DNA from: Streptomyces cyaneus
GTDB lineage: Bacteria > Actinomycetota > Actinomycetes > Streptomycetales > Streptomycetaceae
Assembly: GCF_004028635.1 (NCBI RefSeq)
Contig: NZ_RQJW01000011.1
Span: 62,001 to 126,000 of the forward strand
DNA: 64,000 nucleotides
Direction of reading: 5' to 3'
Under the pieces are notes generated by a model that was given only the letters and a program-made list of their open reading frames with translations, had not been told where the DNA came from and did not search any database. The position numbers were made by a program, and so were the translations under genes. Of this stretch, positions 1-64,000 are shown piece by piece (the stretch's first letter is position 1; every line of letters starts with the position of its first letter).

Positions 1-2841
1 CCGCCCGCCCTGCAGCTGACCGCCCGCGACGATGCACCCGAGGGCGAAAAGGTCCTGGCCGGCACGTACGACATCAGCGGCTACGGCGGCTTCACCCACG
101 GCTTCGCCTTCGCCGAGCCGGCCCACGACTGGTCCGCCCACAAGGGCATCCGCCTGTGGTGGGACGGCCAGAACAACGGCAAGAAGATCGCCTTCGAGCT
201 CCGGGACGGGGGCGCCAACGGCGAGGCCTCCGAGCTGTGGACGACCTCCTTCACCGACGACTTCACCGGCTGGAAACAGATCGAGCTGCCGTTCACCGAC
301 TTCACCTATCGCACCGACTACCAGCCCGTCGGCGGCATCGACCACATCCTCGGCCTCACCGAGACCTGGGGCTACGCCGTCACCCTCCCGGTCGGCATCA
401 AGGCCCGATTCGCCATGGACGGCGTCGAGTTGTACGGCAAGGCCGACCAGTCCCTGAAGGCCTCCGTCCGCACCGACTCCGCCGTTCACCCCACCGACGA
501 GGGCGGTACGGCGACCGCGAAGCTCACCGTCGCCACCACGGGCTCCACGCCCCTCGACGAACCCGTCACCGTCACCTACGAGACCACCGGCGGCACCGCC
601 GACCCCGGCAAGGACTACCGCCCGGTCACCGGAACCGTCACCTTCCCGGCCGGCACGGTCTCCGGCACCACCCGCGAGATCCGCGTCCCCACCCTCAGGG
701 ACAGATCCGCCGAGCCCGCCGAGACGATCCCGCTGAAGCTGACGGTCACCGGCGCCAAGGCCCCGACCGAGACCCCGCAGATCGTCATCGACGCGCACGG
801 ACTGCCGTATCTCGACGCCAAGTTGCCGGTGCGAAAGCGTGTAGCCGACCTTCTCTCCCGCCTCTCCCTGGCGGAGAAGGCCGGCCAGATGACCCAGGCC
901 GAGCGCGGCGCCCTGACGAACCCGGGTGACGTCGCCGCCTACGACCTCGGCTCGATCCTGTCCGGTGGCGGCTCGACGCCGACGCCCAACACCGCCGAGG
1001 CCTGGGCCGAGATGATCGACGGCTTCCAGCTCCGGGCGCAGACGACCCGCTTCCAGATCCCGCTGATCTACGGCGTCGACGCGGTGCACGGCCACAACAA
1101 CCTGGTCGGCGCGACGATCATGCCGCACAACATCGGACTCGGGGCGTCCCGGAACCCGGGGCTCGCCCACCGGGCCGGCGCGGTGACCGCCGCCGAGACC
1201 CGGGCGACCGGCATCCCCTGGGACTTCGCGCCCTGCCTGTGCGTGACGCGGGACGACCGCTGGGGGCGGGCGTACGAGTCCTTCGGTGAGGACCCGGCCC
1301 TCGTCGACGCCATGGAGACCGTCATCCAGGGCCTGCAGGGCAGGCCCGACGGACGCGACCTGGACCGGAACGACAAGGTCCTCGCCACCGCCAAGCACTT
1401 CGTCGGCGACGGCGGCACCGCGTACGGCTCCTCCACCACCGGCACGTACACCGTCGACCAGGGCGTCACCAAGGTCACCCGGCAGCAGCTGGAGGCCGTG
1501 CACCTGGCGCCGTACGAGACGGCCGTCGACCGGGGTGTCGGCACGGTCATGCCGTCGTACTCCTCGCTCGACCTCATCGGCGACGGACAGGGCCCGGTCA
1601 AGATGCACGCCCGTGCCGACATGATCAACGGCGTGCTCAAGGGGCGCATGGGCTTCGACGGCTTCGTCATCAGCGACTGGAACGGCATCGACCAGATCCC
1701 CGGCGACTACGCCTCCGACATCCGTACGTCGGTGAACGCGGGCCTCGACATGATCATGGCCCCGTACGCCTTCCGGGACTTCCACACCACGCTCGTCCAG
1801 GAGGTCCGGGCCGGGCGCGTGAGCGAGAAGCGCGTCGATGACGCCGTGTCCCGCATCCTCACGCAGAAGTTCCGGCTGGGGCTCTTCGAGAAGCCGTACG
1901 CCGACACGAGCGGCGCGGCGAAGATCGGGTCCGCCGAACACCGGGCCGTGGCACGGCGGGCGGCGGCCGAGTCGCAGGTGCTGCTGAAGAACACGGACGG
2001 GCTCCTGCCCCTGAGGAAGTCGCAGAAGGTGTACGTCGCCGGATCCAACGCCGACGACATCGGCAACCAGAGCGGCGGCTGGACGATCACCTGGCAGGGC
2101 GCGTCCGGGGACATCACGCCCGGTACGACGATCCTGGAGGCGATGCGGAAGGACGCGGCGGAGCTGACGTACTCCAAGGACGCCTCGGCCCCGACAGCCG
2201 GTCATGACGTCGGTGTGGTCGTCGTCGGTGAGACCCCGTACGCCGAGGGCGTCGGCGACGTCGGCAACGGCCACGACCTCCGGCTGAGCGCCGCCGACCG
2301 GACGGCCGTCGACAAGGTGTGCGGCGCGATGAAGTGCGCGGTGCTGATCGTCTCCGGGCGCCCGCAGCTGATCGACGACACGACGCTGGCCGGTATCGAC
2401 GCGCTGGTCGCCTCGTGGCTGCCGGGCACGGAGGGCGACGGCGTGGCGGACGTCCTGTTCGGCAAGCGGCCCTTCAGCGGGCAGCTGCCCGTCACCTGGC
2501 CGAAGAACGAGGCGCAGCTGCCGATCAACGTCGGGGACGCGTCGTACGACCCGAGGTTCCCGTACGGCTGGGGCCTGACCACGCTGACCGAGGTGCCGGG
2601 CGGCGGCGCCGCGACGCTGAGGGCGCTCGGCATCGCGGCCACGGCGGCCGAGCGGGCCGGGGCTGCGGAGGCGGGGCGCGCGCTCGTCACCAAGGCCCGG
2701 CTGATCGTCCAGCACAGGGCGGCCGGCACGGGGATCACCGCTGCGGTGGCGGGGCCGTTCGCCGAGGCCGACCATCTGCTGCTGACGGGCCGGTACGGGG
2801 CGGCGGTGGAGAGGTTGACGGCGGCATACAGAGCGGCCTGA
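1..2841 (+). CDS. Secreted family 3 glycoside hydrolase (beta-glucosidase type), 5' truncated
   Basis: The reading frame is open from base 1, so the gene begins outside the window; 946 residues are visible. Three modules follow in order. Residues ~10-145 resemble a beta-sandwich carbohydrate-binding module (Trp-rich, ends in MDGVELYG). Residues ~160-260 are a Calx-beta-like repeat (TGGTADPGKDY). From ~266 there is a GH3 catalytic domain (LSLAEKAGQMTQ, IYGVDAVHGHNN, AKHFVGDG). The nucleophile Asp is in VISDWNGID at about residue 559. A GH3 C-terminal half follows (LLKNTDGLLPL, GWGLTTLTE). It probably cleaves beta-glucans or cello-oligosaccharides outside the cell. The exact substrate cannot be read from sequence. 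A strong hairpin lies just downstream. Confidence 0.93.
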   Translation, partial: PPALQLTARDDAPEGEKVLAGTYDISGYGGFTHGFAFAEPAHDWSAHKGIRLWWDGQNNGKKIAFELRDGGANGEASELWTTSFTDDFTGWKQIELPFTDFTYRTDYQPVGGIDHILGLTETWGYAVTLPVGIKARFAMDGVELYGKADQSLKASVRTDSAVHPTDEGGTATAKLTVATTGSTPLDEPVTVTYETTGGTADPGKDYRPVTGTVTFPAGTVSGTTREIRVPTLRDRSAEPAETIPLKLTVTGAKAPTETPQIVIDAHGLPYLDAKLPVRKRVADLLSRLSLAEKAGQMTQAERGALTNPGDVAAYDLGSILSGGGSTPTPNTAEAWAEMIDGFQLRAQTTRFQIPLIYGVDAVHGHNNLVGATIMPHNIGLGASRNPGLAHRAGAVTAAETRATGIPWDFAPCLCVTRDDRWGRAYESFGEDPALVDAMETVIQGLQGRPDGRDLDRNDKVLATAKHFVGDGGTAYGSSTTGTYTVDQGVTKVTRQQLEAVHLAPYETAVDRGVGTVMPSYSSLDLIGDGQGPVKMHARADMINGVLKGRMGFDGFVISDWNGIDQIPGDYASDIRTSVNAGLDMIMAPYAFRDFHTTLVQEVRAGRVSEKRVDDAVSRILTQKFRLGLFEKPYADTSGAAKIGSAEHRAVARRAAAESQVLLKNTDGLLPLRKSQKVYVAGSNADDIGNQSGGWTITWQGASGDITPGTTILEAMRKDAAELTYSKDASAPTAGHDVGVVVVGETPYAEGVGDVGNGHDLRLSAADRTAVDKVCGAMKCAVLIVSGRPQLIDDTTLAGIDALVASWLPGTEGDGVADVLFGKRPFSGQLPVTWPKNEAQLPINVGDASYDPRFPYGWGLTTLTEVPGGGAATLRALGIAATAAERAGAAEAGRALVTKARLIVQHRAAGTGITAAVAGPFAEADHLLLTGRYGAAVERLTAAYRAA

Positions 2842-2849
2842 GTTGTACA

Positions 2850-2894
2850 GGGCATCTCTTCCGGTGGGGCGGGTCCGGGCCGGGAGAGATGCCC
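2850..2894 (+). terminator. Hairpin terminator after the GH3 gene
   Basis: The arms GGGCATCTCT (2850-2859) and AGAGATGCCC (2885-2894) pair perfectly. The pairing continues inward through TCCGG/CCGGG, giving about 15 bp. It begins 9 nt after the stop codon. Confidence 0.7.
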
Positions 2895-2913
2895 GTTCTC
2901 GTGCCCCATCGGG

Positions 2914-2919
2914 TAGCGT
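2914..2919 (+). promoter_or_regulatory. Candidate -10 box TAGCGT of a leaderless transcript
   Basis: TAGCGT lies exactly 6 nt before the ATG at 2926, and no Shine-Dalgarno sequence is visible. This fits transcription starting at the A of the start codon. No good -35 box is seen. Confidence 0.4.
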
Positions 2920-2925
2920 CGAAGT

Positions 2926-4287
2926 ATGAGGACTCCGCTGTTCCGGGGCCTCATGCGCGCAGCTGTGGTGCCGGTCGCCGCGACGTTCGCGGTGCTCATG
3001 ACCGGTGCCCCCGGCGCGCACGCGGCCACGGACCTCTCGAAGGTAGCCGAGGAGCTGCGCGAGGGCCCCGTCTATGTGGACCCCGCCGCCTCGGACCAGC
3101 TGTCGTCGGCGGACGCCGAAGCGCTCGCCGACAAGATCAAGGACGCCGACAAGCCGGTCTTCGTCGCCGTCCTCCCGGCCGATCAGCCGACCCAGAACCT
3201 CCTCCTGAACCTCCGTACGGAGACCGGCATCACGGGCCTGTACGGCGTCCGCGTCGACGATCGCTTCGACGCGGCGGCCGACTCCTCGGTGCTGTCCGGG
3301 CAAGCGGTGAACAACCTGGTCACGTCGGTGCAGAGCGCCGGTGACCCCAAGGCCCAGCTGAACGATTTCGTCGACGGGGCGCTGCAGAACGTGGGCGGCA
3401 CCGCCCCCGCGAGTTGGAGCGACGGCGGCGACGGCAAGGGCGTGGACGCCGGCGGGCTGATCGCCGTCGGCGTGGTGCTGGCGGCGGGCGGCGCGGGCGC
3501 GTACGCGCTGGTGCGGCGCAACCGGCGGCGCCACGAGGACGCACAGCGAGCGGCGCTGGAGAAGCTGCGGGTCGTGGTCGACGAGGACATCACCGCCTTC
3601 GGCGAGGAACTGGACCGTCTGGACTTCCACCCGGCCGAGCGCGGCGCCGACGACGCGATGCGCGCGGACTACGAACGTGCCCTGGACTCCTACGACCAGG
3701 CGAAGCGACTGATGGACGGGGCCCGCAAACCGGAGGACGTCAAGGCCGTCACCCAGTCCCTGGAGGACGGCCGCTTCTCCCTCACCCAGCTGTCCGCCCG
3801 CCGGGAGCACCGCCCCCTTCCGGAACGCCGGCCGCCCTGCTTCTTCGACCCCCGCCACGGCCCGGCGGTGGCCGACGAGACCTGGACACCCCCCGGCGGC
3901 ACCACCCGCGAGGTCCCGGTCTGCACGGCCGACCGCACCCGCCTCGCCGAAGGCCGCGACCCCGTGATCCGCGAGGTGGACACGGAGTACGGCCGCCGCC
4001 CGTACTGGGACGCCGGCCCCGCCTACGGCCCCTGGGCAGGCGGCTACTTCGGCGGCGGCATCCTCCCCGGCCTCCTCATCGGCACGATGCTCGGCAGCAT
4101 GATGGCCATGCCGGCCTACGCGGCCGACTACGGCGCGGGGTACGGCTACGGCGGCGGCGGTTCCGAGGGCGGCGACGTGTCCGGCGCGGACTTCGACACC
4201 GGGGACTTCGGGGGCGGGGGCGACGGTGGGGGAGGCTTCGGCGGAGGGGACTTCGGTGGGGGAGGGTTCGACGGGGGAGGTTTCTAG
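2926..4287 (+). CDS. Signal-peptide membrane protein with glycine-rich tail (TPM/YgcG-like architecture)
   Basis: The protein has 453 residues. Residues 1-33 form an export signal ending GAHAA. Residues ~40-150 form an extracytoplasmic alpha/beta domain whose opening (VYVDPAA..., then VFVAVLPAD) recalls TPM domains. One membrane helix is at ~180-200 (AGGLIAVGVVLAAGGAGAYAL), followed by a basic stop-transfer RRNRRR. A coiled cytoplasmic segment comes next, then a small hydrophobic patch (GGGILPGLLIGTMLG). The C terminus is Gly-Asp-Phe rich with FGGGG repeats. YgcG-type proteins share this tail, but I do not see a certain TPM motif, so the function is unassigned. It is monocistronic, between two terminators. 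Confidence 0.8.
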   Translation: MRTPLFRGLMRAAVVPVAATFAVLMTGAPGAHAATDLSKVAEELREGPVYVDPAASDQLSSADAEALADKIKDADKPVFVAVLPADQPTQNLLLNLRTETGITGLYGVRVDDRFDAAADSSVLSGQAVNNLVTSVQSAGDPKAQLNDFVDGALQNVGGTAPASWSDGGDGKGVDAGGLIAVGVVLAAGGAGAYALVRRNRRRHEDAQRAALEKLRVVVDEDITAFGEELDRLDFHPAERGADDAMRADYERALDSYDQAKRLMDGARKPEDVKAVTQSLEDGRFSLTQLSARREHRPLPERRPPCFFDPRHGPAVADETWTPPGGTTREVPVCTADRTRLAEGRDPVIREVDTEYGRRPYWDAGPAYGPWAGGYFGGGILPGLLIGTMLGSMMAMPAYAADYGAGYGYGGGGSEGGDVSGADFDTGDFGGGGDGGGGFGGGDFGGGGFDGGGF

Positions 4288-4309
4288 CCCTGGGCGTGGA
4301 ACACCACAC

Positions 4310-4337
4310 GGGCCCGGCGTCCGAAGGCGCCGGGCCC
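4310..4337. terminator. Bidirectional hairpin between convergent genes
   Basis: GGGCCCGGCG (4310-4319) and CGCCGGGCCC (4328-4337) are a perfect 10-bp stem with an 8-nt loop. They lie between the stop codons of the convergent membrane-protein and trypsin genes. Confidence 0.75.
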
Positions 4338-4368
4338 GCAGTACTGAAAAATCAGAGGCACTGGCAGG

Positions 4369-5337
<969 letters not shown>

Positions 5338-5670
5338 TCAGGACACGGACTTTTCCGCCGAGCACCGCAGGGCGTACCGCTCTCCGGCGGCATGCCACCA
5401 GCCGGGCGGGGAGGGGCAGTCGACGACAGCGGTCGGCTGACCGGGATGCAGGCCGAGCCGCCACAGGGCACCCGCGTCGACATGGACCGTGACCCACGCA
5501 CGCCAGTGCCCGTCGGCCCCGGGCCCGCACACGCGATCCCAGCGGACCTCGCCCGCGCCGAACGGCATCCAGTCGATGCCGCGTTCACGCAGTCAAGCGC
5601 GAACGGCGGCCAGGGGCTGCAGGACCCTCTTCTCGATCTCGTACGAGGCGATGACGACCCATGCGGAACC
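5338..5670 (-). pseudogene. Unidentified coding remnant with in-frame stop
   Basis: On the minus strand, a frame ending ...EIEKRVLQPLAAVRA meets a TGA and then continues LRERGIDWMPFGAGEVRWDRV to a stop near 5338. The downstream part alone could be a 76-residue ORF starting at the ATG at 5568. High third-position GC suggests former coding sequence. The stop looks like a nonsense mutation of CGA. I do not recognise the family. It adjoins the decayed MFS gene and may be debris from the same event. Confidence 0.3.
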
Positions 5671-6567
5671 GGCCGCGGAACTGATCGAGGAGCCGGCTCG
5701 GGACGTGGCGGTCACGGTCATGCCGACGATGATGCCCGAGTACGAGGCCCCGCCGCGCCCCGATATCGCCGCCCGTCGCGCCGACCACGCCCGCAGCCGC
5801 CAGGGCCAGAACCACCAGCGCGGCGCCCACGTTGAACGCGGCCGTCGCGAAGCCGCCGCCCAGCGTGGGCGCACCGGGAGCCGCGTACAGCACCAGGGAG
5901 ATGAGCGTGGGTCCGACGCCGAAGGACAGGGCGCCCTGCACGAGGACGAGCCCGAGCGCCACGGCAGGCACCCCGGCACCGAGCGCGAAGGAGCCCCCCG
6001 ATCACCACCACGCCGGGCCATCGATCGGCGAACCGCCCCCCGACACCGACCCCCACGAACGCCCCCGCCCCGAACAACGCGAGCACGACGGGCACCCCAC
6101 CCGCGCTCCAGCCCTGTCACCTTGGTGACCAGCGGCGCGAGACAGGTGAAGGTGCAGAAGGTGGCGGCGTTCACGAGAGCGCCGAGGAGCAGCGTGACCT
6201 GGAGCCGAGGGCTGCGCAGCGACCGCAGTTCGCCCCGCAGGGCAGGCCGCGCGGAGTCGGCGGTACCACCCGGCACGGACCGCACGACCGCCGGCACGGC
6301 AGGCACGGACAGCAGCGCCACAGCCCAGAACGCCACGACATGGACGACGATGAACACCCCGAGGAACACCAGCAAGGCCCCCTGCCGCGACCACCGCCGC
6401 GCGAGCCCGGCCGTGACAGGCGCCCCGACCACCATCCCCACGGCAAAGGCAGAGGTGAGCGCCCCGGCAGCGGGCACGGAAACCCGCAGCTCCCGCGCGA
6501 TGTCCGGCGCCAGCCCGGACAGCATGAACTCGAGCGGCGGCTCCACCCGTTTTTGATCGCGGGGCAC
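5671..6567 (-). pseudogene. Decayed MFS drug efflux gene (CmlR/Cmx-type chloramphenicol exporter)
   Basis: The segments read in three frames. The first is EFMLSGLAPDIARELRVSV and SAFAVGMVVGAPV (about 6450-6530). The next is LLLGALVNAATFCTF (about 6160-6200). After a frameshift comes LALFGAGAFVGVGVGGRFADRWP (~6010-6080), and after another comes GALSFGVGPTLISLVLY and GGGFATAAFNVGAA (~5830-5940). These match the order of CmlR-type 12-helix proton antiporters as I remember them. Around 6335 FIVVHVV runs straight into AFWAVALLSVPAV, so about 75-80 codons (helices 3-5) are missing. The N-terminal start and C terminus are also lost. It cannot encode a working pump. Confidence 0.8.
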
Positions 6568-6578
6568 CCAACTGCCGT

Positions 6579-6609
6579 CGCCTATAGGTCAGGTTCTGAC
6601 CTATAGGCG
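6579..6609. promoter_or_regulatory. Large palindromic operator between efflux pseudogene and ydeI-like gene
   Basis: The arms CGCCTATAGGTCAG (6579-6592) and CTGACCTATAGGCG (6596-6609) are perfectly complementary across a GTT spacer. The site is AT-richer than its surroundings and lies between divergent genes. This is typical of a dimeric repressor site (TetR, MarR or HxlR class). No regulator gene is adjacent. Confidence 0.7.
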
Positions 6610-6624
6610 GCCTACCGTCCTCCC

Positions 6625-7194
6625 ATGACCTCCCCCGACGGCACAGCCCCCCACGCCTTCGATTCCGCCACCGCCCTGGACGCCTGGCTGACCACCCACC
6701 CCGCCCCCCACCCCGGCCTCTGGATCAAGGTCGGCAAGAAGGGCTCGGGCATCGCCTCGGTCACCGCCGCCGAGGTCAACGACGTGGCCCTCTGCCACGG
6801 TTGGATCACCGGTCAGCGCAGGAGTCTGGACGCCGCCTGCTTCCTGCAGAGGATCACCCCGCGTCGGCCGGGCAGCCTCTGGTCGATGGTCAATGTGCGG
6901 CGCGTCGAGGAGTTGACGGCCGCCGGCCGCATGCGCCCGGCCGGCCTCGCGGAGGTGGACGCCGCGAAGGCGGACGGGCGGTGGACGGCGGCGTACGAGT
7001 CGCAGAAGCACGCCACCGTCCCCGAGGACCTCGCGGCCGCACTGGAGCGGAGCCCTCGGGCCAGGGCCGCCTTCGACGGGCTCGGCAGGACGGATCAGTA
7101 CCTCGTCATGCTCGGGGTGCTCCAGGCCCGGAGCAAGGGGAGCCGAGCGACCCAAGTGGCCGCGGCGGTCGCGAAGTTGGCGGCGGGGTCCTAG
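6625..7194 (+). CDS. YdeI/OmpD-associated family protein
   Basis: The 189-residue cytosolic protein has the YdeI-family pattern: PGLWIKVGKKGSG near 30, the AEVNDVALCHGWITGQ block, FLQRITPRRPGSLWS, and a helical C-terminal half. Family members have been linked to bacteriocin and peptide tolerance in other bacteria, but the biochemical role is unknown. The ATG at 6625 is preceded by TACCGT 6 nt upstream and no Shine-Dalgarno sequence, so the mRNA may be leaderless and controlled by the adjoining palindrome. The stop TAG at 7192-7194 lies in the left terminal repeat of a MITE, so the native C terminus may have been replaced. Confidence 0.85.
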   Translation: MTSPDGTAPHAFDSATALDAWLTTHPAPHPGLWIKVGKKGSGIASVTAAEVNDVALCHGWITGQRRSLDAACFLQRITPRRPGSLWSMVNVRRVEELTAAGRMRPAGLAEVDAAKADGRWTAAYESQKHATVPEDLAAALERSPRARAAFDGLGRTDQYLVMLGVLQARSKGSRATQVAAAVAKLAAGS

Positions 7195-7369
7195 GCCCTG
7201 TCGTCAAATTCCCGCCTGCCGCGCGACGCCATGCACGCACTCTCGGCGCACCGCGCGAAAGCCCAAGTAGCTCCGCTACGAGGGCTTCCACGCGGCACGC
7301 CGAGAGCACGCACCTGACGCCGCGCGGCCCGCCCTTCGGGCGGACGACGGGAATTTGACGACAGGGCCT
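7193..7369. mobile_element. 177-bp MITE-like element with 22-bp perfect terminal inverted repeats
   Basis: AGGCCCTGTCGTCAAATTCCCG-type ends (22 bp, 7193-7214 and 7348-7369) are exact inverted copies. The interior is itself an imperfect palindrome (CGCACTCTCGGCG... against CGCCGAGAGC...; AAGCCC... against GAGGGCTT), so the whole element can fold into one long hairpin centred near 7280. It has no transposase. Sequences of this type are, from memory, scattered in Streptomyces genomes as non-autonomous relatives of insertion sequences. No convincing target-site duplication is seen. Confidence 0.75.
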
Positions 7370-7423
7370 GGATCCGGATCGGCCCCGCCCAAGGTCACGA
7401 TCCGGATCCGGCCCCGCCGAACG

Positions 7424-7978
7424 TCACGCGTTCCTGATCGCCGAGATGTCGAAGTTCAGCTTGATCTTGTCGGAGACCAGCACCCCGCCCGTCTCCAGCG
7501 CCGCGTTCCACGTCAGCCCCCACTCGGAACGCAGGAGCGTCGCCTTGCCCTCGAAGCCGACGCGCTCGTTGCCGAAGGGGTCCTTCGCGGCGCCGTTGAA
7601 CTCGAGGTCGATGGTGAGCGGCTTGGTGGTGCCGAGGATGGTCAGGTCGCCGGTGATGCGGTAGTCGTCGTCGCCGAGGGCCTGCGCCGAGGTCGAGCGG
7701 AAGGTCATCGTCGGGAACTCGTCCGTCTTGAAGAAGTCCGCGCTCTTGAGGTGCCCGTCGCGGTCCGCGGAGCCCGTGTCGATGCTGTCCATCTTGACGT
7801 CGATGGAGGCCGTGGACGCGGACGGGTCGCTGCCGTCCAGGTGCAGCGAGCCGCTGAAGTCGAGGAACTTGCCCTTGACGTTGGTGACCATGGCGTGGCG
7901 GACGGTGAAGCCGATCGTGGAGTGGGCCGTGTCGATGGTGTAGTCGCCGGTCAGTGCGGTGAGGTCGGGGGTCGCCAT
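7424..7978 (-). CDS. YceI-family lipid-binding protein (cytosolic form)
   Basis: The 184-residue protein starts at the ATG at 7978 with AAGGAG (7985-7990) in good position. It carries the YceI lipocalin-like signature: DYTIDTAHSTIGFTVRHAMV at the N terminus, then KGKFLDFSG, the DGHLKSADFFKTDEFPTM block, and GDLTILGTTKPL. YceI folds bind isoprenoid or other amphiphilic lipids in a beta-barrel. There is no signal peptide, so it is intracellular, as is usual in Streptomyces. Two copies of a palindromic motif lie upstream and suggest MarR-type control. Confidence 0.92.
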   Translation of the reverse strand: MATPDLTALTGDYTIDTAHSTIGFTVRHAMVTNVKGKFLDFSGSLHLDGSDPSASTASIDVKMDSIDTGSADRDGHLKSADFFKTDEFPTMTFRSTSAQALGDDDYRITGDLTILGTTKPLTIDLEFNGAAKDPFGNERVGFEGKATLLRSEWGLTWNAALETGGVLVSDKIKLNFDISAIRNA

Positions 7979-8007
7979 GACGTGCTCCTTGGGAGTGATG
8001 GAGTGAT

Positions 8008-8021
8008 GTTGAATCTTTAAC
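8008..8021. promoter_or_regulatory. Palindromic GTTnAAnnTTnAAC site, copy 1
   Basis: GTTGAATCTTTAAC fits the dyad GTTnAAnnTTnAAC. It lies 30 nt upstream of the yceI start. The same dyad recurs 46 bp away, so it is probably one of two operator sites for a dimeric repressor. Confidence 0.5.
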
Positions 8022-8053
8022 TACATCAACGACACCGACCGTAGACCTATTCC

Positions 8054-8067
8054 GTTCAAGTTTCAAC
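8054..8067. promoter_or_regulatory. Palindromic GTTnAAnnTTnAAC site, copy 2
   Basis: GTTCAAGTTTCAAC fits the same dyad as the copy at 8008 and lies between yceI and the divergent lyase gene. TTGAA/TTCAA half sites are typical of MarR-family operators. Confidence 0.5.
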
Positions 8068-8082
8068 ATCATCCGCAAGGTG

Positions 8083-8111
8083 TTGGCGTGATTACTCTGA
8101 GGTGGTAGATG
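8083..8111 (+). promoter_or_regulatory. Candidate promoter of the polysaccharide lyase gene
   Basis: TTGGCG (8083-8088) and TAGATG (8106-8111) are spaced by 17 bp, a housekeeping-sigma arrangement. The expected start site is near 8118, some 38 nt before the ATG at 8156. Confidence 0.45.
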
Positions 8112-8155
8112 CCCAGGGCATGAACCCACGCCGAAGAGCCTCCGGAAGAGCGTCC

Positions 8156-10480
8156 ATGAGCCCCACCCGTCGGTCCGTCTTACTCGCGGCGGCGCTCATG
8201 ACCGCGGCCGCTCCCGCCGCCCGCGCCGCCGCCGGCCCCGCCCCCGACCCCTACGACACCCTCCGCCTGCGCTGGCTCGACATCGCCCTCGGCGCCGACT
8301 ACGACCCGACGGCGGCGCCGTACGCCTCCCGGCTCGCCGAAACCGGCACCCTCGCCCGCGGCTTCCAGGCCACCATGGCCCCCACCCCCACCTCCCTGTG
8401 GCCCGGCCGCCCCTACGACCCGCCCGCCGGCATCACCCAGAGCTACAGCCGCCTGTGGACGATGACCCAGGCCTACGCCCAGCCCGGCACCGGCTCCACC
8501 GCCGACCCGGCACTCCTCGCCGACGTCCTGCGCGGCCTCGACCACCTCTCCGCCACGATCTACAACCCCTCCACCACCCGCTACGGCAACTGGTGGGAAT
8601 GGCAGATCGGCAGCCCACGCCTGCTGATGGACATCACGGCCGCCCTGTACGACCACCTCACCGCGGCACAGATCGGCGCCGCCTGCGCGGCCGTCGACCA
8701 CTTCATCCCGGACGCGATGCTGACGGACTACTCCGGCACCTCCACCGGCGCCAACCGCGTCGACCTGTGCCGCAGCGTCGCCCTGCGCGGCATCCTCGGC
8801 CAGGCCCCGGCGAAGATCGCGCTCGCCCGCGACGCCCTCTCCCCGGTCTTCCCGTACGTCACGAAGGGCGACGGCCTCTACGCCGACGGCTCGTTCGTCC
8901 AGCACACCTGGGTCGCCTACTCCGGCACCTACGGCCAGGTCCTCCTCGACGGCCTCGGCCGCCTCTTCGCCCTGCTCGCCGGATCCGAGTGGGAGGTGAC
9001 CGACCCCAACAGGCAGATCGTCCTCGACAGCGTCGAGCGTGCATACGCGCCCCTCATCCACGACGGGTTGGTGATGGACAGCGTCAACGGCCGTGCCATC
9101 AGCCGCGGTTACCTCAAGAGCGACGAGCGGCACGTCATGCGCAGCGACCACTATCACGGGCAAGGGATCATTGCCGCCGTCGCCCTGCTCGCGGGCGGTG
9201 CGAGCGCGGCGGAACGCGAGCGCTGGTACGGCCGCATCAAGGGATGGATCGAACGGGACACCGTCACCCCGATCTTGACGGCTCGTCAGTTCGGGGTCGC
9301 CGACCTCGCCCGACTGCATGCCGTCGCCGAGTCACCGGTCCCCGCCGCACCCGAGCCCACTGGCCATCACCTCTTCGCCGCGATGGACCGGGCGGTGCAT
9401 CGCCGCCCCCGCTTCGTCGCGAACATCGCCATGGCCTGCGACCGCATCGCGTACTACGAGTGCGGCAACGGCGAGAACCCGCGCGGCTGGCACACCGGCG
9501 CCGGAATGCTCTCCTGGTGGGCGCAGGGCCTCGGGGGCCGGGCCGATCAGTACACAGACTGGTACTGGCCGACCGTCGACTGGTACCGGCTCCCCGGCAC
9601 GACCGTCTCCACGCGCCGCCTCCCCGACAAGGCCGGCGGCGAGTGGGGCGAGCCCAAGCCCGACGTGCGGTGGGTCGGCGGAACGACGGACGGCGAGTAC
9701 GCGGCGATCGGGCAGCACCTGAAGGGGCTGGGGTCGACGCTCGAAGCCCGTAAGTCGTGGTTCTGCGTCGAGGACGCCGTGATCTGCCTCGGGGCCGGCA
9801 TCACCTGCACCGACGGCGTCCCCGTCGAGACCGTCGTCGACAACCGCAACCTGGGGGAGGGCGGCACCCAGGCCCTCGTACGCGGCCCGGGCTGGGCGCA
9901 CCTGGAGGGCCACGGCGGCTGGGTGGTGCCGTACGGCGATCTGCGCACCCTGCGCGAGGACCGCACCGGCGCCTGGGCCGACATCAACACCACCAGTACG
10001 ACGGAGCGCCGCACCCGCCGCTGGCAGACCCTCTGGCTGGACCACGGCACGGACCCGACGGACGCGACCTACGTCTACGTGCTCATGCCCGGCGCCGACC
10101 GGCACGAGGTGGCGGCCCGGGCCGCGCAAGGCGCCCGCCGGCTGTCGGTCCTCGCCAACGACCGTGCGCGCCAGGCGGTGCGCGTCCCCTCCCTGGGCCT
10201 GATGGCGGCCAACTTCTGGGAGCCGGGCACGGCGGGCCCGCTTACCGCCTCCGCCGGCGCGAGTGTGCTGCTCCGCCGCCGGGGCCGTACCGCTACGCTC
10301 TGCGTGAGCGAGCCGCCGCGCACGGGCCGGCCGCTGGAGATCACCTGGGATCACCCCGTACGCCGGGTCCTGCATGCCGACGACACGGTCGAGATCCTCG
10401 CGACGGGCCGCCGACTGCGCCTGCGTGTCACTCCGGGGGTGGTATGTGCGACCCACCGATGTGAGGTGGCTCTCGGCTGA
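8156..10480 (+). CDS. Secreted polysaccharide lyase family 8 (hyaluronate/chondroitin/xanthan lyase type)
   Basis: The ATG at 8156 is chosen because GGAAG lies 7 nt upstream and the product then opens with a twin-arginine-like signal (MSPTRRSVLLAAAL) cleaved after ~residue 25. The 774-residue protein has the PL8 alpha/alpha toroid. Markers are NWWEWQIGSPR near the substrate cleft, the catalytic Asn in TGANRVDL, and His and Tyr in FVQHTWVAYSGTYG. An Arg is in NGRAISR, and ENPRGWHTGAGM comes later. A C-terminal beta-sandwich half follows. The enzyme cleaves acidic polysaccharides by beta-elimination outside the cell. The substrate cannot be told from sequence. Longer in-frame starts at 8102 and 8120 would spoil the signal peptide. 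Confidence 0.9.
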   Translation: MSPTRRSVLLAAALMTAAAPAARAAAGPAPDPYDTLRLRWLDIALGADYDPTAAPYASRLAETGTLARGFQATMAPTPTSLWPGRPYDPPAGITQSYSRLWTMTQAYAQPGTGSTADPALLADVLRGLDHLSATIYNPSTTRYGNWWEWQIGSPRLLMDITAALYDHLTAAQIGAACAAVDHFIPDAMLTDYSGTSTGANRVDLCRSVALRGILGQAPAKIALARDALSPVFPYVTKGDGLYADGSFVQHTWVAYSGTYGQVLLDGLGRLFALLAGSEWEVTDPNRQIVLDSVERAYAPLIHDGLVMDSVNGRAISRGYLKSDERHVMRSDHYHGQGIIAAVALLAGGASAAERERWYGRIKGWIERDTVTPILTARQFGVADLARLHAVAESPVPAAPEPTGHHLFAAMDRAVHRRPRFVANIAMACDRIAYYECGNGENPRGWHTGAGMLSWWAQGLGGRADQYTDWYWPTVDWYRLPGTTVSTRRLPDKAGGEWGEPKPDVRWVGGTTDGEYAAIGQHLKGLGSTLEARKSWFCVEDAVICLGAGITCTDGVPVETVVDNRNLGEGGTQALVRGPGWAHLEGHGGWVVPYGDLRTLREDRTGAWADINTTSTTERRTRRWQTLWLDHGTDPTDATYVYVLMPGADRHEVAARAAQGARRLSVLANDRARQAVRVPSLGLMAANFWEPGTAGPLTASAGASVLLRRRGRTATLCVSEPPRTGRPLEITWDHPVRRVLHADDTVEILATGRRLRLRVTPGVVCATHRCEVALG

Positions 10481-10622
10481 CGACTTTGTGCGACCCCAAC
10501 AACGCGGACGCCCTCTGAGCAGTCGGAAAGGCTGCATGCCGTGATGGTTCTGTTCAGTGGTACCAGGAAAACGCTCCGGAGACTGTACGGAGTCAACGGC
10601 TCGCTTTCCTTCGTGTCCTTCG
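10481..10622. other. Intergenic stretch before accB
   Basis: No ORF with coding character was found. A weak dyad (CTCCG/CGGAG) is near 10574-10592. There is no clear terminator for the lyase gene. Confidence 0.4.
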
Positions 10623-10628
10623 TAAGGT
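10623..10628 (+). promoter_or_regulatory. Candidate -10 box TAAGGT of leaderless accB mRNA
   Basis: TAAGGT lies exactly 6 nt upstream of the accB ATG (10635). The AAGG inside it is also the only Shine-Dalgarno-like sequence, so either reading is possible. No -35 match is seen. Confidence 0.35.
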
Positions 10629-10634
10629 CGCTAC

Positions 10635-12218
10635 ATGACCGTTTTGGATGAGGCACCGGGTGAGCCGATCGACGCCCGCGGGCGGACGGCCGAGCTGCAC
10701 GAGATCCGTGCGCAGGCGCTGGCCGGCCCGAGCGAGAAGGCGACCGCGGCGCAGCACGCCAAGGGCAAGCTGACGGCCCGGGAGCGGATCGAGCTGCTCC
10801 TGGACCCGGGTTCCTTCCGGGAGGTCGAGCAGCTGCGCCGGCACCGCGCGGTCGGGTTCGGCCTGGAGGCCAAGAAGCCGTACACCGACGGTGTCATCAC
10901 CGGCTGGGGCACGGTGGAGGGTCGCACGGTCTTCGTCTACGCGCACGACTTCCGCATCTTCGGCGGCGCGTTGGGCGAGGCCCACGCCACGAAGATCCAC
11001 AAGATCATGGACATGGCCATCGCGGCGGGCGCGCCGCTGGTCTCCCTGAACGACGGCGCGGGCGCCCGTATCCAGGAGGGCGTCTCCGCGCTCGCCGGTT
11101 ACGGCGGCATCTTCCAGCGCAACACCAAGGCGAGCGGTGTCATCCCGCAGATCTCGGTCATGCTCGGCCCGTGCGCGGGCGGCGCGGCCTACTCGCCCGC
11201 CCTGACGGACTTCGTGTTCATGGTCCGCGAGACGTCGCAGATGTTCATCACCGGCCCGGACGTGGTCAAGGCGGTGACGGGCGAGGAGATCACCCAGAAC
11301 GGTCTCGGCGGCGCGGACGTGCACGCGGAGACGAGCGGCGTCTGCCACTTCGCGTACGACGACGAGGAGACGTGCATCGCCGAGGTGCGTTACCTCCTCT
11401 CGCTGCTCCCGCAGAACAACCGTGAGAACCCGCCCCGGGTGGAGCCCACGGACGCCGCCGACCGCCGGTCGGACGTCCTGCTGGACCTGGTCCCGGCGGA
11501 CGGCAACCGGCCGTACGACATGGCGAAGGTCATCGAGGAGATCGTCGACGACGGCGAGTACCTCGAGGTCCACGAGCGCTGGGCGCGCAACATCATCTGT
11601 GCGCTGGCCCGGCTGGACGGCCAGGTGGTCGGCATCGTGGCCAACCAGCCGCAGTCCCTCGCCGGCGTCCTGGACATCGAGGCATCGGAAAAAGCTGCGC
11701 GCTTTGTCCAGATGTGTGACGCTTTTAACATCCCGATCGTCACTTTCCTGGACGTCCCCGGGTTCCTCCCGGGCGTCGACCAGGAGCACGGCGGCATCAT
11801 CCGCCACGGCGCGAAGCTCCTCTACGCCTACTGCAACGCGACCGTGCCGCGGATCTCGCTGATCCTGCGCAAGGCGTACGGAGGCGCCTACATCGTCATG
11901 GACAGCCAGTCCATCGGCGCGGACCTCACCTACGCCTGGCCGACGAACGAGATCGCCGTCATGGGCGCGGAAGGTGCGGCCAACGTCATCTTCCGTCGGC
12001 AGATCGCCGAGGCCGAGGACCCCGAGGCCATGCGGGCCCGCATGGTCAAGGAGTACAAGTCCGAGCTCATGCACCCCTACTACGCGGCCGAGCGCGGCCT
12101 GGTGGACGACGTGATCGACCCCGCGGAGACCCGCGAAGTCCTCGTCCGTTCCCTGGCGATGCTCCAGACCAAGCACGCCGACCTGCCGTCCCGCAAGCAC
12201 GGCAACCCCCCGCAGTAA
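10635..12218 (+). CDS. accB: Acyl-CoA carboxylase carboxyltransferase (beta) subunit AccB
   Basis: The 527-residue protein is the carboxyltransferase of the acetyl/propionyl-CoA carboxylase complex that makes malonyl- and methylmalonyl-CoA for fatty acids and polyketides. Two crotonase-fold halves are visible. The N half has FRIFGGALGEAHATKIHK, GAGARIQEGV and MLGPCAGGAAYSPAL. The C half has GFLPGVDQEHGGIIRHGAKLL and GAEGAANVIFRR. The specificity residue in GGAYIVM is Ile420, the residue reported for S. coelicolor AccB (PccB has Asp at the equivalent site). This favours AccB over PccB. accE follows 57 nt downstream. The biotinylated alpha subunit is encoded elsewhere. Confidence 0.95.
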   Translation: MTVLDEAPGEPIDARGRTAELHEIRAQALAGPSEKATAAQHAKGKLTARERIELLLDPGSFREVEQLRRHRAVGFGLEAKKPYTDGVITGWGTVEGRTVFVYAHDFRIFGGALGEAHATKIHKIMDMAIAAGAPLVSLNDGAGARIQEGVSALAGYGGIFQRNTKASGVIPQISVMLGPCAGGAAYSPALTDFVFMVRETSQMFITGPDVVKAVTGEEITQNGLGGADVHAETSGVCHFAYDDEETCIAEVRYLLSLLPQNNRENPPRVEPTDAADRRSDVLLDLVPADGNRPYDMAKVIEEIVDDGEYLEVHERWARNIICALARLDGQVVGIVANQPQSLAGVLDIEASEKAARFVQMCDAFNIPIVTFLDVPGFLPGVDQEHGGIIRHGAKLLYAYCNATVPRISLILRKAYGGAYIVMDSQSIGADLTYAWPTNEIAVMGAEGAANVIFRRQIAEAEDPEAMRARMVKEYKSELMHPYYAAERGLVDDVIDPAETREVLVRSLAMLQTKHADLPSRKHGNPPQ

Positions 12219-12275
12219 CCCAGCGGATCCTTCGCGGTACCCCCGCGGAAACCTCTCTCACGGAGACTGTGACCT

Positions 12276-12470
12276 ATGAACTCCCCTGACATCCGCGTCG
12301 AGAAGGGCCACGCCGAGCCCGAGGAAGTCGCGGCCATCACCGCGATCCTCCTCGCCCGCGCCGCCGCCCAGCCGTCCGACCCCACCCCGGCCCACCGCGG
12401 CCGCGCCAAGGCCGGCTGGCGTCGCCTGGAGCGCGAGCCGGGCTTCCGGGCACCGCACAGCTGGCGCTGA
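12276..12470 (+). CDS. accE: Acyl-CoA carboxylase epsilon subunit AccE
   Basis: The 64-residue protein is rich in Ala, Arg and Glu. It has the epsilon-subunit pattern: a short helix (PEEVAAITAILLARAA), a Pro-Thr linker and the terminal RAKAGWRRLEREPGFRAPHSW. Epsilon subunits are found only in actinobacterial carboxylases, where they raise the activity of the alpha-beta complex. Its place directly after accB matches the S. coelicolor pair. Expression is probably from the accB promoter, ending at the hairpin 19 nt downstream. Confidence 0.92.
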   Translation: MNSPDIRVEKGHAEPEEVAAITAILLARAAAQPSDPTPAHRGRAKAGWRRLEREPGFRAPHSWR

Positions 12471-12488
12471 CTGCCGCAACGCGCTTAC

Positions 12489-12521
12489 GGCCCCGCTCTC
12501 CGCTACCTGGAGGGCGGGGCC
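12489..12521 (+). terminator. Terminator of the accB-accE operon
   Basis: GGCCCCGC (12489-12496) and GCGGGGCC (12514-12521) form an 8-bp GC stem 19 nt after the accE stop. Confidence 0.65.
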
Positions 12522-12839
12522 GCTGCGTGGCGTCGGTCGGATGGTGACCGGCCGGCAATCGGCCTACAGGATCCGCCACTTGATGCCGCAGCACCCGGCC
12601 TGAGGGGCCAGTCCCGCCCAAGTCGCTCACATCGGGGCGCAACAGCGGCAGAGAGCGTCCTCCAGGCCCTCCCGCGCGGCCCCCGTGTGCCATCCGTCCC
12701 CGGGGCCCGCAGCCTCACGTACGCCACCGACAGCCGCGCCTACGCCTCGAAGACCGGCGGCTCCCGCACGATCCGCCGGACCGCCGCACCAACTCGGCCA
12801 TCGGCAACCGGCGTTCCTGCTCCCGCCGCAGAAAATGCT
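12522..12839. other. Intergenic stretch without supported gene
   Basis: About 320 bases lie between the accE terminator and the conservon terminator. All frames here give Arg/Pro-rich shadow translations with no start and ribosome-site pair that I trust. It may be relic sequence. Confidence 0.4.
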
Positions 12840-12877
12840 GCGGCCCCCGTCCCTCCCACAGGAGGAACGAGGGCCGC
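12840..12877. terminator. Long hairpin at the 3' end of conservon I
   Basis: GCGGCCCCCGTCCCTCC (12840-12856) pairs with GGAGGAACGAGGGCCGC (12861-12877) over 17 positions with two mismatches or wobbles, around a CACA loop. It lies 38 nt past the cvnD stop on the minus strand. Confidence 0.75.
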
Positions 12878-12914
12878 AAGCGAAACGTGCCGAAGACCGC
12901 CGCCGGAGAGCCGA

Positions 12915-13496
12915 CTACCGCAGCCGCGCCATCAGCGCGTGCTCCACCAGCGTGATCAGCGCCGACTTGGCGTCCGCGCGGTGGCGGGCGTCCGTCGTGA
13001 TGATCGGGGTGTCCGGACCGATCTGGAGGGCCTCACGGACCTCGTCCGGGTTGTACGGCTGGTTGCCGTCGAAGCCGTTCAGTGCGATCACGAAGGGCAG
13101 CCCGCTGTTCTCGAAGTAGTCGACCGCGGGGAAGCAGTCGGCGAGACGGCGGGTGTCGACCAGGACGATGGCGCCGATCGCGCCACGCACCAGGTCGTCC
13201 CACATGAACCAGAAGCGGTCCTGGCCGGGCGTACCGAAGAGGTACAGGATCAGGTCCTGGTCCAGGGTGATGCGACCGAAGTCCATGGCGACCGTCGTGG
13301 TCGTCTTGTCTCCGGTGTGGGTGAGGTCGTCGATGCCCGCCGACGCGGAAGTCATCACGGCCTCTGTGCGCAGCGGGTTGATCTCCGAGACGGCGCCGAC
13401 GAACGTGGTCTTGCCCACGCCGAAGCCGCCCGCCACCACGATCTTCGCGGAGGTGGTGGAGCGGGAAGGACCGCCGCTAGAGCTTGCGAAGTCCAC
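12915..13496 (-). CDS. cvnD: CvnD: conservon GTP-binding protein (MglA/Ras-like), conservon I
   Basis: The 193-residue small GTPase starts at the GTG at 13496, overlapping the cvnC stop by 20 nt (translational coupling). Nucleotide motifs are the P loop GGFGVGKTT (~23-31), the G3 region FGTPGQDRFWFMWDD and the G4-like ALNGFDG. There is no C-terminal lipidation motif. In conservons the GTPase works with the roadblock protein CvnB under the membrane sensor CvnA, an arrangement compared with eukaryotic G-protein signalling. It is nearly identical to the second CvnD at 18224. By recalled synteny this set corresponds to S. coelicolor cvn2. Confidence 0.93.
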   Translation of the reverse strand: MDFASSSGGPSRSTTSAKIVVAGGFGVGKTTFVGAVSEINPLRTEAVMTSASAGIDDLTHTGDKTTTTVAMDFGRITLDQDLILYLFGTPGQDRFWFMWDDLVRGAIGAIVLVDTRRLADCFPAVDYFENSGLPFVIALNGFDGNQPYNPDEVREALQIGPDTPIITTDARHRADAKSALITLVEHALMARLR

Positions 13497-14049
13497 TGAG
13501 CACCCTTTCGAGCAGTGTCACGTCTGGCTGGCCGCCGGCGTTCTCGTCGCCGCCGGGCTGATGGATGGCGACCAGGCCCGCCTCCGCCAAGTCGGCGACG
13601 AGGATCCTGGCCACGCCGAGAGGGATCGTCAGGAGGGCGGAGACTTCCGCCACCGACTTGATCTCGCGGCAGAGGTTGCAGATCCGCTGATGCTCGGGCA
13701 GCTGGCCCTGCATCTGGTGCGGCTGCGCGGTGGTGTGCACCAGCGCCTCGATGGCGAGCTGGTAGCGCGGGCGCGTCCGGCCGCCGGTCATGGCGTACGG
13801 GCGCACCAGGGGGTTGTTCGACGAGCCGGCGGGCGCGGGCTCAGGGGCGCGTCGCTGCGGCTGCACCGGCTGGATACGCGGCGCCGGCGGCTGGTCGTAC
13901 GGCGAGGGGCCGGGGCCCTGGGGGGCGTACGGCTGCCGCTGGCTCGGCTGGGAGGGGAAGTTGTACCGGTTCTGGGAACCGTCGCCGTGCCCCTGGGCAG
14001 GGCCGTACGACCAGTTGCCCGATGACGAACCGTCTGGGGGTGTTGCCAC
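13477..14049 (-). CDS. cvnC: CvnC: DUF742 protein, conservon I
   Basis: The GTG at 14049 is preferred because a strong purine-rich GGAGGAGGAG tract stands directly upstream. The 190-residue product has a disordered Pro/Gln/Ser-rich N-terminal third and then the DUF742 core (LVRPYAMTGGRTRPRY, LPEHQRICNLCREIKSVAEV, GVARILVADLAEAGLV). The core looks like a winged-helix fold and ends VLSGLRKL. DUF742 proteins are the third conserved conservon component; the biochemical role is uncertain. The Cys-x-x-Cys in ICNLC could bind metal. It overlaps cvnD by 20 nt. Confidence 0.93.
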   Translation of the reverse strand: MATPPDGSSSGNWSYGPAQGHGDGSQNRYNFPSQPSQRQPYAPQGPGPSPYDQPPAPRIQPVQPQRRAPEPAPAGSSNNPLVRPYAMTGGRTRPRYQLAIEALVHTTAQPHQMQGQLPEHQRICNLCREIKSVAEVSALLTIPLGVARILVADLAEAGLVAIHQPGGDENAGGQPDVTLLERVLSGLRKL

Positions 14050-14144
14050 TTTCTCTCCTCCTCCGACTGTGCCTGGCACCCATCATGTGGAGCCGCGTCC
14101 CGAAACCTTACGGCCACGGGACGCCAAAACGCACCGACTGTCTG

Positions 14145-14567
14145 TTAGTTGAGCAGGCTGCCTTGGAGCTCCGCACGAAGATCCGGCGTCAGGACGGTAC
14201 CGGCACGGTCGACCAGAAGCGCCATCTCGTACCCAATGAGGCCGATGTCCGCCTCCGGGTGTGCGAGGACCGCGAGTGACGAACCGTCGGAGATGGACAT
14301 GATGAACAGGAATCCCCGCTCCATCTCCACAACCGTCTGGTTCACGCTGCCACCCTCGAAGATGCGGGAGGCGCCTGCCGTCAGAGACGTCAGACCGGAG
14401 GCGACGGCCGCGAGCTGGTCGGCGCGATCGCGCGGGAAGCCTTCGGACATCGCCAGAAGGAGTCCGTCGGCGGAGACCACCACCGTGTGCGACACCCCGG
14501 GGGTGTTGTCCACGAAGTTGGTGATCAACCAGTTCAGGTTCTGTGCCGCCTGGCTCATCGGGCTCAC
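14145..14567 (-). CDS. cvnB: CvnB: roadblock/LC7 protein, conservon I
   Basis: The 140-residue roadblock-fold protein contains LNWLITNFVDNTPGVSHTVV, then the ADGLLLAMSEGFPRDRADQLAAV block and FIMSISDGSSLAVLAHPEADIG. The GTG at 14567 is chosen because AGGAGC (14574-14579) is 6 nt upstream. It begins one base after the cvnA stop, so the two are coupled. Roadblock proteins regulate GTPases as MglB does for MglA, and CvnB is expected to act on CvnD. Confidence 0.93.
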   Translation of the reverse strand: MSPMSQAAQNLNWLITNFVDNTPGVSHTVVVSADGLLLAMSEGFPRDRADQLAAVASGLTSLTAGASRIFEGGSVNQTVVEMERGFLFIMSISDGSSLAVLAHPEADIGLIGYEMALLVDRAGTVLTPDLRAELQGSLLN

Positions 14568-14568
14568 A

Positions 14569-17500
14569 CTAACGCTCCTGGTTGTAGGTGCTGTCAGGAC
14601 CACTGTGTTGATTCCTAGTGGCCTGGCCGTTCGTTTCGCTTCCCGCGCTGCGTCCCCGCTGGACACCGCGGCGCAGGTTGCTCAGCCTGCCCCGGACGTC
14701 CTCGGGAGCGCGGGAGATCTGTGGACCTCCCTGGGGGGTGGTCTCGGCGGCTCCCTCGACCAGGTTGGCCTTGGGTACCCGCCGCGGCAGGCCGGAGGAG
14801 GTCACCCCGCCCGCCTTGGGCTTCCGGAGCTGCGCGGCCTGCTGCCAGCGGTCGTCGTTCGCCGAACGCCAGCTGCTGTCGCCGTTGCTCTCCGGCGTGG
14901 GGGCCGGTGACTCCTGCCGCGCCGGCCGGGCGCCGTTGGCGCCGCTCGCGCCGGATCCGCGGCGGGGGAGCCCGGCGTCGGTCAGTGCGTGGGCGGCGGA
15001 GGAGGCCGGTCCCGGACGGTCGAAGCCTACGCGGTCGCGCTCGTTCGAGTCATCGGCCTGCGCAGATTCCGTTTCCGGAGCGTACTGGTCCTGATACCCG
15101 TTGCGATAGCCGTTCGACTGCGGCTGCTGCGGCCAGTCGTCCTGGTGACGACGTTGCTCGAAGGCCGGGAAGGTCTCCGGGGCCGAGGCGCTCGCGGCCG
15201 CGGGCTCCTCACGGGGCGCCTCCGGATACGAGGGCTCGGGGTAGCCGCCGCCCGACGAGAAGGTGTCGTTCTGCTGCAGACCGCCGTTCGGCGCGTAGTA
15301 CGTGTCGTCGTACGACGGCCGCTGCTGCTCCTCGTACGGCGTCTGCCGCTGCTCCTCGTACGACTGGCGCTGCTCGTCGTACGACGGCTGCGGGTCGTAC
15401 CCGCCGCGCTGCTCGGGGAAGCCGCTCTGGCCGTCGTAGGACGGCTGACCGGTGAAGTCGTCGTACGCGGGTGCCTCAGGGGTCTCCTGACCGGGCTGCT
15501 GGCCGTGGCTCTGGGCCTCCAGGGCCGCACGGCGCTCCTCGCGCATCAGGGAACGGCCGACGGGGTCCAGCTCGCGGATGTCGTCCGGGACCTCGGTGTA
15601 GCGGCTGTCGTCGAAGCCGAGCTCCGCGGCCGTACGCATCGGCACCTGGTTGAAGTTCTCACCCTGGAAGTGCGTCTCCGGGATGATCTGCGAGACGGTG
15701 AACTCGTCGGCGGCCGGCTGCTGCTCGCCGCCACCGCCGTGGGTGATCGCGTCCGGCAGCATGACCAGCGAGGTGGTGCCGGCCTGCTCGCCGGAGGGGC
15801 GCAGCTGGACGCGGATGCCATGCCGGTCGGACAGCCGGCCGACCACGAACAGGCCCATGCGCTGGGAGATCGCGGCGTCCACGGTCGGCGGGTTGGCCAG
15901 CTTGTGGTTGATGTCCGCGAAGTCCTCGGCGGTGAGGCCGATGCCCTTGTCGTGGATCTCGATCATGACCCGGCCGTCGGGGAGACGGGTGGCGGTCACG
16001 CGGACCTTGGTCTGCGGGGAGGAGAACGTCGTCGCGTTCTCCAGCAGCTCGGCGAGCAGGTGCACGAGGTCGGTCACGGCGCGGCCGTGGATCTCGGCCT
16101 CCGGGACGCCCGACAGCTCGATGCGCTCGTACTGCTCCACCTCGGAGGAGGCGGCGCGCAGCACGTCGACCAGCGGGACCGGCTGGTCCCAGCGGCGGCC
16201 GGGCTCCTCGCCGGCGAGGACGAGGAGGTTCTCGCCGTTGCGGCGCATACGGGTCGCGAGGTGGTCCAGGCGGAAGAGGTTCTCCAGCTGGTCCGGATCG
16301 GCCTCGTTGTTCTCCAGGTCGGTGATCAGGGTCAGCTGGCCCTCGATCAGCGACTGGTTGCGGCGCGAGAGGTTGGTGAAGATCGCGTTGATGTTGCCCC
16401 GCAGCAGGGCCTGCTCGGCGGCGAGCCGGACGGCCTCGCGGTGGACCTGGTCGAAGGCGCGGGCGACCTCGCCGATCTCGTCGCGGGTGTTGATCGGGAT
16501 GGGCTGGACGCGGGTGTCCACGCGGCCCGGGTCGGTGCGCGAGAGCTGGTCGACCAGCATCGGCAGGCGCTGCTCGGCGATGCCGAAGGCGGCGTTGCGC
16601 AGCTGGCGCATCGCACGGGACATCTGGCGGGCGACCATGCCGGCCAGGATGAACGCGGCGAGCAGGGCGACCACGACGGCGGCACCGGTGATGAGGGCGT
16701 CGCGCTTGGCGTCGTCCGAGATGGCGGAGGCCTCGTTCACCGCCTTGTCGGCCAGGTCCGACTCGATCTGGCGGTACGCGTTGAACTTGAGGGTGTTGAC
16801 CGCCCACCAGTTCTGCGCGGTGACGCCCTTCTCGGCGAGTGCGGCGCGGGCGCTGGGGGCGGGGGACTCGAGGCCGACGAGGAGCTTGACCATGTTGGTC
16901 GGGTTGGCCGGCGGCGGGACGTAGTCAGGGTCCTTCGCCGCGGCCTCCTTGGCCATGGCCGCGCCCTCGGCCGTGATCTCCTTCTTGGCGTCCTCGAGCT
17001 TCTGCGCGTCGGCTTCGGTGCCACCGCCCTTGTACTCCTCGACGGCGATGCCTTCCAGGTAGGCGTACGAGGAGAGAGCGACCCGCTGGCTGGCGAAGCT
17101 GCTCACGGTGGGGCCGGGCTTGACGAGCAGGTGCATGCCGATGGAGCGCTGCAGCGACAGGGCCGCCTTGGTGAGCTCGATGGCGTAGACCGTGCGGCCG
17201 TAGGAGGTGATGTTGCCGGTGCCCAGACCGAGCTCGTTGGCGAACTCCGTCAGAGGGTGCGCGACCTCGACGTAGCCCTCTTCGGTCTGTACGCCGGTGA
17301 GCTTGTTGGTGTAGGCCGCCGCGCGCAGGTCGGCGAGCCCCGGCTCGGCATCTCGGAACAGCTTCAGACGGCGCTCCAGGCCCGGTTTCTGCGGCATGTT
17401 CTGCGCGGCGGCGTCGAACGCGTCGGCTGCCTTGTCCGTGTTGTCCCGGGCCGTGGTGACCGTCTCGTCGTCCTCGCCCTTGCCCTGCAGCAGCGGCGCT

Positions 17501-17835
17501 GCGGTGACGTCACGCTCGTTGTAGAGGGCGTCGGCGTAGTTCAGGGAGGCCCGGACCAGACGCGCGGTGTTCTCCGCGTCCTCGGCCTCCTGCCAGGTGT
17601 CGATCGAGCTCTTCACCTGGAAGCCGCCCATGACGAGGCCGACCAGCACGGGTATGAGCAGGATCGCGTTCAGCCGGGTCGGCACGCGCCAGTTGCGCGG
17701 CGAGAGACGGCCGCCGCTTGGCGCGGGCGCCGCCGTTGGTTCCGATCCGGGCACAGGGGCGGGCGCCGCTCCGCGCGGCGGCGGGGTGAAGTTGCCCCGG
17801 GCCGACGGCTCGGGACTGCTCTTGCTTCGCCTCAC
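14569..17835 (-). CDS. cvnA: CvnA: membrane sensor with nitrate/nitrite-sensing-type domain and kinase-like ATPase, conservon I
   Basis: Taking the GTG at 17835 (GGAAGG 12 nt upstream) gives 1088 residues. Order: a disordered Pro/Ala N terminus, membrane helix ~57-74, an extracellular helical NIT-type domain ~80-375, and a second helix ~380-402. A HAMP-like linker and a helical DHp-like region follow (LRGNINAIFTNLSRRNQSLIEGQ). The HATPase domain has LLENATTFSSPQTKV and the G1 box HDKGIGL. The rest, from about 740, is a long Gln/Tyr/Pro-rich tail. A clear phospho-acceptor His box is not obvious. It heads the operon and is the likely signal input. Confidence 0.92.
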   Translation of the reverse strand: MRRSKSSPEPSARGNFTPPPRGAAPAPVPGSEPTAAPAPSGGRLSPRNWRVPTRLNAILLIPVLVGLVMGGFQVKSSIDTWQEAEDAENTARLVRASLNYADALYNERDVTAAPLLQGKGEDDETVTTARDNTDKAADAFDAAAQNMPQKPGLERRLKLFRDAEPGLADLRAAAYTNKLTGVQTEEGYVEVAHPLTEFANELGLGTGNITSYGRTVYAIELTKAALSLQRSIGMHLLVKPGPTVSSFASQRVALSSYAYLEGIAVEEYKGGGTEADAQKLEDAKKEITAEGAAMAKEAAAKDPDYVPPPANPTNMVKLLVGLESPAPSARAALAEKGVTAQNWWAVNTLKFNAYRQIESDLADKAVNEASAISDDAKRDALITGAAVVVALLAAFILAGMVARQMSRAMRQLRNAAFGIAEQRLPMLVDQLSRTDPGRVDTRVQPIPINTRDEIGEVARAFDQVHREAVRLAAEQALLRGNINAIFTNLSRRNQSLIEGQLTLITDLENNEADPDQLENLFRLDHLATRMRRNGENLLVLAGEEPGRRWDQPVPLVDVLRAASSEVEQYERIELSGVPEAEIHGRAVTDLVHLLAELLENATTFSSPQTKVRVTATRLPDGRVMIEIHDKGIGLTAEDFADINHKLANPPTVDAAISQRMGLFVVGRLSDRHGIRVQLRPSGEQAGTTSLVMLPDAITHGGGGEQQPAADEFTVSQIIPETHFQGENFNQVPMRTAAELGFDDSRYTEVPDDIRELDPVGRSLMREERRAALEAQSHGQQPGQETPEAPAYDDFTGQPSYDGQSGFPEQRGGYDPQPSYDEQRQSYEEQRQTPYEEQQRPSYDDTYYAPNGGLQQNDTFSSGGGYPEPSYPEAPREEPAAASASAPETFPAFEQRRHQDDWPQQPQSNGYRNGYQDQYAPETESAQADDSNERDRVGFDRPGPASSAAHALTDAGLPRRGSGASGANGARPARQESPAPTPESNGDSSWRSANDDRWQQAAQLRKPKAGGVTSSGLPRRVPKANLVEGAAETTPQGGPQISRAPEDVRGRLSNLRRGVQRGRSAGSETNGQATRNQHSGPDSTYNQER

Positions 17836-18047
17836 TCGACCAACAACCTTCCGGCGGGGTCGGCACCTACGTATGTGCCGCTGTGTCTCAGAGCCCAGTT
17901 CGCCATGGAGTACGCAGTACTGCTGAGTACGTCTTTGACTATTGGGCAGTTCTCGCATTCCAGCACGTCGGCCTGTGCTCTTCCAAACAGTGGAAGAGGT
18001 GGATTCCGAGTGATGTAAGCCCTAGATAAAACGGTCATAAAGAGCGA
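17836..18047. other. Upstream region of conservon I
   Basis: This region should contain the cvnA promoter. The inverted repeat CTCTTCC/GGAAGAG (17978-17984, 17992-17998) is the only marked dyad. A 68-codon minus-strand frame (18038-17832) ends in a TGA overlapping the cvnA GTG by 4 nt. Its third-position GC is only about 60% and it holds a TTA codon, so it is not called. Confidence 0.4.
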
Positions 18048-18067
18048 GCCCCGTCAAAAGACGGGGC
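18048..18067. terminator. Short perfect hairpin between the conservons
   Basis: GCCCCGTC (18048-18055), an AAAA loop and GACGGGGC (18060-18067) form a compact 8-bp stem. It may back up the conservon II terminator or sit in the leader of conservon I. Confidence 0.5.
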
Positions 18068-18147
18068 GTTCGTGCGCGCAGCGACACCGCTTGACCGCGA
18101 CGAGTGGCCATACCACCCGATTCCTCTGCCGAAACGTTATGAACAAG

Positions 18148-18181
18148 GGAGCCGACCGTGTCAAAGGCCACAGTCGGCTCC
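18148..18181 (-). terminator. Terminator of conservon II
   Basis: GGAGCCGAC (18148-18156) and GTCGGCTCC (18173-18181) make a perfect 9-bp stem 42 nt after the cvnD stop. Confidence 0.6.
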
Positions 18182-18223
18182 GGCACATCTACGACAACTG
18201 CCGTATGGCGCTTCCGACTTGAT

Positions 18224-18799
18224 CTACCTCAGCCGGGCCATCAGCGCGTGCTCCACCAGCGTGATCAGCGCACTCTTGGCATCGGCCCGGTGCCGCGCGT
18301 CGGTGGTGATGATCGGCGCGTCCGGGCCGATCTGCAGCGCCTCGCGCACCTCGTCCGGTGTGTAGGGCTGGTGTCCGTCGAAGCCGTTGAGGGCGATGAC
18401 GAAGGGGAGCCCGCTGTTCTCGAAGTAGTCGACCGCGGGGAAGCAGTCGGCGAGACGGCGGGTGTCGACCAGGACGACGGCACCGATGGCACCGCGCACC
18501 AGGTCGTCCCACATGAACCAGAAGCGGTCCTGGCCGGGCGTACCGAACAGGTAGAGGATCAGGTCCTGGTCCAGGGTGATGCGGCCGAAGTCCATGGCCA
18601 CCGTGGTGGTGGTCTTGTCCCCGGTGTGCGTGAGGTCGTCGATGCCCGCGCTCGCGGAGGTCATGACGGCCTCGGTGCGCAGCGGGTTGATCTCCGAGAC
18701 GGCGCCCACGAACGTGGTCTTGCCCACGCCGAAGCCACCCGCCACCACGATCTTGGCAGAGGTGGTCGCCCGGCCCGGTTCAGAGCTTGCGAAGTCCAC
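18224..18799 (-). CDS. cvnD: CvnD: conservon GTP-binding protein, conservon II
   Basis: The 191-residue MglA/Ras-like GTPase has the same motifs as the paralogue at 12915 (P loop GGFGVGKTT, FGTPGQDRF, ALNGFDG). The bodies differ by only a handful of substitutions (for example GHQPYT for GNQPYN, and VVLVDT for IVLVDT), plus a shorter variable stretch after the first six residues. It overlaps cvnC by 20 nt exactly as in conservon I. By recalled synteny this set is S. coelicolor cvn1. Confidence 0.93.
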   Translation of the reverse strand: MDFASSEPGRATTSAKIVVAGGFGVGKTTFVGAVSEINPLRTEAVMTSASAGIDDLTHTGDKTTTTVAMDFGRITLDQDLILYLFGTPGQDRFWFMWDDLVRGAIGAVVLVDTRRLADCFPAVDYFENSGLPFVIALNGFDGHQPYTPDEVREALQIGPDAPIITTDARHRADAKSALITLVEHALMARLR

Positions 18800-19178
18800 T
18801 GAGCACCCTTTCGAGCAGCGTCACGTCAGGTGCGCCGCCGTTGTTCTCGTCGCCGCCCGGCTGGTGGATGGCGACCAGGCCGGCCTCGGCGAGGTCCGCG
18901 ACCAGGATCCTGGCCACGCCCAGCGGCATGGACAGCAGCGCGGAGACCTCGGCGACCGACTTCACCTCACGGCACAGGTGGCAGATGCGCTGGTGCTCCG
19001 GGAGGAGCCCCATGAGTGCTGCCGGGTCGGCCGTGGTGCTGATCAGGGCCTCGATGGCCAGCTGGTAGCGCGGCCGGGTCCGGCCGCCGGTCATCGCGTA
19101 CGGCCGTACCAGCGGCTGGTCGCCCTCATCCTCGTACGGCTCCGCGTACGGATCATGAGAGGCGGTGGGCGGGGTCAT
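18780..19178 (-). CDS. cvnC: CvnC: DUF742 protein, conservon II
   Basis: The ATG at 19178 directly follows GGAGGA. The 132-residue product has the same DUF742 core as its paralogue (LVRPYAMTGGRTRPRY, HQRICHLCREVKSVAEV, LERVLSGLRKL). Its N-terminal tail is much shorter: about 30 acidic and Tyr-rich residues replace the ~90-residue Pro/Gln tail of conservon I. This tail and the CvnA sensor region are where the two conservons differ most. Confidence 0.93.
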   Translation of the reverse strand: MTPPTASHDPYAEPYEDEGDQPLVRPYAMTGGRTRPRYQLAIEALISTTADPAALMGLLPEHQRICHLCREVKSVAEVSALLSMPLGVARILVADLAEAGLVAIHQPGGDENNGGAPDVTLLERVLSGLRKL

Positions 19179-19291
19179 GAATCCTCCGGGCGGGGACAGC
19201 AAGTCGGTCAGTCAAGCCGTCTGGTGAAGGCCGATGGGGGGATTGTGGCGGCCGGACGGTGATTTGGTGAGACGGGTGGATCCGGGGGTGA

Positions 19292-19714
19292 TCAGTGGAG
19301 CAGACTGCCTTGGAGCTCGGCGCGCAGGTCGGGCGTGAGCACCGCGCCCGCGCGGTCGACCAGCAGCGCCATCTCGTAGCCGACGAGGCCGATGTCGCAC
19401 TCGGGGTGGGCCAGGACGGCGATGGACGAACCTTCCGAGACGGACATGAGGAAGAGGAATCCCCGCTCCATCTCGACGACGGTCTGTGCCACGGGGCCGC
19501 CCTCGAAGATCCGGGAGGCCCCTGCCGTCAGCGAGGTCAGACCCGATGCGACGGCCGCCAGCTGGTCGGCACGGTCGCGCGGGAAACCCTCGGACATCGC
19601 CAGCAGGAGACCGTCGGCGGACACGACGACGGTGTGGGACACACCCGGGGTGTTGTCCACGAAGTTGGTGATCAACCAGTTGAGGTTCTGTGCCGCTTGG
19701 CTCATCTGGCTCAA
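19292..19714 (-). CDS. cvnB: CvnB: roadblock/LC7 protein, conservon II
   Basis: The 140-residue roadblock protein is almost the same as the conservon I copy (GGPVAQ for GGSVNQ and SEGSSIAVLAHPECDIG are among the differences). The likely start is the TTG at 19714, which directly abuts the cvnA TAG and has GGAG a few bases upstream in the cvnA 3' end. Translation is therefore strictly coupled to cvnA. The next gene, cvnC, begins after a 113-nt gap. Confidence 0.92.
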   Translation of the reverse strand: MSQMSQAAQNLNWLITNFVDNTPGVSHTVVVSADGLLLAMSEGFPRDRADQLAAVASGLTSLTAGASRIFEGGPVAQTVVEMERGFLFLMSVSEGSSIAVLAHPECDIGLVGYEMALLVDRAGAVLTPDLRAELQGSLLH

Positions 19715-22700
19715 CTAACGCTCCTGCTGGTGAGTGGGGTTCGGGAAGCTACCGGTCTGGCCGTTACCGACCTGGCGACCTTGCGCGATACCCCGACGGA
19801 GATTGGTCAGACGGCCGCGTACGTCGTCAGGCGCACGCGAGACAGCCGGACCGGATTGGTGCTGTTGCTGCTGAGCCGTACCCGGGACGAGGTTCGCCCG
19901 AGGTACCCGGCGCGGCAGGCCGGAGGTGGTGACCCCGCCCGCGGCCGGTTGCCGGACGCGTTCCGCCTGCCGAACGAGGTCGTCGTTCGGCGAGCTGCGC
20001 CAGGCGGTCGATGAGGTCCGCTGGGGAGCGGAGGGCGGCTGCGCGGGAGCCGCAGGGGCCTGCGGCTGCTGCGGGGCGGAGGCCGGAGCCGAGCCGCCCG
20101 CGCCGGGCTGACGGCCCTGCGGGCCGCCGTGGAACCAGTTGGTCTCCAGCGTGTCGTACAGCGGGGTACGGCCGTCACCGGGACCCGCCGGCGGCAACGC
20201 CTCGGGCTCCTGGCGGACGGGCCGCTGCTGCGGACGCGGCGGGACCGGGGGCTGCGGGGCACCGAAGTCGGAACCGCCGCCGTACGTGCCGTTGACCTGG
20301 GGCCGCTCGTACTGCCCGGTGGAGTCGGGGTTCTGGCGGCCGGGCAGGGCGTGCTGGCCCGTCGAGCTGCCGTCGTACGCCTGCGGCGAGGCGAACTGGC
20401 CCGTCTGCGACGAGTTGTTCTGCCCGTTCGGGGCGCCGAAGACGTCCGAGCGGACGAACTGACCGGTGTTCTGCGGGTCGTACGCACCCGGGGCGGGGGC
20501 GTCGAAGTCCGGGCGGGCGAAGTCCGCCGGGCCGGCGTTCGAGCCCGGGCCCTGACGGCCGTCGGGGCGCCCGATCGCCGGGATCTCCGTGGTCGAGCCG
20601 GGGCCCTGGAGGTCGTCGATCCGCGGCATCCGGGAGGTCTGTGCGGGGTCCTCGTCGTGTCCGCGCGGGGTGTCGAGCGAGGCGCGCGGCACCGGCGGCT
20701 GCGCGTTCTCGTCGCTCCAGCTGGGGCGCGAGGGCTGGTTGCCGCCCGGCAGCTCGGCACGCGGACCACCGCGCGGCGGCAGCTGCGGCTGACGGCCACG
20801 GCGGCCCTTGTCGCTGCCGGCAGGCGGCGACTGCGGGGACGGGGATCCACCCGGCCGCGACTGGTCGAGGCCGGCGGAGGCGCCACGGGAGCCGCCGAAG
20901 GGGTCCTGCCCCGTGCCCGCGGCCTGCAGCCCCTGCGGAGCACCCGGAGCCTGGCCACCGAACCCGGCGCCCGCACCGGTCTGCGGCCGACCCTGCGACG
21001 GCGCGCCCGGACCCTGCGGTCCACGCGGTGCGCCCGGTCCACCGGGAAGTCCACCACCGTCACGTCCGGGCAGCGCGGCCCGCGGTCCCTGGCCGGCGCC
21101 GAGCCGGCCACCGCCGGACGCACCGGCACCGAGCGCACCGCTACCCGGCGCACCCGCGCCGAGGGAGCCGTTGCCGGCCTGGGCCTGGCGACGGGCGGCA
21201 GCCGCACCGGCGGCGGCCTGCGCTGCGGCCGGGCCACCGGAGACACCGGGGCCGTTCGGACCGGGCTTGCCCGGAGCGGGCTTCTTGCCGCCCTGGGCGA
21301 CATCGACGGGAAGCATGACCAGCGCGGTCGTGCCACCGGAGTCGGACGGGCGCAGCTGGATACGGATGCCGTGCCGCTGCGACAGACGACCGACCACGAA
21401 CAGACCCATGCGGCGGGACACGGAGACGTCCACGGTGGGCGGCGAGGCAAGCCGCTCGTTGATCGCGGCGAGGTCCTCGGGGGAGAGGCCGATGCCGGTG
21501 TCGTGGATCTCGATCAGCACCCGGCCGTCGGGCAGCGCGTGACCGGTGACCTTGACCTTGGTCTGCGGGGAGGAGAACGAGGTCGCGTTCTCCAGCAGCT
21601 CGGCGAGCAGGTGCACGAGGTCGTTGACCACACGGCCGGCCACTTCGGTGGTCGGCACGGAGGCCAGCTCGATGCGCTCGTACTGCTCCACCTCGGAGGC
21701 GGCGGCACGGAGCACGTCGACCAGCGGGACCGGGCGGGTCCAGCGACGGCCGGGCTCTTCACCCGCGAGGACGAGGAGGTTCTCACCGTTACGGCGCATA
21801 CGCGTCGCGAGGTGGTCGAGCTTGAACAGCGAGGACAGCTGGTCCGGGTCGGCCTCGCGGGACTCCAGTTCGGAGATCAGCGACAGCTGGCGCTGGATCA
21901 GACCCTGGGAGCGGCGCGAGAGGTTGGTGAACATCGCGTTGACGTTGCCCCGCAGCAGGGCCTGCTCGGCGGCGAGGCGGACCGCCTCGCGGTGCACGTC
22001 GTCGAAGGCCGCGGCCACCTGGCCGATCTCGTCCCGGGAGTGCACACCGACCGACTCGACGGAGGTGTCGACGTCCTGCGGGTCGGACTCGGACAGCTGC
22101 TTGACCAGCTCGGGCAGCCGGTCCTGGGCGACCTTGGTGGCGGTCTCCTCCAGGCGGCGCAGCGAGCGGATCATGGAGCGGGCCACCACGAAGGCGCCGA
22201 CCAGCGAGACACCGAGCACGAGCAGGATCAGCGCACCGGAGATGATCGCCTCGCGCTCCGACTCGTTGCGCAGCTCGCGGGCCTTCTGCTCCATGTCCTC
22301 CAGCAGCGTCGTCTCGATGGCGCGCATCTGCTGGATCTTGGTGGTGCTGTCGTCCACCCAGTCCCGGTACGACCGCTTCTCCAGGTCGTTGAGGGCGTTC
22401 GGGTTGCCGAGCGCACGGTTGGCGTACTTGTCGCTCGCCGTGATCGTCGGGTTGCCCTCTTCGATGGACTTGAGCAGGTCGGCGGACGACTGCGTGCCGT
22501 AGATGCTCCGGAAGCTCTTCAGCTCGGACCGCTGGCTCGTCAGCGCCGACTCGGCGTACAGCCGGTCGTTCTCGGAGAGGTCACCGACGGAGTTGTTGTT
22601 CGCCGGCAGCGCGGCCGCGAGAACGGCGCGCTGGATGGACGCGTACTCCTTGGCGGTGGAGAAGGCCGACAGGGCGCGCGTGCTCTGGATCATCTCCGGG

Positions 22701-23440
22701 TTGCTGGTGGCTTCCGCCATGTCCTGCGAGAGGCCGAGCAGGTTGGTGATCAGACGGTGGTAGGCCTCCACCGTCTGGGTGGAGTTCTTCTTGGCCTCGT
22801 AGGCGCTGTTGCGGATCTTCGCGATGTTGCTCAGGTCACCGACGAGCTGGACGAGGTTGTCGCGGACACCCTTGAGGTTGCCGTCCTTGCTGTTGTTGTC
22901 GATCTCCTCGGAAGCCTCGACGAAGCTGTCCATGGCCCGGTCCGTCTTGTCCCGGACGCCCTTGACCGTGTAGTCCGTCGCCTTCGCGCCGTGCGCGAGC
23001 GGACCGGCGGACTGGTCGCGCTCGTCCTGGAGCGCGTTGGCCAGCTCGGTGGCCCGCTTGGTCATGTCCGTCAGCAGCTTCATGTTGTCGAGCTGCTGGA
23101 TGTCGTCCATGTTGTCGCTGATGCGCAGCGCGCCCAGCGAGGTGGCCGCGACCACCGGGAGCGTCAGCAGCGCCACCAGACGCGTGGAGATGCGCCAGTT
23201 GCGCAGGGCTATTCGCGCGCCGGGGCCACCGGAACTCTTCGGGGCCGCCTTCGCCGACGGAGCGGGCGGGGTCGCCGCCCCCGGGGACGCCGACACGGCG
23301 GGGCGCCCGGAGCGCTCACCGCCCTCGACGGACGGGGCCGGGCCCGGGTTCTGGGCGTGCTGGGGGGAGGGACCTCGGTCGGTCCCGCCGTGCTCCGGCT
23401 CCGCCGAAGCGCTGCCATCCCTCTTGAAACGTCCCTGCAC
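19715..23440 (-). CDS. cvnA: CvnA: membrane sensor with nitrate/nitrite-sensing-type domain and kinase-like ATPase, conservon II
   Basis: The GTG at ~23440 (VQGRFKRDGSAS) is chosen; the frame is open further upstream but loses high third-position GC there. The ~1241-residue protein has a disordered N terminus and a membrane helix (LVALLTLPVVAATSLGALRI). Then come a helical extracellular NIT-type domain, a second helix (ISGALILLVLGVSLVGAFVV) and a HAMP-like segment. The HATPase domain has LLENATSFSSPQTKVKV and HDTGIGL. The very long Gly/Pro/Gln-rich tail repeats FVRSD/FASPQ/TGQ-like motifs. The last ~80 residues (SGLPRRVPRANLVPG, VRGRLTNLRRGI) match the other CvnA, marking a conserved C-terminal box. 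Confidence 0.92.
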   Translation of the reverse strand: MQGRFKRDGSASAEPEHGGTDRGPSPQHAQNPGPAPSVEGGERSGRPAVSASPGAATPPAPSAKAAPKSSGGPGARIALRNWRISTRLVALLTLPVVAATSLGALRISDNMDDIQQLDNMKLLTDMTKRATELANALQDERDQSAGPLAHGAKATDYTVKGVRDKTDRAMDSFVEASEEIDNNSKDGNLKGVRDNLVQLVGDLSNIAKIRNSAYEAKKNSTQTVEAYHRLITNLLGLSQDMAEATSNPEMIQSTRALSAFSTAKEYASIQRAVLAAALPANNNSVGDLSENDRLYAESALTSQRSELKSFRSIYGTQSSADLLKSIEEGNPTITASDKYANRALGNPNALNDLEKRSYRDWVDDSTTKIQQMRAIETTLLEDMEQKARELRNESEREAIISGALILLVLGVSLVGAFVVARSMIRSLRRLEETATKVAQDRLPELVKQLSESDPQDVDTSVESVGVHSRDEIGQVAAAFDDVHREAVRLAAEQALLRGNVNAMFTNLSRRSQGLIQRQLSLISELESREADPDQLSSLFKLDHLATRMRRNGENLLVLAGEEPGRRWTRPVPLVDVLRAAASEVEQYERIELASVPTTEVAGRVVNDLVHLLAELLENATSFSSPQTKVKVTGHALPDGRVLIEIHDTGIGLSPEDLAAINERLASPPTVDVSVSRRMGLFVVGRLSQRHGIRIQLRPSDSGGTTALVMLPVDVAQGGKKPAPGKPGPNGPGVSGGPAAAQAAAGAAAARRQAQAGNGSLGAGAPGSGALGAGASGGGRLGAGQGPRAALPGRDGGGLPGGPGAPRGPQGPGAPSQGRPQTGAGAGFGGQAPGAPQGLQAAGTGQDPFGGSRGASAGLDQSRPGGSPSPQSPPAGSDKGRRGRQPQLPPRGGPRAELPGGNQPSRPSWSDENAQPPVPRASLDTPRGHDEDPAQTSRMPRIDDLQGPGSTTEIPAIGRPDGRQGPGSNAGPADFARPDFDAPAPGAYDPQNTGQFVRSDVFGAPNGQNNSSQTGQFASPQAYDGSSTGQHALPGRQNPDSTGQYERPQVNGTYGGGSDFGAPQPPVPPRPQQRPVRQEPEALPPAGPGDGRTPLYDTLETNWFHGGPQGRQPGAGGSAPASAPQQPQAPAAPAQPPSAPQRTSSTAWRSSPNDDLVRQAERVRQPAAGGVTTSGLPRRVPRANLVPGTAQQQQHQSGPAVSRAPDDVRGRLTNLRRGIAQGRQVGNGQTGSFPNPTHQQER

Positions 23441-24045
23441 TAGCGTCGCAACCTCTGGACCAGGCGCCCCTCCGCGTGAGCGGACGGACACGGTGTCGGC
23501 GTCTTTCGGGAGCGCCCTGAATACGCTCCCTGATGGTCGTGGGTGACCGGCGCTGGCTCCCCCTTCTCGCCGCCACTCGGCGCTCGATGCGCCCCCTGTG
23601 CGCCGGCTCGATCCTGCGGCGGTCCGTGGAATTCCAGCACAGTGCAGGATCTCCAACAAGGCCCGTAGGTCGAGCCGTGACATACGTGACACCACGTGAG
23701 TACGAGATTACCTCCCGTAGAAAGCGATCCCGCCCATAACGGACGTATGCCCGCGAGCCGTTCGGGTGCGGGGGGTGTCCCAGTCGCCATGATCAGGAGC
23801 GGAATGATGGCTTCAGGGGGCGAATGTCCGTTTCGTTGGGGTGGATTACCGGTCTCAATTGACCGTTTTGTCCCCAGGCTCGTGAGGAAACTCACACGCG
23901 GAAGAAGGGGTCTACACGTCTTCCCCGGGGAACCGCGTGTTTAGCCTGGCGCTTTACAAGAGGGATGTTTCTGCCAACCCGCGTCCGGACGCAGGCCCTT
24001 CGAGGCCGGCCCCGGCGCCCCGTCATGACAGGGCTCAGTAAAACC
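23441..24045. other. Long intergenic region upstream of conservon II
   Basis: About 600 bases with lower GC and no ORF of coding character. Visible elements are a dyad GTGAG-GAAA-CTCAC (23882-23895), CGTGAC/ACGTGA copies around 23676-23697, and TTGACC at 23859-23864 without a matching -10. It must contain the conservon promoter (minus) and that of the small gene at 24046 (plus). Confidence 0.5.
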
Positions 24046-24237
24046 GTGAAGACGACGACGATGATCCGCACGATAGCCAACCCGCGGCGCACGACGCTGG
24101 CGCACCTCGACGACGCCGGGGAGCTGCAGACCCTGGAGCGTCCGGAGCACTCCCTCGACCTCCCGGCGCAGACCGCCAACCCCCGGCGCACGATCCTGAT
24201 GGAGGCCCCCGTCGGCGCGTCGGCCGTCGCGGAGTAG
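24046..24237 (+). CDS. Small protein with two ANPRRT repeats, function unknown
   Basis: From about 24061 to the TAG at 24235 nearly every codon ends in G or C, so the frame is coding. The start is uncertain: GTG 24046 (63 residues, chosen), ATG 24061 or ATG 24025. The peptide contains ANPRRT twice (IANPRRTTL near the N terminus, TANPRRTIL near the C terminus), separated by an acidic middle (HLDDAGELQTLERPEHSLDLP). It has no membrane helix or signal. A strong terminator follows at once. I do not recognise the family. A peptide precursor or small regulator is possible. Confidence 0.65.
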   Translation: MKTTTMIRTIANPRRTTLAHLDDAGELQTLERPEHSLDLPAQTANPRRTILMEAPVGASAVAE

Positions 24238-24242
24238 TCGGT

Positions 24243-24273
24243 GAGGCTCCCCGGTCGTCCGCCAGGGAGCCTC
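24243..24273 (+). terminator. Terminator after the ANPRRT small gene
   Basis: GAGGCTCCC (24243-24251) and GGGAGCCTC (24265-24273) pair perfectly, followed by TCTCTTA. Confidence 0.75.
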
Positions 24274-24301
24274 TCTCTTATGCGCGGGCTTATGTGCGGG
24301 C

Positions 24302-25222
24302 TTATGCGTCGGCGAGTATTTTTCTGGCCGCGCTCAGCTTTTTCTCGTGCAGCTCGTCGAGCTTGCGCAGCAGCGTCACATCTTTCTTGATCATGTCCTT
24401 CTGGATCGCTGCCTCGGCCTTGAACCACGTTTCCAGCAGGCCGGTGCTCTGCTTGCACGCGACGTCGGCCACCGCTGTTTCCTTTTCCTTGGCCGAGACC
24501 TTTCCCTTGGAGAAGGACGGCGACTCGATGGCGTCCATCGGAGAGGGGTAGTCGTACCCCTTCTGCTTCATGCAGGAGGACCACTTCCCGAAGCCGGCCT
24601 GCACCTTCGGGTCCGAAAGGGAGGCCTCGTAGCTGTCTCCCGAGATACGGCTCGCCGCCGCGGACCCCTCCCGGTATTCGTACGGCTTGCGGAAGTCGAG
24701 GACCGCTTTCCCCAGGCAGCCGTGTTCCGGTACTTCCTTCCCCCGGTACTCCAGCTTGGCCCGGTCGTCCGCGCCGTTCTCGAGGGACCGCTTTCCGTAG
24801 AGGACCTGGATCTGGTCCTGCGTGAGTTTCGCTTTCGGTGCGTCCGGCAGGGGCGGCATCCGGTACCCGTAGCGTTGCGCGCCGTCCATGTCCGTTATCC
24901 CGTATCGGCGGTCCTGCGCGTCCACGGGAGCGGGACTCTTCGGCAACTCGTAGGCCAGACCGAAGCCCTTCATACAGTCACGGGCCAGTACCTGTTCCGC
25001 CGAGCGGATCACCTCGTACTCGGCGTCGGTGTAGCTGTACACGGCGATGGGCAGCCGGAACGTGTAGTCGTACTTCCCGGGCGACGCCGCAGGTGACGAG
25101 GTGTCCGGGCGGGGTTCGGGGGCAGCGGCGGAGGTCTTGGCGGAACTCGGGTCCGACGCCTCCTGGGAGGCGCAGCCGACCAGCAGCGACAGGGAGAGGA
25201 CGGGGATCGCCAAACGTCTCAT
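24302..25222 (-). CDS. Lipoprotein of unknown function
   Basis: The ATG at 25222 starts a standard lipoprotein signal (MRRLAIPVLSLSLLVGCAS) with lipobox LVGC. An in-frame ATG at 25249 is an alternative. The 306-residue protein has a Ser/Pro linker after the lipid-anchored Cys. Then comes a soluble domain with several Cys (ARDCMKGFGL, EHGCLGKAVL, KWSSCMKQKGYDYPSP) and a Lys-rich helical C terminus (LLRKLDELHEKKLSAA). The CMKxKGxxY pattern occurs in many Streptomyces lipoproteins of unknown role. It faces the cell surface. Confidence 0.85.
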   Translation of the reverse strand: MRRLAIPVLSLSLLVGCASQEASDPSSAKTSAAAPEPRPDTSSPAASPGKYDYTFRLPIAVYSYTDAEYEVIRSAEQVLARDCMKGFGLAYELPKSPAPVDAQDRRYGITDMDGAQRYGYRMPPLPDAPKAKLTQDQIQVLYGKRSLENGADDRAKLEYRGKEVPEHGCLGKAVLDFRKPYEYREGSAAASRISGDSYEASLSDPKVQAGFGKWSSCMKQKGYDYPSPMDAIESPSFSKGKVSAKEKETAVADVACKQSTGLLETWFKAEAAIQKDMIKKDVTLLRKLDELHEKKLSAARKILADA

Positions 25223-25275
25223 GAGTCCAAACGTCTCTCGGAAAAGCATGACTCGGGACTTCCGGATACGGCGGA

Positions 25276-25308
25276 GCCCCGTACGGGCCGGATGGTCCTG
25301 TACGGGGC
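25276..25308 (-). terminator. Hairpin between the inhibitor and lipoprotein genes
   Basis: GCCCCGTAC (25276-25284) and GTACGGGGC (25300-25308) form a perfect 9-bp stem in the gap after the I36-like gene. Confidence 0.6.
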
Positions 25309-25321
25309 CATGTGCCGTTTT

Positions 25322-25351
25322 CTACAAGTGGCGTACTAGTCCCACTTGTAG
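25322..25351 (-). terminator. Hairpin overlapping the stop codon of the I36-like gene
   Basis: CTACAAGTGG (25322-25331) and CCACTTGTAG (25342-25351) are exact inverted copies. The 3' arm of the gene sequence encodes the last residues (CYKW) and the stop lies in the loop. No U tract follows, so a role in mRNA 3'-end stability is as likely as termination. Confidence 0.5.
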
Positions 25352-25776
25352 CAGTTGTCGCCGCGCCGGTCGAAGTCGAACGAGGCGTTCTCGTTGTACG
25401 TCTTGGCGAGCCGGTCGGTGTCCGCGAGCGGCGCGAACGTGTCGCAGGCGCCGTCGTAGTTGCTGCGGTAGAACACCGTGGCGATGCTGTCGACGCTCGC
25501 GTTCCAGAACGAGGCCGCGTTGTTCTTCACGGCCAGGCCCTTACCGGCACCGGACGACAGGAACGTGTAACCGGCGAGGTTGGCCACACCGTCATGCGTA
25601 AAAGCGGTGCGCGACCCCTCCTTGTTGCTGTTGTAGTAGAAGACGGCGCAGTCCTTCTCCCAGTCCGGGCAGGTCGCTCTCGCCTCGGCGTGCGCCATCG
25701 GGGCCATACCCAGCACCGCTACCGCCGCGGCGGGAATGGCGACTGCCATGGACAGGGCCTTGCGTGATGCCTTCAT
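25336..25776 (-). CDS. Secreted peptidase-inhibitor family I36 / beta-gamma-crystallin-like protein
   Basis: The 146-residue protein begins at the ATG at 25776 after GAGGGGG. A Sec signal of ~31 residues ends in AHAEA. The mature part (~115 residues) has one crystallin-like fold: FYYNSNKEGSRTAF, SVDSIATVFYRSNYDGACDTF, and paired Cys. This is the pattern of Streptomyces metalloproteinase-inhibitor-like (SMPI, I36) proteins. A protease inhibitor role is inferred from the family only. Confidence 0.8.
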   Translation of the reverse strand: MKASRKALSMAVAIPAAAVAVLGMAPMAHAEARATCPDWEKDCAVFYYNSNKEGSRTAFTHDGVANLAGYTFLSSGAGKGLAVKNNAASFWNASVDSIATVFYRSNYDGACDTFAPLADTDRLAKTYNENASFDFDRRGDNCYKWD

Positions 25777-26044
25777 GAAATCCCCCTCGTTTTTGAACTT
25801 GCCGATCGGTGGTCAATCCGATGATCGGCGGTCGATTTCGTGAAGAGCCTATGTGGATGACCGGATCACGACAAGCGTTTTCTGGCCACGCAAAAGCGGA
25901 GGCGATGGCTTCGGTTGGACTCCCGCCCGGCCGACCGATGATCAAGCCGCCCGACCGGTTAGCCTGGAGCGTCCAGCGTCGGATCGCGGGCCGGCCGGCC
26001 CGCCGACACGCACACCAGATCTCAGTGAGGGGCGCAAGGATCCC

Positions 26045-26830
26045 GTGCGCATCGCCAGATTCTCCATCGACGGGAACGTCGCCTTCGGCGCGGTCGAGGG
26101 CGACAAGCCGGACGAGCTCGTCCTCGACATCATCAAGGGCATCCCGTTCGCGGACTTCGAGCTCAGCGGCACGAAGGTGCCGCTGAGCAAGGTCAGGCTG
26201 CTGCCCCCGGTGCTCCCCAACAAGGTCGTGGCCTTCGGCCGCAACTACGCCGAGCACGCGCGCGAGCTCGGCAACGAAGTGCCCGACGCCCCGTTCGCCT
26301 TCTTCAAGCCGTCCACCGCGGTGATCGGCCCCGGCGACGACATCCAGTACCCGTCCTTCACCGAGGACCTCCACCACGAGGCCGAGCTGGCCGTCGTCAT
26401 CGGCCGCATGTGCCGCGAGGTCCCGCGCGAGCGCGTCAAGGACGTGATCTTCGGCTTCACCTGCGCCAACGACATCACCGCCCGTGACGTCCAAAAGCGC
26501 GAGAAGCAGTGGGCGCGGGCCAAGGGCTTCGACACCTCCTGCCCGCTGGGCCCCTGGGTGGAGACGGACCTGGACCTCGCCAAGGCGTCCGACCTGACCA
26601 TCCAGCTCACCGTCAACGGCGAACAACGCCAGCTCGGCCGCACCAGCGAGATGATCCACTCGATCGAGGATCTGATCGTCAACATCTCCGAGGCCATGAC
26701 GCTGCTCCCCGGCGACGTGATCCTCACGGGTACCCCGGCAGGCGTCGGGCCCCTCTCCGTCGGCGACGAGGTCGCCGTCACCATCGAAGGCATCGGCACT
26801 CTCACCAACAAGGTTGTCAAGCGTGGCTAG
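26045..26830 (+). CDS. Fumarylacetoacetate hydrolase family protein
   Basis: The GTG at 26045 follows AAGGA closely, giving 261 residues. The FAH fold is clear: NKVVAFGRNYAEHARELG, PFAFFKPSTAVIGPGDDI, the metal-binding HHEAELAVVIGR, GFTCANDITARDVQ and LLPGDVILTGTPAGVGPL. Such enzymes are divalent-metal C-C hydrolases or decarboxylases of acylpyruvates or homoprotocatechuate intermediates; the substrate here is unknown. The stop overlaps the gltX start by 8 nt, so the two form an operon, an arrangement kept in Streptomyces. Confidence 0.92.
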   Translation: MRIARFSIDGNVAFGAVEGDKPDELVLDIIKGIPFADFELSGTKVPLSKVRLLPPVLPNKVVAFGRNYAEHARELGNEVPDAPFAFFKPSTAVIGPGDDIQYPSFTEDLHHEAELAVVIGRMCREVPRERVKDVIFGFTCANDITARDVQKREKQWARAKGFDTSCPLGPWVETDLDLAKASDLTIQLTVNGEQRQLGRTSEMIHSIEDLIVNISEAMTLLPGDVILTGTPAGVGPLSVGDEVAVTIEGIGTLTNKVVKRG

Positions 26831-28298
26831 CGCACCCGTCCGCGTACGTTTCTGCCCCTCGCCCACCGGTAACCCCCACGTGGGCCTGGTCCGCACCGCC
26901 CTGTTCAACTGGGCGTTCGCCCGGCACCACCAGGGCACGCTCGTCTTCCGCATCGAGGACACCGACGCGGCCCGCGACTCCGAGGAGTCGTACAACCAGC
27001 TGCTCGACTCGATGCGCTGGCTCGGCTTCGACTGGGACGAGGGCCCCGAGGTCGGTGGCCCGCACGCGCCGTACCGCCAGTCGCAGCGCATGGACCTCTA
27101 CAAGGAGGTCGCGGCCAAGCTCCTGGGCGGCGGTTACGCGTACCACTGCTACTGCTCCCAGGAGGAGCTGGACACCCGCCGCGAGGCCGCCCGCGCGGCA
27201 GGCAAGCCCTCCGGCTACGACGGCCACTGCCGCGAGCTGACCGACGCGCAGGTCGAGGAGTACAAGGCCCAGGGCCGCACCCCGATCGTCCGCTTCCGCA
27301 TGCCCGACGAGACGATCACCTTCACGGACCTGGTCCGCGGCGAGCTGACCTTCACCCCGGAGAACGTCCCGGACTACGGCATCGTCCGCGCGAACGGCGC
27401 CCCGCTGTACACGCTCGTCAACCCGGTCGACGACGCCCTGATGGAGATCACCCACGTCCTGCGCGGCGAGGACCTGCTCTCCTCGACGCCTCGTCAGATC
27501 GCCCTGTACAAGGCGCTGTTGGAGCTGGGCATCGCCAAGGGCATCCCTGAGTTCGGTCACCTGCCGTACGTGATGGGCGAGGGCAACAAGAAGCTCTCCA
27601 AGCGCGACCCGCAGTCCTCGCTCAACCTCTACCGCGAGCGCGGCTTCCTCCCCGAGGGCCTCCTCAACTACCTCTCCCTGCTCGGCTGGTCGCTCTCCGC
27701 CGACCAGGACATCTTCACGACGGACGAGATGGTCGCGGCCTTCGACATCGCCGACGTGCAGCCCAACCCGGCCCGCTTCGACCTGAAGAAGTGCGAGTCG
27801 ATCAACGGCGACCACATCCGTCTGCTGGATGTGAAGGACTTCACCGAGCGCTGCCGCCCGTGGCTCCAGGCCCCGTTCGCCCCCTGGGCCCCGGAGGCCT
27901 TCGACGAGGTGAAGTGGCAGGCGATCGCCCCGCACGCCCAGACCCGTCTGAAGGTGCTGTCGGAGATCACGGACAACGTCGACTTCCTGTTCCTGCCGGA
28001 GCCGGTGCAGGACGAGGCGAGCTGGACCAAGGCCATGAAGGAGGGCTCGGACGCCCTCCTGCGCACGGCCCGCGAGAAACTGGACACGGCCGACTGGACC
28101 TCCCCGGAGTCGCTGAAGGAGGCCGTCCTGGCCGCCGGCGAGGCCCACGGCCTCAAGCTCGGCAAGGCCCAGGCCCCCGTCCGCGTGGCCGTCACCGGCC
28201 GCACGGTCGGTCTGCCCCTCTTCGAGTCCCTCGAGGTCCTGGGCAAGGAGAAGACCCTGGCCCGGATCGACGCGGCGCTGGCGAAGCTGGCCGCGTAG
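26823..28298 (+). CDS. gltX: Glutamyl-tRNA synthetase
   Basis: The 491-residue class I synthetase begins at the GTG at 26823 inside the previous gene. The HIGH-equivalent is SPTGNPHVGLVRT near residue 12 and the KMSKS-equivalent is KKLSKRDP near 250. The Glu/tRNA binding part reads FRIEDTDAARDSEES. A Cys-x-Cys with Cys/His (YHCYCSQEEL, DGHCREL) is seen in the acceptor-binding domain. Actinobacteria charge tRNA-Gln through Glu-tRNA-Gln amidation, so this enzyme probably charges both tRNA types, including those encoded at 31552-32012. Confidence 0.97.
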   Translation: MASAPVRVRFCPSPTGNPHVGLVRTALFNWAFARHHQGTLVFRIEDTDAARDSEESYNQLLDSMRWLGFDWDEGPEVGGPHAPYRQSQRMDLYKEVAAKLLGGGYAYHCYCSQEELDTRREAARAAGKPSGYDGHCRELTDAQVEEYKAQGRTPIVRFRMPDETITFTDLVRGELTFTPENVPDYGIVRANGAPLYTLVNPVDDALMEITHVLRGEDLLSSTPRQIALYKALLELGIAKGIPEFGHLPYVMGEGNKKLSKRDPQSSLNLYRERGFLPEGLLNYLSLLGWSLSADQDIFTTDEMVAAFDIADVQPNPARFDLKKCESINGDHIRLLDVKDFTERCRPWLQAPFAPWAPEAFDEVKWQAIAPHAQTRLKVLSEITDNVDFLFLPEPVQDEASWTKAMKEGSDALLRTAREKLDTADWTSPESLKEAVLAAGEAHGLKLGKAQAPVRVAVTGRTVGLPLFESLEVLGKEKTLARIDAALAKLAA

Positions 28299-28311
28299 CA
28301 CGTTCACGGTG

Positions 28312-28338
28312 GGGCGGCGTCCGGTTCGGGCGCCGCCC
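28312..28338 (+). terminator. Terminator after gltX
   Basis: GGGCGGCG (28312-28319) pairs with CGCCGCCC (28331-28338), 13 nt after the stop. Confidence 0.65.
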
Positions 28339-28414
28339 TTCGCATGTCCGCCCAGCCGTCACCGGGAGTTCACCCTTCCGGCCAACAACCGCTTGCCGAC
28401 GGGCCGTTGGATGC

Positions 28415-28458
28415 TCCCCGTGCACATGATGCGCATGTGCACCTTGTTGCACGGGGAG
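28415..28458 (+). promoter_or_regulatory. Leader with two mutually exclusive hairpins masking the ribosome site
   Basis: Stem A is GTGCACATG (28420-28428) with CATGTGCAC (28434-28442). Stem B is TCCCCGTGCA-type (28415-28424) with TGCACGGGGA (28448-28457). They share bases 28420-28424, so they compete. Stem B buries the GGGGAGG ribosome site just before the GTG at 28465. This looks like a translational switch or an operator. Confidence 0.45.
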
Positions 28459-28464
28459 GGGAAC

Positions 28465-30678
28465 GTGACTCGTTCACGAAGACTTGCCAAGGTGGCGCTC
28501 AGCGGGGCGGTGGCCCTGACGTGTGCCCTGCCGATCACACCTGCGCAGGCCGCGGACGCGCCCGTGGGGACGGTCCGGCTCAGCTCGGAGAAGCGGATCG
28601 AGATCACGTACCTGTGGGCCGGCGCGTCCGGTTTCCAGTACCGGCCGACCGTCGGCGGCTCCACCACCTGGGTGGAGTACCCGGACGTCGTACCGCCCGC
28701 GCACGCGGGCCCCGACGACCTCGCCACCGGCACCGACGTCGTCACCACCCGCAGCGGCTCCACGGTCACACAGAAGCACCGCTCCACAGGCGCGACCGCC
28801 ACCGTCACGATCCCGTCCGGCCAGGCCTACAAGGCCGCAGTCGGCTGGAGCGTGCTGACTCAGGACACGGGCGGAGCCCTGCACGTCCTGCGCGCCGCCG
28901 CCGACGGGACCACCACGGACGTTCCGGTCACCGGGCTCCCGACGGGCGCCCAGATCACCGCCTACGTCACCGGCGGCTCGGTCCGCAGTCTCGCCGTGGT
29001 CCACGCGCTGGACGGCACGACGTCCGTCGGCCTCGTCGACCTCGCGGACGGTGCCTTCCGTACGTACGTCACCGGCCTGCGCGCAGACTCGGATGTCGTC
29101 TTCAACGACCGCTGGCTGGTCGCCGACTGGAAGGCGATCCGCGTCGACGCCGAGTCCGGCACCCAGCCCACCGCGGTCACCGGACTGCCCGGTCGGCTCG
29201 AAGCCGTCGTGGGTGACCAAGTCCTCGCCGGAAAGCCGGACTTCCTCCCGGCCGGCACCCAGCCCGCACTCAACGCCCGCTCCCTCGTGACCGGGGCCGT
29301 GAGCACCGTGCTCACCCCGTCCTTCGGCGGCATCGGCCCGACCCTGGACGGCGGCGCACTCGCCACCGCCGGCCCCTCCAGCCTCGACTGGAACGTCCAC
29401 CGGATCACGCCCACCGAGGACGGCGGAGCCGCCACCGAGAAGGTGGCCCGGATCCAGCCGTCCCCGACCGGTGTCGACGGACTGGCCCTCGCCGGCGGCG
29501 AGTTGTTCCTGTTCGGCAGGACGACCGGCGGCGGCTACCCCCGCTTCAACAGCTTTCAGCTGGACGCGACGGGCAGGCCCACCGGTCAGCAGACCCCTCG
29601 CAGTCCAGCACTGAGCGAGGTCACCTGCCTCACCGGCGACGCCGCCTGCCCCCAGCTGGAGGCCCTGGGCGACGGCCGCGTCGCCTACCTCTGGACCAAC
29701 GCCGAAGGCCGGGAATTCGTCGCCAACGTCGGCCTGGACGCCACCGGCACCCGCACCGAGCCCATGGACGATGCCGGCGGCCGCATCCCCGGCGGCACCG
29801 GCCGATACGTGCTCTACAACGGCGGCTCCGGTACCCAGAAGGTCGTCGACTTCCCGAGCGGTACGACCGACGGCGAGACCACCCTCAGCAGGCCCCGCAC
29901 CGCCGCCGCCGTCTGGGGCCAGGTGATGTGGACCCCCGGCAGCACCCAGGGCTCCGTCGTCGGAAAGCACCTCAAGACCGGCCAGACGCTCGCCACCGTC
30001 GCCACGGGCGCCCCCTGCGCCCCCACCGACATCCAGGCCGTGAACACCTGGCTGTACTGGTCCTGCGGCGGCAACGCGGGCATCTACGACCGAGCGGCCA
30101 ACCGCAGCATCACGGTCCCGGCCGACAACGGCCCGGCCCGCCTCGCCGACGGCTTCCTGCTCCGCGAGAACCGCACCACCCACGAACTGCTGCTCACCGA
30201 CTTCCACACCGGAACGGCGGCCACCCGCACCCTGGTCAAGCTGCCCACCGCCGACCAGAACGCCGGCGGCAGCAACGGCCGCTGGGCCGTCGACCGCTTC
30301 GGCGGCCACATCGCCTACCTCAACGGCACCTACGGCGAGGTCTCGATCGTCCCCAGCGGCGTCCCCGCCTCGGCGCTCGCGCAGATGGAGTCCCAGACCG
30401 ACGCGGTGCCGGGCGGCCCGACGAAGGCGAACCCCTGGCAGCCCGTCTGGCAGCTCAACAAGCCCGCCACCTGGACCCTCACCCTGAGCAACAGCAGCGG
30501 CACGGTGGTCCGCACCCTCACCGGCAGTACCAAGGGCGCCGCCGTCCGCGCCGCCTGGGACGGCTACTGGGGCGACGGCCGCCGCGTCACCGGCACGTAC
30601 ACCTGGAAGCTGACCGCCGAGCCACGCGACAACGCGGGTTCCGCTCTCACCACGACCGGCACGACCACGGTCAACTGA
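28465..30678 (+). CDS. Secreted beta-propeller-like protein with C-terminal FlgD/Ig-like domain
   Basis: The GTG at 28465 is chosen for its GGAGGGG ribosome site. The 737-residue protein has a basic signal peptide ending QAADA (~30). About 560 residues of repeating beta units follow (GG..L...G, VAYLWTNAEG, YVLYNGGSG, LYWSCGGNAGIYD, GRWAVDRFGGHIAYLN), reading like a degenerate propeller. The last ~90 residues resemble the FlgD-type Ig domain (TLTLSNSSGTVVRTL, AAWDGYWGDGRRVTGTYTWKL). Such proteins are common in Streptomyces exoproteomes, with unknown roles. Expression may depend on the leader hairpins. Confidence 0.82.
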   Translation: MTRSRRLAKVALSGAVALTCALPITPAQAADAPVGTVRLSSEKRIEITYLWAGASGFQYRPTVGGSTTWVEYPDVVPPAHAGPDDLATGTDVVTTRSGSTVTQKHRSTGATATVTIPSGQAYKAAVGWSVLTQDTGGALHVLRAAADGTTTDVPVTGLPTGAQITAYVTGGSVRSLAVVHALDGTTSVGLVDLADGAFRTYVTGLRADSDVVFNDRWLVADWKAIRVDAESGTQPTAVTGLPGRLEAVVGDQVLAGKPDFLPAGTQPALNARSLVTGAVSTVLTPSFGGIGPTLDGGALATAGPSSLDWNVHRITPTEDGGAATEKVARIQPSPTGVDGLALAGGELFLFGRTTGGGYPRFNSFQLDATGRPTGQQTPRSPALSEVTCLTGDAACPQLEALGDGRVAYLWTNAEGREFVANVGLDATGTRTEPMDDAGGRIPGGTGRYVLYNGGSGTQKVVDFPSGTTDGETTLSRPRTAAAVWGQVMWTPGSTQGSVVGKHLKTGQTLATVATGAPCAPTDIQAVNTWLYWSCGGNAGIYDRAANRSITVPADNGPARLADGFLLRENRTTHELLLTDFHTGTAATRTLVKLPTADQNAGGSNGRWAVDRFGGHIAYLNGTYGEVSIVPSGVPASALAQMESQTDAVPGGPTKANPWQPVWQLNKPATWTLTLSNSSGTVVRTLTGSTKGAAVRAAWDGYWGDGRRVTGTYTWKLTAEPRDNAGSALTTTGTTTVN

Positions 30679-30714
30679 CGGACAGGCTCCCGCCGTCCGA
30701 GTTACCGTCGGATC

Positions 30715-31458
30715 ATGAGCATTCGGGCCGTGGTGTGGGACGTGGACGACACCATTTTCGACTACACCACCGCGGACCGCGTGGGCATGCGCGCGCACCT
30801 GCTGGCCGAGGGCCTGCTCGACGGGTACGACAGCGTCGAGCAGGCCATCGTGCGCTGGCGGGCGATCACCGACGCCCAGTGGGCGCGGTTCTCGGCCGGG
30901 GAGGTCACCTTCCAGGGGCAGCGCCGCGACCGGGTGCGGGTGTTCCTCGGCGAGGAGCTGACCGACGCCGAGGCCGACGCCTGGTTCGAGCGGTACATCG
31001 GGCACTACGAGACCGCCTGGGCCCTCTTCCCCGACGTCCTGCCGGTCCTGGACGCCCTCGCGGCCAGCCACCGGCACGCGGTGCTGTCCAACTCCAGCAT
31101 CCACGTCCAGGACCGTAAGCTGCGCGTGCTCGGCGTGTACGACCGCTTCGAGGCCGTCCTGTGCGCGGCCGAGCTCGGCGTCTCCAAACCGGAGGCCGGC
31201 GCCTTCCACGCCGCCTGCGCCGCGCTGGAGCTCGCCCCGCACCAGGTGGCGTACGTCGGCGATCATCCGGAGATCGACGGGCGGGGCGCCTTGGACGCCG
31301 GGCTGCTGTCGGTGTGGATCGACCGTGACGGGGCGCACACCGGCGTCGACGCGCCCTCCTTGGCGAGCGGCAGTCCGCACCGGATCGCCTCCCTCGCCGA
31401 ACTCCCGGCGCTCCTCGGCGCGGATACCCGTTTTGGAGCCCCGTCCACCTTCGGGTAA
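30715..31458 (+). CDS. HAD-superfamily hydrolase
   Basis: The 247-residue cytosolic phosphatase-like protein has motif I WDVDDTIFDY (Asp9 nucleophile, Asp11), motif II LSNSS, motif III Lys in GVSKPEAGAFH and motif IV VGDHPEIDGRGA. A helical cap lies between motifs I and II, placing it in subfamily I. The substrate is unknown. TACCGT is 6 nt upstream of the ATG and no Shine-Dalgarno is present, so the mRNA may be leaderless. The last codons carry the probable promoter of the tRNA cluster. Confidence 0.9.
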   Translation: MSIRAVVWDVDDTIFDYTTADRVGMRAHLLAEGLLDGYDSVEQAIVRWRAITDAQWARFSAGEVTFQGQRRDRVRVFLGEELTDAEADAWFERYIGHYETAWALFPDVLPVLDALAASHRHAVLSNSSIHVQDRKLRVLGVYDRFEAVLCAAELGVSKPEAGAFHAACAALELAPHQVAYVGDHPEIDGRGALDAGLLSVWIDRDGAHTGVDAPSLASGSPHRIASLAELPALLGADTRFGAPSTFG

Positions 31459-31461
31459 TGT
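31433..31461 (+). promoter_or_regulatory. Probable promoter of the Gln/Glu tRNA cluster
   Basis: TTGGAG (31433-31438) and TAATGT (31456-31461) are 17 bp apart, at the 3' end of the HAD gene and about 85 bp before the first tRNA. Confidence 0.5.
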
Positions 31462-31551
31462 TCTTCCTGCGCCGCCGGGGAGCGGGCCGAGAGGCCGGAA
31501 ACCCGGGGGAGCAAACTAGAACAAGATCCCCCTCAGGGGCTTGCGTTCCAG

Positions 31552-31623
31552 TGGCCTATGGTGTAATTGGCAGCACGACTGATTCTGGTTCAGTTAGTCT
31601 TGGTTCGAGTCCAGGTAGGCCAG
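31552..31623 (+). tRNA. tRNA-Gln (CTG), copy 1
   Basis: 72 nt. The acceptor arms are TGGCCTA/TAGGCCA. The anticodon stem-loop ACTGA-TTCTGGT-TCAGT carries CTG and the T loop is GGTTCGAGTCC. No CCA is encoded. Confidence 0.95.
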
Positions 31624-31644
31624 CTCGCAGAGCTCATCTGCAAC

Positions 31645-31717
31645 GCCCCCGTTGTGTAGCGGCCTAGCACGCTGCCCTCTCAAGGCAGTAGCGCCGGTTC
31701 GAATCCGGTCGGGGGTA
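31645..31717 (+). tRNA. tRNA-Glu (CTC), copy 1
   Basis: 73 nt. The acceptor is GCCCCCG/CGGGGGT. The anticodon arm CTGCC-CTCTCAA-GGCAG carries CTC. It differs from copies 2 and 3 by a compensated base pair (T-A for C-G) in that stem. Confidence 0.95.
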
Positions 31718-31746
31718 CTGATTCCGATCTTCTCGGGATCGCTAGG

Positions 31747-31819
31747 GCCCCCGTTGTGTAGCGGCCTAGCACGCCGCCCTCTCAAGGCGGTAGCGCCGGT
31801 TCGAATCCGGTCGGGGGTA
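31747..31819 (+). tRNA. tRNA-Glu (CTC), copy 2
   Basis: 73 nt with acceptor GCCCCCG/CGGGGGT. The anticodon arm is CCGCC-CTCTCAA-GGCGG. Confidence 0.95.
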
Positions 31820-31839
31820 CTGACTGGTCTAAACCACAT

Positions 31840-31911
31840 TGGTCTATGGTGTAATTGGCAGCACGACTGATTCTGGTTCAGTTAGTCTTGGTTCGAGTCC
31901 AGGTAGACCAG
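31840..31911 (+). tRNA. tRNA-Gln (CTG), copy 2
   Basis: 72 nt. The acceptor is TGGTCTA/TAGACCA and the anticodon is CTG. It differs from copy 1 by a compensated C-G to T-A pair in the acceptor stem. Confidence 0.95.
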
Positions 31912-31939
31912 CTCGGACCTGCGGAAACGCAGGCTCCAC

Positions 31940-32012
31940 GCCCCCGTTGTGTAGCGGCCTAGCACGCCGCCCTCTCAAGGCGGTAGCGCCGGTTCGAATC
32001 CGGTCGGGGGTA
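31940..32012 (+). tRNA. tRNA-Glu (CTC), copy 3
   Basis: 73 nt and identical in body to copy 2. It alone is followed by CCA (32013-32015), so the tail may be encoded. Confidence 0.95.
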
Positions 32013-32018
32013 CCACAT

Positions 32019-32048
32019 GAAGGCCCTTCGCTTCGGCGGAGGGCCTTC
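32019..32048 (+). terminator. Terminator of the tRNA cluster with UUCG loop
   Basis: GAAGGCCCT (32019-32027) pairs with AGGGCCTTC (32040-32048). Pairing continues inward through CGC/GCG to a UUCG tetraloop. Confidence 0.8.
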
Positions 32049-32066
32049 GTCGTGCCCGCCGTCGCT

Positions 32067-32711
32067 CTACTCGAAGCCGTACCGCCGCGTCGTCTCCTCC
32101 TCCTGGGCCAGCCGGTGCAGCGCCTGCAGTACCGGCTCGTTGAGGATCGCCCCCAGGATCGCGAACTCGATCCGCTCCGCCTGCGACGGGTGCGTCTCCA
32201 TGTTGTCCAGGTCGAGGACGGCTGTCCGGTGCATCAACTCGGCGTACGGCGCGAGCAGTTCGGCCCCCCAGTCGTAGCCGAGCCGGCGGAACGCGGCCAC
32301 CGCCACCACCAGTGAGCGGTACGCGGGGGAGATGGTCGTGAGCCGCTTGGCGTTCTCCCAGCCCAGCCGGTCCAGGAGCGCGCCGACCTCCCGCTGAGCG
32401 GCCTGGATGTACTCGTCGTCCTCGTCCGGCTCCGGCACCTGCGGCAGTGCCCACATCGCCGCGCCGAGGCGGATCGCGCGGCCCAGGGAGTCGTCGTCGA
32501 CATGCCCGAGGACCTCCCGGACCGTCGCCACCGGCACCCGCCCGACCTGGATCATCGCGCGCACCAGGCGCAGCCGGCGCAGATGTTCCTCGTCGTAGTC
32601 GGCGGTGCGGGCGTTGATCTGGCGGCCGGGCGCCAACAGCCCTTCGCGCAGGTAGTACTTGATCGTCGCGGTGGGCACCCCACTGCGCTCACTGAGTTCC
32701 GCCAGTCTCAT
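32067..32711 (-). CDS. MerR-family transcriptional regulator
   Basis: The ATG at 32711 (MRLAELSERSGVPT) has GGAAGGG 8 nt upstream and gives 214 residues. The N-terminal winged helix-turn-helix is typical (SGVPTATIKYYLREGLLAPG, DEEHLRRLRLVRAMIQVG). The C-terminal ~120 residues form a helical effector part without the Cys of metal-sensing MerR proteins. The neighbouring DUF4188 gene is divergent, and the 87-bp gap contains inverted repeats that are its probable operator. It probably represses or activates that gene and itself. Confidence 0.9.
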   Translation of the reverse strand: MRLAELSERSGVPTATIKYYLREGLLAPGRQINARTADYDEEHLRRLRLVRAMIQVGRVPVATVREVLGHVDDDSLGRAIRLGAAMWALPQVPEPDEDDEYIQAAQREVGALLDRLGWENAKRLTTISPAYRSLVVAVAAFRRLGYDWGAELLAPYAELMHRTAVLDLDNMETHPSQAERIEFAILGAILNEPVLQALHRLAQEEETTRRYGFE

Positions 32712-32723
32712 CTCTTGCGCCCT

Positions 32724-32777
32724 TCCTTGGGGAGTGCCACTATCCAAGCATTGCCAAGGAGGATAGTGCCGCTATCC
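32724..32777. promoter_or_regulatory. Nested dyads in the MerR/DUF4188 divergent promoter
   Basis: TCCTTGG (32724-32730) mirrors CCAAGGA (32754-32760). CACTATCC (32738-32745) mirrors GGATAGTG (32761-32768). GGATAG-TGCCG-CTATCC (32761-32777) is a third dyad. This is an expected MerR operator location. Confidence 0.5.
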
Positions 32778-32798
32778 GAGGGGAGCCAGGGGGTCGCC

Positions 32799-33320
32799 AT
32801 GTTCGTGAAGCCGACGTTGGGCCGTACGACCGCGGCAGCGGAAGGCGATGTCGTGGTGCTGCTGATCGGTATGCGCATCAACCGTTTCTGGGCCGTGCAT
32901 CACTGGTTCCCGGTCGCCCTGGGCATGCTGCGGATGCTGCGCCAGTTGCAGAAGGCTCCGGAGCGGGGACTGCTCGGGCATGTGATGCTCACGGCCTCAC
33001 CGCGGACGCACTACGTGGTCCAGTACTGGGAGTCCAAGGAGAAGCTCTACGCGTTCGCGAGCTCGCCCGACATGCTCCACCAGCGGGCGTGGGCGCTCTT
33101 CAACCGCAGGGAGCGGGAGGGCAAGGTGCGCGGGCATGTGGGGCAGTGGCACGAGGCCTACGTGGTGCCCGAGGGGTCGTACGAGTCGATCTACGTGGAC
33201 ATGCCGGCGTTCGGACTCGCGGGGGCGCACGGGCAGGTGCCGCTTGAGAAGCGGGGGCGCTACGCGAAGGACCGGTTCGCGCACCGGTCGAAGGCGAAGG
33301 CGGCCGAAGAAGCCAGGTGA
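32799..33320 (+). CDS. DUF4188 family protein
   Basis: The 173-residue protein begins at the ATG at 32799 with AGGGGG 6 nt upstream. The family pattern is an N-terminal beta strand and helix (VVVLLIGMRINRFWAVHHWFPV) followed by RTHYVVQYWESKEKLYAFASSP, WHEAYVVPEGSYESIYVDMP, and a basic tail. The fold resembles dimeric alpha-beta-barrel (heme/monooxygenase-like) proteins. Function is unknown. The divergent MerR regulator suggests induction by a small toxic molecule. Confidence 0.8.
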   Translation: MFVKPTLGRTTAAAEGDVVVLLIGMRINRFWAVHHWFPVALGMLRMLRQLQKAPERGLLGHVMLTASPRTHYVVQYWESKEKLYAFASSPDMLHQRAWALFNRREREGKVRGHVGQWHEAYVVPEGSYESIYVDMPAFGLAGAHGQVPLEKRGRYAKDRFAHRSKAKAAEEAR

Positions 33321-33335
33321 CCGGGGGCTCGGGGG

Positions 33336-33379
33336 AGTGGGGAGGGTTCGCCGCGGCGTTGAGGCGGACCCTCCCCACT
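33336..33379. terminator. Bidirectional terminator between DUF4188 gene and ndgR
   Basis: AGTGGGGAGGGT (33336-33347) is an exact inverse of ACCCTCCCCACT (33368-33379). Five further inner pairs give a stem of about 17 bp between the convergent genes. Confidence 0.8.
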
Positions 33380-33392
33380 GACGTGTCCGACG

Positions 33393-34109
33393 TCAGCCGG
33401 TGCGACGCAGGGCCTCCGACAGGCGGCCCGCGGCGTCGATGACCGCCTGGGCGTGCATACGGCCCGGGTGGCGGGTCAGCCGCTCGATGGGGCCGGACAC
33501 CGATACGGCGGCCACCACGCGGTTCGACGGGCCGCGTACGGGCGCGGAGACGGACGCGACGCCCGGCTCGCGCTCGCCGATCGACTGGGCCCAGCCCCGG
33601 CGTCGTACGCCGGAGAGCGCGGTGGCCGTGAAGCGGGCGCCCTGCAGGCCGCGGTGCAGGCGCTCCGGCTCCTCCCAGGCCATGAGGATCTGGGCCGAGG
33701 AGCCTGCCTTCATGGTGAGCGTCGAGCCGACCGGGACCGTGTCCCGAAGGCCGGACAGGCGTTCCGCCGCGGCGACGCAGATGCGCATGTCGCCCTGGCG
33801 GCGGTAGAGCTGTGCGCTCTCGCCCGTGACGTCACGGAGGTGCGTGAGGACCGGGCCGGCGGTGGCGAGGAGACGGTCCTCACCCGCGGCCGCGGCCAGT
33901 TCTGCCAGGCGAGGGCCGAGAATGAAACGGCCCTGCATGTCGCGCGCCACCATGCGGTGGTGTTCCAGAGCCACGGCCAGCCGGTGAGCCGTGGGTCGTG
34001 CCAGTCCGGTGGCCGCCACAAGCCCCGCGAGGGTGGCCGGACCGGACTCCAGGGCGCTCAGGACAAGGGCTGCCTTGTCCAGAACGCCGACGCCGCTACT
34101 GTTGTCCAT
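33393..34109 (-). CDS. ndgR: IclR-family regulator NdgR (controls leucine genes)
   Basis: The 238-residue IclR protein starts at the ATG at 34109. The N-terminal winged HTH reads LVAATGLARPTAHRLAVALEHH and the C-terminal effector domain has GSTLTMKAGSSAQILMAW and VSVSGPIERL. In Streptomyces NdgR sits next to leuCD and regulates branched-chain amino acid genes and, indirectly, antibiotic production. Orthology rests on length, motifs and position. There is no Shine-Dalgarno, and a promoter 6 nt upstream points to a leaderless mRNA. It is divergent from leuC. Confidence 0.92.
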   Translation of the reverse strand: MDNSSGVGVLDKAALVLSALESGPATLAGLVAATGLARPTAHRLAVALEHHRMVARDMQGRFILGPRLAELAAAAGEDRLLATAGPVLTHLRDVTGESAQLYRRQGDMRICVAAAERLSGLRDTVPVGSTLTMKAGSSAQILMAWEEPERLHRGLQGARFTATALSGVRRRGWAQSIGEREPGVASVSAPVRGPSNRVVAAVSVSGPIERLTRHPGRMHAQAVIDAAGRLSEALRRTG

Positions 34110-34115
34110 GAAACG

Positions 34116-34144
34116 ATACTCGCGTCTCACTCTGTGAAACGCAA
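34116..34144 (-). promoter_or_regulatory. Promoter of ndgR, leaderless, with TGAAACG repeats
   Basis: On the minus strand TTGCGT (34139-34144) and GAGTAT (34116-34121) are 17 bp apart, placing the start at the ATG. TGAAACG occurs twice on the plus strand (34109-34115 and 34135-34141), 26 bp apart, flanking the core promoter. The repeats are candidate regulator sites. Confidence 0.45.
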
Positions 34145-34308
34145 GTTCAATTTTCCGTGGAACACGCCACTCTGGAAGAACGAAGGCAGAGCGGCCCGTG
34201 GACCAGAACGGGCCTGGCGGCGGGCGTCCGTACCGGGGCGCGGGCGGCAGTCGCCTCCTCAAGATCTCTAGTTGGGCCGGTGGACGCTTGCCGGCCGGAG
34301 GGAAAGCG

Positions 34309-35739
34309 ATGGGTAGGACACTCGCGGAGAAGGTCTGGGACGACCATGTCGTCCGGCGCGCCGAGGGCGAGCCCGACCTCCTCTTCATCGATCTGCACCT
34401 GCTGCACGAGGTGACCAGCCCGCAGGCCTTCGACGGCCTCCGCAAGAGCGGTCGCCAGGTGCGCCGGCTCGACCTGACCATCGCCACCGAGGACCACAAC
34501 ACCCCGACCCTCGACATCGACAAGCCCATCGCCGACCCGGTCTCCCGGGTCCAGCTGGAGACGCTGCGCAAGAACGCCGCCGAGTTCGGTGTGCGCCTGC
34601 ACCCGCTGGGCGACGTCGAGCAGGGCGTCGTGCACGTCGTCGGCCCGCAGCTGGGTCTGACCCAGCCCGGTATGACGGTCGTCTGCGGTGACTCCCACAC
34701 CTCCACGCACGGCGCCTTCGGCGGCCTGGCGTTCGGCATCGGCACCTCCCAGGTGGAGCACGTGCTGGCCACCCAGACGCTGCCGCTGGTCCGCCCGAAG
34801 ACCATGGCCATCACCGTCAACGGCGAACTGCCCGACGGCGTCACCGCCAAGGACCTGATCCTGGCGATCATCGCCCGGATCGGTACCGGCGGCGGCCAGG
34901 GCTACGTCCTGGAGTACCGCGGCTCCGCCATCGAGAAGCTCTCGATGGAGGCCCGGATGACCATCTGCAACATGTCGATCGAGGCCGGCGCCCGCGCGGG
35001 CATGATCGCCCCCGACCAGACCACCTTCGACTACCTCGAGGGCCGTCCGCACGCGCCCAAGGGCGAGGACTGGGACGCGGCCGTCGCGTACTGGAAGACG
35101 CTGAAGACGGACGAGGACGCCGAGTTCGACGCCGAGGTCGTCATCGAGGCCGCCGAGCTGTCCCCGTTCGTCACCTGGGGCACCAACCCGGGCCAGGGCG
35201 CGCCGCTTTCGGCGTCCGTCCCCGACCCTGCTTCGTACGAAGACGCTTCGGAGCGCCTCGCCGCCGAAAAGGCCCTGGAATACATGGGGTTGGAGGCCGG
35301 TCAGCCGCTGCGGTCCATCAAGGTGGACACCGTCTTCGTAGGCTCCTGCACCAACGGCCGCATCGAGGACCTGCGCGCCGCCGCCGAGCTGCTGAAGGGC
35401 CGCAAAGTCGCCGACGGGCTGCGGATGCTGGTCGTTCCGGGCTCCGCGCGAGTGGGTCTGCAGGCCGTCTCCGAGGGTCTGGACGTCGTCTTCAAGGAGG
35501 CCGGCGCCGAGTGGCGGCACGCGGGCTGCTCGATGTGCCTGGGCATGAACCCCGACCAGCTGGCCCCCGGTGAGCGCTCCGCGTCCACCTCCAACCGCAA
35601 CTTCGAGGGCAGGCAGGGCAAGGGCGGCCGCACCCACCTGGTGTCGCCGCAGGTCGCCGCCGCGACCGCCGTGCTGGGCCACCTGGCCTCCCCGGCCGAT
35701 CTGTCCGACGTCGAGACCCGTACGCCCGCTGGAGTCTGA
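34309..35739 (+). CDS. leuC: 3-isopropylmalate dehydratase large subunit
   Basis: The 476-residue protein starts at the ATG at 34309 after GGAGGGAAA. It carries the aconitase-type [4Fe-4S] ligands ([13 protein letters not shown], and two Cys in [11 protein letters not shown]) and active-site blocks [19 protein letters not shown] and SVSPFVT-like [10 protein letters not shown]. With LeuD it isomerises 2- to 3-isopropylmalate in leucine synthesis. leuD starts 6 nt after the stop. NdgR is the expected regulator from the divergent gene. A 5' extension of the frame to 34198 exists but lacks a ribosome site. Confidence 0.97.
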
Positions 35740-35745
35740 GAAGTC

Positions 35746-36339
35746 ATGGAAGCATTCACCACGCACACCGGCCGGGCCGTTCCGCTGCGCCGCTCCAACG
35801 TCGACACCGACCAGATCATCCCTGCTCACTGGCTCAAGAAGGTGACTCGGGACGGGTTCGAGGACGGGCTGTTCGAGGCCTGGCGCAAGGACGAGACGTT
35901 CATCCTCAACCGGCCCGAGCGCGAAGGCGCCACGGTTCTGGTCGCCGGTCCCGACTTCGGCACCGGGTCCTCCCGTGAGCACGCCGTGTGGGCGCTGCAG
36001 AACTACGGCTTCAAGGCCGTCATCTCCTCGCGCTTCGCCGACATCTTCCGCGGCAACTCGCTCAAGAACGGCCTGCTCACGGTGGTTCTGGAGCAGAAGA
36101 TCGTGGACGCGCTGTGGGAGCTCACCGAGAAGGACCCCACGGCTGAGGTCACTGTGGACCTTGAGGCTCGTGAGGTGCGCGCCGAGGGCATCACCGCCTC
36201 CTTCGAGCTGGACGAGAACTCCCGCTGGCGGCTGCTGAACGGCCTCGACGACATCTCGATCACCCTGCAGAACGAGGCCGACATCGCCGCCTACGAGGCG
36301 AAGCGGCCGTCGTTCAAGCCGCGCACGCTCCAGGCCTGA
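35746..36339 (+). CDS. leuD: 3-isopropylmalate dehydratase small subunit
   Basis: The 197-residue swivelling subunit starts at the ATG at 35746. Signatures are the N-terminal [16 protein letters not shown], the substrate-binding [23 protein letters not shown] and [15 protein letters not shown]. It completes the LeuCD heterodimer. Two strong hairpins follow the stop and end the operon. Confidence 0.97.
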
Positions 36340-36340
36340 T

Positions 36341-36382
36341 CCGAAAGTCCGAGCCAAGGCTTCGCCGCAAGGCGACTTTCGG
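36341..36382 (+). terminator. Terminator 1 after leuD
   Basis: CCGAAAGTC (36341-36349) pairs with GACTTTCGG (36374-36382), starting right after the stop codon. Confidence 0.7.
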
Positions 36383-36398
36383 CCACCGCAACACCCGC

Positions 36399-36434
36399 GC
36401 AGTACCCCCGATCAGCCCCGATCGGGGGTACTGC
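36399..36434. terminator. Second, perfect 14-bp hairpin after leuD
   Basis: GCAGTACCCCCGAT (36399-36412) is the exact inverse of ATCGGGGGTACTGC (36421-36434), with an 8-nt loop. It could be a backup terminator or an operator for a factor acting on the next gene. Confidence 0.6.
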
Positions 36435-36618
36435 CATGTCTGCACCCGAACGGCCCTGCGCTGTGTGGGTGCGGCACTCAACTTCCCACGTTACGACGGG
36501 TGTTGCCGGGGTACGCGAGTGTTGTAGCCGTGGCTTCCGCAAGTGCCCGGAAGGCCATTTGAGGCCGGAGTTGCACCCCTGGCAGGCGACAACTCGCCCC
36601 AGATGGCACAATCTGTGC

Positions 36619-36849
36619 ATGGAACACGACGGCCAACTCGAGCTCTATGCGGCAGTCGCGGACCAACTGAAGGAAGCGCACACAAGAGTGCGCGCACTGC
36701 AAGTCCCGGAGGGCGTACGGATGGCGCTGACCCGGAAGCTGCTGGTCATTACGGCCGCGGCCAAGCACGACGTCGCCGAAGCGACAAGGCGTCTGGAGGC
36801 GTTCATCGCGGACCTCGACGCGGGGCGATTCCCCGAAGAGGAACGCTGA
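36619..36849 (+). CDS. Small helical protein of unknown function
   Basis: The 76-residue product starts at the ATG at 36619. It is predicted all-helical (MEHDGQLELYAAVADQLKEA, RVRALQVPEGVRMALTRKLL, DVAEATRRLEAFIADLDAG), with no signal or membrane helix. CACAAT lies 6 nt upstream and no Shine-Dalgarno is seen, so it may be leaderless. GCACA-ATC-TGTGC overlaps this box. Its position between leuD and hupS matches a small conserved Streptomyces gene as I remember the region. Confidence 0.7.
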   Translation: MEHDGQLELYAAVADQLKEAHTRVRALQVPEGVRMALTRKLLVITAAAKHDVAEATRRLEAFIADLDAGRFPEEER

Positions 36850-36906
36850 ACACCTTCGAGATCGTCGAGTCTGTTGCGGCACAAGGGTGATTAGCCCGTT
36901 TCGTGT

Positions 36907-36935
36907 TTGATTTGCGGTATATATCTGCCTAACGT
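36907..36935 (+). promoter_or_regulatory. Promoter of hupS
   Basis: TTGATT (36907-36912) and TAACGT (36930-36935) are separated by 17 bp in a locally AT-rich stretch. The expected start site is near 36942, 45 nt before the GTG. Confidence 0.6.
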
Positions 36936-36986
36936 GCGAAAAAGCTTGAACACTTTCGTTCTGGCGATGTCTCCGAAGGGGAAGAC

Positions 36987-37631
36987 GTGAACAAGGCGCA
37001 GCTCGTAGAAGCGATTGCCGACAAGATGGGCGGCCGCCAGCAGGCCGCCGATGCTGTCGACCACGTACTGGACGCGATCGTCCGCGCGGTCGTCGCGGGT
37101 GAGCGGGTCTCGGTCACCGGCTTCGGTTCGTTCGAGAAGGTCGACCGTCCTGCTCGTTACGCCCGTAACCCTCAGACAGGCGAGCGGGTTCGGGTCAAGA
37201 AGACCTCCGTTCCGCGTTTCCGTGCGGGTCAGGGCTTCAAGGACCTGGTGAGCGGCTCGAAGAAGCTCCCCCGGGGCGGCGAGGTCGCCGTCAAGAAGGC
37301 GCCCAAGGGCAGCCTGACCGGTGGTGCCGCGGCGACGGTCAAGAAGGCCGCCGCGAAGAAGACCACCAAGGCGGCCGCGAAGAAGGTCACCGCGAAGAAG
37401 ACGACGACCAAGAAGACCACGGCCGCCGCCAAGAAGACCACCGCGAAGAAGGCGCCGGCGAAGAAGACCACGACGGCCACCAAGAAGACCACCGCGGCGA
37501 AGAAGACCACCGCGAAGAAGGCGACGGCCAAGAAGGCCCCGGCGAAGAAGGCGACCGCCAAGAAGGCGCCCGCCAAGAAGTCGACGGCTCGCAAGACCAC
37601 CGCCAAGAAGGCCACCGCTCGCAAGAGGTAG
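36987..37631 (+). CDS. hupS: HU-family nucleoid protein with lysine-rich H1-like tail (HupS)
   Basis: The 214-residue protein starts at the GTG at 36987 after GAAGGGGAAG. Residues 1-~92 are a complete HU fold ([47 protein letters not shown]). The remaining ~115 residues are repeated Lys/Ala/Thr/Pro units ([12 protein letters not shown] and variants), as in histone H1 and mycobacterial HupB. In Streptomyces this HU variant compacts chromosomes during sporulation. The tail is encoded by an imperfect AAGAAG-rich repeat array (37330-37630). Confidence 0.96.
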
Positions 37632-37650
37632 AGCCGCAGGGGCACTCACG

Positions 37651-37688
37651 CGCCGGGCCGGACTCCGTGTGGAGTCCGGCCCGCGGCG
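37651..37688. terminator. Terminator after hupS
   Basis: GGGCCGGACTCC (37655-37666), a GTGT loop and GGAGTCCGGCCC (37671-37682) form a perfect 12-bp stem, with outer CGCC/GGCG pairing. It can also serve the convergent gene. Confidence 0.8.
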
Positions 37689-37705
37689 TGTTCGGGTTCG
37701 GTGGT

Positions 37706-37909
37706 TCAGAGGGTCTGCAACGTCACCAGCGTGATGCGCAGGGACTCGCCTTCGCCCTCCGTCTCGATGCGGACCCGTTGCCCGGGGCGCAGCAGCCGTA
37801 GGCCTCCGGCGTCGAAGGCGGGGGCGTCGAAGGGGACGGGGGTGCCGTCGTCAAGGAGGACGCTGCCGGAGTGGGTGTCGGCGTCGTAGGTGTATGCGGT
37901 GGCCTGCAT
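37706..37909 (-). CDS. Small beta-rich protein of unknown function
   Basis: The 67-residue product starts at the ATG at 37909 with AAGGTGG in place. The sequence ([24 protein letters not shown], then [13 protein letters not shown] and LRITLVTL) reads like a small OB/cold-shock-like barrel without RNP motifs. High third-position GC and a good ribosome site support it. It lies 39 nt downstream of cofC on the same strand and may be co-transcribed. Confidence 0.75.
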
Positions 37910-37948
37910 GGCTGCCACCTTACGACGGGTCGTGGTTCGGCGTTGCGG

Positions 37949-38587
37949 TTACTGTTCCTTGATCAGCAGGCGTGCCGCTGCCGTCGCCGTTCGTGGGCCC
38001 ACACCCAAGGTCAATGCCGCTCGCAGGTCGGCGCCGGTGTCCACGTCCTGGCGTACGGAATCCACCTCGTCGAGGTCGAGTTCCATCGCCCCGGACTCGC
38101 GATGGCGGGCCCGGGAATCCGTGCCGAATGCCGGCAGTAATTCCTGCCCCGGGGCTGCGGCCAACAGTGTCGTGCCGATTGCTGCCGCGTCCGGTAGAAA
38201 TGCGCGTGGGAATTCCGCGGCCGAGTCCAGGACTCGGGCCAATTCCAGCGGGCGCAGGGCGGGGAGATCGGCGTTCAGGGCTGCTACGGCGCTTTCGGGG
38301 CGACAGGAGCGTACGATCGCCGCCCCGTGCGCCAGCGCCGCGTTGAGGCCGTCGTCCGGCTCGTCCGGGACGATGTGGGCGCCAAGTGCGCCCAGCTCGC
38401 GGCCGGCCAGGGCGTCGTTCGTGACGACTGCCACATCCTTCACCGCCGGGCTGGCCAGCGCCGCCGCGACGGTGTCCTGGGCGAAGGCGAGGGCCAGGCC
38501 CGGACGCAGTGCGTCGGCCGCGGCGTCCGAGAGCCTGCTCTTCGCCCGCGACAGGGGCTTCAGGGGTATCACCAAGGTCCACTGCAC
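37949..38587 (-). CDS. cofC: 2-phospho-L-lactate guanylyltransferase (coenzyme F420 synthesis)
   Basis: The 212-residue protein starts at the GTG at 38587. CofC signatures are VIPLKPLSRAKSRLSD at the N terminus, DVAVVTNDALAGRELGALGAHIVPDEPDDGLNAAL in part, and NADLPALRPLEL. The final part has FGTDSRARHRESGAMELDL. The enzyme makes the GDP- or GTP-activated phospholactate/phosphoenolpyruvate donor used by CofD. cofD and cofE are not in the window. Confidence 0.92.
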   Translation of the reverse strand: MQWTLVIPLKPLSRAKSRLSDAAADALRPGLALAFAQDTVAAALASPAVKDVAVVTNDALAGRELGALGAHIVPDEPDDGLNAALAHGAAIVRSCRPESAVAALNADLPALRPLELARVLDSAAEFPRAFLPDAAAIGTTLLAAAPGQELLPAFGTDSRARHRESGAMELDLDEVDSVRQDVDTGADLRAALTLGVGPRTATAAARLLIKEQ

Positions 38588-38756
38588 GAGCGTTTCGTCC
38601 CTCTCTAGTCGCGGCCATTGTCACTCAGCCGTCACCAGGGGCATCTGGCGGTTGCGGCGGCGAGGCGTACGGTGTTCTCGACAGACCGGCGGCCTGGGGC
38701 GACACTTGTGCGGCCCCCCGGCCCGATGACCTTGGTCCCTAGAGGAAGGTGTCCGC

Positions 38757-39572
38757 GTGCCCCGCCGCAGAATCGGCTTCTGGTACCGCTTCGCCGCGGT
38801 GCTCTGCAAACCGCCGCTGGTGGTTCTGATCAAGCGGGACTGGCGCGGAATGGAGCACATTCCGGCCGAGGGTGGATTTATCACCGCGGTGAACCACAAT
38901 TCGCACATCGATCCCTTCGCGTACGCGCACTTTCAGTACAACACCGGCCGGGTTCCGCGATTCCTCGCGAAGAGCGGGCTTTTCAAGAAGGGATTCGTCG
39001 GCGCCGCTATGCGCGGCACCGGGCAGATCCCCGTCTACCGGGAAACCACGGACGCGCTGAGCGCCTTCCGCGCCGCGATCGACGCCGTGGAGCGCGGCGA
39101 GTGCGTCGCGTTCTATCCCGAGGGCACCATCACCCGCGACCCCGACCAGTGGCCCATGACCGCCAAGACCGGTGCCGCACGGGTCGCGCTGCAGACCAAG
39201 TGCCCGGTGATCCCGGTCGCGCAGTGGGGCGCCAACGAACTGCTGCCGCCCTACGCGAAGAAGGCCAACGTCCTTCCGCGCAAGACCCACCGGGTGCTCG
39301 CGGGCCCGCCCGTGGACCTCGCGCGCTTCTACGACAAGGAGATGACCCCGGACCTGCTCAAGGAGGCGACCGAGGTCATCATGGCCGCCATCACCCGCCA
39401 GCTGGAGGAGATCCGCGGCGAGAAGGCGCCCGAGACGCCGTACGATCCGCGCCAGGAGCGCATCGAGCAGCGCCGCAGGACCGCCGCGCAGAACCGGCAG
39501 TCCCAGCAGGCGTCGCAGCAGCCGAGGGCCGAACAGGAAAAGGCCGAGCAGGAAGAGGGGCAGGGCACGTGA
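38757..39572 (+). CDS. 1-acyl-sn-glycerol-3-phosphate acyltransferase (PlsC family)
   Basis: The GTG at 38757 follows AGGAAGG. The 271-residue membrane-associated enzyme has the acyltransferase boxes NHNSHID (catalytic H-x4-D), FKKGFVGAAMRGTGQIPV, FYPEGTI and PVIPVAQWG. The last ~50 residues are charged and Gln-rich, probably disordered. It should convert lysophosphatidate to phosphatidate. Its stop overlaps the gpsA GTG by 4 nt, coupling two steps of phospholipid synthesis. Confidence 0.93.
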   Translation: MPRRRIGFWYRFAAVLCKPPLVVLIKRDWRGMEHIPAEGGFITAVNHNSHIDPFAYAHFQYNTGRVPRFLAKSGLFKKGFVGAAMRGTGQIPVYRETTDALSAFRAAIDAVERGECVAFYPEGTITRDPDQWPMTAKTGAARVALQTKCPVIPVAQWGANELLPPYAKKANVLPRKTHRVLAGPPVDLARFYDKEMTPDLLKEATEVIMAAITRQLEEIRGEKAPETPYDPRQERIEQRRRTAAQNRQSQQASQQPRAEQEKAEQEEGQGT

Positions 39573-40579
39573 GCAAGCCCGTCAAGGCGGCAGTTCTGAG
39601 TGCCGGTTCATGGGGTACGGCCTTCGGCATCGTCCTCGCCGACGCCGGGTGCGAGGTCACCCTGTGGGCCCGTCGCGCCGAGGTCGCCGAGGCCATCAAC
39701 TCGACCCGCACGAACCCCGACTACTTCCCCGGCGTCGAGCTCCCGCAAGGCATGCGGGCGACCACGGACCCCGCCGAGGCCATGGCCGGCGCAGACTTCA
39801 CGGTGCTGTCCGTCCCCTCCCAGACGCTGCGCGCCAACCTCGCCGAGTGGACCCCGATGCTGGCGCCGGGCACGGTTCTCGTGTCGCTGATGAAGGGCGT
39901 CGAACTCGGCACCACCATGCGGATGAGCGAGGTCATCGAAGACGTGGCCAAGGTCGGCCACGACCGCATCGCCGTCGTCACCGGACCCAACCTCGCCCGC
40001 GAGATCGCCGCGCGGATGCCGGCCGCCGCGGTGGTCGCATGCACCGACGAGGCCGTCGCCCAGCGCCTCCAGGCCGCCAGCCACACACCGTACTTCCGCC
40101 CCTACACCAATACGGACGTGGTGGGTTGCGAACTGGGCGGTGCCGTGAAGAACGTCATCGGCCTCGCCGTCGGCATCGCGGACGGCATGGGCCTCGGCGA
40201 CAACGCCAAGGGCTCGCTCATCACACGCGGCCTCGCCGAGACCACGCGACTCGGCGTCGCGCTGGGCGCCGACCCGTTGACCTTCTCCGGACTCGCGGGC
40301 CTGGGCGACCTGGTGGCGACCTGCTCCTCGCCGCTGTCCCGCAACCACACCTTCGGCACCAACCTCGGCAAGGGCATGACCCTCCAGGAGACCATCGCGG
40401 TCACCAAGCAGACCGCCGAGGGCGTCAAGTCCTGTGAGTCCGTGCTGGATCTGGCCCGCCGGCACGGCGTCGACATGCCGATCACGGAGACGGTCGTCGG
40501 CATCGTGCACGAGGGCAAGCCGCCGGTGGTCGCGCTCAAGGAGCTGATGTCGCGCAGCGCAAAGCCCGAGCGACGCTGA
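39569..40579 (+). CDS. gpsA: Glycerol-3-phosphate dehydrogenase [NAD(P)+]
   Basis: The 336-residue enzyme starts at the GTG at 39569 (GTGA overlap). It has the NAD-binding GSWGTAFGIVLAD, the SVPSQTLRANL block, TGPNLAREIA, the catalytic Lys region GAVKNVIGLAVGIADGMGLGDNAKGSLITRG and FSGLAGLGDLVATCSS. It makes sn-glycerol 3-phosphate for phospholipids, directly upstream in pathway of the acyltransferase gene that precedes it. Confidence 0.96.
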   Translation: MSKPVKAAVLSAGSWGTAFGIVLADAGCEVTLWARRAEVAEAINSTRTNPDYFPGVELPQGMRATTDPAEAMAGADFTVLSVPSQTLRANLAEWTPMLAPGTVLVSLMKGVELGTTMRMSEVIEDVAKVGHDRIAVVTGPNLAREIAARMPAAAVVACTDEAVAQRLQAASHTPYFRPYTNTDVVGCELGGAVKNVIGLAVGIADGMGLGDNAKGSLITRGLAETTRLGVALGADPLTFSGLAGLGDLVATCSSPLSRNHTFGTNLGKGMTLQETIAVTKQTAEGVKSCESVLDLARRHGVDMPITETVVGIVHEGKPPVVALKELMSRSAKPERR

Positions 40580-40611
40580 GCGACGCCGAGGGGAACGCCA
40601 CCCTCCGGACG

Positions 40612-40640
40612 CTGACTCGGACCCTACGGGCGGGTACGCT
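40612..40640 (+). promoter_or_regulatory. Promoter of ddlA
   Basis: CTGACT (40612-40617) and TACGCT (40635-40640) are 17 bp apart. The start site would be about 40647, almost at the ATG at 40650, so the leader is minimal. Confidence 0.5.
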
Positions 40641-40649
40641 CATCGCGAT

Positions 40650-41807
40650 ATGAGCACCGAGAACCTCCCCCAGAGCCCAGACCAGCAGCCTCGCAAGCCG
40701 CGCGTGGCCGTCGTGTTCGGCGGTCGCAGCTCCGAGCACGGGATCTCCATGGTCACCGCCGGCGCCGTACTGCGCGCGATCGACCGGGCGAAGTACGACG
40801 TCCTGCCGATCGGCATCACGCGGGAAGGCCGCTGGGTGCTCACCGCGGACGAACCGGAACGGATGGCGATCACCGATCGCCGTACGCCCGAGGTCGAGGA
40901 CCTCACCGACGCCGGCGAGGGCGGCGTGGTGCTCCCCGTCGACCCGGCGAACCGCGAAGTCGTCTACACCGAGCCCGGATCGGTACCCAAGGCGCTGGGC
41001 GAGATCGACGTCGTCTTCCCGGTGCTGCACGGCCCCTACGGCGAGGACGGCACCCTGCAGGGCCTGCTGGAGCTCTCCGGGGTGCCGTACGTGGGTTCCG
41101 GCGTGCTCGCCTCGGCCGTCGGCCAGGACAAGGAGTACATGAAGCGGGTGTTCACCTCGTTCGGGCTCAAGGTGGGCCCGTACGTGGTGATCCGGCCGCG
41201 GGAGTGGGAGCAGGACGAGTCCGCCGCCCGCAAGAAGATCATCGACCTCGCCGGCGACCACGGCTGGCCGCTCTTCGTGAAGCCCGCGCGCGCGGGTTCG
41301 TCGATCGGCATCACCAAGGTCGAGGATCTGTCCGGCCTGGACGAGGCGATCGCCGAGGCGCAGCGGCACGACCCGAAGATCCTTGTCGAGGCGGCGCTGC
41401 GCGGCCGTGAGATCGAGTGCGGGGTGCTGGAGTTCGAGGACGGGCCGCGCGCCTCCGCGCCGGCCGAGATCCCGCCGCCGGACGCCCACGCGTACTACGA
41501 CTTCGAGGCCAAGTACATCGACTCGACGCCCGGGATCGTGCCCGCGCCTCTGACGGCGCAGGAGACGGCCGAGGTCCAGCGCCTGGCGGTGGACGCCTTC
41601 GAGGCGGCCTCGTGCGAGGGCCTGGTGCGCGCGGACTTCTTCCTCACCGAGGACGGGGAGTTCGTGATCAACGAGATCAACACGATGCCCGGTTTCACGC
41701 CGATCTCGATGTACCCGCAGATGTGGCAGGCGAGCGGGATCAGCTACCCGGACCTCGTGGACAAGCTGATCCAGGCGGCGTTGCGGCGGTCCACCGGGCT
41801 CAGGTAG
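40650..41807 (+). CDS. ddlA: D-alanine--D-alanine ligase
   Basis: The 385-residue ATP-grasp enzyme has the N-terminal VAVVFGGRSSEHGISM, FPVLHGPYGEDGTLQGLLEL, the ATP-binding LFVKPARAGSSIGITKV, and the C-terminal metal/substrate motifs EINTMPGFTPISMYPQMW. It makes the D-Ala-D-Ala dipeptide of peptidoglycan. The residues near the omega loop match D-Ala rather than D-Lac ligases only by general similarity. No vancomycin-resistance neighbours are present. It ends overlapping the convergent DUF3515 gene by 8 nt. Confidence 0.96.
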   Translation: MSTENLPQSPDQQPRKPRVAVVFGGRSSEHGISMVTAGAVLRAIDRAKYDVLPIGITREGRWVLTADEPERMAITDRRTPEVEDLTDAGEGGVVLPVDPANREVVYTEPGSVPKALGEIDVVFPVLHGPYGEDGTLQGLLELSGVPYVGSGVLASAVGQDKEYMKRVFTSFGLKVGPYVVIRPREWEQDESAARKKIIDLAGDHGWPLFVKPARAGSSIGITKVEDLSGLDEAIAEAQRHDPKILVEAALRGREIECGVLEFEDGPRASAPAEIPPPDAHAYYDFEAKYIDSTPGIVPAPLTAQETAEVQRLAVDAFEAASCEGLVRADFFLTEDGEFVINEINTMPGFTPISMYPQMWQASGISYPDLVDKLIQAALRRSTGLR

Positions 41808-42333
41808 GAGGCGCAAGTTCCAGGTTGGCGGTCCCCTTGGGGATCGCCTTCTTGATGGCCGGCGCCATGTCGGTGAGCATTCCCGCGTTGTCCAGGCCCT
41901 TCGGCACCGTCACCTCGACGTACACCTTGCGATTGGCCGTGGTGAAGCGGGTCGAACCGTCGTCCTGCTTCTCCATCAGCCACTCGGCGCCGTTCACCGC
42001 ACCGCCGATCGCCTTCGGGTCGTCGCCGGTCGCCACCTTCGGGTCGACCATCTTGGGCGGCCGTGGTACACCGCAGCGCAGTATGATCGCCGGGTCGTCC
42101 CCCCAGCCCGCAGTCAGCGCGGACGAGGGCGAGGGATCCTCACGGCTCTCACCGTCCACCTTGGCCGGCAGTACCTTGTCCAGGTCCTGGCACAGCTTCG
42201 TGGCCTTCGCGTCGGGGCTGGGAACCGCCACGGACGCGCTGTCGTCTGCTGATGAACAGCCCGCGGCGGTGATCAGCAGGACGAGCGCGGGCAGCCCGAG
42301 GACAGAAATGTGCCGGTGACGGAAAGAGTTCAC
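41800..42333 (-). CDS. DUF3515 family lipoprotein
   Basis: The 177-residue protein starts at the GTG at 42333. The signal has a lipobox (LLITAAGCSS). The domain carries the family pattern CQDLDKVLPAKVDG, GWGDDPAIILRCGVPRPP and a final TANLEL. DUF3515 lipoproteins are found next to ddl and thiL in many actinobacteria; the role is unknown. The 3' end overlaps ddlA. Confidence 0.88.
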   Translation of the reverse strand: MNSFRHRHISVLGLPALVLLITAAGCSSADDSASVAVPSPDAKATKLCQDLDKVLPAKVDGESREDPSPSSALTAGWGDDPAIILRCGVPRPPKMVDPKVATGDDPKAIGGAVNGAEWLMEKQDDGSTRFTTANRKVYVEVTVPKGLDNAGMLTDMAPAIKKAIPKGTANLELAPPT

Positions 42334-42353
42334 CGCCCAAGGTTAGACGGGGG

Positions 42354-42587
42354 CTACAGATGTACGACCGGGCAGGTCAGGGTGCGGGTGATGCCGTCCA
42401 CCTGCTGGACCTTCGCGACCACCATGCGACCCAGGTCGTCGACTGTGTCGGCCTGGGCGCGCACGATGACGTCGTAGGGTCCCGTCACGTCCTCGGCCTG
42501 GATGACTCCAGGGATCTTGCTGATCGTCTCGGCGACGGTCGACGCCTTGCCGACCTCCGTCTGGATCAGGATGTACGCCTGTACCAC
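42354..42587 (-). CDS. Stand-alone Lrp/AsnC ligand-binding (RAM) domain protein
   Basis: The 77-residue protein starts at the GTG at 42587 after GGAGG. It is only the effector half of an Lrp regulator (AYILIQTEVGKASTVAETI, GVIQAEDVTGPYDVIVRAQA, VDGITRTLTCPVV) and has no DNA-binding domain. Such proteins form rings and may bind amino acids or modulate full-length Lrp proteins. It is 20 nt upstream of the DUF3515 gene in the same direction. Confidence 0.9.
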   Translation of the reverse strand: MVQAYILIQTEVGKASTVAETISKIPGVIQAEDVTGPYDVIVRAQADTVDDLGRMVVAKVQQVDGITRTLTCPVVHL

Positions 42588-42793
42588 GGAACCTCCAGGG
42601 CGGCCACGAGGATCATGTGGGGAAAAGGAACGCCACGGTATCGCGTCGCCGCTCGCCGCGGGGAGACCTGCGAGGGCCGGGGCTTGCGCGCCGGGGTACC
42701 GGCACGACAGAAGTTGACGTACACCTCGACCGTAGCGAGGACAGTAGTGCCGCGCGACCGGGTACGGACAGGGACAGAAGGGGCGTAAGGGTA

Positions 42794-43762
42794 ATGAAGG
42801 GCACTGTTGGTGAGCTCGGCGAGTTCGGGCTCATCAGGGAGCTCACCTCCCGTCTCACCACCACCCCGGCGGTCCGGGTCGGCCCCGGCGACGACGCCGC
42901 GGTGGTGGCCGCGCCCGACCGCAGGGTGGTCGCCAGCACCGACATCCTGCTGGAGGGGCGGCACTTCCGCCGTGACTGGTCCACGGCCTACGACGTGGGC
43001 CGCAAGGCCGCCGCGCAGAACCTCGCGGACATCGCCGCCATGGGCGCCGTACCGACCGCGCTGCTGCTCGGCCTCGTCGTGCCGGCCGAACTCCCGGTGA
43101 CCTGGCCGAGCGAACTGATGGACGGTCTGCGCGACGAGTGCCAGGTCGCGGGCGCCTCGGTGGTCGGCGGGGACGTCGTACGGGGCGACACCATCATGGT
43201 GTCGATCACCGCGCTCGGCGATCTGCGCAACCAGGAGCCCGTGACGCGGGCCGGCGCCCAGCCCGGCGACCTCGTCGCGGTGACCGGCTGGCTGGGCTGG
43301 TCCGCCGCCGGATACGCCGTGCTCTCCCGCGGTTTCCGCTCGCCGCGTGCCTTCGTGGAGGCGCACCGGCGCCCCGAGCCGCCGTATCACGCGGGTCCGG
43401 CCGCCGCCGGGCTCGGCGCGACCGCGATGTGCGACGTCAGCGACGGGCTGATCGCGGACCTCGGGCACATCGCCGAGGCCAGCAAGGTCCGCATCGACAT
43501 CCGCTCGGGCGCGATCGACATCCCGACCCAGATGAACGACATCGGGCAGGCCGTCGGCGTCGACCCCATGCAGTGGGTGCTGACCGGGGGAGAGGACCAC
43601 GCGATCGTGGCTACCTTCCCGCCGGACGTGAAGCTGCCGGCCCGCTGGAAGGTCATCGGCGAGGTCCTCAACCCCTCGGCGCTGCCGCAGGTGACGGTGG
43701 ACGGGGCGCCGTGGACCAGCAAGGGCGGCTGGGACCACTTCGGCGGGGACATCGAGTCATGA
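42794..43762 (+). CDS. thiL: Thiamine-monophosphate kinase
   Basis: The 322-residue enzyme starts at the ATG at 42794 with TAAGG 4 nt upstream. It has the PurM/ThiL ATP-metal motifs [56 protein letters not shown] and the C-terminal [18 protein letters not shown] and TGGEDHAI. It makes thiamine diphosphate. Its TGA overlaps the thiD ATG (ATGA), so the two are coupled. Confidence 0.95.
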
Positions 43763-44559
43763 TCCCGGGCGTCCTCACGGTGGCGGGCTCCGACTCCGGC
43801 GGCGGCGCGGGCATCCAGGCCGACCTGAAGACGATGCTCGCGCTCGGCGTGCACGGCATGAGCGTGATCACCGCGGTCACCGCCCAGAACTCCCTCGGTG
43901 TGCAGGGGGCCTGGGAGCTTCCGGTGGAGGCGGTGCGGGCGCAGTACCGCAGCGTCGTCGACGACATCGGCGTACAGGCGATCAAGACGGGGATGCTCGC
44001 GTCGGCCGAACTCGTCGAGGCGGTGGCCGAGTTGATCGGGGGGACGGACGCGCCCGCCGTGGTCGATCCGGTCGGGGTCTCCAAGCACGGCGACTCGCTG
44101 CTGGCGGCTTCCGCGCTCGACTCGGTGCGCACCAAGCTGCTGCCGGTCGCGACCGTCGCCACCCCGAACCTCGACGAGGTGGCCCAACTCACCGGCGTAC
44201 ACGTGGAGTCGGAGGACGACCTGCGGCGAGCCGCGGCGGCCGTGCTGGCGTACGGGCCCCGTTGGGTCGTGGTCAAGGGCGGCCATCTCGCGGGCGACGC
44301 CCTGGACCTGCTCACGGACGGCTCCGAGGAGCACTGGCTGCGCGCCCCGCGCCACGACAACCGGCACACGCACGGCACGGGCTGCACCCTCGCGTCGGCG
44401 ATCGCGTCGCAGCTGGCGAAGGGGCAGTCCGTGCCGGAGGCGGTGGCGGCGGCCAAGGAGTACGTCACGGGGGCGATCGCGGCCGGGTTCGCGCTCGGCG
44501 GCGGGATCGGGCCTGTCGACCACGGCTGGGCCCTCACACGGGGTACTCCGGGAGCTTGA
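43759..44559 (+). CDS. thiD: Hydroxymethylpyrimidine (phosphate) kinase
   Basis: The 266-residue ribokinase-like enzyme has [63 protein letters not shown] and the anion-hole [13 protein letters not shown]. It phosphorylates HMP and HMP-P in thiamine synthesis. The last 26 nt overlap the 3' end of the convergent FAD monooxygenase gene. Confidence 0.95.
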
Positions 44560-45739
44560 TGCCGGTCGCCGACTTCTCGGTGAGCCGCTTGAAGAAGGCC
44601 GCCAGCGGGCGGGAGGCGAGCAGCCGGTACATCCGGTCCCGGCTGCGGATCCGCCGCTCGGTGGCCGGGGCGAAGAACGGTCCCGCGTTGCCCGACGTCT
44701 TCTGACAGCCCTTGGCGAAGTCCCGGATCCGGCTCTCGTACGCGGCGAACGCCATACGGTGATCCCCGCCCGCCAGGGCGAGTTCACCGGCCAGGACGTA
44801 CGCGCCGACGATCGCCACACCGGTGCCCATGCCGCCCATCGTGGCGCCGTACCCGGCGTCCCCGAGCAGCGCCACGCGCCCCTTGGTGAGCCGGTCGACG
44901 TGGATCTGGGCGATCGCGTCGAAGTACAGGTCGTCGGCCGCCTCCAGCGCCTTGAGGACGTTCGGCCCCTCCCAGCCCATCCCCGCGAACCGCTCGGCGA
45001 GGATCCGCTTCTGCGCGGCGGTGTCCCGGCGGTCGTAGGACAGCCGCTCGGACCGGAAGACCAGCAGCGCGCCCGCGCGGTCGGGGTCGCCGTCGTAGTT
45101 GCCGAGGGCGATCGCGCGGCCAGGCTCGCTGTAGAGGCGGCCCGTGCGGTCCAGGCCCAGGTCGTTGGGGACCTCGAAGCCCGCGACGTAGTGGTCGAAG
45201 AAGCGCAGGTAGCGGGACTCGTCGCCGAAGACGAGACCTCGGGTGTGCGAGTGGAGGCCGTCCGCGCCGATCACCAGGTCGAAGCGGCGGGACGGGCTGT
45301 TGTCGAAGGTGACGTCGACACCGTGGGGCGTGTCGGTGAGCGTGGCGATCGAGTCGCCGAAGACGTACTCGACGCGGTCCTTGGTGCGCTCGTACATGAT
45401 CCGCGCGAGCTCCCCCCGGAAGATCTCCACATCGCCGCTCATCATCTCCGAAGGCAGGTCCACGCGCGCGTGCCCGTCCGCGTCCACGACGCTCTGGCGG
45501 CCCATATGGGTCTGGTGGGCGTGGATCTCGTCCCAGATGCCCATCGAGGTGAGGACCGTGCGGTGGACGTGCCCCCGGAAGTCGACCGCGAAGCCGCCAC
45601 CGCGCAGCGCGGGCGCCTTCTCGACGACGGTGACGCGTGCGCCGTAGCGGGCCAGGTTCAGGGCGAGGGCGGGACCGGCGACGCTGGCGCCGGAGATGAG
45701 GACGGTGAGGTGGCCGAGGTCGTGCGTCTTGTTCGTCAT
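44534..45739 (-). CDS. FAD-dependent aromatic-type monooxygenase
   Basis: The 401-residue protein starts at the ATG at 45739. It has the Rossmann motif [29 protein letters not shown], the second FAD motif [18 protein letters not shown] and the third [34 protein letters not shown]. This is the class A flavin hydroxylase layout (PHBH/TetX-like). It is probably soluble; the substrate is unknown. It is 35 nt downstream of the AfsR-like regulator gene on the same strand, so the two may form an operon. Confidence 0.9.
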
Positions 45740-45774
45740 GCACGGCAGCTTCCGCGCGGCCGCTGACCGTCCTC

Positions 45775-48700
45775 CTACCGTTCGCTGACCGCCGCTGACC
45801 GTAGCGCGCGGCCCTGCTCGAAGGCCTTCTCGTATGCCTCGCGGGACAACTTCTCGCGTACCTCCTTCCGCGTCCGTACGGCATCGGGGTCGCCATCGGT
45901 CGACGCGCCCCGCAGGCCCTCCGCGGCGCCCAGGAGTTCGGCCGCCCGCTCGGGGTGCGGGGCGACGGAGGCCAGGGCCTCGGCGACGGCCGCCAGGGCG
46001 AGGGTGTCGGGGACGTCCAAGGCGTGCGTGCGGGCTTGGGCGAACCAGTCGCGGGCTTGGTCGAGATCGCCCTCGGCGGCCGCCGTGCGGCCCAGCCCGA
46101 TCAGGATCAGGACGGTCTCGCCGACGCTGAACCAGTTCGCCGCGCAGGCCTGGAGAGCGCTTTCGTAGTGCACGCGCGCGTGGGCGGTGTCCCCGGTCTC
46201 GCAGAGCCGGGCCGCGTCGCCCAGGCCGCGCCGGGCGGCCGCCACCTTGTCCGGGGCACCCGCCGCGCGGGCCAGGTCGGCGGCTCGCGTGAAGAGCGCC
46301 ACCGCGTCCTCGCTGTCGCCGCGGTACAGCAGCACGGTGGCGCGGGAGCGCAGCAGGTCGGAGGTCTCCTCGGGTGCGTCCAGTTCCTGGACGTACTCCA
46401 GGCCTTCGTCGAACAGCTCCAGGGCGCGGTCGTAGTCGCCGCGCCGGCCCGCGAAGCCACCCAGCGGATCCAGGCAGTTGGCCATGCCCCAGCGGTCACC
46501 GGTCGCACGGAATCCGGCCAGTGAGCGCGCGAAGGCCGCCTCGGAGGCCACCGGGTCGCCCGTGAACTGCGCCTGGTAGGCGAGTCCCAGATCCAGCAGC
46601 GCGCGGCCCCACGGTGCGTCGCCGACCTGGACGGCGAGCAGGTCGTCGTCCACCGCGTACAGCGGGCCGGCGGCCAGCGACCACAGGACCATGGTGAAAG
46701 GCAGCCGCAGCGGCTCGTCCAGGGCGCGCATGAGCGCGGCCACACGCGCGATGCGGTCGGGTTCGCCCGGATCGTCGCCGCGGCCGGTGACCGTGTTCAT
46801 CAGACACAGCGCGTACTCCTCCGCCAGCCCCGGCGGCGGTGCCTCGCCGACCGCCGCCAGCAGGGCGCGAGCCAAGGGCACCTGCTCGCCGTACGGGGCG
46901 CGCAGCCGCCAGAACCAGGACAGGGTCGCCATCAGCCGCAGGGCGCCCTCGGGGGCCGTGGCGACGAGATGGCGCAGAGCCGCGTCCAGGTTGTCCCGCT
47001 CGGTGTCCAGACGGGCCAGCCAGGGGAGTTGGCCGCCACCGCGCAGACACGGCTCCGCGCGCTCGGCCAGCGCCCGGAAGTACGCCGCGTGGGCGTCCCG
47101 CAGCCGGTGCTCGTCCGCCAGCCGCTCGGCGGCGTACGCGCGGATGGTCTCCAGCATCCGGTAGCGGCCCTCGGACACTTCCAGGAACGACTTCTCGACC
47201 AGCGAGGCCAGCAGGTCCTCCGGATGCGGGGTCGCGCACACCGCTTCGACCGCCTCCAGGGTGGCCCCGCCCACGAAGACCGTCAGCCGGGTCGCGAGCT
47301 CCCGCTCCTCCTCGTCCAGGAGGTCCCAGCTCCACTCCACGACGGCGCGCAGGGTCCGATGCCGGGGAGCCTTGGAACGGTCGCCGCGGGAGAGAAGGCG
47401 GAACCGGTCGCCCAAGCGGTCCGCCAACTCGTCCGGGGTGAGGGTGCGCAGCCGGGCCGCCGCCAGCTCGATGGCGAGAGGCAGCCCGTCGAGGGCCGCG
47501 CAGATGTCGGCCACACGCGCGTGGCCCTCGAATCCGGGACGCACGGCCCGCGCGCGATCGAGGAAGAGCCTGCCCGCGGGCTCCGGCGGCAGCGGCGGTA
47601 CGGGGATCAGGACCTCACCGGTGATGCCGAGCGACTCACGGCTCGTGGCGAGCACGCGCACCCCGGGACACGCGCCGAGCAGCAGCGCGGACAGCCGGGC
47701 CACGTCCGTCACCAGGTGCTCGCAGTTGTCGAGGACGAGAACGAGCTCGCGGTCCTCCAGCGCGGCCAGCAGTCGCTCGGTGCCGTCCGTCGCGGGGGTG
47801 CGCAAGCCGTCGCGCACTCCGAGGGCGGTCAGTACGGCGTACGGGATCTGCGCCCCGTCGGTGAGGGGTGCCAGCTCGGCGTAACAGACGTCGCTGTGCC
47901 CGCTCGCCGCCTCGATCGCCAGCCGGGTCTTGCCCGCGCCGCCGGGGCCGGTGAGCGTGACGAGACGGGAGCCCGCTCCCCCGCTCAGCAGCTCAGAGAT
48001 CCGTACGAGCTCTGTCTCCCGGCCCACGAAGCGGGTGAGCTGGACGGGGACGCGTCGGCGGTCGTCCCGCTGTCCCCGGAGCAGCTCCAGGTGCAGCGCG
48101 GACAACTCGGCGGAGGGGTCCGCACCCAGCTCCTCCGCGAGCGCCCGCCGGGCCTCCTCGTACACCGTCAGCGCCTCGGCGGGCCGCCCGACCGCGTGCA
48201 GGGCGCGCATCAGCTGGCCGTACAGCCGCTCGCTCAGGGGGTGCGCGGAGAGCAGCGCCCGAAGCTCCGGTATGAGTTCCGGACCGCCGCCGAGCGCCAG
48301 ATCCGCCTCGATGCGGTCCTGTACGGCGGCCAGCCTGAGCTCGTCGAGCCGGGTGCGCTCGGCGTGCGCGTCCGGGAGGTCGGGCAGGGCGGGGCCACGC
48401 CACAGGGCGAGCGCGCCCAGAAGCCCGGCCGCGGCCCGCCGGTGGTCTTTGGCGGCGAGGGCGGCACGTCCGTCGGCGGCCAGCTGCTCGAACCGGTGGG
48501 CGTCCACCGTGTCGGGAGCTGTGGCGATGCGGTAGCCGGTCGGGGTCGCCTCGATCTCCGTGTGCGGGGCGAGGCGCCTGCGCAGGCGGGAGATCTGCGA
48601 CTGGAGGGCGTTGGCGGCACCGGCGGGCGGCCGGCTGCCGTAGAGGCCGTCCAACAGGCGCTCCATGGAGACCGCCCGGCCCGCGTCGAGGAGCAGGAGG

Positions 48701-48792
48701 GTGAGCAGGGCGCGAGGCCGGGGGCCGCCGGGGTCGACGGGGGTGCCGTCGTCGGTGCGTATCTCCAGTGGGCCCAGGATGCCGAAGCGCAT
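45775..48792 (-). CDS. AfsR/SARP-type giant regulator (OmpR-like DBD, BTAD, NTPase, TPR)
   Basis: The 1005-residue protein starts at the ATG at 48792. Residues 1-~95 are the winged-helix SARP DNA-binding domain (RPRALLTLLLLDAGRAVSMERLLDGLYG, ISRLRRRLAPHTEIEATPTGYRI in part). Residues ~100-245 form the bacterial transcriptional activation domain (AVGRPAEALTVYEEARRAL). Next is an NB-ARC-like ATPase with Walker A GPGGAGKTRLA (~280) and Walker B LVLVLDNCEH. The C-terminal ~400 residues are TPR-like helices. It lacks the protein kinase partner seen beside afsR. It may control the adjoining monooxygenase gene. Confidence 0.9.
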   Translation of the reverse strand: MRFGILGPLEIRTDDGTPVDPGGPRPRALLTLLLLDAGRAVSMERLLDGLYGSRPPAGAANALQSQISRLRRRLAPHTEIEATPTGYRIATAPDTVDAHRFEQLAADGRAALAAKDHRRAAAGLLGALALWRGPALPDLPDAHAERTRLDELRLAAVQDRIEADLALGGGPELIPELRALLSAHPLSERLYGQLMRALHAVGRPAEALTVYEEARRALAEELGADPSAELSALHLELLRGQRDDRRRVPVQLTRFVGRETELVRISELLSGGAGSRLVTLTGPGGAGKTRLAIEAASGHSDVCYAELAPLTDGAQIPYAVLTALGVRDGLRTPATDGTERLLAALEDRELVLVLDNCEHLVTDVARLSALLLGACPGVRVLATSRESLGITGEVLIPVPPLPPEPAGRLFLDRARAVRPGFEGHARVADICAALDGLPLAIELAAARLRTLTPDELADRLGDRFRLLSRGDRSKAPRHRTLRAVVEWSWDLLDEEERELATRLTVFVGGATLEAVEAVCATPHPEDLLASLVEKSFLEVSEGRYRMLETIRAYAAERLADEHRLRDAHAAYFRALAERAEPCLRGGGQLPWLARLDTERDNLDAALRHLVATAPEGALRLMATLSWFWRLRAPYGEQVPLARALLAAVGEAPPPGLAEEYALCLMNTVTGRGDDPGEPDRIARVAALMRALDEPLRLPFTMVLWSLAAGPLYAVDDDLLAVQVGDAPWGRALLDLGLAYQAQFTGDPVASEAAFARSLAGFRATGDRWGMANCLDPLGGFAGRRGDYDRALELFDEGLEYVQELDAPEETSDLLRSRATVLLYRGDSEDAVALFTRAADLARAAGAPDKVAAARRGLGDAARLCETGDTAHARVHYESALQACAANWFSVGETVLILIGLGRTAAAEGDLDQARDWFAQARTHALDVPDTLALAAVAEALASVAPHPERAAELLGAAEGLRGASTDGDPDAVRTRKEVREKLSREAYEKAFEQGRALRSAAVSER

Positions 48793-48856
48793 GCTCGGGA
48801 TTCTGGCAGTTCAGCGCGATGCCAGGGACAGCAAAAAACTTCAGGGACAGCAAAAA

Positions 48857-48882
48857 GCCGGCCCACCGTCAGGTGGACCGGC
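48857..48882 (-). terminator. Intrinsic terminator of rpmB with U tract
   Basis: Read on the minus strand, GCCGGTCCACC pairs with GGTGGGCCGGC (one mismatch, loop TGAC), followed by TTTTTG (48851-48856). This is the most canonical Rho-independent terminator in the window. Confidence 0.85.
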
Positions 48883-48924
48883 TCAGTGCAACGAACCAGC
48901 AGTGGCCGCGCGCTTAGCTGTGCG

Positions 48925-49110
48925 TCAGCGCGAGACCTTGCCGGCCTTGATGCACGAGGTGCAAGCGTTCACGCGCTTCGGCGTCCCGCCGACCACGGTA
49001 CGGACGCGCTGGATGTTCGGGTTCCAGCGACGGGACGTACGGCGGTGCGAGTGCGAGATGTTGTTGCCGAAGCCCGGCCCCTTGCCGCAGACGTCGCAGT
49101 TGGCAGCCAC
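48925..49110 (-). CDS. rpmB: 50S ribosomal protein L28 (zinc-ligand form)
   Basis: The 61-residue protein starts at the GTG at 49110. It reads [23 protein letters not shown] near the N terminus, then VRTVVGG and [10 protein letters not shown]. Two CxxC pairs mark the zinc-binding C+ form; Streptomyces often has a second, Cys-free copy elsewhere. It is divergent from the DAK2 gene with an unusually palindromic leader, and is ended by a classical terminator. Confidence 0.96.
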
Positions 49111-49146
49111 GGGTCACTCCAAAGACTTCAGATGCACTTACGGTTA

Positions 49147-49218
49147 ATCCCGGCAGGCCGGGATCGAGATCTAGGATCTGAGTGGCGTTGCCAGGGGAAC
49201 GGCCCGATCAGATCGGGC
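49147..49218. promoter_or_regulatory. Palindromes in the rpmB leader
   Basis: ATCCCGGC-AG-GCCGGGAT (49147-49164) and GCCCGATC-A-GATCGGGC (49202-49218) are both perfect. They lie between the rpmB -10 box and its start codon. They could form RNA hairpins or bind a dimeric repressor. Confidence 0.5.
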
Positions 49219-49227
49219 AACCGGAGC

Positions 49228-49257
49228 AGCATACAACGACTGCGCCAGTGCAACGAA
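49228..49257 (-). promoter_or_regulatory. Candidate promoter of rpmB
   Basis: On the minus strand TATGCT (49228-49233) is a good -10 box. TTCGTT (49252-49257) is a weak -35 at 18 bp spacing. The resulting leader is about 110 nt and contains the palindromes at 49147-49218. Confidence 0.4.
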
Positions 49258-49358
49258 ACTACCATGGCTGCTCAGGGCCCCGCTCCCGGCCCTCTTCCGC
49301 CGCACACCGGCCCTGGGTCTACGCTGCGAGCCACGTCCAGCAGCTCAAGGAGGCGCAG

Positions 49359-51344
49359 GTGGCGCACGTGCCGCAGACATTCTTCGATGCTCTCGCGGTG
49401 CGCACCTGGTGCGGCCTCGCGTTGGAGTCGCTGGGTCGCGCGCGTGAGGAGATCGACGCGATCAACGTCTATCCGGTGGCCGACGGTGACACCGGGACGA
49501 ACCTGTATCTGACCGTGGAGTCGTCCGTGGCCGCGGTCGAGGCGGTGTTCGCCGGGCACGAGGTGGATTCCGCGCGGACCGGGAGCCCCTCGCTGGCCGA
49601 CGCCGTGCGCGCGATGGCACACGGGGCTCTGATCGGGGCCCGGGGGAACTCCGGGACGATCCTGGCGCAGCTGCTGCGTGGCATGGCGCAGGTGCTCGCC
49701 GCCGACGGGGAGGCGGCTCACACCGGCGGAGGGGGCCTGCGGCTCGCCCTGCGGCGCGCCGCCGACTCCGCGCGCGAGGCCGTGGCCCATCCCGTCGAGG
49801 GCACGGTGCTCTCGGTCGCCTCGGCCGCCGCCGACGCGGCCGACGGAGCGGAGGGCGACTGCGGGACGGTCGCGCGGGCTGCCTACGAGGGGGCGCGTGC
49901 CGCCCTCGCCGCGACGCCCGGCCAGCTGGCCGTCCTGGAGCGCGCCGGGGTCGTCGACGCGGGTGGGCGAGGGCTGGTGGCGGTGCTTGCGGCGCTGGTG
50001 GAGACGTTCACCGGGGAGGCGCCGCGGGCGGTCGGGTCCTTGGCCAAGGGTTCCGGTTCGGGTTCCGGGACGTACGCGCGCGGGGGGCGCGGTGGGGCCG
50101 GGGATGAGCAGGGGCTCGCAGGGGACGGCGGGGGCGGCGAGGGCGGTGGATCGCACGCACGTGTGGAGACTGCGGAGACGACGGCGGGCGACACCGCACG
50201 CACGCGCGTGGAGCGCGGCACCGGGATGCCGCCCATGGACCTGGAGCCGGGTGCCTTTCCCGGGCCGGACCTGGAGTGGGGTGCCTTTCCCGGGAGCGAC
50301 GAACACCTCGCGTCCCACGTGCCGGGGCAAGCGGCAACCGCGGCGCACGCGCGCGGGGGCTCCGCCGTCCCGGGCGACCTCGACGACTGCGCCGACGGTC
50401 CGGCCGGACACGGCGGAGGTGGCCCCGCCTTCGAGGTGATCTACCTCCTGGAGGCCGATGACGCGGCCGTTGCCCGGCTGCGGGCCCGGCTCGACGCCCT
50501 CGGGGACTCCCTCGTCGTGGTCGGCGGCGACGGGCTGTGGAACGTCCATGTGCACGTCGACGACGCGGGCGCCGCCGTGGAGGCGGGCGTCGAGGCCGGG
50601 CGGCCGTACCGGATCCGGATCACCCACTTCGGGCTCGGCGACGTCCACACCACCGGCGGCGAGCGGCCACTGCGGGAGCGGGTTCAGCGCGCCGTGGTGG
50701 CCGTCGTGCCGGGTGAGGGCCTGGCCGGGCTGTACACCGAGGCCGGCGCGACCGCCGTGCTCGCGCGGCCCGGGGAGCCGCCCGCCAGCGGGGAACTCGT
50801 CGACGCCGTACGGCGGGCCCACGCGCGTGAGGTCGTGCTGCTGCCCAACGACCCCGAGCTGCGCCACACCGCGGCCGCCGCGGCCGAGCAGGCCCGCGCG
50901 GAGGGCATCCGCGTGGCGCTGATCCCGACCCGCTCCGCGGTCCAGGGCATCGCGGCGCTCGCCGTGCACGAGCCGGAACGCCGCTTCGACGAGGACGTCG
51001 TGTCGATGACCTCGGCGGCCGGCGCGACCCGGTACGGCGAGGTCGCCGTCGCGGAGCGCCAGTCCTGGACCATGGCCGGCATCTGCCAGGCCGGCGACAT
51101 CCTCGGCCTGATCGACGGCGACGTGGCCGTGATCGGCTCAGATGTCACGGCCACCGCGGAGACCGTCCTCGACCGCATGATCGCGGCCGGCGGCGAACTC
51201 GTCACGATCGTCCTCGGCGACGAGGCACCGGAGGCGATCGCCGAGCACCTCGAAGCACGCGTGCGTGAGTCGTATCTCGCCGTCGACACGGTGGTGTACC
51301 GGGGCGGGCGGCAAGGGGCGCTGCTGCTCATCGGCGTGGAGTGA
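49359..51344 (+). CDS. DAK2 domain protein (FakA/YloV-like fatty acid kinase subunit)
   Basis: The GTG at 49359 follows AGGAGG by 5 nt and gives 661 residues. The N-terminal ~200 residues are a DhaL/DAK2 nucleotide-binding domain (INVYPVADGDTGTNLYLT, HGALIGARGNSGTILAQLLRG, VEGTVLSVASAAADAA). A Gly-rich low-complexity linker (~225-350) follows. The C-terminal ~300 residues are the DAK-phosphatase-like part (VVVGGDGLWNVHVHVDDAG, EVVLLPNDPEL). FakA proteins phosphorylate fatty acids bound by FakB. No fakB is nearby, so the partner is unknown. Linkage to rpmB and recG is conserved among Gram-positives. Confidence 0.88.
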   Translation: MAHVPQTFFDALAVRTWCGLALESLGRAREEIDAINVYPVADGDTGTNLYLTVESSVAAVEAVFAGHEVDSARTGSPSLADAVRAMAHGALIGARGNSGTILAQLLRGMAQVLAADGEAAHTGGGGLRLALRRAADSAREAVAHPVEGTVLSVASAAADAADGAEGDCGTVARAAYEGARAALAATPGQLAVLERAGVVDAGGRGLVAVLAALVETFTGEAPRAVGSLAKGSGSGSGTYARGGRGGAGDEQGLAGDGGGGEGGGSHARVETAETTAGDTARTRVERGTGMPPMDLEPGAFPGPDLEWGAFPGSDEHLASHVPGQAATAAHARGGSAVPGDLDDCADGPAGHGGGGPAFEVIYLLEADDAAVARLRARLDALGDSLVVVGGDGLWNVHVHVDDAGAAVEAGVEAGRPYRIRITHFGLGDVHTTGGERPLRERVQRAVVAVVPGEGLAGLYTEAGATAVLARPGEPPASGELVDAVRRAHAREVVLLPNDPELRHTAAAAAEQARAEGIRVALIPTRSAVQGIAALAVHEPERRFDEDVVSMTSAAGATRYGEVAVAERQSWTMAGICQAGDILGLIDGDVAVIGSDVTATAETVLDRMIAAGGELVTIVLGDEAPEAIAEHLEARVRESYLAVDTVVYRGGRQGALLLIGVE

Positions 51345-51360
51345 GCCGCGCGGCCGGGTC

Positions 51361-54324
51361 CTACTCCGTGTCCTGCTCCTCCACCACCTGAAGCATCTGC
51401 CGGGCCTCGGACCGTCGCTCCTGCGCCGCCTCGTCGCCCTCGTCACAGCCCTCGTACGCCGCCAGCACCGCACGCGCGCGTGCCGCCGCCCGGTCCGGGC
51501 GGCTCAGGTCGGCCTCCAGCCAGCCCGCGGCGAGTTCGGCGCCGGTGCGGCTGTGCAGGGCGTCGTCGCCGAGGGAGGCGAACACCGCGGCGGCCCGCGT
51601 CACCTGGGACAGGGCCTCCTCCAGCGCGGCCCGGATCGACTCGTCCTCGGCGTCCTCCGTGGCGGAACGGGCGAGCAGGTCGCTGAACTGCCGGTGGGTG
51701 TGGCCGAGCTCTGCGGTGAGCCGCTGCCGCGCCTCCTCGTCGTCCGCGGCGTCCAGCGCCGCCACGCACTCGTCGACCGCGCTCGCCATCAACTCGGACG
51801 CCGTGCCGTCCCTCCCCGCCACGCCCTCGCCCGCCACGTCCTCCGCGCGCAGCGCCAGCCACGCGCGGGCGCGCAGGGAGCGGACGAGGCCGTGGACGTT
51901 GCCGAGGGAGCGCCACAGCGTGCCCGCGCGCGTGTACGCCCGGTCCGCCTCGGCGTGCAGGCCCGCGTGGCTCAGGGACTCGGCGGCGAGGTGGGCGAGC
52001 GTGGCGTGGTCGTGCTGCTCGGGCCAGTGCCGGGCGATCTCGGCGGCCTGCAACCGGCGTTCGGCCGCCGCGCGGTGTTCGCCGAGCTCGCTCAGACAGT
52101 CGCCGAGCCACCACTGCGTCTGGACGACCGCCCCGTCGCCGTGCGTCTCGGCGGTCAGGTCGGGCAGCGCCGACTCCAGCACCTCGGCCGCCTCGGCGAA
52201 CCGTCCCTGCCGCAGCAGGAACCCGCCGAGCTGCTGCCGCCCCCAGGCGCCCAGCGTGCGGCTCTCGCCCGCCTCGTCGGCCCAGTGCGCCGCCTGAAGG
52301 GCGTGTTCGGCGGCCTCCTCGGACAGCCCACGGCCGCCGAGCAACTCGGCCAGCTGGAGGTTCAGCTGGGCCCGCCCGGTCGCCTCCAGGTGCGGCCCGC
52401 CGTGTTCCAGGGCCGCCCGCAGCGCCCGCTCGGCCTCCGCCGTGTCGCCGAGATGGTGCGCGAGTCCGGCCAGCCGGGCCTCGTACTCCACCGCGAACCA
52501 CGGCAGCCCCGCCTCGACGAACGCCTCCGAGGCCCGCGCGAACAGCTCCGCGGCCCCCGCCACGTCCCCGGTGAGCGCCGCCAGCTCCGCGAGCATCGCC
52601 TGCGCCTCCGCGGCCCGCGAGATGAGCCGTACGTCGTCCCCGGCCCGCCCGTCTACGAGCGCGAGCACCTCCCGCGCGGCGGTCTCGGCGTCGGCCAGGA
52701 CGGCGCCCTGCACCGCGTCCTCCGCCTCGTGCACCCGCCGCATCAGGATCCGCGCCCGGCTCATCAGCACGGCTGCCGTCTGACGGACCTCCGTGCCGTC
52801 CTCGGCGTACAGCGCGAGAATCCGGTCGTACAGGTCGGCGATCGTCGTGAGGGCCTCGGACACCTCGCCCGTGAGTGCGCGTACGTACGCTCCACGCGCG
52901 CGTGCCGCCAGGGCCTCCCCGGGGTCGCCCGCCTCCGCGTACAGCCCGGCGGCCTCCTCGAACAGGGCGATGCCCTCGGGGCCCAGGTCCACCGCCCGGT
53001 GATCGGCGATCTCCGCGCGGTCGAGGGCGTCCAGCTCGACGCCCTCGGCGGCCCGCGAGACGGCCGCCCAGGCCTCGATGGCGTTCGGCTGCAGGGTGTC
53101 CGACAGGCGTCGTGCCTCGGCGAGCAGCGTGGCCAGGTCGAGCCGCGTGTCCGGATCCTCCGGCGCGCTTGCCGCAGTCGGCACGGGCAACGCCACCGCC
53201 GTCGGCCGAGCCGGCGTACGCACGCCCAGCGGCAGGCGCTCCACCAGTGGCCGCTGCTCCATACGCGCGCGTGCCCGCTCGCTGATGTGCCCCGTGCCGT
53301 TGCGCTGGTCGAAACGCGCGGCCAGGTCGAGGGCCTCCGCGCGCGCGTGGACGGCGAGTTCCCGGGCGCTCCAGGTACGGCCCGCCGGACCGGGCACCTG
53401 CTGATCCCCGAGCCCGAGCCCGGTCAGGCGGTCCATGAGCAGGGCCACCACCGTCATGAACTCCAGCTTGCTGCGCGGATGCCCGTCGTCCGTGAAGTAC
53501 GCGGGCCGCTCGGCGAGCAGCTCCAGGCCGCGCGCCTCGTTGCCGGTGAGCACGCAGAACTCCACGTGGTCCGCGTAGGCCCCGCGCATGCTCTCCATGG
53601 CCCGTACGAGCCTGAAGCCCCGCAGATGGTTGGCGCGGGCCTCGTCGACGCGGCCCAGGCGCAGCAGTGGCGCCAGGGAGGACGCGAGGACCGTGTGCGG
53701 CTCGTGGGCGCACGTGAACTCGCCCTCCAGGACCGGCCCCCACAGCTGCAGCCCCTCCGCGTCCCGGCCCCGCTCCGCCTGCCACCACCCCTGCCCGTGC
53801 AGCTCGCACGCGTGGCAGTCGGCCATGCTGTCCCGGTCGGCGGCCAGCCAGGCGCCGTACGCCCGCTCGGCCCGCGCCACGTCCCCGACATGCGCGGCCA
53901 CGCTGAACTCGGCGCTGCGCACCGCCCGTTCGGAGTGCCCGGCGAGCCGGTAGCGGTGCTCCATCTCGCCGAGCCACTTCTCGATCGAGGCCAGCGGGAT
54001 GTGCGGCTGGTCGAGCATGCCGGACGACATCCACTTGAAGACCCAGTGCAGCGAATGCGTCTCGTACTCGTCGAAGTCCTCGGGCCGCTCGTCCCACATG
54101 CGCAGCAGACGCGCGAACGGGACGAACATCTTGTCCTTCTCGGAGCTGTAGTTGTAGACCTTCAGCTGGTGCCCGAGCGCCTCGATCACGGCGAGCGGGA
54201 CGTTCAGCTTCTCGGCCTCGGCGAGCAGCTGCTCCGCGCGCGCGTTGCGGGCGGGACCCTCCGGCTCCTCGGCGTTCTCCGCCATCGCCCGGCGCAGCGA
54301 GTCGAAGTCGGTGATCTCACTCAT
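51361..54324 (-). CDS. Large TPR/helical-repeat protein coupled to HSP90 gene
   Basis: The ATG at 54324 overlaps the TGA of the HSP90 gene (TGATG) and has GGAGG upstream, so translation is coupled. The 987-residue cytosolic protein is nearly all helical. The N-terminal ~300 residues contain HSLHWVFKWMSSGMLDQPHIPL, CHACELHGQGWWQAERGR and repeats of about 35-40 residues. The C-terminal 600 residues are TPR-like with Leu/Ala-rich A-W-x-A repeats (AEAERALRAALEHGG, AEVLESALPDL). No catalytic motif is seen. A co-chaperone or client-docking role is inferred from the coupling. Confidence 0.85.
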   Translation of the reverse strand: MSEITDFDSLRRAMAENAEEPEGPARNARAEQLLAEAEKLNVPLAVIEALGHQLKVYNYSSEKDKMFVPFARLLRMWDERPEDFDEYETHSLHWVFKWMSSGMLDQPHIPLASIEKWLGEMEHRYRLAGHSERAVRSAEFSVAAHVGDVARAERAYGAWLAADRDSMADCHACELHGQGWWQAERGRDAEGLQLWGPVLEGEFTCAHEPHTVLASSLAPLLRLGRVDEARANHLRGFRLVRAMESMRGAYADHVEFCVLTGNEARGLELLAERPAYFTDDGHPRSKLEFMTVVALLMDRLTGLGLGDQQVPGPAGRTWSARELAVHARAEALDLAARFDQRNGTGHISERARARMEQRPLVERLPLGVRTPARPTAVALPVPTAASAPEDPDTRLDLATLLAEARRLSDTLQPNAIEAWAAVSRAAEGVELDALDRAEIADHRAVDLGPEGIALFEEAAGLYAEAGDPGEALAARARGAYVRALTGEVSEALTTIADLYDRILALYAEDGTEVRQTAAVLMSRARILMRRVHEAEDAVQGAVLADAETAAREVLALVDGRAGDDVRLISRAAEAQAMLAELAALTGDVAGAAELFARASEAFVEAGLPWFAVEYEARLAGLAHHLGDTAEAERALRAALEHGGPHLEATGRAQLNLQLAELLGGRGLSEEAAEHALQAAHWADEAGESRTLGAWGRQQLGGFLLRQGRFAEAAEVLESALPDLTAETHGDGAVVQTQWWLGDCLSELGEHRAAAERRLQAAEIARHWPEQHDHATLAHLAAESLSHAGLHAEADRAYTRAGTLWRSLGNVHGLVRSLRARAWLALRAEDVAGEGVAGRDGTASELMASAVDECVAALDAADDEEARQRLTAELGHTHRQFSDLLARSATEDAEDESIRAALEEALSQVTRAAAVFASLGDDALHSRTGAELAAGWLEADLSRPDRAAARARAVLAAYEGCDEGDEAAQERRSEARQMLQVVEEQDTE

Positions 54325-56159
54325 CAGCGGCCTCCGTCGCCGTTCGTGGCCCATTCCAGCAGCCCGATGAAGGCCCGGTTCAGCAGCGCCGAGTCCGCGG
54401 GCCTGAGTGGTCGCTGCGCCATCAGCAGCGCCTGCCCGTACAGGGACTCGGTGGCGGTGCCGATCAGCTCCGGGTCGCCCAGGGAACTGATCCGCCGGAT
54501 CAGCGGGTTGAGGTGGTTGAGCACCAGACGCGCGCGTGGCGCGCTGCCGCGCAGCGAGCCGAGGATGCCCGCCCACAGGTCGTCGGCCTGCTCCTCCGCC
54601 TCCGCACGTGCCTGCTCGTGCCGGGCCGCCCGGTCGTCGAGGTGCAGCGCGGGCACGGACAGCGGATGGAAGGCGCGCAGGACGACATCACAGCCCAGCG
54701 GGTCGAGCTTCGCCCGCGCGGCCGCCAGAAAGCCGGCCAGGGCCAGCTCCTCGGCCGGGTCGACCGCGTCCAGATGGGCGGTCACGGTGTCCGCGTCCAG
54801 CTCTGCGACGACCGTCCCCGGCCGCACCGACGGCAGCGCCTCGACCAGCTCGCTGTCGTACGTGTAACCGCCGTTGATCACCCCGACGCCCTGCGCGGAC
54901 GCGATCGGCGCGACCTGCCGGTACTCCTCCACGGTCCGCGTGAAGTGCACCACCGGGTGCCGCTGGGCGAACTCCTCCAGGGACAACCGTCCGTCGGTCG
55001 TCTCGAAGGGCAGCCACGGCAGCATCGTGCGCAGCATCTCCTTGTCGTGCCGCGCGAGGGACTTCACGCCCAGATGGTGCACGGACAGGAATGCCTCCAG
55101 CCGTTCCGGATCACCGGCCGCCAGCCCCGTCAGCCAGGACCGAATCCTTTCGCCGAGCGCCTCCCGTACGCCCGCCAGCGTCTCGTCCTCGTACAGCGAC
55201 TCACGCGAGGCCGTCGGCCTGAGGCTGTCGGTGTCCAGGACACAGCGCACGAAGAACGCCCAGTCGGGCAGCAGCTGTTCGGCGCGCTCGGTCAGCAGCA
55301 TGCCCTTGAGGTGGACGCGATGCCCCGCCCGCTGGGCCGGGCTGACCGCCGAGGGAAGGACGTAGGCCACGCCACGAATCCCCGCGAGCGGCACGTCCAG
55401 CTCGATCGAGTCCAGCGGCGTGAAGCCGAACAGGTCGTGACAGTGCCGCGCCAGAGCCACCCTCCGGTTGGCGGGTGAGGCGTACGACCGGTCCCAGGGC
55501 GCGGGCAGATCGGTGACCGCCTCGTGGCCGACCCGGACGTCGTACGGCAGCAGCGACCCGAAGTCCCGCGCCAGCGCGAGAACCCGGTCCTCCGCCAGCC
55601 ACTCGGCGGCCCCGGCCCGCGCCACCAGGTGCACGGTGGTGCCCGGTTCGGCGCGGGCGTCGTCCGGCAGCGTCCGCACGGTGTACGAACCGTCGTCCGT
55701 GGCCGTCCACTCCACGGGCGGCGCGTCCGGCGTACGGGCGCTGCGGCTGACCACCCGGATCCGCTCGGCGACCACGAAACAGGCCAGCAGACCGATGCCG
55801 AACTGCCCCAGGAAGTCGGACCGGGCCTCCTGCAGCCCCTCGGCACGCTTGGAGCTGCGCCCGATGGTCGCGAGGAGGTTGTGCACGTCCGCCTCGGTGA
55901 GCCCGACCCCGGAGTCCTCGACCCGCAGGGCGCCCGACTCGACGTACAGCCGCACCTTGGCCGGCGCGCCCGGCTCCTCGGCGCGTCTGGCGGTGATGGC
56001 GTCGACGGCGTTCTGCAGCAGCTCGCGCAGATAGACCTTGGGACTGGAGTAGAGGTGATGGGAGAGCAGGTCCACCAGACCACGCAGGTCGACCTGGAAG
56101 GTGTGAGGTGACTGGGGCGGCTGAGGTGCCTGGGATGACTGTGAGGTCTGGGAGTCCAT
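54324..56159 (-). CDS. HSP90-family ATPase (HtpG-like)
   Basis: The ATG at 56159 opens a Gln/Ser/Pro-rich tail (MDSQTSQSSQ) and gives 611 residues. The GHKL ATPase has VYLRELLQNAVDAI (catalytic Glu and Asn), RVEDSGVGLT (Asp-x-Gly-x-Gly), NLLATIGRSSK, and DFLGQFGIGLLACFV. The middle domain contains VHLKGMLLTERAEQLLPDWAFFVRCVLD and SRESLYEDE with the conserved Arg. The C-terminal dimerisation part is divergent. It is annotated in Streptomyces as an HSP90-family protein rather than orthodox HtpG. The downstream TPR gene is coupled. Confidence 0.93.
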   Translation of the reverse strand: MDSQTSQSSQAPQPPQSPHTFQVDLRGLVDLLSHHLYSSPKVYLRELLQNAVDAITARRAEEPGAPAKVRLYVESGALRVEDSGVGLTEADVHNLLATIGRSSKRAEGLQEARSDFLGQFGIGLLACFVVAERIRVVSRSARTPDAPPVEWTATDDGSYTVRTLPDDARAEPGTTVHLVARAGAAEWLAEDRVLALARDFGSLLPYDVRVGHEAVTDLPAPWDRSYASPANRRVALARHCHDLFGFTPLDSIELDVPLAGIRGVAYVLPSAVSPAQRAGHRVHLKGMLLTERAEQLLPDWAFFVRCVLDTDSLRPTASRESLYEDETLAGVREALGERIRSWLTGLAAGDPERLEAFLSVHHLGVKSLARHDKEMLRTMLPWLPFETTDGRLSLEEFAQRHPVVHFTRTVEEYRQVAPIASAQGVGVINGGYTYDSELVEALPSVRPGTVVAELDADTVTAHLDAVDPAEELALAGFLAAARAKLDPLGCDVVLRAFHPLSVPALHLDDRAARHEQARAEAEEQADDLWAGILGSLRGSAPRARLVLNHLNPLIRRISSLGDPELIGTATESLYGQALLMAQRPLRPADSALLNRAFIGLLEWATNGDGGR

Positions 56160-56349
56160 CGTCGCTGCGCCGGTGGGGGGACTTCGCGACGGCGCGGGGT
56201 CGGGCGGCCCCGGTGAGGCGGTGACCGCGAAAGGATGGCCGGAGCGCGCCATCCTAGAGCCGAAACGAACCGTCTGACCAGGGGTTTCCGGGACGTTTAC
56301 CGGGACGGTCGCCGCGACCTCTACGGCATTGTCAGTGCCGTGGTGTGGA
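56160..56349. other. Divergent promoter region HSP90 / recG
   Basis: This 190-bp gap must carry promoters for both genes. No CIRCE- or HAIR-type heat-shock inverted repeat is visible, and neither gene has a strong ribosome site. TTTACC (56296-56301) is a possible -35 for recG. Confidence 0.35.
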
Positions 56350-59300
56350 ATGGATCTCGTGCCCGCACTGGAAGAACCACTGAAGAAAGTGCTCGGCCCT
56401 CCCACCGCGAAGGTGATGGCCGAGCACCTCGGCCTGCACACCGTCGGCGATCTGCTGCACCACTACCCGCGCAGATACGAGGAGCGCGGCCAGCTCACCC
56501 ACCTCGCCGACCTCCCCATGGACGAGCACGTCACGGTGGTCGCCATGGTCGCCGACGCCCGCCTGCACACCTTCGCCTCCTCCAAAGCCCCCCGGGGCAA
56601 GGGCCAGCGCCTCGAAGTCACGATCACGGACGGCAGCGGCCGCCTCCAACTGGTCTTCTTCGGCAACGGCGTTCACAAGCCCCACAAGGAGCTCCTGCCG
56701 GGCACACGCGCGATGTTCGCGGGCAAGGTCTCCGTCTTCAACCGCCGCCTCCAACTGGCGCACCCGGCGTACGAGTTGCTGCGCGGTGCCGACGACGAGG
56801 CAGCCGAAACCGTGGAGACCTGGGCGGGCGCCTTGATCCCCATCTACCCCGCCACCGCCAAACTGGAGTCCTGGAAGATCGGCAAGGCGATCCAGACGGT
56901 CCTCCCCAGCGCCCAAGAAGCGATCGACCCCCTCCCCGACACCCTCCGCGAGGGCCGGGGCCTGGTCCCTCTCCCCGAGGCCCTCCTCAAGATCCACCGC
57001 CCGCACACCAAGGCGGACATCGAGGACGCCCGCTCCCGCCTCAAGTGGGACGAGGCCTTCGTCCTCCAGGTCGCCCTCGCCCGCCGCCGCCACGCCGACG
57101 CCCAACTCCCGGCGGTCGCCCGCAAACCCAAGCCGGACGGCCTCCTGGCGGCCTTCGACGACCGCCTCCCCTTCACCCTCACCGAAGGCCAGCAGAAGGT
57201 CTCCAGGGAGATCTTCGACGACCTGGCCACCGAGCACCCGATGCACCGGTTGCTCCAAGGGGAGGTGGGGTCGGGGAAGGCCCAGCCGCTCGATTCCCTC
57301 GTGCTCGCACCCACTGGCTTCCGCCGTATGGGCGACTTGAGGGTGGGGGACGAAGTTGTCGTGCCGGACGGGGAGATCGCGCTGATCGACGGCCTCTTCC
57401 CCCAGGGAGAGCGCGATGTCTGGCGAATGGTCCTTTCCGACGGAAGTTCCGTCGAGTGCGACGACGAGCATCTCTGGATCGTCGGCACGAGTTGTGGATG
57501 GCACCGTGGCCAGTCCCCCAAAGTCATGACGACTCGGGAGATCCGCCTGGACACGTTCAAGGCAAACGGATCTTCGAAGTGGTACCTCCCGGTGGCCACC
57601 CCGGTTGACCTCGGGGACGACTGCGGGCTCCCTCTCGATCCGTACCTGTTCGGCCTCCTTCTGGGCGGCGGCTCATTCCGGCACAACTTGCGTCTGTCCA
57701 CGATCGACGCCGAGATCCGCGACGCGGTGGCGGCGGCCGTGGCCCCCGAGTGCCAACTCGTCCCGGTGAAGGGATCCCGCTGCGACTACACGATCCAGCT
57801 GACCCGCCGTACGGGCGGCTCTCGCAATCCAGTGATCCAGGCCATGCGGGAGCTGAGCCTCTGGGGCGTGACGTCGCATGGCAAATTCGTTCCCGAAGCG
57901 TTCAAGAACACGTCTGTCAAGAACCGCCTGGCTGTGCTCCAAGGGCTTATGGACACCGACGGCACCGTCCACACGGGCGGATTCAGCGCCTCGTTCTGTT
58001 CGGCCTCGCGGACTCTCGCGGAGGACGTCGCCTGGCTGGCGCGCTCACTGGGAGGCCGGGCACGAATCTTGCCGAAGCGAGCGGCGTTCAACGTGTCCGT
58101 ATCCCTGCCTGACGCGTACGCCCCGTTCAGGCTGACACGCAAGGCGGAACAGCTGGGCCCCCGCCCGAAATACAACACGCTGCGACGCGGGATTCGGGCG
58201 GTCGAGTATGTGGGGCGGAAGCCGGTCCAGTGCATCAGCGTCGCACACCCGAGCCATGCCTACGTCACCGACAACTTCACTGTCACGCACAACACCATGG
58301 TGGCCCTGCGCGCCATGCTTGCCGTCGTCGACGCCAGCGGTCAGGCCGCCATGCTCGCGCCCACCGAAGTGCTCGCCCAGCAGCATCACCGGTCGATCGT
58401 CGAGATGATGGGCGAGCTGGCCGAGGGCGGGATGCTGGGCGGGGCCGAGCAGGCCACGAAGGTCGTGCTGCTGACGGGCTCCATGGGAGCCGCCGCCCGC
58501 CGCCAGGCGTTGCTCGACCTCGTCACCGGAGAGGCCGGGATCGTGATCGGCACGCACGCGCTGATCGAGGACAAGGTGCAGTTCCACGACCTCGGCCTGG
58601 TCGTGGTCGACGAGCAGCACCGCTTCGGCGTCGAGCAGCGCGACGCCCTGCGCGGCAAGGGCAAGCAGCCGCCCCATCTGCTCGTCATGACGGCGACGCC
58701 CATCCCGCGCACGGTCGCCATGACCGTCTTCGGTGACCTGGAGACCTCGGTCCTGGACCAGCTCCCGGCCGGACGCTCCCCGATCGCCAGCCACGTGGTC
58801 CCGGCGGCCGACAAGCCCCACTTCCTGGCCCGCGCCTGGGAGCGGGTGCGGGAGGAGGTGGAGAACGGCCATCAGGCGTACGTCGTCTGCCCCCGCATCG
58901 GGGACGAGGAGGACGACCCGAAGAAGACCGGCAAGAAGAAGTCCCCCGAGGACGAGGCCGAGAAGCGCCCGCCGCTCGCCGTCCTCGACGTCGCCGACCA
59001 GCTCGCCACTGGGCCGCTCCAAGGCCTCAAGGTCGAGGTCCTGCACGGCCGTATGCACCCCGACGACAAGGACGCCGTCATGCGCCGCTTCGCCGCCGGC
59101 GAGACGGACGTCCTGGTCGCCACGACGGTCATCGAGGTCGGCGTCAACGTCCCGAACGCCACCGCCATGGTGATCATGGACGCCGACCGCTTCGGCGTCT
59201 CCCAGCTCCACCAGCTGCGCGGCCGAGTGGGCCGTGGCTCCGCCCCCGGCCTGTGCCTCCTGGTCACCGAAATGCCGGAGGCCAGCGCGGCCCGCCAGCG

Positions 59301-59580
59301 CCTCAACGCGGTCGCCGCCACCCTCGACGGCTTCGAACTCTCCCGCATCGACCTGGAACAGCGCCGCGAGGGCGACGTCCTCGGCCAGGCCCAGTCGGGC
59401 GCCCGCACCAGCCTGCGGATGCTGGCGGTCATCGAGGACGAGGAGATCATCGCGGAGGCGAGGGAGGAGGCGGCGGCGGTGGTTGCGGCCGATCCGGAGC
59501 TGACGGGCCTTCCTGGCCTGCGCACGGCCCTGGACGCCCTCGTGGACGAGGAGAGAGAGCAGTACCTGGAAAAGGGGTGA
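56350..59580 (+). CDS. recG: ATP-dependent DNA helicase RecG, interrupted in frame by an intein
   Basis: The precursor has 1076 residues; removing the intein (311-648) leaves 738, normal for Streptomyces RecG. The N-terminal wedge/OB domain reads LHHYPRRYEERGQLTHLADL and VTITDGSGRLQLVFFG. Walker A is split: GEVGSGK (Lys310) and then, after the intein, T(649)MVALRAML. The DEQH box (VVDEQHRFG) is at 754-757, motif III MTATPIPRT, and the C-terminal helicase half has TTVIEVGVNVPNA and QLRGRVGRG. RecG remodels stalled forks and branched DNA. It can only work if the intein splices out. Confidence 0.97.
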   Translation: MDLVPALEEPLKKVLGPPTAKVMAEHLGLHTVGDLLHHYPRRYEERGQLTHLADLPMDEHVTVVAMVADARLHTFASSKAPRGKGQRLEVTITDGSGRLQLVFFGNGVHKPHKELLPGTRAMFAGKVSVFNRRLQLAHPAYELLRGADDEAAETVETWAGALIPIYPATAKLESWKIGKAIQTVLPSAQEAIDPLPDTLREGRGLVPLPEALLKIHRPHTKADIEDARSRLKWDEAFVLQVALARRRHADAQLPAVARKPKPDGLLAAFDDRLPFTLTEGQQKVSREIFDDLATEHPMHRLLQGEVGSGKAQPLDSLVLAPTGFRRMGDLRVGDEVVVPDGEIALIDGLFPQGERDVWRMVLSDGSSVECDDEHLWIVGTSCGWHRGQSPKVMTTREIRLDTFKANGSSKWYLPVATPVDLGDDCGLPLDPYLFGLLLGGGSFRHNLRLSTIDAEIRDAVAAAVAPECQLVPVKGSRCDYTIQLTRRTGGSRNPVIQAMRELSLWGVTSHGKFVPEAFKNTSVKNRLAVLQGLMDTDGTVHTGGFSASFCSASRTLAEDVAWLARSLGGRARILPKRAAFNVSVSLPDAYAPFRLTRKAEQLGPRPKYNTLRRGIRAVEYVGRKPVQCISVAHPSHAYVTDNFTVTHNTMVALRAMLAVVDASGQAAMLAPTEVLAQQHHRSIVEMMGELAEGGMLGGAEQATKVVLLTGSMGAAARRQALLDLVTGEAGIVIGTHALIEDKVQFHDLGLVVVDEQHRFGVEQRDALRGKGKQPPHLLVMTATPIPRTVAMTVFGDLETSVLDQLPAGRSPIASHVVPAADKPHFLARAWERVREEVENGHQAYVVCPRIGDEEDDPKKTGKKKSPEDEAEKRPPLAVLDVADQLATGPLQGLKVEVLHGRMHPDDKDAVMRRFAAGETDVLVATTVIEVGVNVPNATAMVIMDADRFGVSQLHQLRGRVGRGSAPGLCLLVTEMPEASAARQRLNAVAATLDGFELSRIDLEQRREGDVLGQAQSGARTSLRMLAVIEDEEIIAEAREEAAAVVAADPELTGLPGLRTALDALVDEEREQYLEKG
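57280..58293 (+). other. Class 3-type intein with LAGLIDADG endonuclease domain in RecG Walker A
   Basis: 338 residues lie between Lys310 and Thr649 of RecG. The intein begins with Ala (AQPLDSLVLAPTGFRRMGDLRVGD), so no Cys/Ser N-terminal nucleophile exists. It has block B ECDDEHLWIVG (His64, Trp66), block F PVQCISV (Cys318) and block G VTHN ending His337-Asn338, followed by Thr +1. Trp(B)-Cys(F)-Thr(G+1) is the WCT triad of class 3 inteins. The central part has two LAGLIDADG helices: LFGLLLGGGSF (Gly130 replaces the acidic residue) and LQGLMDTDGTV (Asp227 intact). Codon choice is less GC-biased than in the RecG parts, which suggests horizontal entry. Confidence 0.95.
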
Positions 59581-59587
59581 GGAATGC

Positions 59588-59623
59588 CAGCCCAGGGGCG
59601 CGGGGAACTGCGCGACCAGCCAC
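59588..59623. repeat. Streptomyces dispersed intergenic repeat (AGGGGCGCGGGGAACTGCGC type)
   Basis: CCAGGGGCGCGGGGAACTGC and following GCGACCAGCCAC between recG and rsmD matches a short GC element I recall as scattered in many copies in Streptomyces genomes. GCGC-GGGGAACT-GCGC can form a small hairpin. Confidence 0.55.
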
Positions 59624-59660
59624 ACTGATACCTGAAGCCGCCCACAACCAAGGACCGAAG

Positions 59661-60248
59661 ATGACCCGCGTGATCGCCGGCGCAGCCGGCGGACGTCGTC
59701 TGGCCGTGCCGCCAGGCACCGGCACCCGCCCCACCTCAGACCGCGCACGCGAAGGTCTCCTCTCCACCTGGCAGTCCCTCCTCGGCGGCCCCTTGGACGG
59801 CGAGCGGGTCCTCGACCTGTACGCAGGTTCAGGCGCAGTCGGCCTGGAGGCACTCTCCCGCGGCGCCGCCCACACCCTCCTCGTCGAGGCCGACGCCCGA
59901 GCCGCCCGCGTCGTCCGCGAGAACGTGAAGAATCTCGGCCTCCCCGGCGCCGAGGTGAGGTCGGGCAAAGCCGAACAGATCATCCAGACCCCGGCGCCGA
60001 CCGAGCCGTACGACATCGTCTTCCTCGACCCCCCGTACGCCGTCACGGACGACGATCTTCGCGAGATTCTCCTCACACTCCGCTCAGGGGGCTGGCTCGC
60101 GCCGGAGGCTCTCGTCACCGTGGAGCGCAGCACCAGAGGCGGAGAATTCCGGTGGCCGGGCGGCTTCGAAGCGCTCCGGGCCCGTCGCTACGGCGAGGGA
60201 ACGTTTTGGTACGGTCGCGCCGCCTCTACGTGCGAAGACGCACGATGA
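59661..60248 (+). CDS. rsmD: 16S rRNA (guanine(966)-N2)-methyltransferase
   Basis: The 195-residue enzyme starts at the ATG at 59661 after AAGGA. RsmD signatures are TRVIAGAAGGRRLAVPPGTGTRPTSDRAREGLLS in segments, the SAM motif LDLYAGSGAVGLEALSRGA, and the catalytic FLDPPYAV. It methylates G966 of 16S rRNA. Its TGA overlaps an in-frame ATG of the coaD frame, and the pair rsmD-coaD is conserved across bacteria. Confidence 0.95.
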   Translation: MTRVIAGAAGGRRLAVPPGTGTRPTSDRAREGLLSTWQSLLGGPLDGERVLDLYAGSGAVGLEALSRGAAHTLLVEADARAARVVRENVKNLGLPGAEVRSGKAEQIIQTPAPTEPYDIVFLDPPYAVTDDDLREILLTLRSGGWLAPEALVTVERSTRGGEFRWPGGFEALRARRYGEGTFWYGRAASTCEDAR

Positions 60249-60274
60249 CCGGACCGGAGAGCGAGGGATCACTA

Positions 60275-60754
60275 GTGCGCCGCGCCGTCTGTCCCGGGTC
60301 GTTCGACCCGATCACCAACGGACATCTCGACATCATTTCCCGCGCCTCCAGGCTGTACGACGAGGTCTACGTCGCAGTCATGATCAACAAGGCCAAGAAG
60401 GGCCTGTTCGAGGTCGACGAACGGCTCGACCTGATCCGCCAGGTCACGGCCGAGTACGAGAACGTGCGGATCGAGGCCTTCCACGGCCTCCTCGTCGACT
60501 TCTGCAAGCAGCGAGACATCCCCGCCATCGTCAAGGGCCTGCGCGCGGTCAGCGACTTCGACTACGAGCTGCAGATGGCCCAGATGAACAACGGCCTGTC
60601 CGGCGTCGAGACGCTGTTCGTGCCGACCAACCCGACCTACAGCTTCCTGTCCTCCTCGCTCGTCAAGGAAGTCGCCACCTGGGGCGGGGACGTCTCCCAC
60701 CTGGTGCCGCCCGTGGTCCTCGAAGCCCTGAACAAGCGCCTCCGCAGGGACTGA
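60275..60754 (+). CDS. coaD: Phosphopantetheine adenylyltransferase
   Basis: The GTG at 60275 with GAGGG upstream gives the usual 159 residues (RRAVCPGSFDPITNGHLDII). An ATG at 60245, overlapping the rsmD stop, would add ten residues and is the alternative. It has the T/HxGH nucleotide-binding motif (TNGH), IVKGLRAVSDFDYELQMAQMN and FLSSSLVKEVATWGGDVSHLVP. It catalyses the penultimate step of CoA synthesis. Confidence 0.95.
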   Translation: MRRAVCPGSFDPITNGHLDIISRASRLYDEVYVAVMINKAKKGLFEVDERLDLIRQVTAEYENVRIEAFHGLLVDFCKQRDIPAIVKGLRAVSDFDYELQMAQMNNGLSGVETLFVPTNPTYSFLSSSLVKEVATWGGDVSHLVPPVVLEALNKRLRRD

Positions 60755-60812
60755 TGGGGCTACAGTCGTCCCGTCCGTCTCCATCACAGCTGTAGAGAGT
60801 GGCGAGCACACG

Positions 60813-61892
60813 GTGGACGTACAGAAGAAGCTCGACGAGATCGTCGCGGCCGTCTCGGGTGCCCGGTCGATGCCCATGTCGGCCTCGTGCGTGGTCAACC
60901 GAGCCGAACTGCTCTCGATGCTCGAGCAGGTCCGCGAGGCCCTGCCCGGCTCCCTCGCCCAGGCCCAGGAGCTGATCGGCGACCGCGAGCAGATGGTCGA
61001 GCAGGCCCGTCAGGAGGCCGAGCGGATCATCCACTCCGCGCACGCCGAGCGCGGCTCCCTGATCTCCGACACCGAGGTCGCCCGCCGCTCCCAGGCCGAG
61101 GCCGACCGCATCCTCGCCGAGGCCCGCAAGGAGGCCGAGGACATCCGTGCGGAGGCCGACGACTACGTCGACTCCAAGCTCGCCAACTTCGAGGTCGTCC
61201 TCACCAAGACCCTCGGCTCCGTCGGCCGCGGCCGCGAGAAACTCCTCGGCACCGGCCCCGGCACCGACGAGCAGGGCTACGAGGACGAGGACGCCCCCGA
61301 GCGCAGCCACGACCCCGAGACCCTGCGCCGCACCGCCGACGAGTACGTCGACGTCAAGCTCGGCGCCTTCGAGGCGGTCCTGGCCAAGACCCTGGAGGCC
61401 GTCGGCCGAGGCCGCCAGAAGCTGCACGGCCGTATCGCCACCGACGACCTCGGCGCCCTCGCCGACGACCTCAGCACCGTCCAGCACTCCAGCGACGCCG
61501 ACTACCTCGCCGACCTCGCCGCCCTCGCGGAGCAGGACGCCCCGGCGGCCCCCGCCGAGCAGCCCGCACAGCAACAGCAGCAGTACGACCAGCAGCCGGC
61601 CGTGCAGCCGGCGTACGGCTACCAGCAGCAGAACGCGGATCCGTACGGCGGCTACCAGCAGGGCTACGGCGGCCAGCAGGATCCGTACGGCTACCAGCAG
61701 GCCGACCCCTACGCCTATCAGGGCTACGCCCCCCAGCAGGCCGCCTACGACCCGAACCAGCCCCAGCACCAGGCCGCCCAGCAGACCTCGCAGGGCACCC
61801 AGGGCTACGCCCTCGACGAGACCAGCCTCTTCGACACCAGCATGATCAGTGCGGAGCAGTTGCGGGCCTACGAGCAGGGGCGCGGCCAGTAA
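60813..61892 (+). CDS. Coiled-coil DivIVA-like cell-division-associated protein with Gln/Tyr-rich tail
   Basis: The 359-residue protein starts at the GTG at 60813. The N-terminal ~160 residues are coiled coil (AELLSMLEQVREALPGSLAQA, EQARQEAERIIHSAHAE, RILAEARKEAEDIRAEADDYV). A motif of the type DxYVDxKLxxFExVLxKTLxxVGRGRxKL occurs twice (about 116-145 and 175-205). The last ~130 residues are Gln/Tyr/Pro/Gly low complexity. Streptomyces annotations call it a cell division initiation protein. A role as scaffold at the pole or septum is inferred. Confidence 0.82.
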   Translation: MDVQKKLDEIVAAVSGARSMPMSASCVVNRAELLSMLEQVREALPGSLAQAQELIGDREQMVEQARQEAERIIHSAHAERGSLISDTEVARRSQAEADRILAEARKEAEDIRAEADDYVDSKLANFEVVLTKTLGSVGRGREKLLGTGPGTDEQGYEDEDAPERSHDPETLRRTADEYVDVKLGAFEAVLAKTLEAVGRGRQKLHGRIATDDLGALADDLSTVQHSSDADYLADLAALAEQDAPAAPAEQPAQQQQQYDQQPAVQPAYGYQQQNADPYGGYQQGYGGQQDPYGYQQADPYAYQGYAPQQAAYDPNQPQHQAAQQTSQGTQGYALDETSLFDTSMISAEQLRAYEQGRGQ

Positions 61893-61905
61893 GGGGCCAC
61901 CCGAT

Positions 61906-61935
61906 TGGGCCGTGAGCGAAAGGTCCAGTATCCTG
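61906..61935 (+). promoter_or_regulatory. Promoter of the yceD-rpmF-rnc operon
   Basis: TTGGGC (61906-61911) and TATCCT (61930-61935) are 18 bp apart. The start site would be near 61942, giving a ~90-nt leader before the GTG at 62031. Confidence 0.5.
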
Positions 61936-62030
61936 GCTCTTCGGTCGCGCGTACGTCCGCGATCAACGCTGCCCGGGAACACCGCAGGGCAGCAACCCTC
62001 TGAGCTCAGCAGATCGAAAGCAGGAATGGC

Positions 62031-62672
62031 GTGACAGCCCGCCTCGACCACCGCAACCCCCTCGTGTTCGACACGCACGAGCTGGGCCGGCGGCCTGGTG
62101 CGCTGCAGCGCCTGACCCGCACGGTCGACGCTCCCAAGGACTTCGGTATCCAAGGGGTCGTCGGAGTGCCGGAAGGCGCTCCGGTGGAGCTCGAGCTCCG
62201 GCTCGAGTCGGTCATGGAAGGTGTGCTTGTCACAGGCACCGGCCGTGCACAGGCCGAGGGGGAGTGCGTAAGGTGTCTGGAGCCGCTTCAGCTCGACGTC
62301 GAAGCGGACTTCCAGGAGATGTTCTCGTACCCTGACGCCGACGACCGGGGCCGCGTGCACCATGCGGAACCCGGCGACGACGCCGAGGACGACGAGGACA
62401 GGCTCTTTCTCGAGGACGGCATGTTCGACCTCGAATCCGTGCTGCGCGATGCGGTGGTGCTTGCACTGCCGATGCAGCCGGTGTGCCAGGAAGACTGCCC
62501 GGGACTGTGCGCCGAGTGCGGCGCACGCCTCGCGGACGACCCGGACCACCACCATGACGCCGTCGACATCCGTTGGGCGGCACTGCAGGGACTCGCCGGT
62601 TCACTCGGAGACGGCGAGAAGGACGAGAAGAGCGGCGCCGAACCTGGCGTCGACGAGAAGCAGGAGAAGTAG
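62031..62672 (+). CDS. DUF177 (YceD) family protein
   Basis: The 213-residue protein starts at the GTG at 62031. The YceD pattern is GVPEGAPVELELRLESVMEGVLVTGTG, then GECVRCLEPL, an acidic middle, LPMQPVCQEDCPGLCAECG, and an acidic tail. The Cys groups probably bind zinc. YceD is linked to 23S rRNA processing and is almost always immediately upstream of rpmF, as here (2-nt gap). Confidence 0.92.
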   Translation: MTARLDHRNPLVFDTHELGRRPGALQRLTRTVDAPKDFGIQGVVGVPEGAPVELELRLESVMEGVLVTGTGRAQAEGECVRCLEPLQLDVEADFQEMFSYPDADDRGRVHHAEPGDDAEDDEDRLFLEDGMFDLESVLRDAVVLALPMQPVCQEDCPGLCAECGARLADDPDHHHDAVDIRWAALQGLAGSLGDGEKDEKSGAEPGVDEKQEK

Positions 62673-62674
62673 CC

Positions 62675-62848
62675 GTGGCTGTTCCGAAGCGGAAGATGTC
62701 GCGCAGCAACACGCGCCACCGCCGGTCGCAGTGGAAGGCTGCGGTCACCCCCCTGGTTGCGTGCGAGCGCTGCCACGAGCCCAAGCAGCAGCACATTGCG
62801 TGCCCGTCTTGCGGCACCTACAACAAGCGCCAGGTCCTCGAGGTCTGA
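62675..62848 (+). CDS. rpmF: 50S ribosomal protein L32
   Basis: The 57-residue protein starts at the GTG at 62675. It reads [20 protein letters not shown], with CERCHEPK and [13 protein letters not shown] carrying two CxxC zinc pairs. It lies between yceD and rnc in one operon. Confidence 0.97.
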
Positions 62849-62867
62849 GCGGCTGGTGAGAGGCACT

Positions 62868-63662
62868 GTGTCCACGCCTAAGAAGAACGCAGCGGACAAC
62901 ACGGCCTCGTCCCACACGCTGTTGGAAGGGCGGCTCGGGTACAAGCTCGAGTCCGCCCTTCTGGTGCGTGCGCTGACCCACCGCTCGTACGCATACGAGA
63001 ACGGCGGTCTGCCCACCAACGAGCGCCTGGAGTTCCTCGGGGACTCCGTCCTCGGCCTCGTGGTTACGGACACGCTGTACCGCACCCACCCCGACCTGCC
63101 CGAAGGCCAGCTGGCCAAGCTGCGGGCCGCGGTGGTCAACTCGCGTGCGCTGGCGGAGGTCGGTCGTGGCCTCGAACTCGGCTCCTTCATCCGGCTCGGC
63201 CGCGGTGAAGAGGGCACGGGCGGCCGGGACAAGGCGTCCATCCTCGCCGACACCCTGGAAGCGGTGATCGGTGCGGTCTATCTCGACCAGGGCCTGGACT
63301 CGGCGGCGGAGCTGGTGCACCGCCTGTTCGACCCCCTGATCGAGAAGTCCTCGAACCTCGGAGCCGGCCTGGACTGGAAGACGTCCCTCCAGGAGCTCAC
63401 CGCGACCGAGGGGCTCGGTGTCCCCGAGTACCTGGTCACGGAGACCGGTCCCGACCACGAGAAGACCTTCACTGCTGCCGCCCGCGTCGGAGGCGTCTCG
63501 TACGGCACCGGCACCGGCCGCAGCAAGAAGGAGGCGGAGCAGCAGGCCGCGGAATCCGCGTGGCGGTCCATCAAGGCCGCGGCGGACGAGCGCGCCAAGC
63601 AGGCGAAGGCGGCAGCCGATGCCGCCGAGCCGGACGCCGACGCGTCGTCGGCCTCCGCCTGA
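62868..63662 (+). CDS. rnc: Ribonuclease III
   Basis: The GTG at 62868 has GAGAGG 4 nt upstream; a GTG at 62856 is possible. The 264-residue enzyme has the RNase III signature [36 protein letters not shown] with the second acidic site, and a dsRNA-binding domain ([25 protein letters not shown]). A disordered Ala-rich tail follows. It processes rRNA and regulates mRNAs; in S. coelicolor the orthologue is AbsB, needed for antibiotic production. Confidence 0.95.
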
Positions 63663-63677
63663 CCGAACAGCGCGATC

Positions 63678-63713
63678 CGAGCGCCCGTGCCCGCCCTGGG
63701 CCGGGCGCTCGGC
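63678..63713 (+). terminator. Terminator after rnc
   Basis: CCGAGCGCCCG (63678-63688) pairs perfectly with CGGGCGCTCGG (63703-63713), 15 nt after the stop. Confidence 0.8.
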
Positions 63714-63725
63714 TCATATCCTCAG

Positions 63726-63769
63726 TCGTAGAAACACGGTCGTAGGAACACGGGGGAGTACGGGGGAGT
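63726..63769 (+). repeat. Two short tandem repeats before mutM
   Basis: TCGTAGAAACACGG/TCGTAGGAACACGG (63726-63753, 14-bp period) runs into ACGGGGGAGT twice (63750-63769, 10-bp period). The second repeat supplies two ribosome-binding tracts before the ATG at 63771. Confidence 0.7.
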
Positions 63770-63770
63770 C

Positions 63771-64000
63771 ATGCCCGAGTTGCCCGAGGTCGAGGTGGTC
63801 CGGCGCGGTCTGGAGCGGTGGGTCGCCCATCGCACCGTCGCCGACGCCGAGGTGCTGCACCCGCGTGCCGTACGCCGGCACATCGCCGGCGCGGACGACT
63901 TCGCGCACCGCCTCAAGGGCCACCGCATCGGGGTCCCCAGCCGCCGCGGCAAGTACCTGTGGCTGCCATTGGAGGACACCGGCCAGTCGATCCTGGCGCA
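63771..64000 (+). CDS. mutM: Formamidopyrimidine-DNA glycosylase, 3' truncated by window end
   Basis: The first 76 codons are visible from the ATG at 63771. The N terminus [15 protein letters not shown] carries the catalytic Pro2 and Glu3 of Fpg, and [14 protein letters not shown] follows. The enzyme excises 8-oxoguanine and has lyase activity. Its place after rnc matches the actinobacterial order. The C-terminal zinc finger lies beyond the window. Confidence 0.95.

Follow-up and report, generated by a model that had tools for sequence, protein, structure and literature searches.

A second bacterial HSP90 and its adjacent helical protein form a conserved gene pair, a possible chaperone-partner module

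The window analysed here is a stretch of 64,000 nucleotides from Streptomyces cyaneus (contig NZ_RQJW01000011.1, positions 62,001 to 126,000). On its minus strand, between DAK2 and recG, lie a gene for a HSP90 family protein and, overlapping its end, a gene for a large helical protein, referred to below as the partner. The features concerned are as follows:

49359-51341, plus strand: DAK2 (TIGR03599 YloV, 429.7 bits)
51361..54324, minus strand: partner protein, 987 aa, consisting of a conserved N-terminal helical domain, a linker and a C-terminal TPR array
51364..53136, minus strand: C-terminal TPR superhelix of the partner (residues 397-987), found only in actinobacterial partners
53245..54324, minus strand: N-terminal domain of the partner (residues 1-360), the region shared across phyla, with C170, C173, C205 and D165
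54322..54326, minus strand: TGATG stop/start overlap, read from the sequence
54324..56159, minus strand: HSP90 family protein (NF010683/PRK14083), 611 aa, with N-terminal GHKL ATPase, middle and C-terminal domains
56160..56349, minus strand: intergenic region from the HSP90 start to the divergent recG, with conserved blocks in 11 aligned Streptomyces-type loci
56350-59577, plus strand: RecG (NF008167, 1132.5 bits)

An initial annotation had described a HSP90 gene and a 987-residue TPR protein sharing one base within TGATG, and both genes were found as described; base 54324 is common to the stop codon (TGA) of the HSP90 and the start codon (ATG) of the partner. This overlap makes translational coupling likely, and overlaps of 1-4 bases were common in related HSP90/partner loci. 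The same annotation spoke of genes 'fused in expression', which was right as regards their overlap but not as regards fusion, since the HSP90 and its downstream gene occupied separate frames, or had a stop between them, at the 36 loci that were read. The strand opposite the pair contains long ORFs, as expected of a GC-rich genome; the minus-strand pair was interpreted as the real genes because conservation supports it. Chance or mis-called ORFs were ruled out by the recurrence of the pair across phyla. A tRNA-Pro reported by ARAGORN within the partner gene, on the opposite strand (window 51983-52080, plus strand), is likely to be spurious and was taken as a false positive. When the plus-strand text of window 55001-57500 was searched with palindromic patterns, allowing up to four mismatches, no HAIR or CIRCE element was found, nor was any HspR- or HrcA-type regulatory element seen upstream of the pair.

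The pair had also been thought to be inserted between two genes of otherwise conserved linkage, and this was examined within the genus. Among 19 genomes, the DAK2-recG junction contained the pair in 10 (across contig ends in G014 and G017) and was empty in eight, with 30-110 bp between match ends; one genome was not judged. Two genomes (G006 and G012) had an empty junction, yet carried the pair at another site. Beyond DAK2, a gene for a SARP/AfsR-like regulator of 1005 aa (window 45778-48792, minus strand) adjoins the presumed rpmB; it scored 220 bits against NF053617, under the cut-off of that model. On the other side of the pair, RecG (56350-59577, plus strand) contains an in-frame insertion of about 337 aa (residues ~312-648), situated between the GSGK and the T of Walker A. 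It begins with Ala, ends in HN-T, exceeds the cut-off for LAGLIDADG_3 and matches DnaB model NF005852. The insertion is an intein, perhaps of class 3, and while absent from other relatives it was present in G009, G011, G016, G002 and G018.

The HSP90 scored 866.9 bits against NF010683 (cut-off 455) over residues 17-608; by this sequence match it is classed as an equivalog-level member of a known but uncharacterised family, the model for which covers the HSP90 only. It shares its fold and ATPase motifs with HtpG (NF003555), but identity as HtpG was ruled out by a score of 176.2 bits against a cut-off of 371. The same genome contains a separate, canonical HtpG-like gene (C2, 422.8 bits to PF00183). 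In a set of 31 relatives, a HtpG-like match was present in 16 of the 23 genomes bearing the pair and absent from the other seven, while one genome (G001) had the HtpG-like gene only; the two HSP90s are therefore independent of each other. A HtpG-like match was also present in 9 of 12 genomes behind the loci of a wider, named scan. Alignment of the window HSP90 with 51 of the 80 scan HSP90s (A5) showed that E46, N50, D53, D82, G84, G86, G118, F120, G121, G123 and R319 were invariant among these 52 sequences from many phyla. We take R319 to be the catalytic arginine of the HSP90 middle domain, and the window protein thus possesses both the GHKL ATP-site residues and the middle-domain arginine. 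Its predicted model (pLDDT 88.8) has the N-M-C architecture and matched the fold of full-length TRAP1, HtpG and Hsp90 with Z of ~30; for TRAP1 (7kcl_A), Z was 30.0 and rmsd 5.7 over 538 aligned positions (residues 22-608), and for the HtpG chain of 9a6t Z was 29.7. No MEEVD was present at the C-terminus of any of the 52 HSP90s (51 distinct tails).

The partner matched no NCBIfam or PADLOC model. Its predicted structure (mean pLDDT 93.1, pTM 0.87) consists of an all-helical N-domain (residues 1-360), a linker of low confidence (~361-396) and a TPR superhelix (397-987). Matches of this model in structure searches mainly concerned residues 388-906, that is, the C-terminal TPR array, the fold of which resembled LGN (Z 22.6, rmsd 6.0, 330 aligned) and similar TPR proteins. 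A sequence search of solved structures produced no match to the N-domain among the matches listed (the best 60, covering the TPR part only). TPR_12 matched the C-terminal part of 30 of 32 partners at E 0.01; the window partner itself scored 25.1 bits, below Pfam's 30.1. Within the N-domain, indications of TPR were weak: TPR_8 reached 26.1 bits (against 25.7) in one Listeria copy and TPR_14 26.2 bits (against 23.5) in L083, while several others had none. Partners were aligned in two sets, the window sequence with 31 of 34 fetched partners (A1) and with 46 of 74 scan partners (A4). C170, C173, C205 and D165 were present in 47 of 47 partner sequences. R341 and N342 were likewise present in each of the 46 sequences extending that far.

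Complete partners from outside Actinobacteria are only ~310-400 aa long, equal to the N-domain, whereas actinobacterial partners are mostly 880-1033 aa (676 in L057), these lengths being upper bounds for some scan partners with starts set too far upstream. Since the non-actinobacterial partners comprise the N-domain alone, the giant TPR array is a feature of one lineage. What is conserved is the HSP90 plus the N-domain, a unit that actinobacteria have extended by the TPR array. The 'giant' TPR protein of the initial annotation is therefore a fair description in actinobacteria but not elsewhere.

Linkage of the two genes was strict among the relatives. In the 31 genomes, the partner was directly downstream at all 35 places where NF010683 exceeded its cut-off; genomes with only below-cut-off HSP90-like matches were counted as lacking the family. 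Six genomes had neither gene, and in two (G004 and G015) the matches were partial and confined to the TPR part. A sample of the actinobacterial class contained the HSP90 in 33 of 246 genomes, at 37 places, and the partner adjoined it at 36 of these. Thirty-five places were fetched, of which 34 had the partner directly downstream (L031-L064); the other two of the 37 were the window and G013, both with a partner. At the exception (L065), the HSP90 was followed by a TPR protein of 297 aa with an overlap of four bases, while at L066, which was below the cut-off, broken TPR-like reading frames occurred downstream of the HSP90.

The pairing extended far beyond actinobacteria, the group in which a check of co-occurrence had first been proposed. 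In Paenibacillaceae, 43 of 118 genomes contained the HSP90 and 41 of these had the partner, directly downstream in every case; the 75 genomes without the HSP90 contained no partner (Fisher, 9e-30). The HSP90 stood alone in two genomes: in G307 (L159) the gene downstream did not match the partner, and in G399 the frame of the HSP90 itself was truncated. The named scan comprised 80 loci, or 79 testable loci when L107 was left out (its contig ends at the HSP90), and the partner adjoined the HSP90 at 74 of them. Seventy-two were downstream on the same strand, one was convergent (L110) and one upstream (L140); that of L136 was weak (35.8 bits) and that of L129 lay in two reading frames. Five loci had a solo HSP90 (L106, L122, L133, L134 and L153), and so frequent occurrence of either gene alone, which would have counted against a dedicated pair, was not observed. 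Clear partners came from about eight phyla, as assigned by the author from record titles: Bacillota, Actinomycetota, Planctomycetota, Acidobacteriota, Myxococcota, Pseudomonadota, Desulfobacterota and Deinococcota; matches in Bacteroidota were weak. Plasmid records of Listeria and Paenibacillus displayed the same adjacency. No third gene recurred broadly across phyla beside the HSP90 and partner at 118 loci. Partners were in tandem in 4 of the 41 Paenibacillaceae genomes, at L124 and in Listeria, where two partner-domain genes follow the HSP90 (L071:7803-9771). Partner-like proteins without an adjacent HSP90 were seen at L067-L069 and in Actinomyces oris (L074:5842-8877); the latter matched with E 1.6e-110 and has a YbjN-domain gene nearby.

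The divergence of the two proteins was compared by the mirror-tree method, after removing L065, L066 and those scan loci whose partner match was missing, truncated or weak. Distances between HSP90s and between partner N-domains were correlated across 99 pairs (r = 0.90; maximum of 500 permutations, 0.085), although much of this signal is shared ancestry, which the permutations leave in. For 4239 comparisons at HSP90 identity <60% the correlation was 0.74. Fifty-nine splits in the HSP90 tree had support of at least 0.9, and 50 of them recurred in the partner tree. Three Streptomyces-type genomes carry two pairs, which have diverged in parallel (identity 0.60-0.62 for the HSP90 and 0.39-0.42 for the partner N-domain). 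In all three genomes the HSP90 and the partner fall into two matching groups of paralogues, and therefore the module was duplicated whole.

Eukaryotic HSP90 works with TPR co-chaperones, such as Hop/Sti1, FKBP51 and Cns1, and the window likewise combines a HSP90 with a helical-repeat protein; it differs in lacking the MEEVD tail and in a partner N-domain without sequence similarity to solved structures among the matches listed. For E. coli HtpG, a 2014 paper states that no co-chaperones had been identified so far (PMC4428384). Two HSP90s, HTPG1 of 638 aa and HTPG2 of 615 aa, are given for S. coelicolor in the consulted sections of Chen et al. (2006; PMC1525184), which contain none of the terms TPR, operon and gene cluster; judging by length and lineage, HTPG2 probably belongs to NF010683. 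No description of the HSP90-partner pair, and no account of the partner, was found in the open-access literature searched; the family of the HSP90 itself already has a name. The Listeria and P. aeruginosa partners presumably correspond to lmo0941 and PA1069, respectively. In the parts of the sources consulted, lmo0941 is a hypothetical protein under selection (PMC6901971), PA1069 is down in a heat-shock table (PMC4957987) and otherwise appears only as an entry in a pull-down table (PMC13411936), and 'PA1068' is a strain name (PMC9995270).

These data give good support to a dedicated chaperone-partner module and suggest that a HSP90 with its own partner protein is possible in bacteria, as in eukaryotes. 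We lean towards the view that the overlapping genes make up a module in which a second, specialised bacterial HSP90 is paired with a partner protein dedicated to it. The proposal of a HSP90 co-chaperone pair thus holds for the pairing but not for the manner of docking it implied. Absence of the MEEVD tail excludes docking of the eukaryotic type, and the conserved domain of the partner is the N-domain rather than the giant TPR array. The partner may be a co-chaperone or a client, between which conserved linkage does not discriminate. Tentatively, and at slightly less than even odds, the partner would be a widespread, previously undescribed bacterial HSP90 co-chaperone: a helical protein of ~350 aa with a cysteine (zinc) site, which evolved with a second HSP90 lineage, is independent of MEEVD and gained a TPR superhelix in actinobacteria. 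In the two-gene module favoured here, the partner would bind the HSP90 directly, its N-domain docking on the dimer by way of some surface that is not a MEEVD tail. It would then control the ATPase cycle or present clients, as a regulator or adaptor. Judging from the cysteines, the invariant CxxC...C may hold a structural zinc, and the actinobacterial superhelix might widen the surface for binding clients or adaptors. The partner could then be a functional counterpart of the eukaryotic TPR co-chaperones, while falling outside that group by sequence.

The main rival to an adaptor or regulator role is that the partner depends on the HSP90 as an obligate client, a cysteine-containing helical protein that the HSP90 folds or assembles and that is itself an effector or sensor. 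Linkage and co-divergence fit this too, a large helical protein with conserved cysteines could need help in assembly, and the tandem partners of Paenibacillaceae, Listeria and L124 also favour it. We nevertheless think it rather unlikely, given that HSP90s without a partner exist, as do partner-like proteins without an adjacent HSP90 (L074, L067-L069), and that strict linkage of a chaperone to a single client is, to our knowledge, rare. These same solo genes also weigh against the reading favoured above. Gene overlap alone requires no contact, and the two proteins might simply be co-regulated within one stress response; this is improbable in view of a linkage that spans about eight phyla, without broad conservation of any other gene, and of the joint duplication of the pair. 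A still fainter prospect is a module of defence or immune type, by analogy with plants, where HSP90-SGT1-RAR1 supports NLR receptors and HSP90 likewise acts with TPR and zinc proteins. The patchy distribution and empty site in sister species would be in keeping with it. However, PADLOC matched only the GHKL ATPase stretch shared with TmtA and restriction enzymes and did not match the partner, no single anti-phage system in PADLOC had models matching both proteins, and no third neighbour recurs across phyla.

Bacterial HSP90 has so far been viewed as a machine that works alone, and few of its clients are known. The partner, which tracks a second HSP90 across many phyla, offers a direct handle on HSP90 control in bacteria. 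It also provides a minimal system of two proteins in hosts that can be cultured (Streptomyces, Paenibacillus and Myxococcales), and it bears on whether TPR co-chaperones had one origin or several. Should the partner prove to be a bacterial co-chaperone, the HSP90-TPR partnership would not have been invented by eukaryotes, and it may have had more than one origin, the pairs in P. aeruginosa and Xanthomonas being the case in point.

In these two species (L075:5881-10122 and L157:4947-9170), a HSP90-like gene is directly followed by a TPR-matching protein of 764-774 aa, the CxxC of which aligns to C170/C173 of the partner. These proteins gave a weak profile match (E 0.0064, probability 5.9%), and the HSP90-like protein of L075 fell below the NF010683 cut-off (292.9 of 455). 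A relative in Nonomuraea had no HSP90 match nearby. Perhaps the two loci represent another, distantly related version of the pair. Finally, a Pseudanabaena plasmid (L073:5932-10795) encodes a HSP90-like protein of 877 aa, followed by a small protein and then a TPR protein. The HSP90-like protein has a weak C-terminal match to CAP12/Pycsar TIR (E 0.001), and a helicase and a TIR-domain gene lie beside these genes; the locus may serve in defence.
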